The notes beneath the pieces are model-generated. The model was given only the letters and a program-made list of their open reading frames with translations, ran no database searches and had not been told where the DNA came from. From the NCBI GenBank assembly GCA_030591525.1, contig JAUVAV010000028.1, forward strand, positions 1-41,705: a DNA stretch of 41,705 bases, read 5' to 3'. How positions within the stretch are numbered: position 1 is the first letter of the stretch; each line of letters starts with the position of its first letter. The DNA comes from a candidate division FCPU426 bacterium (GTDB lineage Bacteria; Oederibacteriota; JAAXVQ01; JAUVAV01). Both the position numbers and the translations under genes were made by a program. Positions 1-41,705 of this stretch are shown here, piece by piece.

Positions 1-1230
1 CTGACCGCGACGCCGACGAGCACCGCAACTTCGACGGCCACGCCGACGAGTACGGCAACCCCGACCGCGACACCGACGAGTACGGCCACGCCGACGGATA
101 CGCCGACGAGTACGGCGACTACGACTGCCACGCCAACTGATACGGCGACGCTGACCGCTACGCCAACGAGTACAGCCACGCCGACCGCAACGCCGACAAG
201 TACAGCCACGCCGACAGCAACGCCAACGGGTACGGCAACACCGACAGATACACCAACGAGGACAGCGACCCCAACAGCAACGCCAACGAGTACAGCGACC
301 CCGACAGCCACGCCAACGAGTACGGCCACGCCGACAGCCACGCCAACGAGTACGGCCACACCGACAGCAACGCCAACGAGTACGGCCACCCCGACAGCCA
401 CGCCAACGAGTACAGCGACCCCGACAGCCACGCCAACGAGTACGGCCACGCCGACAAGTACGCCAACGAGTACGGCCACGTCGACGGATACGCCAACGAG
501 TACAGCTACGCCGACCGCAACGCCGACAAGTACTGCGACCCCGACCGCAACGCCAACGAGTACCGCAACTTCGACCGCAACGCCGACGAATACGGCCACG
601 CCAACCGATACGCCGACGAGTACAGCCACGCCTACGGGAACGCCAACAGCAACGCCGACGAGTACTGCGACCCCGACTGCTACGCCGACGAATACGGCCA
701 CGCTGACCGCGACGCCGACGAGCACCGCAACTTCGACGGCCACGCCGACGAGTACGGCAACCCCGACCGCGACACCGACGAGTACGGCGACCACGACTGC
801 CACGCCAACTGATACGGCGACGCTGACCGCTACGCCAACGAGTACAGCCACGCCTACGAATACGTCAAGCGCTACATCCACGCCGACAGCAACACCAACT
901 AATACCGGAACGTATACGGCGACCTCGACGGCTACGCCTACAGATACGCTTACGGCGACACCTACGGAGACAGCAACATCTACAGTAACCGCAACTCCCA
1001 GCGTGACACCAACCGCAACGCCGACCAATACGCCGACGAGTACGTCCACGCCAAACGATACACCAACAGACACCCCGACCAGTACTGCAACGCAGACAGT
1101 AACACCAACCGGCACGCCTACGGGCACAGTCACGCAAACAGAAACACCGACCAATACGCCAACCAGCACGGCCACACCGAATGATACGCCAACCAATACA
1201 CCGACTAGCTCAGCAACACATACGCCGACA
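1..1230 (+). repeat. Thr/Pro-coding tandem repeat array (30-bp type units)
   Basis: The DNA is a degenerate tandem array with a 6-bp sub-period (ACN CCN/NNN) and a frequent 30-bp unit encoding [11 protein letters not shown] block of about 150 bp starting at base 1 recurs nearly exactly at 703, in the same frame. The first copy has one extra roughly 30-bp unit, which shows segmental duplication inside the array. All changes are multiples of three and keep the frame open. Confidence 0.85.
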
Positions 1231-1812
1231 CACACGCCGACTGTTTCAGGTACCGGAACGCCGACCCAAACCGCAACATCTATCTATTCACCGACTGAAA
1301 CCATAACCTCCACCGCCACATATACCATAACAGAGACGGCAACGATGATATCCAGCCAGACTTTCACGCCTACCAGTACAACTACACCTACGATCTCGCC
1401 AACCCCAACCAATACCGAGATTGTTCCTTCGCCGACATGTTCTCCCAGTCCCACAATGACAATGGCAGTCGTTAATAATATAATGTCCCAGGTGAGTAAC
1501 TATCCGAATCCTTTTTCACCGCCTTACGAAAAAACAAGCATAACCTATGTATTAAATCAGGATGCGGATGTGGAAATAACCATATATAACTATCTGGGAG
1601 ATCGCCTAAGAAGGTTGCAATTCAGGGCAGGGGAAGAAGGCGGGCGCGGTAACCCGGCCGGTTATCAGAATACAATTTTATGGGATGGACGGGATGGTAA
1701 AGGGATTCTGTTAGGCAGTGGAGGCTGTATCTGCCGAATTGTTGTGACATTGCCCAATAGCGGCAAAATCGTTATAAAAACACGAAAAATAGGCATAATT
1801 AGACGGAAATGA
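1..1812 (+). CDS. Giant Thr/Pro-repeat surface protein, C-terminal part (5' end outside window)
   Basis: The frame is open from base 1 to the TGA at 1810-1812, so this is the 3' part of a longer gene. About 480 residues are Thr-rich repeats of the form [10 protein letters not shown]. They are followed, from about residue 495, by a FlgD-Ig-like C-terminal domain containing NYPNPFSPP, an ITIYNYLGD strand and LWDGRDGKG. In candidate-phylum bacteria this domain ends large secreted proteins and may act in sorting or anchoring; that role is known only by family analogy. The linker is probably extended and possibly O-glycosylated. The usual Gly-x-Tyr near the end reads GGCIC here, whereas the downstream relic copy keeps GGYIC. 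The N-terminal domains cannot be seen. The ATG at 1003 is internal and is not the true start. Confidence 0.85.
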
Positions 1813-1851
1813 GATTATATAGTCCTGCGTAAATAAAGCTACATCACTATA

Positions 1852-1940
1852 TGTCACCCCGGCATGATTTTAGCCGGGGTCCAGAAAGATTTTCAGAGAT
1901 AAAGTCTCTGGATTCAGGCTAAATGCATGCCGGAATGACA
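1852..1940. repeat. Interspersed hairpin repeat (TGTCAccCCGGCATG type)
   Basis: The arms TGTCAccCCGGCATG and CATGCCGGaaTGACA, with inner TTTAGCC/GGCTAAA, make a long imperfect palindrome between the two surface-protein genes. Repeats of this sort are dispersed in many environmental bacteria. It could act as a bidirectional terminator, but no clear T-run follows. The rest of the 1813-2048 spacer holds no gene. Confidence 0.6.
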
Positions 1941-2048
1941 GCATAACAACAATTCGTACGAATAAAGATATTTTTAAAACGTATTAGTTACAAATTGGGT
2001 TATGTCGCCTTATTTACACAAGGGTATATAAAAGGAGTTAATCGCGAA

Positions 2049-5000
2049 ATGAGCTTTTTTAGAAGCAAGGTTAACAGACCGATTTTAGTGATGATGTTTA
2101 TAGGTTTTTTCCTGGCCTTAACGCTGCTGGTGTTCGCCTTTGTAACCAACCAGTCGGCGGAGGTGGTTATTGGGCATGCAACTCTTAATCAAAACGAAAT
2201 TAATGGTCAAGATCCTTCCAGCAATACCCTCTACTGGCCTTCCTCGGTTTACACTGATGGCACCAAACTATATATTGCTGAGTATTTAAACCACCGGGTG
2301 CTGATCTATAATACTGTGCCCACGGTTGACAATGCCCCGGCCGACGTGGTGGTAGGACAGCCCAATATGAACTCCAACTTCAGCAATCAAGGCGGCAGTG
2401 TTGGTGCCAACACCTTATACAATCCTAGATCGGTCTACACCGATGGCTCTAAACTTTATATTGCTGACAATAACAACCACCGGGTGCTGATCTATAATGC
2501 TGTGCCGACGGTAGACAATGCCTCGGCCGACGTGGTTGTGGGCCAGTCCAATATGACCTCCAGGTCCAGCAATCAAGGCGGCAGTATTGCCGCCAATGGC
2601 TTATACTATCCTAAATCGGTCTACACTGATGGCACGAAACTATATATCGCTGACGATTCCAACAATCGGGTGCTGATCTATAATACTGTGCCGACGGTTA
2701 ACAATGCCTCGGCCGATGTGGTAGTGGGCCAGCCCAATATGACCTCCGGGTCCAGCGATCAAGGCGGCAGTGTTGCCGCCAATACCCTCCACAATCCCAA
2801 TTCGGTCTACACCGATGGCACGAAACTTTATATCGCGGACCGCTTAAACCACCGGGCGCTGATCTATAATACTGTGCCAACGGTGAACAATGCCCCGGCT
2901 GACGTGGTTGTGGGCCAGCCCGATATGACCTCCGATTCTGCCAATCAAGGGGGCAGTGTTGCTGCCAATACCTTATACAGTCCTTATTCGGTCTACAACG
3001 ATGGCACCAAACTTTATATCGCTGATTGTTTCAACCACCGGGTGCTGATCTATAATACTGTGCCAACGGTGAACAATGCCTCGGCCGACGCGGTTGTGGG
3101 ACAGGCCAATATGACCTCCAACGACAGCAATCAAGGCAGCGGTGTTGCTGTCAACACCTTAAGGGGGCCTCGTTCGGTCTACACTGATGGCGTCAAACTT
3201 TATATTGCTGACAACCTCAACAACCGGGTGCTGATCTATAATACTGTGCCAACAATTAACAATGTCCCGGCCGACGTGGTGGTGGGCCAGCCTAATATGA
3301 CCTCCGGGTCCAGCAATCAAGGGAGCAATGTTGCTGCCAATACCTTATACAGTCCTTATTCGGTCTACACCGATGGCGCCAAACTTTATATCGCTGACGC
3401 TGCCAACAATCGGGTGCTGATCTATAATACTGTGCCAACGGTTAACCATGCCTCGGCCGATGTGGTTGTGGGCCAACCTAATATGACCTCCAACTCCAGC
3501 AATCAAGGGGGGAATGCTGCAGCCAATACCCTTAACGATCCTTCTTCGGTCTACACTGATGGCACAAAACTTTATATCGCTGACGCTGCCAACAATCGGG
3601 TGCTGATCTATAATACTGTGCCGACTTCAGACAATGCCTCGGCCGACGTAGTTGTGGGCCAGTTCAAGATGAACTTCAACCTCGCCAATAAAGGAGGTCT
3701 TGGAGCCAATACCTTATACAGTCCTTATTCGGTCTACACCGATGGCACCAAACTTTATATCGCTGACTATTCCAACCACCGGGTGCTAATCTATAATACT
3801 GTGCCAACGGTGAACGATGCCTCGGCCGACGTGGTGGTGGGCCAGCCCGATATGACCTCTAACTCCTTAAATCAAGGCGGTAGTGTTACTGCCAACACGC
3901 TATTCGCTCCTTATTCAGTCTACACCGATGGCACGAAACTATATATCGCTGACAGCTTAAACCACCGTGTGCTGATTTATAATACTGTGCCAACGGTGAA
4001 CGATGCCTCGGCTGACGTGGTGGTGGGGCAGCCCGATATGACCTCTAACTCCTTAAATCAAGGAAGCGGTGTTGCTGCCAATACCCTCTGGCGGCCTTAT
4101 TCGGTCTACATCGATGGCACGAAACTATATATCGCTGACTATACCAACCACCGTGTGCTGATCTATAATACTGTGCCAACAGCAAACAATGCCCCGGCCG
4201 ATGTGGTTGTGGGCCAGTCCAATATGACCTCCAACTCCAGCAATCAAGGGGGAAATGTTGCAGCCAATACCCTTAACGATCCTTCTTCGGTCTACACTGA
4301 TGGCACGAAACTATATATTGCTGACTATTCCAACCACCGGGTGCTGATCTATGATGATAATCCATCAACACCCACGTATACGCCAACGAGTACAGCCACG
4401 CCAACAGGAACACCGACTGATACGCCAACAAGCACAGCAACGCAGACAGTAACACCAACTAATACGCCAACAAGTACGGACACGCAGAACTATACGCCAA
4501 CCAATACGCCAACCAGCTCACCAACTTACACGCCGACTCACACGCCTACTGTTTCAAGTACCGGGACCCCGACCCAAACCGCGACACCTATGTATTCACC
4601 GACTGAAACCATAACCTTCACCGCCACATATACCATAACCGAGACGGCAACGAAAATATCCAGCCAGACTTTTACGCCTACCAGCACAAATACCCCTACG
4701 ATCTCGCCAACCCCAACCAATACCGGGATTATTCCTTCGCCGACAAGCACGGCAACGCCGGTTTTTATCGCAACTCATACCCCGGCTTTATCAGGGTTTT
4801 TTTTCAAGATCACGCATGCTTTGGTCAGAGTCTCTCGCGGGGAGAGCGCCAAAATGGTGCTTAACCTTTCCCAGGCAAGCCGGGTGAGAATAAAGATTTA
4901 TGCTATAACCGGCCGGGAGATCATTACACTGCGGGATGAGTATATGTCAGTGGGTCGGCATGAGATAGAATGGAATGGCAGCCATGCGGGATCCGGTATG

Positions 5001-5063
5001 CACTTGGTATATTGCGAGGCCGGGCAGCATAAGGCCCGGGGAAAAATAGTGGTGGTGCGGTAA
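2049..5063 (+). CDS. Secreted NHL-repeat beta-propeller protein with Thr/Pro linker and FlgD-like C-terminal domain
   Basis: 1004 residues from the ATG at 2049. This start is chosen because AAGGAG lies at 2032-2037, 11 bases upstream, and because it directly precedes a signal-anchor-like segment (PILVMMFIGFFLALTLLVFA). An in-frame ATG at 1995 has no ribosome site. Twelve repeats of about 62 residues follow, each with SVYTDGTKLYIAD, NHRVLIYN and ADVVVGQ motifs. This is the extended NHL type; NHL propellers usually have six blades, so two propellers are possible. A Thr/Pro linker comes next, closely related to the one in the preceding gene, and then a C-terminal domain with VRIKIYAITGREI and IEWNGSHAGSGMHLVY, ending KIVVVR. 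The protein is probably exported and displayed. The ligand is unknown. The TAA stop lies inside sequence homologous to the upstream gene's tail. Confidence 0.88.
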   Translation: MSFFRSKVNRPILVMMFIGFFLALTLLVFAFVTNQSAEVVIGHATLNQNEINGQDPSSNTLYWPSSVYTDGTKLYIAEYLNHRVLIYNTVPTVDNAPADVVVGQPNMNSNFSNQGGSVGANTLYNPRSVYTDGSKLYIADNNNHRVLIYNAVPTVDNASADVVVGQSNMTSRSSNQGGSIAANGLYYPKSVYTDGTKLYIADDSNNRVLIYNTVPTVNNASADVVVGQPNMTSGSSDQGGSVAANTLHNPNSVYTDGTKLYIADRLNHRALIYNTVPTVNNAPADVVVGQPDMTSDSANQGGSVAANTLYSPYSVYNDGTKLYIADCFNHRVLIYNTVPTVNNASADAVVGQANMTSNDSNQGSGVAVNTLRGPRSVYTDGVKLYIADNLNNRVLIYNTVPTINNVPADVVVGQPNMTSGSSNQGSNVAANTLYSPYSVYTDGAKLYIADAANNRVLIYNTVPTVNHASADVVVGQPNMTSNSSNQGGNAAANTLNDPSSVYTDGTKLYIADAANNRVLIYNTVPTSDNASADVVVGQFKMNFNLANKGGLGANTLYSPYSVYTDGTKLYIADYSNHRVLIYNTVPTVNDASADVVVGQPDMTSNSLNQGGSVTANTLFAPYSVYTDGTKLYIADSLNHRVLIYNTVPTVNDASADVVVGQPDMTSNSLNQGSGVAANTLWRPYSVYIDGTKLYIADYTNHRVLIYNTVPTANNAPADVVVGQSNMTSNSSNQGGNVAANTLNDPSSVYTDGTKLYIADYSNHRVLIYDDNPSTPTYTPTSTATPTGTPTDTPTSTATQTVTPTNTPTSTDTQNYTPTNTPTSSPTYTPTHTPTVSSTGTPTQTATPMYSPTETITFTATYTITETATKISSQTFTPTSTNTPTISPTPTNTGIIPSPTSTATPVFIATHTPALSGFFFKITHALVRVSRGESAKMVLNLSQASRVRIKIYAITGREIITLRDEYMSVGRHEIEWNGSHAGSGMHLVYCEAGQHKARGKIVVVR
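2226..4355 (+). repeat. Twelve tandem 186-bp NHL-coding repeats
   Basis: The repeats are highly similar at DNA level: long stretches such as GTGCTGATCTATAATACTGT recur in most units. Eleven full units and a final partial one are visible; the eighth is one codon shorter. Nucleotide similarity this high points to recent tandem expansion or ongoing gene conversion, not only conserved protein structure. Confidence 0.9.
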
Positions 5064-5223
5064 CCCGGCCGGTTATCAGAATACAATTTTATGGGATGGA
5101 CGGGATGGTAAAGGGATTCTGTTAGGCAGTGGAGGTTATATCTGCTGCTTTGTTGTGATATTGCCAAATAGCAGAGAAACCATTATAAAGACACGAAAAA
5201 TAGGCATAATTAGAAAAAAATGA
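5059..5223 (+). pseudogene. Relic of a FlgD-like C-terminal domain tail
   Basis: These 165 bp align without gaps to 1648-1812, the last 54 codons and stop of the first gene. The first 77 bases or so look identical and about 14 to 18 differences follow. The relic frame is still open (GNPAGYQNT at the start, GGYIC in the middle, TGA at 5221-5223), but it has no start codon or ribosome site. The upstream NHL gene enters it in another frame and stops at once: its TAA (5061-5063) is the relic's own GGTAAC read out of phase. The simplest reading is that a different C-terminal domain was inserted or recombined into a paralogue of gene 1 and left this tail. Confidence 0.85.
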
Positions 5224-5231
5224 TATTTTAT

Positions 5232-5642
5232 TTACAGGTCAAAATAGACTTCCGCCATCCAGCCCTCATTCTGCCGAGAAATTTTTAATTTATGATAAGT
5301 AGGGCTTTTCACTTCCACGGCCAAATTTTCAGGTCGGATATGCTCGAAATCTCCTTGAGCGTGCAAACGGGTTTCCGAATCAAAAGTAATTAGCAGCCGG
5401 GTGGCGGCCAGGTTGCGGGTATACAGCAGATAAACCAGTTCTTGCAGAAAAAGGATGAGAAGGTCTTCCGGGTTTTCAGCGTTAAATGAAAGACCGAGTT
5501 TTTCCCGCGCGTCCTGGGGCGGGTGGTGCAGGGCTATGGCATACAAACCCTGGGCCATATTTTCGAAAACCGCTGCCAAGGTTGCTCCCCAAGCCCGCAC
5601 TCCCATGTCAGCAGTATGTTCCAGAAGTTCGTAGTTCTTCAA
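5232..5642 (-). CDS. Archease (RtcB activator)
   Basis: 136 residues, the normal archease length. The N-terminal ELLEHTADMGVRAWG matches the metal-binding Asp-containing motif of the family, and the C-terminus ends in the typical short acidic strand (VYFDL). Archease speeds guanylation of RtcB and lets it turn over many times; that role comes from the family. The gene starts with TTG, which overlaps the rtcB stop as TTGA, so translation is probably coupled. Finding it directly behind rtcB supports the call. Confidence 0.93.
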   Translation of the reverse strand: MKNYELLEHTADMGVRAWGATLAAVFENMAQGLYAIALHHPPQDAREKLGLSFNAENPEDLLILFLQELVYLLYTRNLAATRLLITFDSETRLHAQGDFEHIRPENLAVEVKSPTYHKLKISRQNEGWMAEVYFDL

Positions 5643-7096
5643 CCTTTCACAACTCCCACGGGACGCAGCCGCGCGACCTTTTTTGACAAGCCGGCCTGGT
5701 GAACTGTCTCCACCACCTCATCAATCGGCTTGTAAGCTTCCGGCGCTTCCTCGGCCAGGGTGCCGCGGCCGCGGGCCATGACATAGATTCCCTGATCCGC
5801 CAGCTCTTGGGATATGGAACGGCCCCGGGTGCGGCGCAGGGCCGCATGCCGGGATAAAACCCGGCCCGCGCCGTGAGCTGTGGAGCCAAAAGACTCCTGC
5901 AGGGCTTGTTCGGTTCCCAGGCAGACATAGGAAGCCGTACCCATGCTGCCGGGAATAAGTACAGGTTGGCCGATGGCGCGGTATGGTTCACATACTTCCG
6001 GATGGCCGGCGGGAAAGGAGCGCGTAGCACCTTTGCGGTGCACGCAGACAGTACGCCGGCCTTTATGCTCCGGCATGGTTTCTATCTTGGCGATGTTATG
6101 GGCCACATCGTATACCAGGTGCAGGCCCAGTTTCTCGGCTGATTGGCGGAATACTTGTTCGAAAGATTCCCGTACCCAATGCATGATGCATTGCCGGTTG
6201 GCCCAGGCGTAATTGGCAGCCGCGGCCATACTGTTTAAATAATTCTGTCCTTCCGGAGATTGAATGGGCGCGCAGGCTAACTGGCGGTCCGGAAGATCCA
6301 GGCAATACTTGGCCGCAGACCGCCGGAGGACTCCCAGGGAATCCTCGCAGACTTGATAACCCAGGCCCCGGGATCCGCAATGGATCATGAGAGTCACCTG
6401 GCCTTCAAAGAGGCCTAAAACCGCGGCGGCTTGAGAATCATAAATTTTGTCCACTACTTGAAGTTCCAGAAAATGATTGCCCGAACCCAGGGTGCCGAGT
6501 TGGTTGAGTCCGCGTTCTATGGCGCGCGGGCTGATCAGACTGCTGTCTGCATTCCGCAGCCGTCCCTGATCTTCGGTACGTTCAAGATCTTCCTGCCAGC
6601 CATATCCCTGCTTAATTGCCCAGTGTGAACCTTGTTCCAGGACACTTAGCAACTGGCTGGCTTTCAGCCGCAGCCGGCCTTCCCGGCCTACGCCGGCCGG
6701 CACATTATGATAAAAAACCTGGATTAAATCACGCAGGCGGCCCGCAATGTCCTTCTCCAAAAGCTGGGAGCGCAGCAGGCGCACTCCGCAATTAATATCA
6801 TATCCCACGCCTCCGGGAGAGACTATGCCGTCTTGCATGTCAAAAGCCGCCACCCCGCCGATGGGAAAACCATAGCCCCAGTGAATATCCGGCATGGCCA
6901 GGGACGCGCGTATAATTCCCGGCAGTTGGGCCACATTAATAACCTGGTTAAGGGCCTGGTCGCGGAATATATCCTCCATCAAGGCCGGAGAAGCGTAGAT
7001 TATTCCGTCCACCCGCATTTTGGGATGACGCTCTTTGGGAATACGCCACTTATAAGGGCTGATTTGCTCGAGCAGTTCAGATTCCGGGGGAGTCAT
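5639..7096 (-). CDS. rtcB: RNA-splicing ligase RtcB
   Basis: 485 residues, like the long archaeal and eukaryotic forms rather than the roughly 408-residue E. coli enzyme. RtcB joins 2',3'-cyclic phosphate or 3'-phosphate RNA ends to 5'-OH ends using GTP and Mn2+. The metal and guanylation residues can be placed: D100 and C103 (GGVGYDINCGVRLL), H208 (GTLGSGNHF), H239 (MIHCGSRGLG), H333 (VAHNIAK) and H408 (STAHGAGR). They sit 4-5 positions from their Pyrococcus equivalents. The ATG at 7096 has AAGGAG about 9 bases upstream. It forms a two-gene operon with archease, suggesting RNA repair or tRNA splicing/healing. No RtcR regulator is next to it. Confidence 0.97.
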   Translation of the reverse strand: MTPPESELLEQISPYKWRIPKERHPKMRVDGIIYASPALMEDIFRDQALNQVINVAQLPGIIRASLAMPDIHWGYGFPIGGVAAFDMQDGIVSPGGVGYDINCGVRLLRSQLLEKDIAGRLRDLIQVFYHNVPAGVGREGRLRLKASQLLSVLEQGSHWAIKQGYGWQEDLERTEDQGRLRNADSSLISPRAIERGLNQLGTLGSGNHFLELQVVDKIYDSQAAAVLGLFEGQVTLMIHCGSRGLGYQVCEDSLGVLRRSAAKYCLDLPDRQLACAPIQSPEGQNYLNSMAAAANYAWANRQCIMHWVRESFEQVFRQSAEKLGLHLVYDVAHNIAKIETMPEHKGRRTVCVHRKGATRSFPAGHPEVCEPYRAIGQPVLIPGSMGTASYVCLGTEQALQESFGSTAHGAGRVLSRHAALRRTRGRSISQELADQGIYVMARGRGTLAEEAPEAYKPIDEVVETVHQAGLSKKVARLRPVGVVKG

Positions 7097-7189
7097 GGCA
7101 ATGCGCTCCTTGAACTATAATTATCCTACACCTAAAGTATACGCTTCCGGGTTATGGGAATCAAGTCCTGTTGAGGAAAGATGGTTTTT

Positions 7190-7266
7190 TGTCATTCCGA
7201 GCGCAGCGAGGAATCTCCTTGCAAACTAGGGGTTTTAGAGATTCCTCGCTATGCCCGGAATAACAA
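7190..7266. repeat. Interspersed hairpin repeat (GTCATTCCGAGCG type)
   Basis: The left arm (TCATTCCGaGCgCAGCGAGGAATCTC type) and the right arm (GAGATTCCTCGCT, CGGAATAACAA) form a hairpin of about 30 bp per arm, with a loop containing CTAG. Related copies lie at 10241-10332 and, cut in half, at 27734-27769. It sits between rtcB and the CPBP protease gene, and the 7097-7307 spacer shows nothing else. Confidence 0.7.
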
Positions 7267-7307
7267 AGTGTAAGAATTCGGTCAAAACTGTCTTTTCGCA
7301 ATAAATA

Positions 7308-8852
7308 CTAATTTCCCAGAACAAAGCGAATGATAATCAGGGATACCAGGTTAAATCCGGCATGAGCCACTATGGGGGCCAGCAGGTTATTCCGCCATTC
7401 ACGCAGCAGGGCCAGGACCGCGCCTAAAAACGCAATGGGCAGGAAGCCTATCAGTCCTTGAGGATGCACCCAGGCAAATACCATGGCTGAAATAACCACG
7501 GCGCCCGCAATATTAAGGCGCTGGCGCAGCCAGGTATACAAAACTCCCCGAAACATTATTTCTTCCACGATGGGAGCAACCACAACTCCCAGTATAAAGA
7601 TAATGCTTATCATGCCAGGGGTATGGGCCTCCATTAGAACCGGCGCTATGGGGTGTATGCCTTTAGTCATATCGATTTTAAGCCAGGAAAATATATAAGC
7701 GGAAAGAACAAGTATTAAGTATAAAAAAGGCCAGGCGGCCGCGAAAACCATCAATCCGGCAAAAAAATCCTTGATGCTTTTCCTGAAATTATCCCAATGC
7801 AGACCCAAAGAGCGTCTAATATCATATAATGGAATTCCAAAAAGAGCCGGCCAAAGTATCAGCAATGGGATTAAGCCAATGAACAATATATTGCCGATCA
7901 GCTTGAAAAGGAGGGACTCTGGAAATATCAAATTTTGGAAAAAATTTATTATGAAATGACCAAAGTATCCTGCTACCAGATAAAGACAAAAAATTTCAAG
8001 ACCATAGACGCCAGGAAGGAGCCCGGCTGAAAAGCAGCCAAAAGTATTTCGGGAACCGAATAATGCCAAGATGATTATAATGGAGATTAGACATAAAAAC
8101 AGCAGGAGGCCCAACCAGATCATGGTCCGTGTCCCGGTTTGATAAGTGGCTATGGCCATTTGGCAGGCCGGACTATGATCGAATACCTGGATTCCTTTAT
8201 GGTGAGCAAGGTCGGCTGCCACTACTTCGCCAAACCAATCCAGTTCCTTTCTTAACAACTCTATTTCTTCCTGGCGGAGCAGGGAGGAAGCGGCGGAATT
8301 CAGAGGATATGCTTGTTCCAGCAGGCGGTCCAGCTTTTTGTTGTTTTGCGGCTTTTCGGGAAAATTTGTGCGCAATGTCCGTATTATTTCTCTGGCGGGA
8401 GATGAAAGCCCCAAATGTTGAGCCATTATGTATCGGCGTCGGAGTATGGCGGAACTGTGCAGGTCTTGCCCCATAAAGCGATTAGACCGGGAAGTCGGTG
8501 CCAGCCAAACCTCAATAAACTGTTTTTTTAATATATAAACAGAATCCCCGTACTTAAGCGCGGGGTCACTCTTTTTCCTCTCCTTTTCCAGAAAAAGGGC
8601 AGGCCCTGAACCATGTGGTTTAGCGTAAGGCTGGGTTTTAAGATAATTGGCAGCGCCGATAAAAAAACGGCTTTGGAAGGAAAATATTTTAAGGGAGATG
8701 TTTTCTGTGGTTTTATCAAGCCGGGAATCGACCGGCTGGGATTTTACATTTGTCTTCAGGGGATACCATGATCGGTAAGGGATTAATATTAATAGTACTC
8801 CCAGGAACAAATAGCCGAGATATGCACGAAAATAGGGAGGAATATTCAACAA
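7308..8852 (-). CDS. CPBP-family intramembrane metalloprotease
   Basis: 514 residues. The C-terminal part has the CPBP (CAAX protease/bacteriocin processing) motifs: EExxxR at 430-435 (VEEIMFRG), FxxxH with H463 (FAWVH), and HxxxN with H497 and N501 (HAGFN). One hydrophobic segment lies near the N-terminus (GYLFLGVLLILIPY). It is followed by about 190 polar residues, probably outside the cytoplasm, and then a multi-span membrane region. The N-terminal extension is longer than in minimal family members and is unrecognised. The start is a TTG at 8852 with AAAGGTGA about 10 bases upstream. Bacterial members cleave within membranes or process peptides; the substrate here is unknown. Confidence 0.88.
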   Translation of the reverse strand: MLNIPPYFRAYLGYLFLGVLLILIPYRSWYPLKTNVKSQPVDSRLDKTTENISLKIFSFQSRFFIGAANYLKTQPYAKPHGSGPALFLEKERKKSDPALKYGDSVYILKKQFIEVWLAPTSRSNRFMGQDLHSSAILRRRYIMAQHLGLSSPAREIIRTLRTNFPEKPQNNKKLDRLLEQAYPLNSAASSLLRQEEIELLRKELDWFGEVVAADLAHHKGIQVFDHSPACQMAIATYQTGTRTMIWLGLLLFLCLISIIIILALFGSRNTFGCFSAGLLPGVYGLEIFCLYLVAGYFGHFIINFFQNLIFPESLLFKLIGNILFIGLIPLLILWPALFGIPLYDIRRSLGLHWDNFRKSIKDFFAGLMVFAAAWPFLYLILVLSAYIFSWLKIDMTKGIHPIAPVLMEAHTPGMISIIFILGVVVAPIVEEIMFRGVLYTWLRQRLNIAGAVVISAMVFAWVHPQGLIGFLPIAFLGAVLALLREWRNNLLAPIVAHAGFNLVSLIIIRFVLGN

Positions 8853-8992
8853 GAGGGAGACATCACCTTTAAAGATTGTAATCTAACATCTATGCGCCTA
8901 AAACTCATTTAGAGATTACGACTTATTGTATTATGCCCGTCATCAGGACCTTGAACCGCGATCCGGCTCGAGTTAGTCCTTGAAAAAGGGTT

Positions 8993-9442
8993 TTAGGTGT
9001 ACAACGGCGAAGCAGGATCATCCAGCCTGTAATCCACTAAAAAAGATTTTAAATGACCGCAGTCCGGCGGGGTGAGGTCGAGGAATTGAATTCCCAGTAT
9101 ATATTCCTGGTCTGCTAAAGCCCGGCACCACGCGACCCGGGCGCGGATAGTTACAGGTAGGCACTCTTCCTCCGGGTAAATCAGGGTTTTACTGACATCG
9201 GTGCGTTTTCCCTTGGGTGGAAGAAAAAGAGTAAGCGTAAGGGTTTGTCCGCCGGCCAATTCCTGGTCGCTGCGCATAGCCAATCCGGTAGTGCCCAGAT
9301 CTTCGGACAGACTCTCGCTGGAGCAGGAATGCGCGAGTTCTCCTTGTATACGGGCGGTGAAATGCACCCAGAGTTTAAGCGGTATGCGGGGATATTGGCG
9401 GCGTTCGGCCGAAACCTTACCTTTATATATTTTCTCATTCAT
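8993..9442 (-). CDS. PilZ-domain protein (probable c-di-GMP receptor)
   Basis: 149 residues from the ATG at 9442, chosen because AGAAGGAT sits about 9 bases upstream. A longer in-frame start at 9520 has no such site. ERRQYPR near the N-terminus fits the PilZ RxxxR motif. The second motif (D/NxSxxG) appears weakened as SEDLGTTG, so binding may be altered. The rest is a beta-barrel-like stretch with YILGIQFLD near the end. No cyclase or phosphodiesterase lies beside it. A second PilZ gene is at 24351. Confidence 0.82.
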   Translation of the reverse strand: MNEKIYKGKVSAERRQYPRIPLKLWVHFTARIQGELAHSCSSESLSEDLGTTGLAMRSDQELAGGQTLTLTLFLPPKGKRTDVSKTLIYPEEECLPVTIRARVAWCRALADQEYILGIQFLDLTPPDCGHLKSFLVDYRLDDPASPLYT

Positions 9443-9553
9443 AGGATAATCCTTCTGGATATTTATCAGTAAGTATATTCTGATGACTCTGATTTTAACC
9501 TCTGTATGGGATAAAGGCAAGAGAAACCTGGGGGGGCTAAGCAGAAGGTTTCC

Positions 9554-9597
9554 CCTGCCGGGCCGGGAAGGGGGAAGACTGCGCCCGGTCCGGCAGG
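9554..9597 (-). terminator. Strong GC hairpin downstream of the Spy-like gene
   Basis: CCTGCCGGGCCGGG (9554-9567) pairs with CCCGGTCCGGCAGG (9584-9597) over 14 positions with a single G.U/mismatch. It lies 20 bases past the stop of the Spy-like gene (9617). No T-run follows on either strand, so it may be an mRNA 3' stabiliser or a dispersed repeat rather than an intrinsic terminator. Confidence 0.5.
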
Positions 9598-9616
9598 AGA
9601 GCTTGATTATAATTTG

Positions 9617-10099
9617 CTACTTACCCCAATTACCCCGCTTTCCGCGATGGCCCTTCTGGTCGTGAAAACCCGGCCGGCCAAAATCAAGCTGCATTTCATT
9701 CATTTTTTTCTTCTGCTCCGGCGTTAGGATTGACCGCAAATAAATCACGGATTTTACGCGTGTTGCTATCATTTTTCCTTTTACTTCCCCAATCTGCCTG
9801 GCAAGTTTTTCCACTTGGGCCAAGCTCGGTTGGTCCTTATGCGATTCGCTCTTGATATCAAGATGCAGGGTTTTAAGCTCGGCCTCCCATTTAATCATTT
9901 GTTTCTGATTTTTAAGGCGCTCGGCTTTCAATTTGTCAATTTGATTCTCGGATAAATCCAGGCCGGCCATCAGGCCTGGTCCCGGACCCTCTCCGCCTGG
10001 TCCCGGCCCCCCGGGACGAAAAGCTTGGGCAGATGTGGCTGCCAGACCAAGTGCGGTTGCTAAAAAAACTGCGATTAACGATTTTGAAGTTAGATTCAT
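9617..10099 (-). CDS. Spy/CpxP-like periplasmic protein
   Basis: 160 residues with a clear signal peptide (residues 1-26, ending AQA before FRPGG). A Gly/Pro-rich stretch follows, then helical segments containing the two LTxxQ-type motifs of the family, LSENQ and LTPEQ. The end is rich in Gly, His and Arg (FHDQKGHRGKRGNWGK). Family members are periplasmic chaperones or metal/envelope-stress sensors. An ECF sigma factor and anti-sigma pair lies upstream on the same strand, separated by a 270-bp spacer with a hairpin repeat, so the gene could belong to that stress regulon; this is inference. Ribosome site AAAGGAGG. Confidence 0.85.
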   Translation of the reverse strand: MNLTSKSLIAVFLATALGLAATSAQAFRPGGPGPGGEGPGPGLMAGLDLSENQIDKLKAERLKNQKQMIKWEAELKTLHLDIKSESHKDQPSLAQVEKLARQIGEVKGKMIATRVKSVIYLRSILTPEQKKKMNEMQLDFGRPGFHDQKGHRGKRGNWGK

Positions 10100-10240
10100 T
10101 TTAATTTCCTCCTTTTGAATGTTTTATAGAGACGCTGACTGCGGCGCCTCGGCCTAGCTAATGCAAATTGCATTTTTATTATAAACCACCTCCTTGAGGA
10201 ACTGTTTCTCATAAGCGTTTTCGAATTACTTCGCTAAGTA

Positions 10241-10332
10241 TGTCATTCCGAGGCGCTGCCGAGGAATCTCTTAGAGTACTGGTTAATCCCGCGTTTTCTT
10301 GGAGATCCCTCGTTTCACTCGGGATGACAAAC
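10241..10332. repeat. Interspersed hairpin repeat (GTCATTCCGAGGCGCTGCCGAGG type)
   Basis: The arms TGTCATTCCGAG/GAGGAATCTC and GGAGATCCCTCG/CTCGGGATGACA pair imperfectly. It is related to the element at 7190-7266 and lies between the anti-sigma and Spy-like genes. The rest of the 10100-10373 spacer holds no gene. Confidence 0.65.
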
Positions 10333-10373
10333 TCACGGAAATTGGCTGGAAATGCCTTTTGGCGACACTCTCC

Positions 10374-10841
10374 TTAAATCATTAATTTGGCGATTTCAGC
10401 AGGGATGCCGAACTCCTCGTAATTAAAGACCTCATTCTCGATATCCTGTTCTTTTTCCGAAAAGTCCAGGTTGCTAAGATCATTGGCATAGCCTTGGATT
10501 ACTTCCTGGTTAGTCATGTAAGAACGGGGCAGAAATAAAAAGGAAAAACCCACAACCAGAAGTATGCCCATGGCAGCGGCCAAGGCCGGGATCCAGGGCC
10601 GCCGGAGACTTCTCGCTTCGGCTTTTTGAGATGCACGATACATGACTTGCTCTGCAAAATGCGGGGGAGGCTCAAAACCGAAGTCTTTAGTTAAAGCCTG
10701 GGCGGCCTGCCGGAGTTTTTCTCCTGCCAGGCGGCAGACCGGACATTTTGAGACATGAAGTTCGATATCTGCTATCCGGGAACGGGACAGAATACCCAGT
10801 TCCAGATCAGCAAGCAATTTTTGAACTTTGCGGCAACGCAT
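10374..10841 (-). CDS. Zinc-finger anti-sigma factor
   Basis: 155 residues from the ATG at 10841. That start is favoured because a perfect GGAGGTGA is 8 bases upstream; the GTG four codons earlier would overlap that ribosome site. The N-terminal domain has the zf-HC2 pattern (Cys near the start, then HVSKCPVC), which binds zinc and holds an ECF sigma factor. One membrane span follows (IPALAAAMGILLVVGFSFLF), then a short extracytoplasmic tail with no recognisable sensor domain. The gene overlaps the sigma gene by 35 bp. Confidence 0.88.
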   Translation of the reverse strand: MRCRKVQKLLADLELGILSRSRIADIELHVSKCPVCRLAGEKLRQAAQALTKDFGFEPPPHFAEQVMYRASQKAEARSLRRPWIPALAAAMGILLVVGFSFLFLPRSYMTNQEVIQGYANDLSNLDFSEKEQDIENEVFNYEEFGIPAEIAKLMI

Positions 10842-11385
10842 GACGGATTTCACCTCCCAATTTCTGATAGGCTTTATGAAAAGCCCATAACCCTCTTCGC
10901 AAACGCGATTTTACCGTGCCCAGCGGCACACCCAGGCTTTTGGCCATGTTCTCCAGGCTTAAACCCGCTTCAAAGCGTAAAATCAGGCTTTCCCGGTACC
11001 GGGGTTTTATATTTTTAAGGGCCTGCTGAACCAGCAGGCGTTCTTCGCGCGCTATGGCATCAACTTCAGCCTGTGGCTCCACCGTTTTTTCCGGCAATGC
11101 ATGGCCGGCCGGGAATTCCCGCTGCCTGCGCAAACGATCCCGCCCGAGATTTATGGCTACTTTAAAAAACCAATGTTCAAATGGCCGTTTGGGATTGTAA
11201 TATTCCCGCCGTTCAAAGGCTCTTAGAAAAACATCCTGTGCAAAATCAGCCGCTTCCTCCGGGCGCTTGAAAAAGCCTAAACCCATCCGGAAGAGCCGGG
11301 TCTGAAAATGCTCTATCACCGTTTCCAGAGCCGTCATATCGCCGGCATGGAAACGGAGAGCGATTTTGGGTTCAATCAAGGACAT
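10807..11385 (-). CDS. ECF-type RNA polymerase sigma factor
   Basis: 192 residues, typical of sigma-70 family ECF factors. Region 2 is visible (AADFAQDVFLRAFE, then HWFFKVAINLGRDRLRR). Region 4 has a helix-turn-helix (MAKSLGVPLGTVKSRLRRG). AAAGGGGAG lies about 6 bases before the ATG at 11385. The overlapping anti-sigma gene shows the usual partner arrangement. The signal and target promoters are unknown; the downstream Spy-like gene hints at envelope or metal stress. Confidence 0.93.
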   Translation of the reverse strand: MSLIEPKIALRFHAGDMTALETVIEHFQTRLFRMGLGFFKRPEEAADFAQDVFLRAFERREYYNPKRPFEHWFFKVAINLGRDRLRRQREFPAGHALPEKTVEPQAEVDAIAREERLLVQQALKNIKPRYRESLILRFEAGLSLENMAKSLGVPLGTVKSRLRRGLWAFHKAYQKLGGEIRHALPQSSKIAC

Positions 11386-11486
11386 CGATTCTCCCCTTTC
11401 TTAATAGTAATACGTATGAGGATATGAAAAAGATTCAAAAAAAGCAAGTTGGAACCATAGGGGGGCTGTTGGACTTAAGTCGTTCT

Positions 11487-11522
11487 CCCCCTTTTGTAAA
11501 GGGGGCAGGGGGATTTAATAAG
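11487..11522. repeat. Interspersed repeat with CCCCCTTT hairpin
   Basis: CCCCCTTT and AAAGGGGG arms around a 3-base loop, followed by cAGGGGGATTT. A second copy lies at 20758-20789. It sits in the 11386-11595 spacer between cdaR and the sigma gene, where no gene is seen. Confidence 0.65.
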
Positions 11523-11595
11523 GGGGAAGAGTGCTTAAAATCCGCTTTTGTGCCTAAGTCTGACAGGCTCCTGGGGCAAAGAGGGAACTCTGCCC

Positions 11596-12030
11596 TTACT
11601 CCGGTGGCTTTTTTTCCGGCTTTTTTTTCAGGGCCAGGCGGATGACGAGCTTGCGCCGTGCCACATTCTTGACCTCTATGCCGGACGGGACCACAATATC
11701 TTTGTCAGTGATGCGGTAAACATTCCGGCCTTGATTCATACCGGAGAGGTCGATACTGATCCAGATTTGGCGTTCCCGGAGTGAGAGGATGAGGTCGCGC
11801 CGGCCGGAAACGGTTACCTCGACGGTATGGACTTTTTGGTCCACTATTTCACTATCCGCCGGCAGGTTCTGGAAGTAAATCGGTACGGTGTATACGGCCT
11901 GCATGGATTGCTGGCCGGCCACGTAGGCCCACATGACAAAAGCCGCCAGCAGAGCCGCCAGCTTGTAGCGCCATTCGGCAAATACTTTATCCTGGATAAA
12001 GATTTTTAAACGTCTCCGGCGTCCGGGCAT
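11596..12030 (-). CDS. cdaR: CdaR/YbbR-domain protein, regulator of the c-di-AMP cyclase
   Basis: 144 residues. A basic cytoplasmic start is followed by one membrane span (YKLAALLAAFVMWAYVAG) and a single YbbR-like beta domain (VTVSGRRDLI, IDLSGMNQGRN). The tail is Lys/Pro-rich. Firmicute CdaR usually has several YbbR repeats, so this is a short form. Its ATG directly follows the cdaA TAA, so the two are surely co-transcribed. CdaR modulates CdaA in studied bacteria; the same role here is inferred from gene order. Confidence 0.85.
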   Translation of the reverse strand: MPGRRRRLKIFIQDKVFAEWRYKLAALLAAFVMWAYVAGQQSMQAVYTVPIYFQNLPADSEIVDQKVHTVEVTVSGRRDLILSLRERQIWISIDLSGMNQGRNVYRITDKDIVVPSGIEVKNVARRKLVIRLALKKKPEKKPPE

Positions 12031-12813
12031 TTATCCCATCCCCTTTTTGGGCCCGTAAAGGGTCAGCATTTCTTCCAGGGTCTGGCTGTCGATCGCAGGC
12101 GTGATTTTACCACCCACGGCCAGGGATATACTCCGGTTTTCCTCGGAAACCACAATGGCTACGGCATCGGTTTCTTCGGTGATTCCAATAGCGGCACGAT
12201 GGCGGGTCCCGGTTTTCTTGGAAATATTAGGATCCTGGGCCAGAGGCAGAATGCATCCGGCTGCCACCATGCGCCATTCCCGTAGAATGACCGCGCCGTC
12301 ATGCAGAGGAGTGCGGGGAACAAAGATGGTTACCAATAATTCCGCTGTCAATTCCGCATCCATGGCGGTTCCGGTTTCAATATAATGTTTCAGGTTGGCG
12401 TCTCGTTCGAGCACAATGAGCGCTCCAATTCGGCGCCGGGCCAGTACGCGGCAGGCCTCGGTGATCTCCTTGTACAGCCGGGCCTCTTCCTTAAGAAATC
12501 CCATAAACATTTTCCGGCGTCCCAGATGCACCAGGGCGCGGCGAAGCTCAGGCTGGAAGATGATGGCAAAGGCGATAAGCCAGACGACCCAAAGCGGGGT
12601 CAGAAGCCAGTTAATGGTATAGAGATGGAATTGGACGCCCAGAAAAGCCAGGAAGAGCAGGAATAAAAAACCCTTAAGCATTTGCATGGCCCGCGTGTCG
12701 CGCAGCATCAAGAGGATGCGATAGAAAAGCACTGACACTACCAGGATGTCCACGGCATCCTGCCAGCGAAAGTCCACCAGCAGCTGGTATACCCGGGTCA
12801 ATTCCGGGGGCAT
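12031..12813 (-). CDS. cdaA: Diadenylate cyclase CdaA (c-di-AMP synthase)
   Basis: 260 residues. Hydrophobic helices occupy about residues 20-87, and a DisA-N cyclase domain follows. The catalytic motifs are intact: DGA at 172-174 (PLHDGAVIL) and RHR at 204-206 (GTRHRAAIGI). The enzyme makes c-di-AMP from two ATP at the inner membrane and usually controls turgor, potassium transport or wall synthesis. The gene lies one base after folP and directly before cdaR. The glmM gene that often follows is absent; a hairpin repeat and the sigma operon come instead. Confidence 0.96.
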   Translation of the reverse strand: MPPELTRVYQLLVDFRWQDAVDILVVSVLFYRILLMLRDTRAMQMLKGFLFLLFLAFLGVQFHLYTINWLLTPLWVVWLIAFAIIFQPELRRALVHLGRRKMFMGFLKEEARLYKEITEACRVLARRRIGALIVLERDANLKHYIETGTAMDAELTAELLVTIFVPRTPLHDGAVILREWRMVAAGCILPLAQDPNISKKTGTRHRAAIGITEETDAVAIVVSEENRSISLAVGGKITPAIDSQTLEEMLTLYGPKKGMG

Positions 12814-12814
12814 T

Positions 12815-13690
12815 TTACTTTTTCCCCCGGGATGGAATTTTTACGTGTTGAATGGCATGCGCCACCTGGGCTGCCATGCGCATTTCTTTAACATCATGAA
12901 CCCGGATGATCCGGGCGCCATGGGCCACGGCCAGGGTTACAGCCGCGGCTGTACCCCAGATTCGCTCTGGGGGCGTCAGCGGACCCAGAATTGCGGTCAG
13001 GAAGGACTTGCGCGAAGGGCCGACCAGAAGGGGATAGCCCGTAGCTGCCAGGCGGGGGAGTTCACGCAGCAATAGAAGATTATGTTCAGCAGTTTTGCCG
13101 AAACCGATTCCCGGGTCCAGGATGATTTTTTCGCGTTTCACTCCGGCGTTCTGTGCCCGGCGGGCCGCGGCCAGGAGTTCCTGCCGAACCTCGGACACTA
13201 CGTTATTATACCGCGGCGCGCGCTGCATGCTGCGGGGCGTGCCGCGCATATGCATGATGACGACCGGCACCCCGGACCGGGCCGCCAGACTGCGCATAGC
13301 CGGATCTTCTAATCCTGTAATATCATTGATCATAACGGCCCCGGCTTCCAGAGCAGCGGCCGCTACTTCGGGTTTGCTGGTATCCACTGAAATTGGGATG
13401 GGAAGCCGGGCCAGGAGTTTAAGGGCCGGCAATAAACGGCGTTTTTCTTCTGCTGCAGAAATTGGCAAAGCGCCCGGACGGGAGGATTCCGCGCCTAAAT
13501 CGAGTATGTCCGCGCCTTGCTTAAGCATGGCCGCGGCTCTTTGATAGGCGGATACGGGATTTTTAATCAATCCGCCGTCAGAAAAGGAATCCGGCGTCAG
13601 GTTGATAATACCCATAATGTGCGGACGAAGGGAGAGCTTCAGGCGGAAAGGACCGCAATGTAGTATCGGTTTGGGAAGCGGGCTTCTCAT
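12815..13690 (-). CDS. folP: Dihydropteroate synthase
   Basis: 291 residues. It condenses p-aminobenzoate with dihydropterin pyrophosphate in folate synthesis. All family motifs are visible: MGIINLTPDSFSDGG, LDLGAESSRPGA, VDTSKPEV, MINDITG, ILDPGIGFGK, LVGPSRKSFL and RVHDVKEM. GGAGGA precedes the ATG at 13690. It follows ftsH by 48 bases, an order (ftsH-folP) conserved in many bacteria. Confidence 0.97.
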   Translation of the reverse strand: MRSPLPKPILHCGPFRLKLSLRPHIMGIINLTPDSFSDGGLIKNPVSAYQRAAAMLKQGADILDLGAESSRPGALPISAAEEKRRLLPALKLLARLPIPISVDTSKPEVAAAALEAGAVMINDITGLEDPAMRSLAARSGVPVVIMHMRGTPRSMQRAPRYNNVVSEVRQELLAAARRAQNAGVKREKIILDPGIGFGKTAEHNLLLLRELPRLAATGYPLLVGPSRKSFLTAILGPLTPPERIWGTAAAVTLAVAHGARIIRVHDVKEMRMAAQVAHAIQHVKIPSRGKK

Positions 13691-13738
13691 ACACGTTCCT
13701 CCGGAAGCCGGCCGCCGCTATTCTGCTTGCCTCACCCC

Positions 13739-15583
13739 TCAGCCTTTTTTCGGGGGGTCCGACTTCTTGATATTCAGAATTTGATCGATCAGATCTCCTT
13801 CGAGAACTTCGTTCTCCAGGAGTGTTTCAGCCAGTTTGGTCAGACGCGGCTCATGCTTTTTCAGCAGCGACATGGCCCGCTCATAGGCGTCGGATATTAT
13901 TTTGCGGACCTCGCGGTCTATGGACTTGGCAGTTTCCTCGCTGTAATTTTTTTCCTTTAAAAGATCCTTACCCAGGAAAACCTCGCGGTCTTTTTTTCCA
14001 TACGTCATGCTTCCCATTTCTTCCGACATGCCGAATTCGCATACCATTTTATGCGCCAGCTCAGTGGCCCGTTCCAGATCATTGGCCGCGCCGGTCGAAA
14101 TTTCTTTAAATACTAATGCTTCGGCCGCCCGGCCGGCTAAGAGAACCGCGATCTCGCCCAGCAGTTCCTCGCGCATGCTTAAAAAGCGGTCCTCCAGCGG
14201 AAGCTGCAGGGTATAACCCAGGGCCGTGTGTCCGCGGGGGATAATGGAAACTTTATGCACAGGATTGGTTCCGGGAATATTCCGCGCTACCAGGGCGTGC
14301 CCGGATTCATGATAGGCAATAACATTTTTTTCCCGCTCGGAAATAACCCGGCTCTTGCGTTCCGGACCGGCCAGTACGCGCTCGATGGATTCCTCCAATT
14401 CCGCCATACTTACTTTGCGTTTATTCCGGCGCGCGGCCAATAAAGCGGCTTCATTTACCAGGTTGGCCAGGTCAGCGCCCGAGAAGCCGGGAGTGCGCCG
14501 GGCCAGGATTTGCAGGTCCGCATCCGGCCCCAGGATAATGTCCTTGGTATGGACCTTGAGGATGCCGAGCCGTCCCAGGAGATCAGGACGGTCTACCACA
14601 ATCTGCCGGTCGAATCTTCCGGGACGAAGCAGGGCCGGGTCCAGAACATCCGGCCGGTTGGTGGCAGCAATCAGGATTACGCCGGAATTGGACTCGAATC
14701 CATCCATTTCTACCAGGAGTTGGTTAAGGGTCTGCTCACGTTCATCATGTCCTCCGCCCAGGCCGGCCCCACGGTGCCGGCCCACGGCATCAATTTCGTC
14801 CATGAAAATGATGCAGGGAGCGTGCTTTTTCCCCTGCTCAAAAAGATCACGTACGCGGGAAGCGCCCACGCCCACGAACATTTCCACAAAATCCGAGCCC
14901 GAGATGCTGAAAAAGGGAACCCCGGCTTCTCCGGACACAGCCCGGGCCAGCAGAGTTTTGCCGGTTCCGGGAGCTCCGAGCAGGAGTACGCCTTTGGGAA
15001 TTTTTCCTCCCAGCTTCTGGAATTTAGTAGGGTCTTTCAGGAACTCGATAATTTCCTCAAGATCCTGCTTAGCCTCGTCCACGCCTGCCACGTCGGCAAA
15101 AGTTATCTTGGGCTTGTTGCTCGGAGTTTGCAACTTGGCCTTGCTCTTGCCAAAGGCCATGGCTCCGCCAGCCCCGCCCTGCATTTTATTGAGATAATAA
15201 AGCCAGAAAAGAATAAAGGCGATTACCGGCCCCCAGGAGAAGAAAAAAGTCGCCAGCCATTGCATGCCCGAGGTCTGAGGCAGTTTACTTATGATCTCGA
15301 CCCCTTGGTCATGCAGAGTTTTGAAAAGCGTGGGATCATCAGTCGGTGCGATCAGCCGGAAATCCGTATTATCCTTGCGCTTACCGGTGATTTCCTTACC
15401 CAACTGGTCTTTTTGCACAATAACGACCTTGGAAATATCATCCCGATTTACGTCCCGCAGAAACTCGGTATAATTATACTGTTTGACCCCGCTCCGTTTG
15501 GGAAGATTGATGTAATTCACCAGCATGATCACCACAATAAAGATGAACAGCCAGAAAGAAAGCGTCTTTAATGAGTTGTTCAC
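13739..15583 (-). CDS. ftsH: ATP-dependent zinc metalloprotease FtsH
   Basis: 614 residues, standard length. Two N-terminal membrane spans (about 8-24 and 108-129) bracket a short periplasmic domain. The AAA domain has Walker A at 203-210 (GAPGTGKT), Walker B at 258-263 (IIFMDE) and the second region of homology ([19 protein letters not shown]). The zinc protease motif HESGH is at 425-429. FtsH degrades misfolded membrane proteins and short-lived regulators. The GTG start at 15583 is supported by AGGAGGAG about 6 bases upstream. Inverted-repeat elements fill the gap to tilS, so ftsH may depend on read-through or on a promoter inside those elements. Confidence 0.98.
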
Positions 15584-15601
15584 AAACTCCTCCTGATAAG
15601 C

Positions 15602-15758
15602 CTAGGAGTTTGAGCAATTAGTCATAGACTAATTGCTCAAACTTCAGAGCAATTGAAAATTGAACAATAGATCAATATAAAAACTCAATTGCGGTCTATT
15701 TTCTATTGCTCGATTGCTCAGAAATTAAAAAAATCAGACTAAATGCTAAGGCTTCTAG
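15602..15758 (-). mobile_element. MITE-like element, CTAG family, copy 1
   Basis: 157 bp, beginning CTAGGAGTTTGAGCAATTAG and ending AGACTAAATGCTAAGGCTTC plus TAG; the ends are imperfect inverted repeats. The left end itself folds into a 16-bp perfect hairpin (GTTTGAGCAATTAGTC). The core carries GCGGTCTATTTTCTA, which corresponds to the same motif in the other two copies in the opposite orientation. It encodes no protein and lies 18 bases upstream of ftsH. Confidence 0.65.
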
Positions 15759-15836
15759 TAAAAAAACATAAAAAAATGATAATTAGCTTTTTATCCTAGC
15801 ATACAGCCATAGAGCTGGCAATGTTTTTATTCTATC

Positions 15837-15972
15837 CTGGAAGTCTGGGCATTTAGTCTGTTTTTCGAGAGTAGATAGTAGAAAGTAGACCGCATTTGAG
15901 ATATTTTATCTAATTTCTACTATCTACTCTCAAATGCTCTGGAGCCTGAGCAATTAGTTGCTCAGGCTCCTA
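15837..15972 (+). mobile_element. MITE-like element, CTAG family, copy 2
   Basis: About 136 bp. The right end is well preserved: a 12-13 bp hairpin, GGAGCCTGAGCAA with TTGCTCAGGCTCC, then TAG. The left end is degraded (CTGGAAGTCTGGGCATTTAG). The core, with inner inverted repeats GAGAGTAGATAGTAG and CTACTATCTACTCTC around AGTAGACCGCATTTGAGAT, is nearly identical to the copy at 27770. Its right terminus supplies the tilS stop codon. Confidence 0.75.
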
Positions 15973-16971
15973 GGGCCGGGTGAAAGCCATGATATCGGCT
16001 TTGGCTGTCAGCCGCCATCCGCCCGGCAGGCTCAGGCCGGCATGTTTTTGCGCGGCCGCGGACATGATGCGTTCCAAATGCATAGTGGATTTTTGAGGGA
16101 TGCGTAATTGGTCCCAGAGCAGGGCCAAAACTCTCCAGCGCAGCCCCTCGGATAAACGGTTGAAGCTTTTCCGGGATAATTTTAGCCCAACAGCCGGCAG
16201 GGGTGAGGCCAGGCGTTGGAGAGAACGCTGCCCTAGATGGTTTAATAGTTCATCATCCCGGGCCAAGGCTTGGGCGCTCCGGGCCAGGAGGGATTTTATT
16301 TGAGGGTTGAAATCCCGCTCCAGTTTAGGCAGAAGTATGTGCCTGATCCGGTTGCGGGAGAAGGTCAGATCACGGTTGCTTTTATCCCGGCGCCAGGAGA
16401 TGCCCTGTTCGTGGAGAAAAGACTCCAATTCCTGCTTGGAGACCTCGAGCAGAGGCCGGATCAGCCGGAGTCCCTGGGGAGCATGGGGATGGGGAAAGGG
16501 GCGGGAAGGGCGCATGGCAGCTAAGCCCCGCCCGCCTGCCCCGCGCAGGAGGTTTAAAAGCAGGGTTTCGGCCTGGTCGTCCAGGTGATGAGCCAGGGCT
16601 ATGGCGCGGGATTTGTAAATTTGGGCTGCCTCCAGCAGGCAGGCCTGCCGGGTTATCCTTCCGGCTTCTTCAATTGCGACACCGAGTTTTTTAGCCTCTA
16701 CTCCGACTTGCCGGCTATAAATGGTACAAGGCACGCCCAAATGTTGGCAGATCCGAATGACCAGTTTCTGGTCACGGTCGGCATCTCTCCCCCGCAGGCC
16801 GTGGTGAATATGCACGGCCCGCAGGCGTTTTTTTGAATCCGGCATGATCTCAGCCAGAAGGACGAGCAGGGCGATGGAATCCGCGCCGCCTGAAACTCCG
16901 GTGAGCACTGTGCCTTTAGCCGGCAGCAGAGCCAGGAGAGTTTTCCGGATGCGTGTTTTAAGAGAATGCAT
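15970..16971 (-). CDS. tilS: tRNA(Ile)-lysidine synthetase
   Basis: 333 residues. It converts C34 of tRNA-Ile2 to lysidine so that it reads AUA. The N-type PP-loop ATPase motif SGGADS is at 27-32, with further family motifs (VHIHHGLRGRDAD, AHHLDDQAETLLLNLLRGAGGRG with the typical spacing). The C-terminal region is present but short compared with E. coli TilS (about 430 residues). The TAG stop (15970-15972) lies inside the terminal repeat of a MITE-like element, so the last residues may have been trimmed or replaced by the insertion. No strong ribosome site is seen; it follows the upstream gene by 7 bases and may be coupled to it. Confidence 0.95.
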   Translation of the reverse strand: MHSLKTRIRKTLLALLPAKGTVLTGVSGGADSIALLVLLAEIMPDSKKRLRAVHIHHGLRGRDADRDQKLVIRICQHLGVPCTIYSRQVGVEAKKLGVAIEEAGRITRQACLLEAAQIYKSRAIALAHHLDDQAETLLLNLLRGAGGRGLAAMRPSRPFPHPHAPQGLRLIRPLLEVSKQELESFLHEQGISWRRDKSNRDLTFSRNRIRHILLPKLERDFNPQIKSLLARSAQALARDDELLNHLGQRSLQRLASPLPAVGLKLSRKSFNRLSEGLRWRVLALLWDQLRIPQKSTMHLERIMSAAAQKHAGLSLPGGWRLTAKADIMAFTRP

Positions 16972-16978
16972 AAGGCGA

Positions 16979-18529
16979 TTAATTCAAGAGGACTTCCGGG
17001 CCAAAAGAATCAATCACCAGTTGGCGCCAGCGCTGATATACCATGCGGTTTAAGAACTCAATGGGATTATAATCATCTGTGACCACGGTTGCTGTTTCCC
17101 AGCCCGAGATAGTAACCTCCCGCTCTTTGAGCGTGTCCCAATTGGCATCTTGCGGCTGATCCTCGGGAATTGTGTCCTCGCCCGCGGCATAGAGCACATT
17201 GCCGAACCGGCTCTTGGGTTCACGGAAGAAAACCCGGCACCAGGCGAACTCGGATTTTATAGTCGCATAGAGCGCGGCCGTTGCTTGGCGATGCGGGCCC
17301 TGGACATAACCGACAAAATTGAGCAGGACTACGCCCCGGGGATTTAAGGCTTTTTTTACCAGGCCGAAGCATTCCTGGGTAAGCATATGAGACGGAAAGG
17401 ATTCCCCGGAAAAGGCGTTTAGAACAATCGCATCATATTTTTTATCCGTCTGACGGAGATAGCGCCGTCCGTCCTCGATTGTGATCTTCACTTGCTGGGG
17501 ATCAATATTAAAAAAACGCTTAGCCACGTCCACAACTTTGCGGTCAATCTCCGCCACTTCCACGGTGAGATTTTGTTTAAGCAGCAAATGCGCCAGGTTT
17601 CCGCCGCCCAGCCCGATTACCAGAGCGCTTTGAGCGGTAGGACAGTAGCGGGAAATAAGACTCCCGGTATCAAAAACATAAGGCGGGGAAGCCTGCCCCA
17701 GCCTGAGATCGTCTCCGGATTGAATAATTCCGTCGATCAGCAAGGTGCGGTGTGTGGAACTTTCGAGGACTTTAAGTTCTCCATAAAAGCTGGTGGCTTT
17801 ATAAATAATCTTCAGACTTTCACTGACCCATTGAGACCGGGGGGAACGCGGAAAAAATATCAGAGTTCCCAGTCCGGCCACAATTAAGCAGAAGAAAAGC
17901 AAGCGGCGCTGGGAACGGAACAGAAAAAAATAGATCATCGGCATTAGCAAGAGAAGGCCGCCCAGGGACACTATGATAGTGTTTAGGTGGAAAAGGGGAA
18001 TCAGATAGAAACCCATGGTTAAAGTGCCGAAAAAACTTCCAATCGTGGAAATGGCATAGAGCAGGCCGACCCGGCGTCCTATTTTTTCAAACTTTTCAGT
18101 ATAGAGTTTGACAATATAAGGAGAAACCATACCCAGCAAAAAAAGCGCCGGCCCGAAGAGCAGAGCGCTTCCTGCCAAAGCGCCGCCCCGTACGCCCAGG
18201 TGTCCGGCGTTGGTCAATATGGGATAGCGCAGGACCGGGATAAGAAAGGTGAACAGGGAGGAGGCCACTATAATAAGGTAAAGCCATTCCGGCCGGCGGC
18301 GCAGGTCGGCCCAGTATCCGCCGACTCCATAGCCGGCGGCCAGGGCCAATAGGGCTACTGTAATCAGGGCTGACCAGACATAAACTCCCACCCCGAAATA
18401 AGGAGCTACTACCCTGGTGCCTACCACCTCGATCATCATTATAACGTTTCCGGTTATAAAGGCGGTCAGCAGCAACATCCAGGCCGGTACCTTTTTAATA
18501 TCTGCAGAATTGGGTTTTTTAAGACTCAT
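16979..18529 (-). CDS. Membrane-fused spermidine-synthase-like protein
   Basis: 516 residues from the ATG at 18529, which overlaps the upstream stop by 11 bases. The N-terminal half has about seven to eight membrane spans (for example FITGNVIMMIEVVGTRVVAP). The C-terminal half is a spermidine-synthase-type Rossmann domain with ALVIGLGGGNLAHLL, VAEIDRKVVDVAKRFF and DAIVLNAFSGESFPSHM. Such fused MFS/spermidine-synthase proteins are widespread. Whether they make polyamines is uncertain, and the Asp residues needed for aminopropyl transfer cannot be confirmed by eye. The genes before and after it touch or overlap, so it lies inside an operon. Confidence 0.85.
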   Translation of the reverse strand: MSLKKPNSADIKKVPAWMLLLTAFITGNVIMMIEVVGTRVVAPYFGVGVYVWSALITVALLALAAGYGVGGYWADLRRRPEWLYLIIVASSLFTFLIPVLRYPILTNAGHLGVRGGALAGSALLFGPALFLLGMVSPYIVKLYTEKFEKIGRRVGLLYAISTIGSFFGTLTMGFYLIPLFHLNTIIVSLGGLLLLMPMIYFFLFRSQRRLLFFCLIVAGLGTLIFFPRSPRSQWVSESLKIIYKATSFYGELKVLESSTHRTLLIDGIIQSGDDLRLGQASPPYVFDTGSLISRYCPTAQSALVIGLGGGNLAHLLLKQNLTVEVAEIDRKVVDVAKRFFNIDPQQVKITIEDGRRYLRQTDKKYDAIVLNAFSGESFPSHMLTQECFGLVKKALNPRGVVLLNFVGYVQGPHRQATAALYATIKSEFAWCRVFFREPKSRFGNVLYAAGEDTIPEDQPQDANWDTLKEREVTISGWETATVVTDDYNPIEFLNRMVYQRWRQLVIDSFGPEVLLN

Positions 18530-20372
18530 GTGATTTTTCCACTCCTCCCGCCCGAAGAACGTCCAGGGCGATTTGTACTTTGCCAAAGGGCGCTGAGACC
18601 TGAACCCCGGCAATCAAGGGGCGAATAGTACGCAGCGCCTCGCCCGCGATCAGGATTCCTTCCTGCTGGGCTTCCGGGCCGCTGCCCTTGGCGCGCATTC
18701 TGGCCATGATCTCCGGAGGAACGCTGGCGCCCGGCACCTCGTTGTTCATGAATTCGGCGTTTTTATATGATACCAGGGGCCAGATACCGGCAATAATGGG
18801 TATAGTCAGATCATTTATTTTCTCCTGGAAACGCAGGAAAATTTCCGGGTCAAAAACCGGCTGAGTAATCGCAAATTCCGCACCCGCCTCGATTTTTTGT
18901 CGCAGACGCTCCAGTTCATGTTCAAGATTGATGGCTCCGGGATTAACCCCCACGCCTTTTAAAAAAGCCAGGGGAGCCGGGATGGGATTATTTCCAATAT
19001 CCCGCCCGCAATTAAGGTTTGTCACCATCCGGGTAAGCCCGATGGAATCTACGTCAAAGACCGCAGTCGCGTCGGGATAATCCCCCATTTTGGGCGGATC
19101 GCCGGTAACAATCAAGAGATTACGCAGGCCGGCCGCGTGTGCGCCCAGCAGATCGGACTGCATCCCAAGGATGTTCCTGTCCCGGCAGGCATAATGCAGC
19201 ACAGCCTCTATGCCCACCTGCTGTTCAATTAACAGGGCCATGACCATGGGAGAGAGCCGGGCTGAAGCGCGCGGGCCGTCGGGAATATTGACCGCGTCAA
19301 TGCCATGCGTTTTTAAAAGCCGGCATTTCTCCAGAGTGGGTATGGGATCCGCGCTTCGCGGCGGCGTGATTTCCACAGTAGTAATAAAAGTCCCGGATTG
19401 CAAGCATTGTCCCAGGCGCGATTTATTGACCACGGGTTGTTCAACCATTGGTTCACGGGTAGTGTCCCTGGCGGGCGTGGTTAAAACCCGTTGTCCGGGA
19501 AAGAGCGCCCGGATGGCAGAGCGCACGGCCTTGATATGCTTAGGTTCAGTGCCGCAGCAGCCCCCGACTACGGCAGCTCCGGTCTGGATAAAGCGCTTGG
19601 CATACTCGGCCAGGTATTCGGGTGAAGACAAGTAAAAATTGCGGCCATCCACCATTCGCGGCATTCCGGCATTAGGCTGGCAGGATAAGGGCTTGGACGT
19701 AAGCTTTACCGCGTGTTCCAGCAATGTGAGCATGTCGGCCGGGCCGGTGGAGCAGTTAAAGCCCAGCACCTCCACATCCCAGCCTGAGGTTTCGCGAATA
19801 AAAGCCTCCACCGTAAGACTGATCCTGGTTTCGCCCTTTTCATTAAAAGAAGCCTGGAGAATAATGGGAATGTCCGTCCACTGGCGGGCGAGATCCACGG
19901 CGATCCGGAGTTCCCGGAGGTCAAAGTAACTCTCGAATATCAGTAAATCCACGCCGGCCTCAACCAGGCTTTTAATCTGGGGCTGGTATAATTCGCGGGC
20001 CTCTTCCGGGGCGATTGGTCCCAAAGGTTTAACCATAGCGCCTAAGGGCCCGATGGCGCCAGCGACCAAAACCCGGTCGCCCGCGGCCCGGCGTGCCAGT
20101 TCCACGGCGCGGCGGTTGATTTCCTCAACCTGCGAAACCAGACCAAAGGCCTTTAATTTATAGCCATTGGCGCCGTAAGAATTGGTCTCGATCGCATCAC
20201 AGCCGGCTTGGACATAATCCGCGTGAATCTCATAGACCATATCCGGGGAGGATAAATTCAGGGCTTCATAACATTGATTAATGTAGGCCCCGCGCTGATA
20301 AAGCATGGTTCCCATGCCGCCGTCAAATAAAACCACGCCCTGGGCTAATTGTTCGCGGAAAGAAATAGGCAA
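18519..20372 (-). CDS. Homocysteine S-methyltransferase / methylenetetrahydrofolate reductase fusion (YitJ type)
   Basis: 617 residues, two domains. Residues 1 to about 295 are a homocysteine methyltransferase with zinc ligands C207 (GFNCSTGP) and C272-C273 (VGGCCGTEP) and a start typical of MetH (FDGGMGTMLYQRG). From about residue 325 (TTVEITPPRSADP) it is a MetF-like flavin barrel that reduces 5,10-methylene-THF (NLNCGRDIG, TQPVFDPEIF). The fusion joins methyl-group supply to methionine formation, although the methyl donor of the first half is not certain. The start is TTG at 20372 with AGGAGAT 8 bases upstream. It heads the run of minus-strand genes. Confidence 0.94.
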   Translation of the reverse strand: MPISFREQLAQGVVLFDGGMGTMLYQRGAYINQCYEALNLSSPDMVYEIHADYVQAGCDAIETNSYGANGYKLKAFGLVSQVEEINRRAVELARRAAGDRVLVAGAIGPLGAMVKPLGPIAPEEARELYQPQIKSLVEAGVDLLIFESYFDLRELRIAVDLARQWTDIPIILQASFNEKGETRISLTVEAFIRETSGWDVEVLGFNCSTGPADMLTLLEHAVKLTSKPLSCQPNAGMPRMVDGRNFYLSSPEYLAEYAKRFIQTGAAVVGGCCGTEPKHIKAVRSAIRALFPGQRVLTTPARDTTREPMVEQPVVNKSRLGQCLQSGTFITTVEITPPRSADPIPTLEKCRLLKTHGIDAVNIPDGPRASARLSPMVMALLIEQQVGIEAVLHYACRDRNILGMQSDLLGAHAAGLRNLLIVTGDPPKMGDYPDATAVFDVDSIGLTRMVTNLNCGRDIGNNPIPAPLAFLKGVGVNPGAINLEHELERLRQKIEAGAEFAITQPVFDPEIFLRFQEKINDLTIPIIAGIWPLVSYKNAEFMNNEVPGASVPPEIMARMRAKGSGPEAQQEGILIAGEALRTIRPLIAGVQVSAPFGKVQIALDVLRAGGVEKSHES

Positions 20373-20450
20373 TCTACAGATCTCCTGGAGTAATAGTGTC
20401 TTGTTTTTTAAATTTGCAATTCCTTGCAGCCTTATATAAATTCGAGGGCA

Positions 20451-20479
20451 ATTATAACAAAAAGCCCAAAGGGTGCAAA
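20451..20479 (-). promoter_or_regulatory. Candidate sigma-70 promoter for the methyltransferase/reductase operon
   Basis: On the minus strand, TATAAT (20456-20451) lies 17 bases after TTTGCA (20479-20474, 4/6 match to TTGACA). Transcription would start near 20444, giving a leader of about 70 bases. No SAM, B12 or T-box riboswitch pattern was recognised in the leader. Confidence 0.45.
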
Positions 20480-20537
20480 GCTATAATTCCGGAAGAAACC
20501 GGGCACAGTTTCTTTTTCTGATTGATAGGAGGTTGAC

Positions 20538-20789
20538 GTAGGGGCCGGCTTCCATGCCGGCCCACTTTAATAATTAGCTGCACTATAATGATGTAGGGGC
20601 GTTCAATTGAACGCCCTCGGGGCACACTGGTTTTTTCGGAGTGAAATCCGGTAACCCTAACGAATACTTGGTTTGTGTCAAATTTTTAAAGAAAAGGTAT
20701 AAAACAAATATTAACTTCATAATTCCGCATCAGCTTGCTGTGTTGCCTTATTGAGTTCCCCCTTTGGAAAAGGGGGCTAGGGGGATTTA
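20538..20789. repeat. Cluster of dispersed hairpin repeats in a gene-free spacer
   Basis: Three different hairpins lie in the gene-free stretch 20373-21571. GGGCCGGC/GCCGGCCC is at 20542-20563. The perfect palindrome GGGCGTTCAATTGAACGCCC is at 20597-20616, each of these two being preceded by GTA. A CCCCCTTT/AAAGGGGG element at 20758-20789 matches the one at 11487. A further small hairpin (CCCGCAGCTTGCTGCGGG) is near 20815. No coding potential was seen here. Confidence 0.65.
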
Positions 20790-20975
20790 TAAATAATCAA
20801 TCGTGTTAGATATCCCGCAGCTTGCTGCGGGGAGGTTTCATTTATGCTGATCAGAAGCCCTAAATCCTAAGTAGAAAGGTATAAAGTCGATTTTGGGGTA
20901 TAATTATCATAGTTTTCCAGGAAATGAGCTTTCACCCGAATGGTGAAAAATGGATTGAGAAGTTAGAATATTTGT

Positions 20976-21286
20976 ACCCCGAAGGGGTGACACATACCAG
21001 CCCAGGGCAGCGCCCTGGGAATATGGGCACACAGTATGTTTTAGCCCTGAAAGGGCGAAACATAGTTAATCATTTTTAAATATTATTGCCATAGATATTG
21101 CTCATCATAATTAATGTTATATTTTTTAAGCAAATCAAGGAATTCATCTTGAAAAGATCGTCGCTTATGATGTTCAACTTTCCGGTCAATATAATGGACA
21201 TATTTCGTCCTTTCAGGGCTTTGGCGTTAGACTGTTTGCCACCCAGGGCTTCGCCCTGGGCTGGTATATTTCACCCCTTCGGGGTG
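20976..21286. mobile_element. REP-RAYT remnant: two inverted REP clusters flanking a transposase tail
   Basis: The left cluster has three hairpins: ACCCCgaaGGGGT (20976-20988), CCCAGGGCagcGCCCTGGG (21001-21019) and GCCCTgaaAGGGC (21044-21056). The right cluster repeats them in inverted order: GTCCTttcAGGGC (21208-21220), CCCAGGGCttcGCCCTGGG (21242-21260) and CACCCCttcGGGGTG (21272-21285). Between them lies the C-terminal end of a RAYT transposase gene. Paired inverted REPs are the natural substrate arrangement of RAYT enzymes. Confidence 0.75.
21083..21205 (-). pseudogene. C-terminal fragment of a REP-associated tyrosine transposase (RAYT)
   Basis: Read on the minus strand, about 40 codons match the end of the Y1-type RAYT family: a KYVHYID start, then EHHKRRSFQ, DLLKKYNIN and the terminal YDEQYLW, closed by TAA (21085-21083). 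The catalytic HUH and Tyr parts are missing, replaced upstream by a REP hairpin. The fragment is too short to be active. Confidence 0.8.
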
Positions 21287-21353
21287 TTGACTTTTAAACC
21301 ATAAATACCCTAACTCCTACATAAGAAAAGTTAAAAAAGAGAAACCCCGATGT

Positions 21354-21460
21354 TATAATGGCTTTTGAGAAAAAAGCCCATCACCTGGGCGGTTGGAGAT
21401 GACTGTGGAACTGGAAAAATCGCGGCTGCCCACGGAAAATAACCTGGTGATTTTTTATTT
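21354..21460 (+). ncRNA. Possible small structured RNA with its own promoter and terminator
   Basis: TATAAT (21354-21359) has a weak TTAAAA at a 17-base distance. Downstream, ATCACC (21380-21385) pairs with GGTGAT (21446-21451) to close about 70 bases that contain an inner GGGC/GCCC pair. A T-run (21451-21456) directly follows the closing arm. A second small hairpin, GGCTTTT/AAAAAGCC, precedes it. The sequence matches no RNA family I know. The following gene starts at 21572, so it could also be a leader attenuator. Confidence 0.3.
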
Positions 21461-21571
21461 AGGAGTTGGGGAATAGGGTTGTTTCTTGAAAACCAAGGCA
21501 AATAGGAGTAATCTTTACAAAGCTATATAAATTATAAAAAAATGCAATCATCGAAGGCGGAGGACAGAACC

Positions 21572-22717
21572 ATGAAAAAAATCTGCTTCATTTTCGGATC
21601 AGGTGCTACTTGCGGGTCAGGATACAAAATCAAGGGTAGTAAAGAAGATGGTTTTTTTTCTAATAACAGTATAAATAATGCCCCACCCACAGATCAGGGG
21701 TTTTTTCCGGCACTGAACCTTGATAATGAAAAATATCCTGCACTTGGGATATTGACCGAAGAATTTAAAACCAAATCCATGGAAGCAACTATGGTGTTGA
21801 TTGAAGCCGGATACTTCCTGCAATCGGGTCAAAGTGATCAATTGGATGAATCTTTTGATAAATGGCTTGAGAAAACAATAAAAAAAAATCGGGATGAATT
21901 TCATCAAGCCATTATCGCTTTAAATTTAAAATATAAAGGATCAAATAAGCGCGCGTCTTTCAATGGAAATTGTGAAGAAAAAGAGCAATTTCAATTAACC
22001 GGTGATGCGCAGCGCGAGATGTGGCATCTGATTTGGATGCTATATGGGAAGAGGATACAGTTGCCAAATAATGGTGTTGATAATTTCAAGCAATTATTTT
22101 CTAAGATCAAGAAAAAAGAATATCAGTTTTCAGTCATCACATTCAACTATGATCTGCTGGCTGAAAATAATCTAGAACAATATACCTATGTGGGTTGTGA
22201 TGGAGTGCGATCGCATGCTGAAAATTTGCCGGTGGTGGCCAAGCTGCATGGCAGCCTGAGCTGGCAGGAAAAATGTGAAAAAGGCAAGCAGCCTGAGGTC
22301 GTATTTCTCGGAGATGTGATTCCGGAAATTGACTATACCGGAAAAGCCGGGTTAGATTATGTGCAGCCTGCCATTGTGGCTCCCACATTCACCAAGTCAG
22401 AGATTACGGATGCAGGCAATAACCCGATTCGCAAGATCATCCGGGCTCAATGGGAGTATGCCAAGCATTTACTGGATTGGGCTGATCATTGGATTTTTGT
22501 GGGGTATTCATTTCCTGAAACCGACACACATGCCGAGAAATTATTTAGGGAAATAAAAACCAAAAAGAATAGAAGATTTTTTGCAATATATAAAGATAAA
22601 GATAAAGATAATGAGCTTGAGAAACGTTTTAAAGAAATTGTAGGCAAAAGTATAGAATTTAATCATGACGGTTTTGATAACAAAGCTTTGAAAGCATTAA
22701 TTGATTGGCTCGGGTGA
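21572..22717 (+). CDS. SIR2-like domain protein (possible defence NADase)
   Basis: 381 residues from the ATG at 21572, chosen because GGAGG is 8 bases upstream; an ATG ten codons earlier has no such site. The Rossmann glycine motif is at the start (IFGSGATCGSG). VITFNYDLL fits the conserved Asn/Asp of the sirtuin fold, KLHGSLSW carries the probable catalytic His, and IFVGYSFPETDTHAEKLF is the C-terminal SIR2_2-type motif. Related domains deplete NAD in Thoeris, DSR and other anti-phage systems. No helicase, Argonaute, TIR or other partner gene lies beside it, so it could be a stand-alone defence gene or an orphan. AT-rich composition and surrounding repeats suggest transfer. Confidence 0.78.
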   Translation: MKKICFIFGSGATCGSGYKIKGSKEDGFFSNNSINNAPPTDQGFFPALNLDNEKYPALGILTEEFKTKSMEATMVLIEAGYFLQSGQSDQLDESFDKWLEKTIKKNRDEFHQAIIALNLKYKGSNKRASFNGNCEEKEQFQLTGDAQREMWHLIWMLYGKRIQLPNNGVDNFKQLFSKIKKKEYQFSVITFNYDLLAENNLEQYTYVGCDGVRSHAENLPVVAKLHGSLSWQEKCEKGKQPEVVFLGDVIPEIDYTGKAGLDYVQPAIVAPTFTKSEITDAGNNPIRKIIRAQWEYAKHLLDWADHWIFVGYSFPETDTHAEKLFREIKTKKNRRFFAIYKDKDKDNELEKRFKEIVGKSIEFNHDGFDNKALKALIDWLG

Positions 22718-22801
22718 TTATCGGTCTAACCCGTATGGGAGAAAAAGTCTACCAACCGCGTCGGTCGAAAAAGACGAAGTTATGGCAATGTCACGCCCCT
22801 G

Positions 22802-23023
22802 CGGATGTAGGGGCGTTTAATTAAACGCCCCTACACAAACGAAATACTCGCCTCTCTTCGGGCAGCCGCTCGCAATAACTGGTTTCTATTACTTTTTTAG
22901 CACATTGTCATGCTGCGACAGATTGAAGCTCTGCTTTAGATATTGCCCGGTCACGAAAATATTTACCCTGGGCGGGCATGGAAGCCCGCCCCTACGAAAA
23001 TCGTATTGCCAAACAAGAGCAGT
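22802..23023. repeat. 222-bp direct repeat, copy 1
   Basis: This unit and the one at 23110-23331 are equal in length and about 93% identical by eye, with no indels. Each begins with a palindrome around GGCGTTTAATTAAACGCC and ends after a GGGCGGGCatggaaGCCCGCCC hairpin. No open frame is shared or conserved. It lies in the gene-free spacer 22718-23345. Confidence 0.9.
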
Positions 23024-23109
23024 GTTGGGGGACGGAGGCAATTTGTCAAGTTAAGGGCCAAATTATGTGACCTTCCCCAGGCCCCAACGTTAGTTCTCAC
23101 CAAAACATA

Positions 23110-23331
23110 CGGATGTAGGGGCGTTTAATTAAACGCCCCTACACAAACGAAATACTCGCCTCTCTTCTGGTAGCCGCTCGCAATAGCTTATTTCTATCTG
23201 GTTTTTAGCACATTGTTATGCTGCGACCGATTGAAGCTCTGCTTCAGATACTGCCCGGTCACCAAAATATTTGCCCTGGGCGGGCATGGAAGCCCGCCCC
23301 TACGAAAATCGTATTGCCAAACGAGAGCAGT
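23110..23331. repeat. 222-bp direct repeat, copy 2
   Basis: Second copy of the unit at 22802-23023, separated from it by 86 unrelated bases. It ends 14 bases from the stop codon of the metallophosphoesterase gene. Confidence 0.9.
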
Positions 23332-23345
23332 AAAACAATATTTTT

Positions 23346-24131
23346 TCAATCATTTCGTGGAAAAACATGACGAGCGGTGCTGACGAAGCTGCCGGAAATA
23401 TAAGTCCGCGTCTCAACCGTAAATTGATGCGGGCTGACGCGGATGAGGTTGTAGGCGTGGGGTTGTCTAAAGGTGCGCCGGGAGACGGCGGTGCCCGCTT
23501 GCACCATCACGATAGGGCGTTTAAGCAAGGGATAATGGCGTTGCAGATTATCCACATGTACTTTGTGGGAATGGCCGCCTAAAACGACATTCACTTTACA
23601 ATGTTCGAAAATACCAACCGCCTTTTTACGGCGAATCATGAGATCCCGCGGAAAATGCCGCGGCAGAGGCATAAAGGGATGATGCGACATGAATATGCGG
23701 AATTGATGGTGGTGGGGTTTATGAAAGAAATTTTGCATGAACTCTAATTGCCGATGCGAGAGCTGGCCGCGGCGGATCCTCAAACGGTGCGTGGAATTTA
23801 AGCCGAGAATCATTAAATGTTCATCCGAGTAATGGGATTCAACATCCCGCGGGAAATAAAGATGGTAGCCGGCCAACGGATTTATCAGACGGTGAGCGAG
23901 GTTGTAAAGCGGGACATCATGATTTCCCGGGACCACCAGCTTGGGGGCTGCAAATTGGTTTAGGAAATCCGCAGCTTGGGCGAATTGGTATTTACGGGCA
24001 CGCTGCGTAATGTCGCCGCTTACGAGGATGACATGCGGCCGGGCCTCTTTCAGATCGCGGGTTAATGCTTTCGCGACCACAGAGATTTCTGTGCCGAAAT
24101 GCAGGTCTGAAAGATGTGCGATTAGACGCAT
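23346..24131 (-). CDS. Calcineurin-like metallophosphoesterase
   Basis: 261 residues from the ATG at 24131, favoured over a TTG at 24164 because AGGGG lies about 11 bases upstream and the domain starts at once (MRLIAHLSDLHFG). All metal-binding motifs are present in order: SDLHFG, GDITQRAR, PGNHDVP, SHHPF and GGHSHKVH. This is the class III phosphodiesterase-like pattern (Icc/CpdA type). No signal peptide is seen, so it is cytoplasmic. The substrate cannot be told from sequence; cyclic nucleotides are possible. The C-terminal 60 residues are strand-rich and basic. Confidence 0.9.
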   Translation of the reverse strand: MRLIAHLSDLHFGTEISVVAKALTRDLKEARPHVILVSGDITQRARKYQFAQAADFLNQFAAPKLVVPGNHDVPLYNLAHRLINPLAGYHLYFPRDVESHYSDEHLMILGLNSTHRLRIRRGQLSHRQLEFMQNFFHKPHHHQFRIFMSHHPFMPLPRHFPRDLMIRRKKAVGIFEHCKVNVVLGGHSHKVHVDNLQRHYPLLKRPIVMVQAGTAVSRRTFRQPHAYNLIRVSPHQFTVETRTYISGSFVSTARHVFPRND

Positions 24132-24350
24132 GTTTAAGTTGCCCCTGATCAAGATAGATGCCAAAATATTATGCTTTGCTTAGAATAATAGAAAAACGTC
24201 CTAAGCGCAATTTATTTTTGAGAAAGGGAAGTGATAAGAAAAATTTTTGGTGACGAAAACTTCTATCATCGATTCCCGAAATCAAGTATACTGTTGCCGG
24301 AATGCCTATATAATAATGTGCAATATTATATATGAGGAGGTGTTATTCTA

Positions 24351-24728
24351 GTGAGTCAAGAGAGACGGCAGACCGAACGTATCCAACCTATTTTGCGCGT
24401 ACGGACGGAAGTCTTTAGCAACAAAGCTAATATTCATTTGGCTATTTTTGCCGACATTTTAAATATCTCAGAAGAAGGCATTTGCATCGAATCACCGCTG
24501 GAACTGGAAATTAGCGACCGGCTAAAAATTTATTTACCCCGGCTGGATCAAGATCAACCTTTAATCATCCAGGGAGAAGTTATGTGGATTGAATCGATAG
24601 ACCCCTATATTTTTAAGTGTGGGCTGACATTAATCGAGAGTGACCGGGAAAGAAAAGAAGAAGTTAAGGCCGATATAAAGACGATTATGGAAACTTATTT
24701 TCAGCAAAAACCCTGGGAGTTTAAATAA
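24351..24728 (+). CDS. PilZ-domain protein (probable c-di-GMP receptor)
   Basis: 125 residues, a single PilZ domain. ERRQTER near the start fits RxxxR, and DILNISEEGICI fits the NxSxxG motif, so c-di-GMP binding looks intact, more clearly than in the PilZ protein at 8993. The GTG start at 24351 has GAGGAGGTG 8 bases upstream. TATAAT at 24309-24314 may be the -10 box. It converges with the SNase-like gene, leaving 11 bases between stops. Confidence 0.85.
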   Translation: MSQERRQTERIQPILRVRTEVFSNKANIHLAIFADILNISEEGICIESPLELEISDRLKIYLPRLDQDQPLIIQGEVMWIESIDPYIFKCGLTLIESDRERKEEVKADIKTIMETYFQQKPWEFK

Positions 24729-24739
24729 ATACTAAGCCA

Positions 24740-25345
24740 TTAATTATCCGGGTTGGTATCGCAAGCAAATATTTCCTGGGGCAGGGGTAACCGTGGTTTC
24801 CGGGCTATTTGTTCCTCAGCCGAAAGCCGGGATTTCCAAAGGCCGGCGCCTTCCTGACAGGCTTCGTGCTCAGCATGAAGAAAAATATTCCGGTACTTAA
24901 AAGTATTATGCCGGTGAGTACGGCCGTAACCCTGGCGGATGATCTTGTAGTTTAGAAAAAGCAGGTCGGATTGCCGGTAAACGTAAGCTGGCATGCGGCC
25001 GTATTGGTCGCGATATGGAAAAGGGAAAGCGAGCAGAACGTGTTCGCCTTTAAAAAGACCCCAAATAGAAGAAGCTTTTATTCCGTGACGTTTACCCGGG
25101 GGGATAGGAAGTTGCGGGTTAAGCATATCTACTCCGAGTAAAGAGAGACGGTCATTTGCGCCATTAATCCTGACGATGATGGTGCCGCCATTAACCACGT
25201 TTATTAATTGGGCGGAAATTAAATTATTTCTTTCCGAGGCTTCCTGCGCTTGCGAGTGAGACCAGGCGGTTACGCCGGAGGAAACAAGCAGCAGGAAAAT
25301 AAGAGCACGACAATTGAAAATAGGGATAAAAAGCATCCTTGGCAT
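24740..25345 (-). CDS. Secreted SNase-like (thermonuclease fold) protein, probably catalytically dead
   Basis: 201 residues with an N-terminal signal peptide (hydrophobic core ALIFLLLVSSGVTAW). The staphylococcal-nuclease pattern is recognisable: NVVNGGTIIVRING (usual DGDT), LSLLGVDMLNP (usual RLxGIDxPE), RDQYGRMPAYVYR and LNYKIIRQGYGRTHR, then the EGAGLW end. The catalytic Glu and the first catalytic Arg appear replaced (VDxPE reads VDMLN; the residue aligned with the first Arg appears to be Ser), while the Arg of QYGR remains. A binding role is therefore more likely than nuclease activity. The ATG at 25345 has GGGAG 10 bases upstream. A 57-codon gene precedes it by 18 bases. Confidence 0.78.
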   Translation of the reverse strand: MPRMLFIPIFNCRALIFLLLVSSGVTAWSHSQAQEASERNNLISAQLINVVNGGTIIVRINGANDRLSLLGVDMLNPQLPIPPGKRHGIKASSIWGLFKGEHVLLAFPFPYRDQYGRMPAYVYRQSDLLFLNYKIIRQGYGRTHRHNTFKYRNIFLHAEHEACQEGAGLWKSRLSAEEQIARKPRLPLPQEIFACDTNPDN

Positions 25346-25363
25346 GGGAAATCAGCTCCCGGT

Positions 25364-25537
25364 TTATTTGTCTGAAGGGCCTAATATATCCAGAAAAATA
25401 GAGTCCAGAGTTTCGTCATCGAGATTCAAAACATCTTCATCCGTTATTTCCTGCGATTGGTCTTGGGCGGCAACCGTAAGGCCACCCAGGAGACCCAAAT
25501 GTGCCGCTAAACAAAGGAGAGCGATTTTTTTTACCAT
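25364..25537 (-). CDS. Small secreted acidic protein (57 aa), unknown function
   Basis: The gene starts at the ATG at 25537 with AAGGGG about 9 bases upstream and ends with TAA at 25364-25366. The protein begins MVKKIALLCLAAHLG, a signal peptide probably cut after VAA. The mature part is about 33 residues and strongly acidic (EITDEDVLNLDDETLDSIF). It is not a lipoprotein by the usual box. It sits 18 bases upstream of the SNase-like gene on the same strand, so the two are likely co-expressed. I know no family for it. Confidence 0.7.
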   Translation of the reverse strand: MVKKIALLCLAAHLGLLGGLTVAAQDQSQEITDEDVLNLDDETLDSIFLDILGPSDK

Positions 25538-26092
25538 ATTTCTATCCCCTTGTCTAAAGAATTTCAGGGTTTGGAATAAACCCGCTGGCCCAGTTTGCGT
25601 AGATATTAATATGCGCTATGCGTTGCCCCTCGCCCCGTGGGGAGAGGGGCAACGCAATTTAGGAAGTGCTGCCAGATAGCTATTTTTATGAGGTCATCCC
25701 GGAAAACTTGTCCCCAGTGAAGTCGAAGGGAGGCGAGGGATCTCCAGGAAAATAGCTTTTGGCAACAGTTCCATTCATCAGACCATTAAGTATTATGCAT
25801 TTTGTGTGCCATTTTTTATTTGCAGCGCTATTTTAACAGATGTCAGAAAAGATCAGATTTATAAAAGGATAATTCAACCGGCTGTCTTACCTCTTTATGA
25901 CGGCGAAAATGCATGGGTAAATCATTCCATAAATTCATGCCTCAAATATCTATTTTAACTTTAAAAATCCCCCGGAATTCCCAAATAAAATCTATCTTTT
26001 TAAGATACAACATATTAATATACCCCACAGTTTGCTCGCTGTTCGGAGCAAAGAGGCTGTGCTACTGCAAAAAAGGCAGGTAAAGACGTATC
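25538..26092. other. Gene-free spacer with a dispersed hairpin
   Basis: It holds the hairpin GCGTTGCCCCTC/GAGGGGCAACGC at 25620-25655 and a weak copy of the GTCATTCC-type repeat near 25692-25745. No further gene, tRNA or clear promoter was seen. Confidence 0.6.
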
Positions 26093-27718
26093 ATGCGCAT
26101 AAACCGAGCATGGGCCGCAATGGCGCCCGTGGGAGTTGTCATTATTGCCGTAATGTTAAGCAGTACCGGGCCGATAGCGAATAACGATTATGGCCTCCAT
26201 CTCCGGATCGGCCAGGAAATTGCGGAAAACGGGAAAATTCCCCGGCACGATAACCATTCCTATACTCTGCCGAAGGCCCCTTATCCGGCCCACGAGTGGC
26301 TCATCCAAGGGTTGCTTTACCGTCTGCATAAGGCCTGCGGTAATAGCGGCCTGGTAGTTTTAAAAGGATTATTAACCGGCCTTACATTGATTTTCCTTAT
26401 GCTCTCGATCCGCGGGCCGCTAGTAATCAAGCTAAGCCTGATCATCATGATCTGGTTATTGGGATGGAACCATATATATATACGGCCGCATTTGTTCTCC
26501 TGGATGCTGGCCAGTCTTTTAGTTCTGTTCTTAAACCGGAGAATTTATTGGGCGTTGCCGCTGCTGTTGCTGCTCTGGGCCAATAGCCATGGCAGTATCC
26601 TGCTGGGTGTAGGGATTATTGGGATTCATTTTTTGAAAGAGCAACAATCAAAGCAGTCATACCGGCCTATGATTTGGATCGGCCTTTGTATGTTAGTTCC
26701 TCTGCTTAATCCCCTGGGCATTGGTATTTATACTATCTTTTTCCAGATCAGCGCGCATACCGGATTTATCGGTGAATGGAAATCTTATGCCCTGAACACA
26801 GTGGCTTTCTGGGTCTTAACCGGACTTTTTACGTTGGCGGGATACGGTTGGTTTAAATCACAAGAGAAGAATCCATATGACCTTATTTTGATCGGGGTTT
26901 TAGCTCTGCTAAGTTTTTCTTCCAGCCGCAATGGTATCATGGCTGCTATTTTCCTGACTCCTTTTCTCGACCAATGGTATACCCCATTATTATCCCGTGG
27001 AGAACCCCGGGCCCGGAAAATCCAGGCCTGGGGTTTTGTCATTCTGGCCTTGGCGCTGCTGGGCCTTCGTCTGAATAATGGTCAGGTTTTAAGCTTCCGG
27101 CTGGATTATGAGCGTCTCCCCATAGCGGCTGTACAATTTATGAAAAAACATCGTCTGCCCGGCCCGGTTTTCAATGATTACAATTTTGGGGGTTACTTCC
27201 TTTGGAAAGCCTGGCCGGATTATCCGGTTTTTATTGACGGACGCACTGAAGTTTATCAGGGCAGAGTGCTGAAGGAATATTTAACTGTTTCCCGCGCCCA
27301 AGCCGGTTGGGAGCGGATTATGCGGAAGTATGATATCAAGGTTATGGTTATTCGGCCCGAAAGGGAGATTGCCAAGGTGCTCTTACAGCATGAGGCTTGG
27401 GATCTGGTTTATTTCGATTATAATTCCGTGATTTTTATCCGCTCGGACATACTCCCGGAGCTTAGGCGTCTGCATGTCATATCCCCTTACGGCCATCGGG
27501 ATAGCTCGCAAGTGCGGCAAGCGACGGAAGAAATAAATTATATGGTTCAAGAAAACCCCGTATTTTTCGGAGGATATAAAATACTGGCTTTTCTGCTGTA
27601 TCGACAGGGTAACCTGGCGGGCGCCCGCCAGGCTATTGGTCAATATTTAAAATTGCATCCTCAGGGCCGGCGGAACCCGGAAGCCCGATCCCTATTGCGG
27701 GCATTGCAAAGGCGATGA
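26093..27718 (+). CDS. Polytopic membrane protein, GT-C glycosyltransferase-like, with TPR-like tail
   Basis: 541 residues. A first membrane span is followed by NDYGLHLRIGQEI and HEWLIQGLLY, a pattern like the first outer loop of GT-C enzymes, where an Asp is catalytic. About ten membrane spans follow up to about residue 335. The soluble part has VFNDYNFGGYFLWKAWPDYP and VFIDGRTEVY, seen in a widespread uncharacterised family. The last 60 residues look like one or two TPR helix pairs (AFLLYRQGNLAGARQAIGQY). A role in lipid-linked sugar transfer, perhaps modifying surface proteins, is plausible but not shown. Confidence 0.7.
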   Translation: MRINRAWAAMAPVGVVIIAVMLSSTGPIANNDYGLHLRIGQEIAENGKIPRHDNHSYTLPKAPYPAHEWLIQGLLYRLHKACGNSGLVVLKGLLTGLTLIFLMLSIRGPLVIKLSLIIMIWLLGWNHIYIRPHLFSWMLASLLVLFLNRRIYWALPLLLLLWANSHGSILLGVGIIGIHFLKEQQSKQSYRPMIWIGLCMLVPLLNPLGIGIYTIFFQISAHTGFIGEWKSYALNTVAFWVLTGLFTLAGYGWFKSQEKNPYDLILIGVLALLSFSSSRNGIMAAIFLTPFLDQWYTPLLSRGEPRARKIQAWGFVILALALLGLRLNNGQVLSFRLDYERLPIAAVQFMKKHRLPGPVFNDYNFGGYFLWKAWPDYPVFIDGRTEVYQGRVLKEYLTVSRAQAGWERIMRKYDIKVMVIRPEREIAKVLLQHEAWDLVYFDYNSVIFIRSDILPELRRLHVISPYGHRDSSQVRQATEEINYMVQENPVFFGGYKILAFLLYRQGNLAGARQAIGQYLKLHPQGRRNPEARSLLRALQRR

Positions 27719-27733
27719 TGAGTATTTCACTTC

Positions 27734-27769
27734 GTCATTCCGAGCGTTAGCGAGGAATCTCTAAAACCA
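27734..27769. repeat. Half copy of the GTCATTCCGAGCG hairpin repeat
   Basis: It matches one arm of the element at 7190-7266 up to the CTAG in that element's loop, where the MITE-like element at 27770 begins. The second arm is missing. Positions 27719-27916 otherwise hold only that element. Confidence 0.65.
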
Positions 27770-27906
27770 CTAGGAGCGTGAGCATTTAGTTGGTTTTTTG
27801 AGAGTAGATAGTAGAAAGTAGACCGCATTTGAGATGTTTTATCTAATTTCTACTCTCGAATCTCAAATGCTCTGGAGCCTGAGCAACTAAATGCTCAGGC
27901 TCCTAG
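27770..27906 (+). mobile_element. MITE-like element, CTAG family, copy 3 (best preserved)
   Basis: 137 bp with 23-bp terminal inverted repeats differing at one position: CTAGGAGCgTGAGCATTTAG at 27770 and its complement ending at 27906. The right terminus also folds alone (GGAGCCTGAGCA with TGCTCAGGCTCC). The core contains AGTAGACCGCATTTGAGAT and inner inverted repeats. It encodes no protein. Its right end lies 10 bases before the GIY-YIG start codon, and the short AAAGG just past the CTAG is that gene's ribosome site. Confidence 0.8.
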
Positions 27907-27916
27907 AAAGGTAACC

Positions 27917-28189
27917 ATGTCTTATTTTGTCTATATGCTGGAATGTTCCGACCGGAGTTACTATACCGGCTATACCCGGAACATTGAACAACGCCTGGCT
28001 TTGCACCAAAAGGGAAGCGGCTCAGCCTATGTGTATTCCCGGCGTCCTTTTAAATTAATTTATACCGAAAAGTATCCCACCCAACGTCAAGCCATGCAGC
28101 GGGAAATGGAAATCCAGAAATGGAGACGCGCCCGTAAGCTGGCGCTGCTAAGCGGGGATCTGAAAGGCGAAGGAACAGTTAATGGTTAA
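27917..28189 (+). CDS. GIY-YIG domain protein (YhbQ/UPF0213-like)
   Basis: 90 residues, a single GIY-YIG nuclease-type domain. YFVYMLEC and YYTGYTRNIEQRL are the two hallmark strands, followed by the Arg on helix 1 and the later Glu (MEIQKW). The family is often called a putative endonuclease; its function is not settled. The gene overlaps the ABC-F start by 8 bases, so it is co-translated with that gene. Confidence 0.9.
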   Translation: MSYFVYMLECSDRSYYTGYTRNIEQRLALHQKGSGSAYVYSRRPFKLIYTEKYPTQRQAMQREMEIQKWRRARKLALLSGDLKGEGTVNG

Positions 28190-30074
28190 AATCGCGGAAA
28201 TTTGTAAAGCCTATAGCGCGCAGCCCTTGCTGGACCGGGTGAGTTTTAATATTAACCCAGGAGAAAGAATCGGATTGGTGGGCCGCAATGGCAGCGGCAA
28301 AACCACCCTGTTTAGAATACTTATGGGGCTTGAAGAACCGGATAGCGGCGAGCTCGGCATACCCAAAGATTACACCATAGGTTATTTACAGCAGCTTCTT
28401 TTATTTACGCAGCCCACAGTCTTAGAAGAAGCCGGCCGGGGATTGCCTCCGGCTAGAGAATACGATCACTGGCGCGTGGAGAAGATATTATTCGGCCTGG
28501 GTTTTACGGCGGCGGACATGCCGCGCGCTCCGCAGGAACTCTCGGGCGGATTCCAGATCCGGCTGAATCTGACCAAGACCCTGGTTTCGGAGCCGGATCT
28601 CCTGCTGCTGGACGAGCCGACCAATTACCTGGATATTGTTTCTATCCGCTGGATGGAAAAATTTCTGCGCGCCTGGAAAAGAGAGTTTATCCTGATCACG
28701 CATGACCGGCGGTTTATGGACACAGTCACGACACATACTATGGGCATCCATCGCTGTAAGCTGAAAAAAATCCCGGGCCCTACGGCCAAACTCTATCAAC
28801 AGATTATACAGGAAGAAGAAATCTACGAAAAAACCCGTGAGCGTGATGAAAAGCGCCGCAAAGAACTCGATGTATTCATTAGCCGCTTTCGCGCCAAAGC
28901 GCGCCTGGCAGGATTAGTCCAGTCACGGGTTAAAACCCTGGCCAAGCAGCAGAAACAGGAGCAGCTGGAAAAACTGGCAGAGGTGGAGTTTAAATTTTCT
29001 TCCCAGCCTTTTCCGGCCCAGGAAATGCTTTCCACCAGGGATTTGGGATTTCATTATACCCCGGATAAACCCTGGTTGATTGATAAACTGAATTTCAACC
29101 TGGGTTCGCGGGAACGGATTGCCATTATTGGAAAAAACGGGAAAGGAAAATCAACCCTGCTGCGTCTGCTGGCCGGAGAACTCACTCCGCGGGAGGGACG
29201 GATCAAACAGCATGCCCGTTTGGAAACCGGTTATTTTGGACAGACCAATATCCAACGCTTAAATCCGGAATATACTATAGAAGAAGAAATGATAGCGGCC
29301 GAGCCTCGTCAGAGCCGGGAACGCGCGCGTAACATATGTGGTGTCATGCTCTTTAGCGGTGACCAGGCGCTCAAGCGAATCAGCGTCTTGTCCGGAGGCG
29401 AAAAAAGCCGGGTACTGCTGGGGAAATTGCTTCTGCGACCGGTCAATCTCTTGCTTTTGGACGAGCCGACTAATCATCTGGATATGGAAAGCTGCGACTC
29501 TATGCTGGACGCCATGCAGAATTTTGACGGTTCGATCATTTTTGTGACCCATGACGAGATATTTCTCCATACGCTGGCGGAGAAACTGATTATTTTTGAC
29601 CGCGACCGCGTTATTTTCTACCATGGCAAGTATCAGAATTTTTTAGACGACATTGGGTGGGAGAACGAGGAAACCCAGAAAGAGGGTTTTATAACCGCCG
29701 CTCCGCCCCCCGGGCCCAGGCCGGAGCCTGGAAGCCAAAAAGCTGAGCCTGACTTGGCCGCCCGGAAAGGTCTGCGTCAAGCCCGCGCGAAGATTATTCA
29801 GGAAAAATCCAAAACCCTGCGCCCCCTGGAAGCGCGGGTACAGGAACTGGAAAAAATGATCGAGCGTCTGGAATTGGAAATCGGCCGGAATAACCAACTC
29901 CTGATCGAAGCCTCCACGCAGGGGGATGTCGGGGTTATTGCCGAGCTGCCTAAAAAAAATCGTGAGCTTCAATCCCAGGTGGATTTCTTATACCAGGAGC
30001 TGGAAAAAGCCCACCGTGATTATGATGTGAAGGCCCGGCATTTTGAGAAAAAAATGGAGGCCTTGGAGCGTTGA
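28182..30074 (+). CDS. ABC-F family ATPase (ribosome-associated type)
   Basis: 630 residues with two ABC domains and no membrane spans. Domain 1 has GRNGSGKTT, LSGGFQIRL and LLLLDEPTNYLD; domain 2 has GKNGKGKST, LSGGEKSRVLL and LLLLDEPTNHLD. The linker between them is charged and helical, as in ABC-F proteins that enter the ribosomal E site. A C-terminal coiled coil (from about residue 545, ARAKIIQEKSKTLRPL) resembles the Uup/YheS branch. Family members rescue or tune stalled ribosomes; some give antibiotic resistance. Which one this is cannot be told. Confidence 0.93.
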   Translation: MVKIAEICKAYSAQPLLDRVSFNINPGERIGLVGRNGSGKTTLFRILMGLEEPDSGELGIPKDYTIGYLQQLLLFTQPTVLEEAGRGLPPAREYDHWRVEKILFGLGFTAADMPRAPQELSGGFQIRLNLTKTLVSEPDLLLLDEPTNYLDIVSIRWMEKFLRAWKREFILITHDRRFMDTVTTHTMGIHRCKLKKIPGPTAKLYQQIIQEEEIYEKTRERDEKRRKELDVFISRFRAKARLAGLVQSRVKTLAKQQKQEQLEKLAEVEFKFSSQPFPAQEMLSTRDLGFHYTPDKPWLIDKLNFNLGSRERIAIIGKNGKGKSTLLRLLAGELTPREGRIKQHARLETGYFGQTNIQRLNPEYTIEEEMIAAEPRQSRERARNICGVMLFSGDQALKRISVLSGGEKSRVLLGKLLLRPVNLLLLDEPTNHLDMESCDSMLDAMQNFDGSIIFVTHDEIFLHTLAEKLIIFDRDRVIFYHGKYQNFLDDIGWENEETQKEGFITAAPPPGPRPEPGSQKAEPDLAARKGLRQARAKIIQEKSKTLRPLEARVQELEKMIERLELEIGRNNQLLIEASTQGDVGVIAELPKKNRELQSQVDFLYQELEKAHRDYDVKARHFEKKMEALER

Positions 30075-30099
30075 GGAATCCTGGTGTTTAAAAAGTAGG

Positions 30100-30120
30100 G
30101 GGCGGGTTCCAAACCCGCCC
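30100..30120. repeat. Dispersed hairpin GGGCGGGTT/AACCCGCCC
   Basis: A 9-bp perfect stem with a 3-base loop, 25 bases past the ABC-F stop. A near copy is at 32825-32845. It may end transcription, but no T-run follows. Confidence 0.65.
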
Positions 30121-30137
30121 AAATGATATTGAATGAT

Positions 30138-30534
30138 ATGGGACAAATGATCGAATATACATAGCATGATTTGTTGCACCATAATCCAGGTATTGAATTG
30201 GATGAATATATAATAATGCCAAATCATTTTCATGGGATTATTAAAATTGGTTTAAATCCTGGGAAAGGGGATACGGGACGTTAGTTAGTCAGTAACTAAG
30301 CGCAACTGGGAGTAAAAAGACGGTTAATCGCTGAATATTTAGGTGTAAGCGGGTTAGCAGTAAGTCAAGCAGTGAATCAAGGAGAACAGGAAGAACGAAA
30401 AAAAATCTACTTACTGACTAACCAACGTCCCCCAGAATTCAGGCTAAGTACAACCAAAAGCCGGAAAGGAAAAGGCGATTTTGGTAGGTTTGGGATGGTG
30501 CGGGATAAAGCAATTGACGCTTTTTAGCAGGAAT
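30138..30534 (+). pseudogene. Decayed REP-associated tyrosine transposase (RAYT) gene
   Basis: In one frame the sequence reads MGQMIEYT, a TAG (30162-30164) where the family has Trp, then HDLLHHNPGIELDEY and the HUH motif IIMPNHFHGIIKI (30210-30248). Two further stops follow at a repeat near 30281. The same frame then gives RRLIAEYLGVSGLAVSQAV, a helix-turn-helix-like tail, and ends with TAG near 30532-30534. The middle of the protein with the catalytic Tyr is missing. The remaining spacer to 30700 has no recognisable gene. Confidence 0.75.
30275..30431. repeat. Inverted GGGACGTTRGTTAGTCA repeats within the RAYT relic
   Basis: One copy runs forward from 30275, and its complement ends at 30431; about 20 of 21 positions match. 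The forward copy also contains a small palindrome (TTAGTTA/TAACTAA). A third copy is at 32697-32718, past asnB. These are probably the REP-like ends of this transposase family. Confidence 0.7.
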
Positions 30535-30700
30535 GATATGTTTGTTCCGAAAAGCAAATTCCTATCGGTTGGAACAAAAACTTAATACCAGCTTATATAT
30601 TCCCGAGATTTCACAATTCGTGAATACCCTGGGATCGGCCGTAGTGGGGAAAATCTTGGGGTAAGTCATAGCGAATCAGGTTTGAGGGGATAAGCCTTCG

Positions 30701-32683
30701 ATGTGCGGGATTGCGGGATATTTTCAATTAGAGAGAAGAACCCAGCCGGATAAGGAACTGCTGGTCTCCATGGTAACCATGCTCCGGCACCGCGGTCCGG
30801 ACGAATTCGGCGCCTATTTTGATAATCGGTGCGTGCTGGGGCATGCCCGGTTGTCAATTATCGATCTGGCCGCCGGTTCGCAACCGCTGGGTAATGAAGA
30901 TGGTTCAATCTGGATAACCTTTAATGGAGAAATATTTAATTATCTCGAGCTGCGGCCGGAGCTAGAAAAACTGGGGCATGTTTTCCGCACGCGTTCTGAC
31001 ACCGAGGTAATTGTACATGCTTACGAAGAATGGGGACGCGATTGCCTGAACCGGTTCAATGGGCAGTTCGCCTTCGCGGTTTATGACCGGAAAGAAGAGT
31101 CGCTGTTTGTGGCCCGCGACCGGATGGGCATCCGGCCGGTTTTTTATGCCGTGCACCAGGGCCGCTTCTATTTCGCTTCCGAGTTGAAAGCCATTTTCTG
31201 CGACCCGAGCTTTCCCCGCCGGCCGGATTTTCCGGGACTGGATGAGATATTCACCTGGTGGACCACAGCTCCTCCCCGGACCGCTTTTGAAGGTGTCAAT
31301 GAACTCGCAGCCGGAACCTTCCTGGAGATTAAAAAGCAAAAGATAAATATCGGCCGATACTGGCAAATAAGCTTTCCGGAAGAATTCGACCGGAAGCGTT
31401 CCGTAGATTCGTGGGCCGAAGAACTGCACGAAATCCTGGTGGATGCGGTACGTCTCAGGCTCCGGGCCGACGTTCCGGTGGGCGGATACTTATCGGGCGG
31501 ACTTGATTCCTCGGCCACCACGGCCCTGATAAGGAATTTTACAGATACGCCTATCGAAACTTTTTCCATAACTTTTCAGGACCGGGCCTATGACGAGTCA
31601 AAATACCAGAAGCAGATGGCGGATTTCATCGGCACCCGGCATCACCAGGTTTGCTGCGGCTGCCGGGATATTGCGGAGAATTTTCCACGGGTAATCTGGC
31701 ATATTGAGCGGCCCATAGTACGGACCGCTCCGGCGCCGCTGTACATGCTCTCCCGGCTGGTAAACCAGAACCGCTTTAAAGTTGTTCTCACCGGAGAGGG
31801 AGCGGACGAGATCCTGGGCGGGTATGATATTTTTAAGGAGGCACTGATAAGGAGTTTCTGGGCGAAGAACCCGGACTCTGCCTGCCGGCCGTTGTTGCTG
31901 AAAAAGCTGTATCCCACCCTGCCGCGCTCGCCCGCTCGGGCCAAATATTATCTGGAGCACTTCTATAAAGCCGGGTTGTCGCAAACCGATGCTTTTTATT
32001 TCTCGCATATGCAGAGGATAAATACAACCAGCCGGATCAAGGAGTATTTCAGCGAAGAAGTTCGGACGCAGACGGAAAAGCACGATTCCATAGGTGTCTA
32101 TGGGCAAGACCTTCCGGAAAGCTATTTCAAGTGGCATCATTTACTGCGCGCCCAGTATTTGGAGATGAAGTCGCTGATGGCAGGCTACCTGCTTTCCTCG
32201 CAGGGCGACCGGGTCAGCGCGGCCCACGCGGTGGAGGGAAGGTTCCCGTTTCTGGATCATCGCCTGGTCGAGTTTGCCTCCTGTATTCCGCCGTCCGGTA
32301 AAATATTCGGGCTCCAGGAAAAATATGTTCTTAAAAAGGCCCTGAGCCGGGAATTACCCCTGGAAATACTGTCACGGGTAAAGCAGCCGTACATGGCGCC
32401 GGATGCCAACAGCTTTGTTAAGCCGGATGCCCCGGAGTATATAGACGAGATCCTCTCTGAGGAAGCTGTCCGGCAGACCCATATTTTCAATCACCGGGCC
32501 GTATCAAGTCTGCACCGGAAATGCAAGCAGCAATCCCAAGGCCGTTTGTCCTTTAAGGATAACATGTCATTTATCGGTATTTTATCAACCCAGCTTCTAT
32601 ACCGGCAATATGGGAAAAATTTCCGAATTCCGCAGCCCCTGACCCGGGATAAATTCACGGTTTGGCAGGATAATACCGGTTAA
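30701..32683 (+). CDS. asnB: Asparagine synthase (glutamine-hydrolysing)
   Basis: 660 residues. The N-terminal glutaminase domain starts with the nucleophile Cys2 (MCGIAGYF) and has RHRGPDEFG and TFNGEIFNY. The synthetase domain has the PP-loop SGGLDS at 265-270 and LTGEGADEILGGYD. It makes asparagine, or transfers amide nitrogen to another acid, using ATP and glutamine; AsnB-like proteins also modify surface sugars or peptides. GAGGGGAT lies about 11 bases before the ATG. It stands alone between repeat-rich spacers and between direct copies of the GGGACGTT repeat. Confidence 0.93.
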   Translation: MCGIAGYFQLERRTQPDKELLVSMVTMLRHRGPDEFGAYFDNRCVLGHARLSIIDLAAGSQPLGNEDGSIWITFNGEIFNYLELRPELEKLGHVFRTRSDTEVIVHAYEEWGRDCLNRFNGQFAFAVYDRKEESLFVARDRMGIRPVFYAVHQGRFYFASELKAIFCDPSFPRRPDFPGLDEIFTWWTTAPPRTAFEGVNELAAGTFLEIKKQKINIGRYWQISFPEEFDRKRSVDSWAEELHEILVDAVRLRLRADVPVGGYLSGGLDSSATTALIRNFTDTPIETFSITFQDRAYDESKYQKQMADFIGTRHHQVCCGCRDIAENFPRVIWHIERPIVRTAPAPLYMLSRLVNQNRFKVVLTGEGADEILGGYDIFKEALIRSFWAKNPDSACRPLLLKKLYPTLPRSPARAKYYLEHFYKAGLSQTDAFYFSHMQRINTTSRIKEYFSEEVRTQTEKHDSIGVYGQDLPESYFKWHHLLRAQYLEMKSLMAGYLLSSQGDRVSAAHAVEGRFPFLDHRLVEFASCIPPSGKIFGLQEKYVLKKALSRELPLEILSRVKQPYMAPDANSFVKPDAPEYIDEILSEEAVRQTHIFNHRAVSSLHRKCKQQSQGRLSFKDNMSFIGILSTQLLYRQYGKNFRIPQPLTRDKFTVWQDNTG

Positions 32684-32696
32684 ATCGCAAGAATCC

Positions 32697-32718
32697 GGGA
32701 CGTTGGTTAGTCAATAAG
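32697..32718. repeat. Third copy of the GGGACGTTRGTTAGTCA repeat
   Basis: Same orientation as the copy at 30275. Both are followed by a similar short tail (GCGCAA). It lies 14 bases past the asnB stop. Confidence 0.65.
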
Positions 32719-32824
32719 TGGGCGCAATATAGAAAAATGAATGAAAAGGCAAAAAATCTGTGTAATGCAATATGCTAAGACAGGGAAAAATACACATGCC
32801 GGGCTGGATTGGAACCTATGACAA

Positions 32825-32936
32825 GGGCGGGTTTGGAACCCGCCCCTACAGTTAGGGTAATGGAATTAATATGAACGTATTATCCCAATTTTGCATGTAA
32901 TACTGTGCTATGTAGGGGCACGGAGCGCCGTGTGCC
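32825..32936. repeat. Two dispersed hairpins in the asnB-giant gene spacer
   Basis: GGGCGGGTTtggAACCCGCCC is at 32825-32845, and a GGCACGG/CCGTGTGCC hairpin preceded by GTAGG is at 32917-32936. The rest of 32684-33187 is AT-rich and has no supported gene. Confidence 0.6.
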
Positions 32937-33044
32937 TGCTTGAATGCCGAAAAAATGTGCAAGTTAGTGCTATTCGAGACAGTTCCCCTACTGAAAATAC
33001 GTCTTAAATTGCAAGAAATTCAACGAAAATAATTACAAATAAAT

Positions 33045-33073
33045 TTGACAACAGGAAAAATATATCATAATAT
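33045..33073 (+). promoter_or_regulatory. Candidate sigma-70 promoter of the giant surface-protein gene
   Basis: A perfect TTGACA at 33045-33050 is followed by CATAAT (15-base gap) or TAATAT (17-base gap, ending 33073). The leader would be about 110 bases of AT-rich sequence, ending in AGGGG at 33176-33180, 7 bases before the ATG. Confidence 0.55.
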
Positions 33074-33187
33074 AAAACTATGGAACATGCAAAAAAAAAC
33101 AACAAAATAAAAACATAGAACATAAATTTTTCATAAATATTTAGGAAATATTTAGTATTAGTCGATAATAACTGTAGGGGTATATTT

Positions 33188-36100
33188 ATGAAATCACAGG
33201 TCAGAATCTGGCTAATACTATCTATTTTATTCTTTGCCTCGCGTGCCCACGCAGAGACCTTTACAGAAAATTTTATTACCACTAATTACCAGGACAGCGG
33301 GCAGACGACCGCCATATGGGATACAACTCTGGGGCAGGTTTATCTTCCAAGTTCCTATGCATTTTCCCAACCCGGGGGCCTGATTAATTGGGGAGGCAAG
33401 GTCCGCACCATCCATTACAATGGGAGTATATGGCTGATCGGCGGAGCCGGGGCCAAACTCAACAGCTACAACGGCTCCACCTGGACCAATCTTTCTCCGG
33501 ACCTCGCTGCTTTTCAAAACAGCCAAATCAACTCCCTTTGGTACTACAATAATCTCTGGTTGCTGGGAGGTGACGGTAAAAAACTAAATTCATACAACGG
33601 GAGTTCCTTTACTGATCAATCCCTGAATCTGGTAAATTGGACAAGTGAGGATATTAACGTCGTCAGATACGGAGGAGGGGTTGAGGCCTTCTGGCTGGTG
33701 GCCGGTAATGGCGGGCGGCTGAACAAATATACTGGCGGATCATTCACTAATTTAGCCGGCACAGGAGGTTACTTTACGAGTGCTACTAATGCCTATGCCA
33801 TAGGATTCAATGGCACAGATTGGTTGATCGGAGGAGACGGGGGGAGCCTGAGCAAATACCAGGGCGGCAGCTTTACAGATCTGAGTCCGGCTTTACGCAG
33901 TTCGGCCTTTGGCACAAATATCGTGCGCTCGATCGGATGGGATGGGAGCGACTGGCTGATCGGCGGCAGTGGCGGTAAATTGATGTCATATAACGGCAGC
34001 ACCTTCTCGAATTTATCCACCAATATACCCAACCTGCTCAACACCTTTACCATCGATCACAACGGTACCTACTGGCTGCTGGGAGGAAACGGCACTGGCA
34101 CATCGCCGATTGTGTACGCCTGGAACGGAGGCACCTGGGAGGAGCAGTCCGGCGGCCTGGATGGTTTTGGAAGCAGTAATCCGATTTATGCCCTGGAATT
34201 CGGCAACAGCCAATGGCTGTTGGGCGGCGGGCAGGCGGGTCTGAACAGCCGGACGGACAGTTTTGCTTCTGAGAGCTATACGAACCTGGGCGGAAATTTG
34301 AAAGACTTTGGGATAGATGAGATAAACGCCGTCGGGACAGACAGCAATGGGGTAATATTGCTGGGAGGAAATAATGGGACCTTGAACCGCTACAATGGGC
34401 TCTTATTTGATGATACCAGCGAGGCCTTATCAGATGCCGGCTGGAGCGAAGCCAATGTTCAGGCGCTGGACGGGAATAGCAGTTATTGGCTGATCGGCGG
34501 GAGTTCGGCCAAGCTGGCGCGATACAACGGAACCTCGGCCATAGATTTAACGAGTTCTCTGGGATTCAGCGGCAGTGTGAGTTCGATTCACTGGAACGGC
34601 AGTTACTGGCTGATCGGCGGGACCAGTAAGCAGTTGAAAAGATACGATGGAAGTACGTTTACGGATTTAAAAAGTTCGCTTCCCTCATTTGGAGATTCGG
34701 ATGCCGTAAAGGCGATTAGCGCGGGAGGCGGTATCTGGCTGATCGGAGGAGGCTCCGGGAGCCTGGTAAAATATGATGGCTCGAATTTTAACAGTCTGAC
34801 CTCGGATTTTTCAGATATCAACGCTATTGGATACGCGTATTATTCGAGCAGTGATCAGTTTATGATAGGCGGAACTCCAAATACCGGGACACGCGTAAGA
34901 ATCTATAATTATACTTATTCGTTTTGGTCATGGGTGGACCTTATCAACTATGAAAGCAATGCGGTAAAAACCCTGGCGTACAGCGACCGCGATGAATACT
35001 GGTTTATCGGCGGCGCGAATGCTAAGTTAAACCGGTATAATGGTTCGTCCATGACGGACGAATCGGGCAACCTGGTAACCTTCGGGAGTTCCTCGATCAA
35101 TTCCCTGGATTGGAACGGGGACTATTGGCTTTTAGGCGGCGGGGAAGCCAGATTGAATAAATATGGTCCGATCTATTCCAGCCCGGCTACGGCGCAATCG
35201 CTGACCATAGATAATCGGGCCACTTTTTATTCAGTGACTCTGACCGCCAACGAGACCTTAAACGGCCAGACCCTTGACTATTATATTACCGCCAATGGCG
35301 GCACATCCTGGTTGTCGGCGATTTTGGGAATTGCCACTATCTTCTCCGGAGGGGATGAGGGAAGCGATCTGCGCTGGCGCGTGGAACTCTCGACCGGCAA
35401 TGAAGAGGTATCGCCGCGGTTAAACTCGCTCAGCCTGGAGTATGAAATACCGCCTACACCCACGCCGACATCAAGCCCGACTCAGACCTTTACGCCGACC
35501 CCGACGCCGACCCCAACGCATTCTCCAACCTCAACGCAGAGCGCAACCTATACCGTGACTCCAACCATAACGTGGACCGCGACACCGACATTTACGGCCA
35601 CGCTGACGGCAACCTCCACCGCCACGCCGACTTCCACGGCCACGTTTACCCCTACCGCCACGCCGACCCCCACAGCTACGCCGACCCCCACAGCTACGCC
35701 GACCTCCACAGCCACGCCGACCGCTACCCCAACTGTCACACCTACGGCCACGCCCACCGCCACGTTGACCGCTACCCCAACTGTCACACCTACGGCCACG
35801 CCCACCGCCACGCCGACCGCTACCCCAACTGTCACACCTACGGCCACGCCCACCGCCACGCCGACCTATACCTCTACTGTCACACCTACGGCCACGCCCA
35901 CAGCTACGCTGACCTATACCGCCACGCCGACCCATACTGCCACACCGACCCATACCGCTACGCCGACCTATACCGCCACACCGACACATACACCTACGGC
36001 CACGCCGACACATACACCTACGGCCACGCTGACGCATACTTCTACGGTCACGCCGACGGCAACACCAACAGCTACACCAACGTCTACCCCTACGGTCACG

Positions 36101-39100
36101 CCGACCACAACCCCCACAGCCACGCCAACGTCTACTCCTACGGCCACATCGACGGTAACCCCCACGGCCACATCGACGGCAACCCCCACGGCCACGCCGA
36201 CGGCAACCCCCACGGCCACGCCGACGGCAACCCCCACGGCCACGCCGACGGCCACGCCCACGGCCACGCCGACAGCAACCCCCACGGCCACGCCGACAGC
36301 AACCCCCACGGCCACGCCGACAGCAACCCCCACGGCCACACCAACGGCTACTCCCACAGCCACGCCCACAGCTACTCCTACTGTCACACCAACGGCCACG
36401 CCCACAGCTACGCTGACCTATACAGCTACGCCGACCCATACAGCTACTGTTACACCTACGGCCACACCTACGGTCACACCAACGTCAACGCCTACAGCTA
36501 CGCCGACAGCAACCCCCACAGCTACGCCCACAGCTACCCCTACGGCCACGCCGACGTCAACGCTTACGGCCACGCCGACGCATACCCCTACGGCTACACC
36601 GACATCAACGCCTACCGCTACGTTGACGCATACTTCAACCGGCACGGCAACGGTGACGCCGACCGCTACCCCTACGGTCACACCTACGGCCACACCCACA
36701 GCTACGCTGACCTATACACCTACGCCGACGCATACCGCTACGGTTACCCCAACGTCAACGCCTACGGCCACGCCAACGTCAACGCCAACGTCAACGCCGA
36801 CCACAACCCCCACCGCCACGCCGACGCATACCCCTACGGCCACGCCGACGTCAACGCCTACCGCCACGTTGACGCATACTCCAACCGGCACGGCAACGGT
36901 GACGCCTACTTGTACTCCTACTTATACGCCTACTGCTACACCAACCTTTACCGCGACGTTGACGGTTACGCCGACCTCCACTCCGACTAATACGCCAACG
37001 TATACTGCTACACCTACCTTAACGTCTACCGCAACCTATACCGCGACTCCGACGGAGAGTCCGACGTTTACCGCCACCCCGACCGCCACCCCGACTGCCA
37101 CGCCTACGAGTTCAAGCACGCCGACCTATACGCGGACCGTCACCCCTTCTGAGACGCCAACCATAACCCCTACATCTACGCCGACCAGTACCCCGAGTTC
37201 TACTCCTACATCCACACCGACTGAGGGGGTGACTAGTCTGACTGTTTCCGCTCCGGCCGGCGCAACCGCCGGCCAGGCATTCGGCGTCACAATAACGGCG
37301 ATCAACCAGTGGGGGACGACAGCCACGACCTACCGGGGAACAGTACATTTCACATGTACTGACGGGGAGAGCGATTTGCCCGGGGATTACACATTCACGG
37401 CGGGTGACGCGGGAATACACTTTTTCTCCAGCGTGACCCTGCAAACAGAGGGAACTCAGCGGCTTACCGGGACCGATACCCTCCAGCCGGGCATAACCGG
37501 ATTTGCGGATATAAACGTCGGGGGCGGGGCAGCGGTATCCTTCACTATTTCCGCGCCGGCCGAAGCTTGGGCTGGCCAGGCATTTTCCATCAGCGTTACG
37601 GCCCGCGACCAATGGAATAATGTAGCCACAGGTTATGTCGGGACTATTTTCTTTACATCCACGGATCCGGCTGCCAACCTACCGGCTGATTATACCTTTG
37701 CTCCTGGAGATCAAGGAGGGCGCCAATTTACAGTGACATTAAACACGGCCGGCATCCGCAGTATCACAGCTACGGACACTGTGGATCCTGGTGTCCAGGG
37801 TACCTCGAATAACATCACTGTGCATTCCGCCATAGTGGACCATTTCGAGATCCAGGCGCCAGCCAATGCCAATGAAGGATCGCCTTTCACCATTCAGGTT
37901 ACAGCTAAAGACGCCTGGGATAATACAGTATCCAATTATTACGGCACCGTGACCTTTACTTCTTCGGACGGGGACGCTGCTTTGCCGGCTAACTACACCT
38001 ATCAATTTTCAGATTTTGGCGCCCGCGTCTTCTCCTTGACTTTAAATAACGGTTCTGAGACGGGCACCAACCAGACGATATGGGTGCGTGACGCTGCGGC
38101 CAATACCATAACCGGTAATGCCATAGTTAATGTAATTAAAGGGGCTGCCCTGTACTCGCAGCCCATGCTGCTGACCTCGTATTTGCCCACTGAGCTGGAG
38201 TATAGTTATGTTTATGTGGAACTGGCTGACGAGGGGGCGGGTGGGGTGGTTTTTCCAAGTGAGGCTTATCTGGAGTATGATGTATATATTCCTGCGGGGT
38301 CGTCCTCATTCTATTGTGGTTTGGAGATTACCGGGCCGTTTGGAACCATACGTGACTGGGGCCAGGCCACCCAGACATATATCGTGGACCAGAACGGAAT
38401 TCGGGCCCATCCCTCCTTCTATATAGGGGAGTATGCCAATGGCCAATGGTACCACCGGAGATTCGATATTGGTTCTTTAGGAGGGGAAACCTATCGTTAT
38501 GTATATCTTTCCCAGGATACGGGTAACCGCGGCTGGAATGGCGCGCCCTCTAACCGGGAGGGAACTTTTAACGCCTATTTTGACAATGTTCGCTTTACCA
38601 ATTCATCCGGGCAGACTATTTCCACTATTTTCTCGGATGCTAACACTCTGCCGCGCGGCGGGGTCATGTCCCAATGCAATGCAGTGGTAAGCGGTTCTTC
38701 CTGGCGGGGAGGGGTAATAGCGCCGACTGAAAACTATATATATGTAGTTAAAAATGTTGACGTGTATGCGAATCCCTCTACAGATGTGCCGGCAGACAAT
38801 ACCGCGCTTTCCTACCTGTCCGTAACCATGACCGCGGCTGACGATACCACGGCTGTTGGTTATGCTCTGGTCGATTTTACCACTAATCGTATCCCGGACA
38901 CGATTAATCTGGGATTTACCGCTCCGGATACTCTTCCCTTTACCAGCTATACCACGGGCTTGGTTACAGCGACTGTGAAATCCACTCTGGCCGGCGCGTC
39001 CCAAGTCATGTTCCAGGCCGGGCCTTTTATCAAGTATCTGAATGTTAATTTTATTTCCAGCAGCCCTACCCAATTGGACATTGAACCGGATCTAACGAGC

Positions 39101-41705
39101 GTATTGACCAACCAGAGCGCTTTGATTACTGTGCAGGCCGAGGATGCAAGTAATAATTTTGTTTCCGATGCCCGTGGGGTAACCGTAACTTCGACTTCCG
39201 GGACCATGGAGTTCTCCCTGGACGGCAGTACCTGGTACAGCCAGATATTAATTACGCCGACCAGCCCTATAAACCTGCTGTTCCGGGATGCGACAGCCGG
39301 GTCAGCCACGATCACAGCGCAAGCAACCGGTTTAACCGATGGCACGGCCTTGGCAATTATTAACAACCAGCCCGGCGATCATCTAAAAATACTGCCCATG
39401 GATTCCACTACCACGGCGGGAACGCCTTTTACCCTAACCGTCCAAGCCCGGGATGCCGGCGATAGTCCGACATATTCTACAGCCAATATAACCATTTTCT
39501 CTACTTCCGGGAGTATGCGTTTCTCGAATGATGAAGGCGCTACCTGGCACAGTTCGTTATCCGCCAACCTGATGAATGGTCTGGCCTATCTTTGGTACCG
39601 CGATACCGTGGTAGCTGTGGGCACTACGATCACGGCACAAGACAATACCAGCGGCATGACCGAGGGAAACGCTTATGCTACGATTACCTGCAATGTGCCG
39701 GCCATTCTTACAGCCTGGTCCGCTTTAAGTTCGGTCTCGCCGCCCGGCGCTTCAACTACTATTACCGCCCGGGTGACGGACGCGTACGGCAACCGGATTG
39801 AAGATAAATGGGTGGGATTCTCAGCCACGGCCCAGAGCGGTACAGCTTCCATGGATTCAGCCGGAAGCAGTACCAATGCCCAGGGAGAGACCACTTCCAA
39901 CCTGATTACCAGCACAACGGCCGGGAATAATTATGTGGTGGTGACCTCGCCCGGACTCCAGGCCTTTACTGTTACTGTATCCGCTTCCCTGGTGGCCAAT
40001 GAGATTCTGCTCCTGCCCAATCCCATGTCCATGCCGGCGGATAATGAGAGAACCATGTATGTGCGTTCCATATATCGTGCCGGCCAGACCTATTATGCGC
40101 CTCCGCCCAGTGGTCAGGATCAGGTTTTACTCTATTCGACAACTCATCCAACCGAGGGACAGACTATGGAGTTTTCGATTAACAACGGCACGAACTGGTA
40201 TAATAATGTAACCGCTACCCTGGACGCGGGCGGGTATTGCGAAGTGCTTATCCGGAACCATTATCCCCAAACCTATACTGTCACCGGGCATGAGACTACC
40301 GGCAACCTGACCGATGATACGGATCTGGTCACGATCTCATCCGGTTATTTCCTGCGCGTATGGCCAATAGATAATACTGAGGTCGCGGCCGGGAATACAG
40401 TGGGCGTGACCGCCCAAATCATTGACCAGGACGGCAACTCAATCACTACCTCAGGCGTGACAGTGAATTTTTCCACTACGAATGGATCTTTAAATCCGCT
40501 TTTTACCACCACGGATGCCAACGGGCAGGCGTTCACGATTTTAACGACCTTGATTAGCGCAGGCGTGCAGCACCAGGTTACCGCTTCCTCGGATAATCCA
40601 AGTATGAGCGGCCAGTCCGGCATAATCACCACGGTTCCCAGCATTACCTTCAGCCTTACAGCGCCCTCGGATGCCATGCAGAGCTGGCCGTTCAACTTCC
40701 AGGTGCGGGCGCGGGATGCCTATGGCCTGACAGTGACCGATTACACGGGCACGGTCCACTTTACTTCTACGGACGGCACGGCCAACCTGCCGTCTAATTA
40801 TACTTTTCTGATCTCCGATGCCGGAGTCAGGAGTTTTACCGCGACTATGAATACCCAGGGAACCTGGACCCTTACGGCTACGGATACCCTGGACAGTTCT
40901 ATTACCGGAACCTCCGGCAATGTTCTCGTGGGTTCGCCGCCCACGCCGACGGCTACGCCCACTTCTACAGTCACGTCTACTTACACTCGGACCGGCACGC
41001 CGACCTCAACTTATACGTCGACCGCTACGCCTACGAGTACGCCGACCTTTACCGCGACCCCGACGCATACTTCGACCATAACGCCAACAGCTACACCGAC
41101 GGCTACGCCGACCTTTACCGCGACCCCGACGCATACTCCGACCACGACGCCAACGGCTACGCCGACGTATACGCCGACCTTTACTGCAACCCCGACGCCG
41201 ACTTTTACGCATACGCCGACTGCTACGCCGACATATACGCCCACCTTTACGGTGACGCCGACAGCCACGCCTACGTACACGCCCACCTTTACGGTGACGC
41301 CGACGGCCACGCCTACGTACACGCCTACCTTTACGGTGACGCCGACAGCCACGCCTACGTACACGCCCACCTTTACGGTGACGCCGACGGCCACGCCGAC
41401 CACCACGCCGACGGCTACGCCGACTTTTACTGCAACCCCGACGCATACCCCGACTATGACGCCGACTTTTACGCATACGCCCACGGCTACACCGACGGCC
41501 ACGCCTACGTATACATCCACCTTTACGGTGACGCCCACGGCCACGCCTACGTATACGCCCACCTTTACGGTGACGCCCACGGATACGCCGACATACACAC
41601 CGACCTTTACTGCCACACCGACACATACCCCGACCACGACGCCGACTTCTACGCATACGCCCACGGCCACACCTACGGCCACGCCTACGTATACGCCAAC
41701 CTTTA
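33188..41705 (+). CDS. Giant secreted multidomain protein: propellers, Thr/Pro linkers, Ig-like domains (3' end outside window)
   Basis: The frame is open from the ATG at 33188 to the window edge, at least 2,839 codons. A signal peptide (residues 1-22, cut after AHA) precedes 14 repeats of about 45-50 residues with WLIGG, a hydrophobic step and KLNxYNG (to about residue 660). This fits two seven-bladed propellers, which is inference. A beta-sandwich-like module follows ([18 protein letters not shown], to about 757), then about 585 residues of TPTAT repeats. From about 1344 to 2585 comes a chain of Ig-like domains; three to four share QAFxxxVTARDxWNN and FTSTDxxANLPxxYTF, and one more copy is near the end. 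A second Thr/Pro linker runs off the window. By analogy with the gene at the left end, a FlgD-like C-terminal domain is expected. Probably a surface adhesin or stalk. Confidence 0.9.
35459..37220 (+). repeat. Thr/Pro-coding tandem repeat array, first linker
   Basis: A 6-bp sub-period array (ACN CCN). At about 36150-36330 it includes a nearly perfect 24-bp unit around CCCACGGCCACGCCGACGGC. Because the array lacks stops in several frames, it creates long meaningless open frames on both strands. Units differ mainly at third positions and in the residue between Thr residues (A, V, S, Y, H). Confidence 0.88.
40945..41705 (+). repeat. Thr/Pro-coding tandem repeat array, second linker (runs off the window)
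   Basis: Same type of repeat. It contains four units of exactly 42 bp starting at 41241, 41283, 41325 and 41367, each encoding 14 residues around [14 protein letters not shown]. Aromatic residues (F, Y) are commoner here than in the first linker. Confidence 0.88.

Follow-up and report, generated by a model that had tools for sequence, protein, structure and literature searches.

A candidate sigma-54-controlled locus encoding an exported acidic microprotein and a catalytically degenerate SNase-fold protein in a candidate division FCPU426 bacterium

We analyzed a stretch of 41,705 nucleotides (hereafter the window) from a candidate division FCPU426 bacterium, in which two small genes for predicted exported proteins follow one another on the minus strand, and asked whether their products form a dedicated pair or stand together for another reason. 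The first gene encodes a 57-aa acidic microprotein (P0002, 25364..25537, minus; DETLDSIFLDIL), defined by its open reading frame, ribosome site and relatives, with an ATG at 25537 and a stop codon ending at 25364. The second encodes a 201-aa SNase-fold protein with an incomplete catalytic set (P0001, 24740..25345, minus), defined by its PF00565 match, fold match and residue map. The sequence-only reading had described a 57-codon gene with its own ribosome site and signal peptide, 18 bases ahead of its neighbor, and this description was borne out: AAGGGG lies 8 nt ahead of the microprotein ATG, 18 bases separate the microprotein stop from the SNase-like ATG at 25345 on the same strand, and the N-termini of both proteins look like signal peptides by eye. 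Elsewhere in the window, a 222-nt direct repeat (22802-23331, 93% identical, spaced 308 nt) adjoins a SIR2-like gene at 21542-22717.

P0002 comprises a signal peptide followed by an acidic segment with a predicted helix; a single-sequence structure model placed helices at residues 2-23 and 41-52 with low confidence (pLDDT 62). With the cleavage site placed by eye, the mature microprotein has 33 aa, a pI of 4.05 and a charge of -10, and the mature SNase-like protein is basic (pI 9.5, charge +6). No family was found for the microprotein in Pfam or NCBIfam. A search with the whole protein retrieved relatives in its own genome (E 2.9e-6) and in another genus (4.3e-6). We aligned its mature part to seven segments of six related proteins and compared the scores with those of 5000 shuffles of the same composition, of which 0, 0, 0, 2, 1, 0 and 0 reached the observed score. 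Because the alignment scores beat the shuffles and relatives occur both in the same genome and in another genus, the microprotein is no chance ORF.

The relatives were of two kinds: (a) exported proteins with two repeats, 120-124 aa long, in the window genome (G000), its sister species (G001) and G005, and (b) long acidic exported proteins, matched at their N-termini, in G000, G001, G005 and G006; the G000 protein has 408 aa when counted from a GTG codon inside its 424-aa ORF. The module consists of a signal peptide and a short acidic helix, and by alignment the microprotein is a free-standing relative of the module at the N-terminus of the long envelope protein. Each of the four long proteins has the same N-terminal D....NSILDELIG, and the ~250 residues after it (G000 numbering) are poorly conserved; an invariant motif followed by a variable remainder would be the mark of a short docking motif. 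In the microprotein the motif has drifted (DSIFLDILG vs NSILDELIG). The long-protein gene belongs to an operon with the order TPR-ExbB-ExbD-ExbD-TonB-318aa-module protein-CheR, followed by a TPR gene, in which Pfam profiles detected MotA_ExbB, ExbD twice and TonB_C (C82), a gene set of Agl-Glt-like composition. Neither the long module protein nor the 318-aa protein, which is exported, matched a family in Pfam or NCBIfam, and a phmmer search of the PDB with the 318-aa protein gave no match up to E 1. For the two-repeat protein, all Pfam matches were below the curated cut-offs and NCBIfam gave none. Its gene in G005 lies 67 bp before a CheA-like gene, followed by a CheW gene.

We then compared the locus with that of the sister species, whose SNase-like protein is 70% identical to P0001 and whose gene stands directly behind the same promoter with no small gene. 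Upstream synteny is partly retained: the ABC-F gene is present at 91% identity, as is a small gene presumably encoding a URI-like endonuclease, and a 161-bp upstream block is retained at 68% identity to the window. The segment between this block and the SNase start (25361..25796, minus) measures 436 bp in the window vs 43 bp in G001, and the microprotein gene sits within the ~390-bp indel absent from G001, which may be an insertion in the window lineage or a deletion in G001. The part between promoter and microprotein (25538..25796, minus) is a leader of 259 nt whose RNA is predicted to fold strongly (z -5.2) and which contains a 38-bp palindrome (25619-25656). A dispersed-repeat origin for the indel found no support, the leader being unrepeated in the genome except for its own palindrome and two 22-bp matches. 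Searching 59 genomes with a module profile (A3) yielded matches in 5 (G000, G001, G005, G006 and G017, the last matching weakly and in no more than the signal-peptide part), and the microprotein itself was seen in the window genome only. The small gene could be read as a fragment that was copied or inserted not long ago, came to lie behind a borrowed promoter and now drifts functionless, leaving the SNase-like protein as the sole working product. Its occurrence in one genome, its position within an indel, its diverged motif and the long structured leader are all consistent with such a passenger, but the ORF is intact, with a ribosome site and signal peptide, and the acidic pattern is kept well beyond the shuffles; we consider this reading unlikely, though a serious contender.

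A dedicated pair, with the acidic peptide as an inhibitor, chaperone or DNA mimic bound to the basic SNase-fold protein, would suit two adjacent genes on the same strand, 18 bp apart and probably on one transcript, and the opposite charges (-10 and +6) leave binding possible without being evidence of it. The sequence-only reading had suggested a binding or inhibitor pair, or alternatively a possible extracytoplasmic sensor; it had called for co-conserved pairs in other genomes, which the A3 search of 59 genomes did not find. The G001 SNase-like gene stands alone behind the same promoter, and module relatives lie in other operons. Outside the window genome, A3 never matched on a contig that also carries an SNase-like gene; in G002 and G004, both with SNase-like genes, it matched nowhere, and the G001 and G005 copies were off the contig of the SNase-like gene. 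The completeness of G001, G002, G004 and G005 is 87-97%, so that single absences are not certain, the absence at the G001 locus being direct, and the G004 SNase-like gene has its 5' end at a contig end. The two genes are thus not conserved together in the manner of a nuclease-inhibitor or toxin-antitoxin style pair, and the broken catalytic set described below probably leaves no nuclease to inhibit. We rejected a dedicated inhibitor pair on co-occurrence (the G001 locus and A3 in 59 genomes) and regard any dedicated pairing as improbable; the microprotein and the SNase-like protein look like members of one regulon instead.

What the window pair, the G001 SNase-like gene and three two-repeat genes have in common is an upstream element of ~180 bp (25797..25973, minus, in the window) that ends in TGGCAYRCAAAATGC, with sigma-54 spacing. 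We built a model (R1) from six copies, including the window copy and a further G000 copy (C6), so that the window match (E 3.6e-32) is on a training row. The sigma-54-type -24/-12 promoter at 25797..25811 (minus; TGGCACACAAAATGC) was assigned by a strict pattern and by the presence of RpoN and enhancer-binding proteins in the genome. It shows a conserved GG and GC at the exact -24/-12 spacing, which recur before three gene types (SNase-like, module and lipoprotein-like); the published sigma-54 consensus is tGGcacg / tTGCt (PMC4641369). The window genome encodes RpoN (Sigma54_DBD, E 9.6e-63) and has 10 Sigma54_activat matches, 7 of them strong (E below 1e-60). The strict pattern TGGCAYNCAAAATGC, which was derived from the element copies themselves, had 5 occurrences in 6 family genomes, all in the upstream element, vs 1 for the reversed-pattern control. 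A looser pattern (TGGCAYN6TGC) was not clearly enriched genome-wide (34 vs 28 for the reversed control). No sigma-70-like promoter was found in 24600-26150 (shuffle mean 2.6). The 259-nt structured leader between promoter and microprotein counts against the sigma-54-controlled unit proposed below.

Upstream of the promoter we identified two boxes: box B (TTATGGAATGATTTACCCA, 25914..25932, minus), a candidate activator site starting 121 bp upstream of the -24 element, and box A (ATAGATATTTGA, 25942..25953, minus), starting 21 bp upstream of box B. Across the elements, the boxes ATGGATATTT and TTATGGAATnnTTTnCCCA are 21 bp apart from start to start in 11 of 11 (10 by script, the G003 box A by eye), the box A pattern being loose, with additional matches elsewhere in 4 elements. 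The start of box B lies 110-124 bp from the -24 in the 10 elements that have one, a distance at which sigma-54 activator sites are expected (PMC4641369). Because the elements are homologous, the 21-bp spacing may reflect descent.

Further R1 copies were found in G001 (C47, 5.3e-15; C251, partial, 5.7e-7), G000 (C73, 1.3e-10), G003 (C106, 1.4e-6) and G002 (C29, 6.6e-6), not counting rows above E 1e-5 (next row 0.004). At most 150 candidates per genome were scored (for the window genome, 150 of 899), which makes the number of regulon members a minimum. Behind the G000 C73, G003 and G002 elements comes a lipoprotein-like ORF (59, 80 and up to 93 aa, by eye) and then a receiver-like protein, the Pfam test having been run at C73 only. 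At G001 C47, the element remains with a changed -12 and no lipoprotein ORF. By eye, the lipoprotein-like ORFs of ~60-90 aa (L100:1718-1894 in G000 C73, also L079 and L080) carry RWxPTDPRLDTPDPAD...ERWEI, and at these three loci they adjoin a stand-alone receiver protein behind the sigma-54 element. The C6 copy (L045:1501-1680) has no obvious exported ORF behind it. Among the strong matches, no R1 element was found before the long-protein operon, and a loose -24/-12 pattern gave nothing within 500 bp upstream of three long-protein genes, a scan with the operon start outside it; co-regulation of the motor with the window locus is at most a possibility.

The two-repeat genes and their elements (L034, L033 and L032) form a cassette that is 81% identical between G000 and G005 over 655 aligned bases (dS 0.20, dN/dS 0.67), vs a dS of 0.43 within the genus (G000-G001) and also between G001 and G005. 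For G000 vs G005, dS was 1.73 for ExbB, 1.78 and saturated for the two ExbD genes, and 3.32 for the 318-aa gene. Misbinning of the G005 cassette contig (C9) was rejected as the cause of the low cassette dS, C9 looking native by its FtsE gene (dS 3.47 vs the window genome, close to saturated). GC content is 32-34% in the cassette genes and 43-50% around them. From these divergences, transfer of the cassette between genera appears to be the simplest reading. One might go further and regard the upstream element as a mobile AT-rich sequence that travels with small genes and is no sigma-54 control region, given its 34% GC vs 51% for the window, the apparent exchange between genera and the C6 copy without a clear gene. 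The exact GG/GC spacing before three gene types and the RpoN and enhancer-binding proteins encoded in the genome make this very improbable.

P0001 scored 34.5-35.3 bits against PF00565 (cut-off 21), which places it in the SNase family, and was the sole SNase match found in the window genome; against the NCBIfam equivalogs (NucI, EcnA) it scored 49-50 bits, with cut-offs of 180 and 250. A structure model built with 13 aligned sequences (mean pLDDT 78.7) was matched to staphylococcal nuclease 5kru with a Z of 17.0 and an rmsd of 1.8 A over 125 aligned residues. We mapped the active site by alignment to solved nucleases, using residue numbers that we take to be those of the staphylococcal nuclease catalytic set. 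This gave D19>N52, D21>G54, R35>S68 and E43>N76, with D40 (D73) and R87 (R117) retained and an Arg at 66, two residues before the R35 position. From the thermonuclease set D21, R35, D40, E43 and R87, P0001 lacks D21, R35 and E43. A missing catalytic Glu and one missing Arg had been noticed correctly from the sequence (E43>N76, R35>S68); the metal ligand D21, a Ca-binding Asp, is lost as well. Judged by alignment and model, the SNase-like protein is catalytically degenerate with its fold kept.

To survey homologues, we searched contigs with the single SNase-like protein, which returned no relatives, and with an alignment, which returned 12 named loci. Homologues were present in 28 of the 59 genomes searched, at 29 places, 28 of which entered the residue alignment after excluding L028, a frame fused to a methyltransferase that lies outside the family and whose SNase sites look degenerate by eye. 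All six sequences of the window's family (G000, G001, G002 twice, G004, G005) have lost D21 and E43, and R35 and D40 are each lost in 5 of 6, the sister-species protein lacking D40 too. Outside the family, 19 of 22 aligned rows have all five residues, and the remaining 3 (L013, L021, L022) have sites cut off by an internal-Met start that are intact by eye in the full frames. L146, one of the named loci and also outside the family, has Asn at the D40 place by eye, so that single residues can be lost there as well. A Chloroflexi SNase-domain protein (L148:5698-6717) has GIATPAF at the expected active site by eye, which looks like a separate catalytic loss. In a 37-row tree, the six family sequences group as a single clade (support 99/96; recovered in 98% of 200 bootstrap trees), with the G005 and G002b rows on long branches. 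Because 6 of 6 lack D21 and E43 and form one clade, the predicted catalytic loss is old and lineage-wide. Between the window and G001, dN/dS was 0.40 for the SNase-like gene and 0.17 for the adjoining ABC-F gene; by these ratios the gene is constrained, less than its neighbor, with some purifying selection between the sister species.

The earlier view that P0001 is not a nuclease gains support, at the level of sequence, from the loss of D21 and E43 throughout the family, the single clade and the dN/dS of 0.40. Intact homologues without a small gene, which had been offered as a refutation, do exist outside the family, and to that extent the objection stands; among the closest relatives, which are equally degenerate, it fails. 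That P0001 still cuts by way of other residues (e.g. R66 for R35) or another metal site, as D40, R87 and the Arg near R35 in the window copy and two Tudor-SN SN domains that cut despite mostly degenerate residues (but keep the calcium-binding Asp; PMC5900569) might suggest, is most improbable given the loss of D21 and E43 in 6 of 6 members and of D40 too in G001. The G004 and G002 SNase-like proteins (L004:1291-1905, L005:1273-2022, L030:1342-2220) are extended at the C-terminus by a segment in which paired Cys and a YH motif can be seen by eye, and their genes lie near one for a RuBisCO-like protein fused to a cupin.

Tentatively, we prefer to see the locus as a sigma-54-controlled unit that encodes two exported proteins without enzymatic activity, within a small regulon of envelope-directed small proteins, the peptide mimicking a docking motif and the SNase fold serving as a non-cutting binder. 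Its anatomy, the degeneracy, the kinship with the module and the shared element are read directly from the DNA; the mechanism goes beyond them. An enhancer-binding protein would activate sigma-54 polymerase, upon which the peptide and the SNase-fold protein would be exported. The short acidic helix of the peptide may occupy, or compete for, the site docked by D....NSILDELIG of the long protein, a site that we would place in the ExbB/ExbD/TonB motor complex. The SNase fold, an OB-fold, could bind a polymer outside the cytoplasm (DNA, RNA or another ligand) and leave it uncut. The two proteins would act in the same condition and not on each other. Mimicry of an envelope docking motif by the peptide is probable; the function of the peptide is the weakest step, because a single genome is known to encode the microprotein, in which the motif has drifted. 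A bolder version, which we think quite unlikely, has a mobile sigma-54 cassette spreading free copies of the motor docking motif as secreted regulators of the motor or its envelope partner, with the pseudo-nuclease recruited as a non-cutting binder.

The family is an example, extending across a bacterial lineage, of an exported SNase whose fold was kept and whose catalytic set was lost, and intact relatives outside it allow comparison. NSILDELIG is a short invariant motif at the tip of a motor-operon protein, testable as a docking site, and it recurs in diverged form in free exported peptides under a recognizable sigma-54-type element. If free peptides do mimic the docking motif of a motor, they would offer a simple means of tuning an envelope machine from outside the inner membrane. 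Among the matches listed in the open-licence literature, none described a bacterial pseudo-SNase or sigma-54-driven small exported peptides of this kind.

Staphylococcal nuclease or thermonuclease (PF00565; NucI, EcnA) resembles P0001 in its OB-fold, similar length, secretion signal and YGR motif with R87; unlike it, P0001 is without D21, R35 and E43 and far under the NCBIfam equivalog cut-offs. Tudor-SN (SND1) is described as having SNase folds in which most catalytic residues are mutated and as binding RNA (PMC5900569). P0001 is like its degenerate SN domains in combining an SNase fold with mutated catalytic residues, but it is a single exported bacterial domain, whereas Tudor-SN is eukaryotic, with five SN domains and a Tudor domain. 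The Agl-Glt gliding motor of Myxococcus xanthus is reported to comprise AglR, AglQ, AglS, GltG and TPR Glt proteins (PMC3169522). The module operon is like it in having one MotA/TolQ/ExbB, two ExbD/TolR and one TonB-C protein as well as a TPR protein, and differs in being a single operon with a CheR gene, the likeness being one of gene kinds. To our knowledge, the module protein has no counterpart in that motor. Regulons of sigma-54 and enhancer-binding proteins that control the bacterial exterior are described as having a -24/-12 promoter with activator boxes ~100 bp or more upstream (PMC4641369; PMC3162934). The window element is like theirs in its -24/-12 promoter and upstream boxes, in a genome with RpoN and enhancer-binding proteins, and differs in its candidate targets, which comprise very small proteins for export, a pseudo-nuclease and a tiny lipoprotein-like ORF; its activator would be one of the candidate enhancer-binding proteins.
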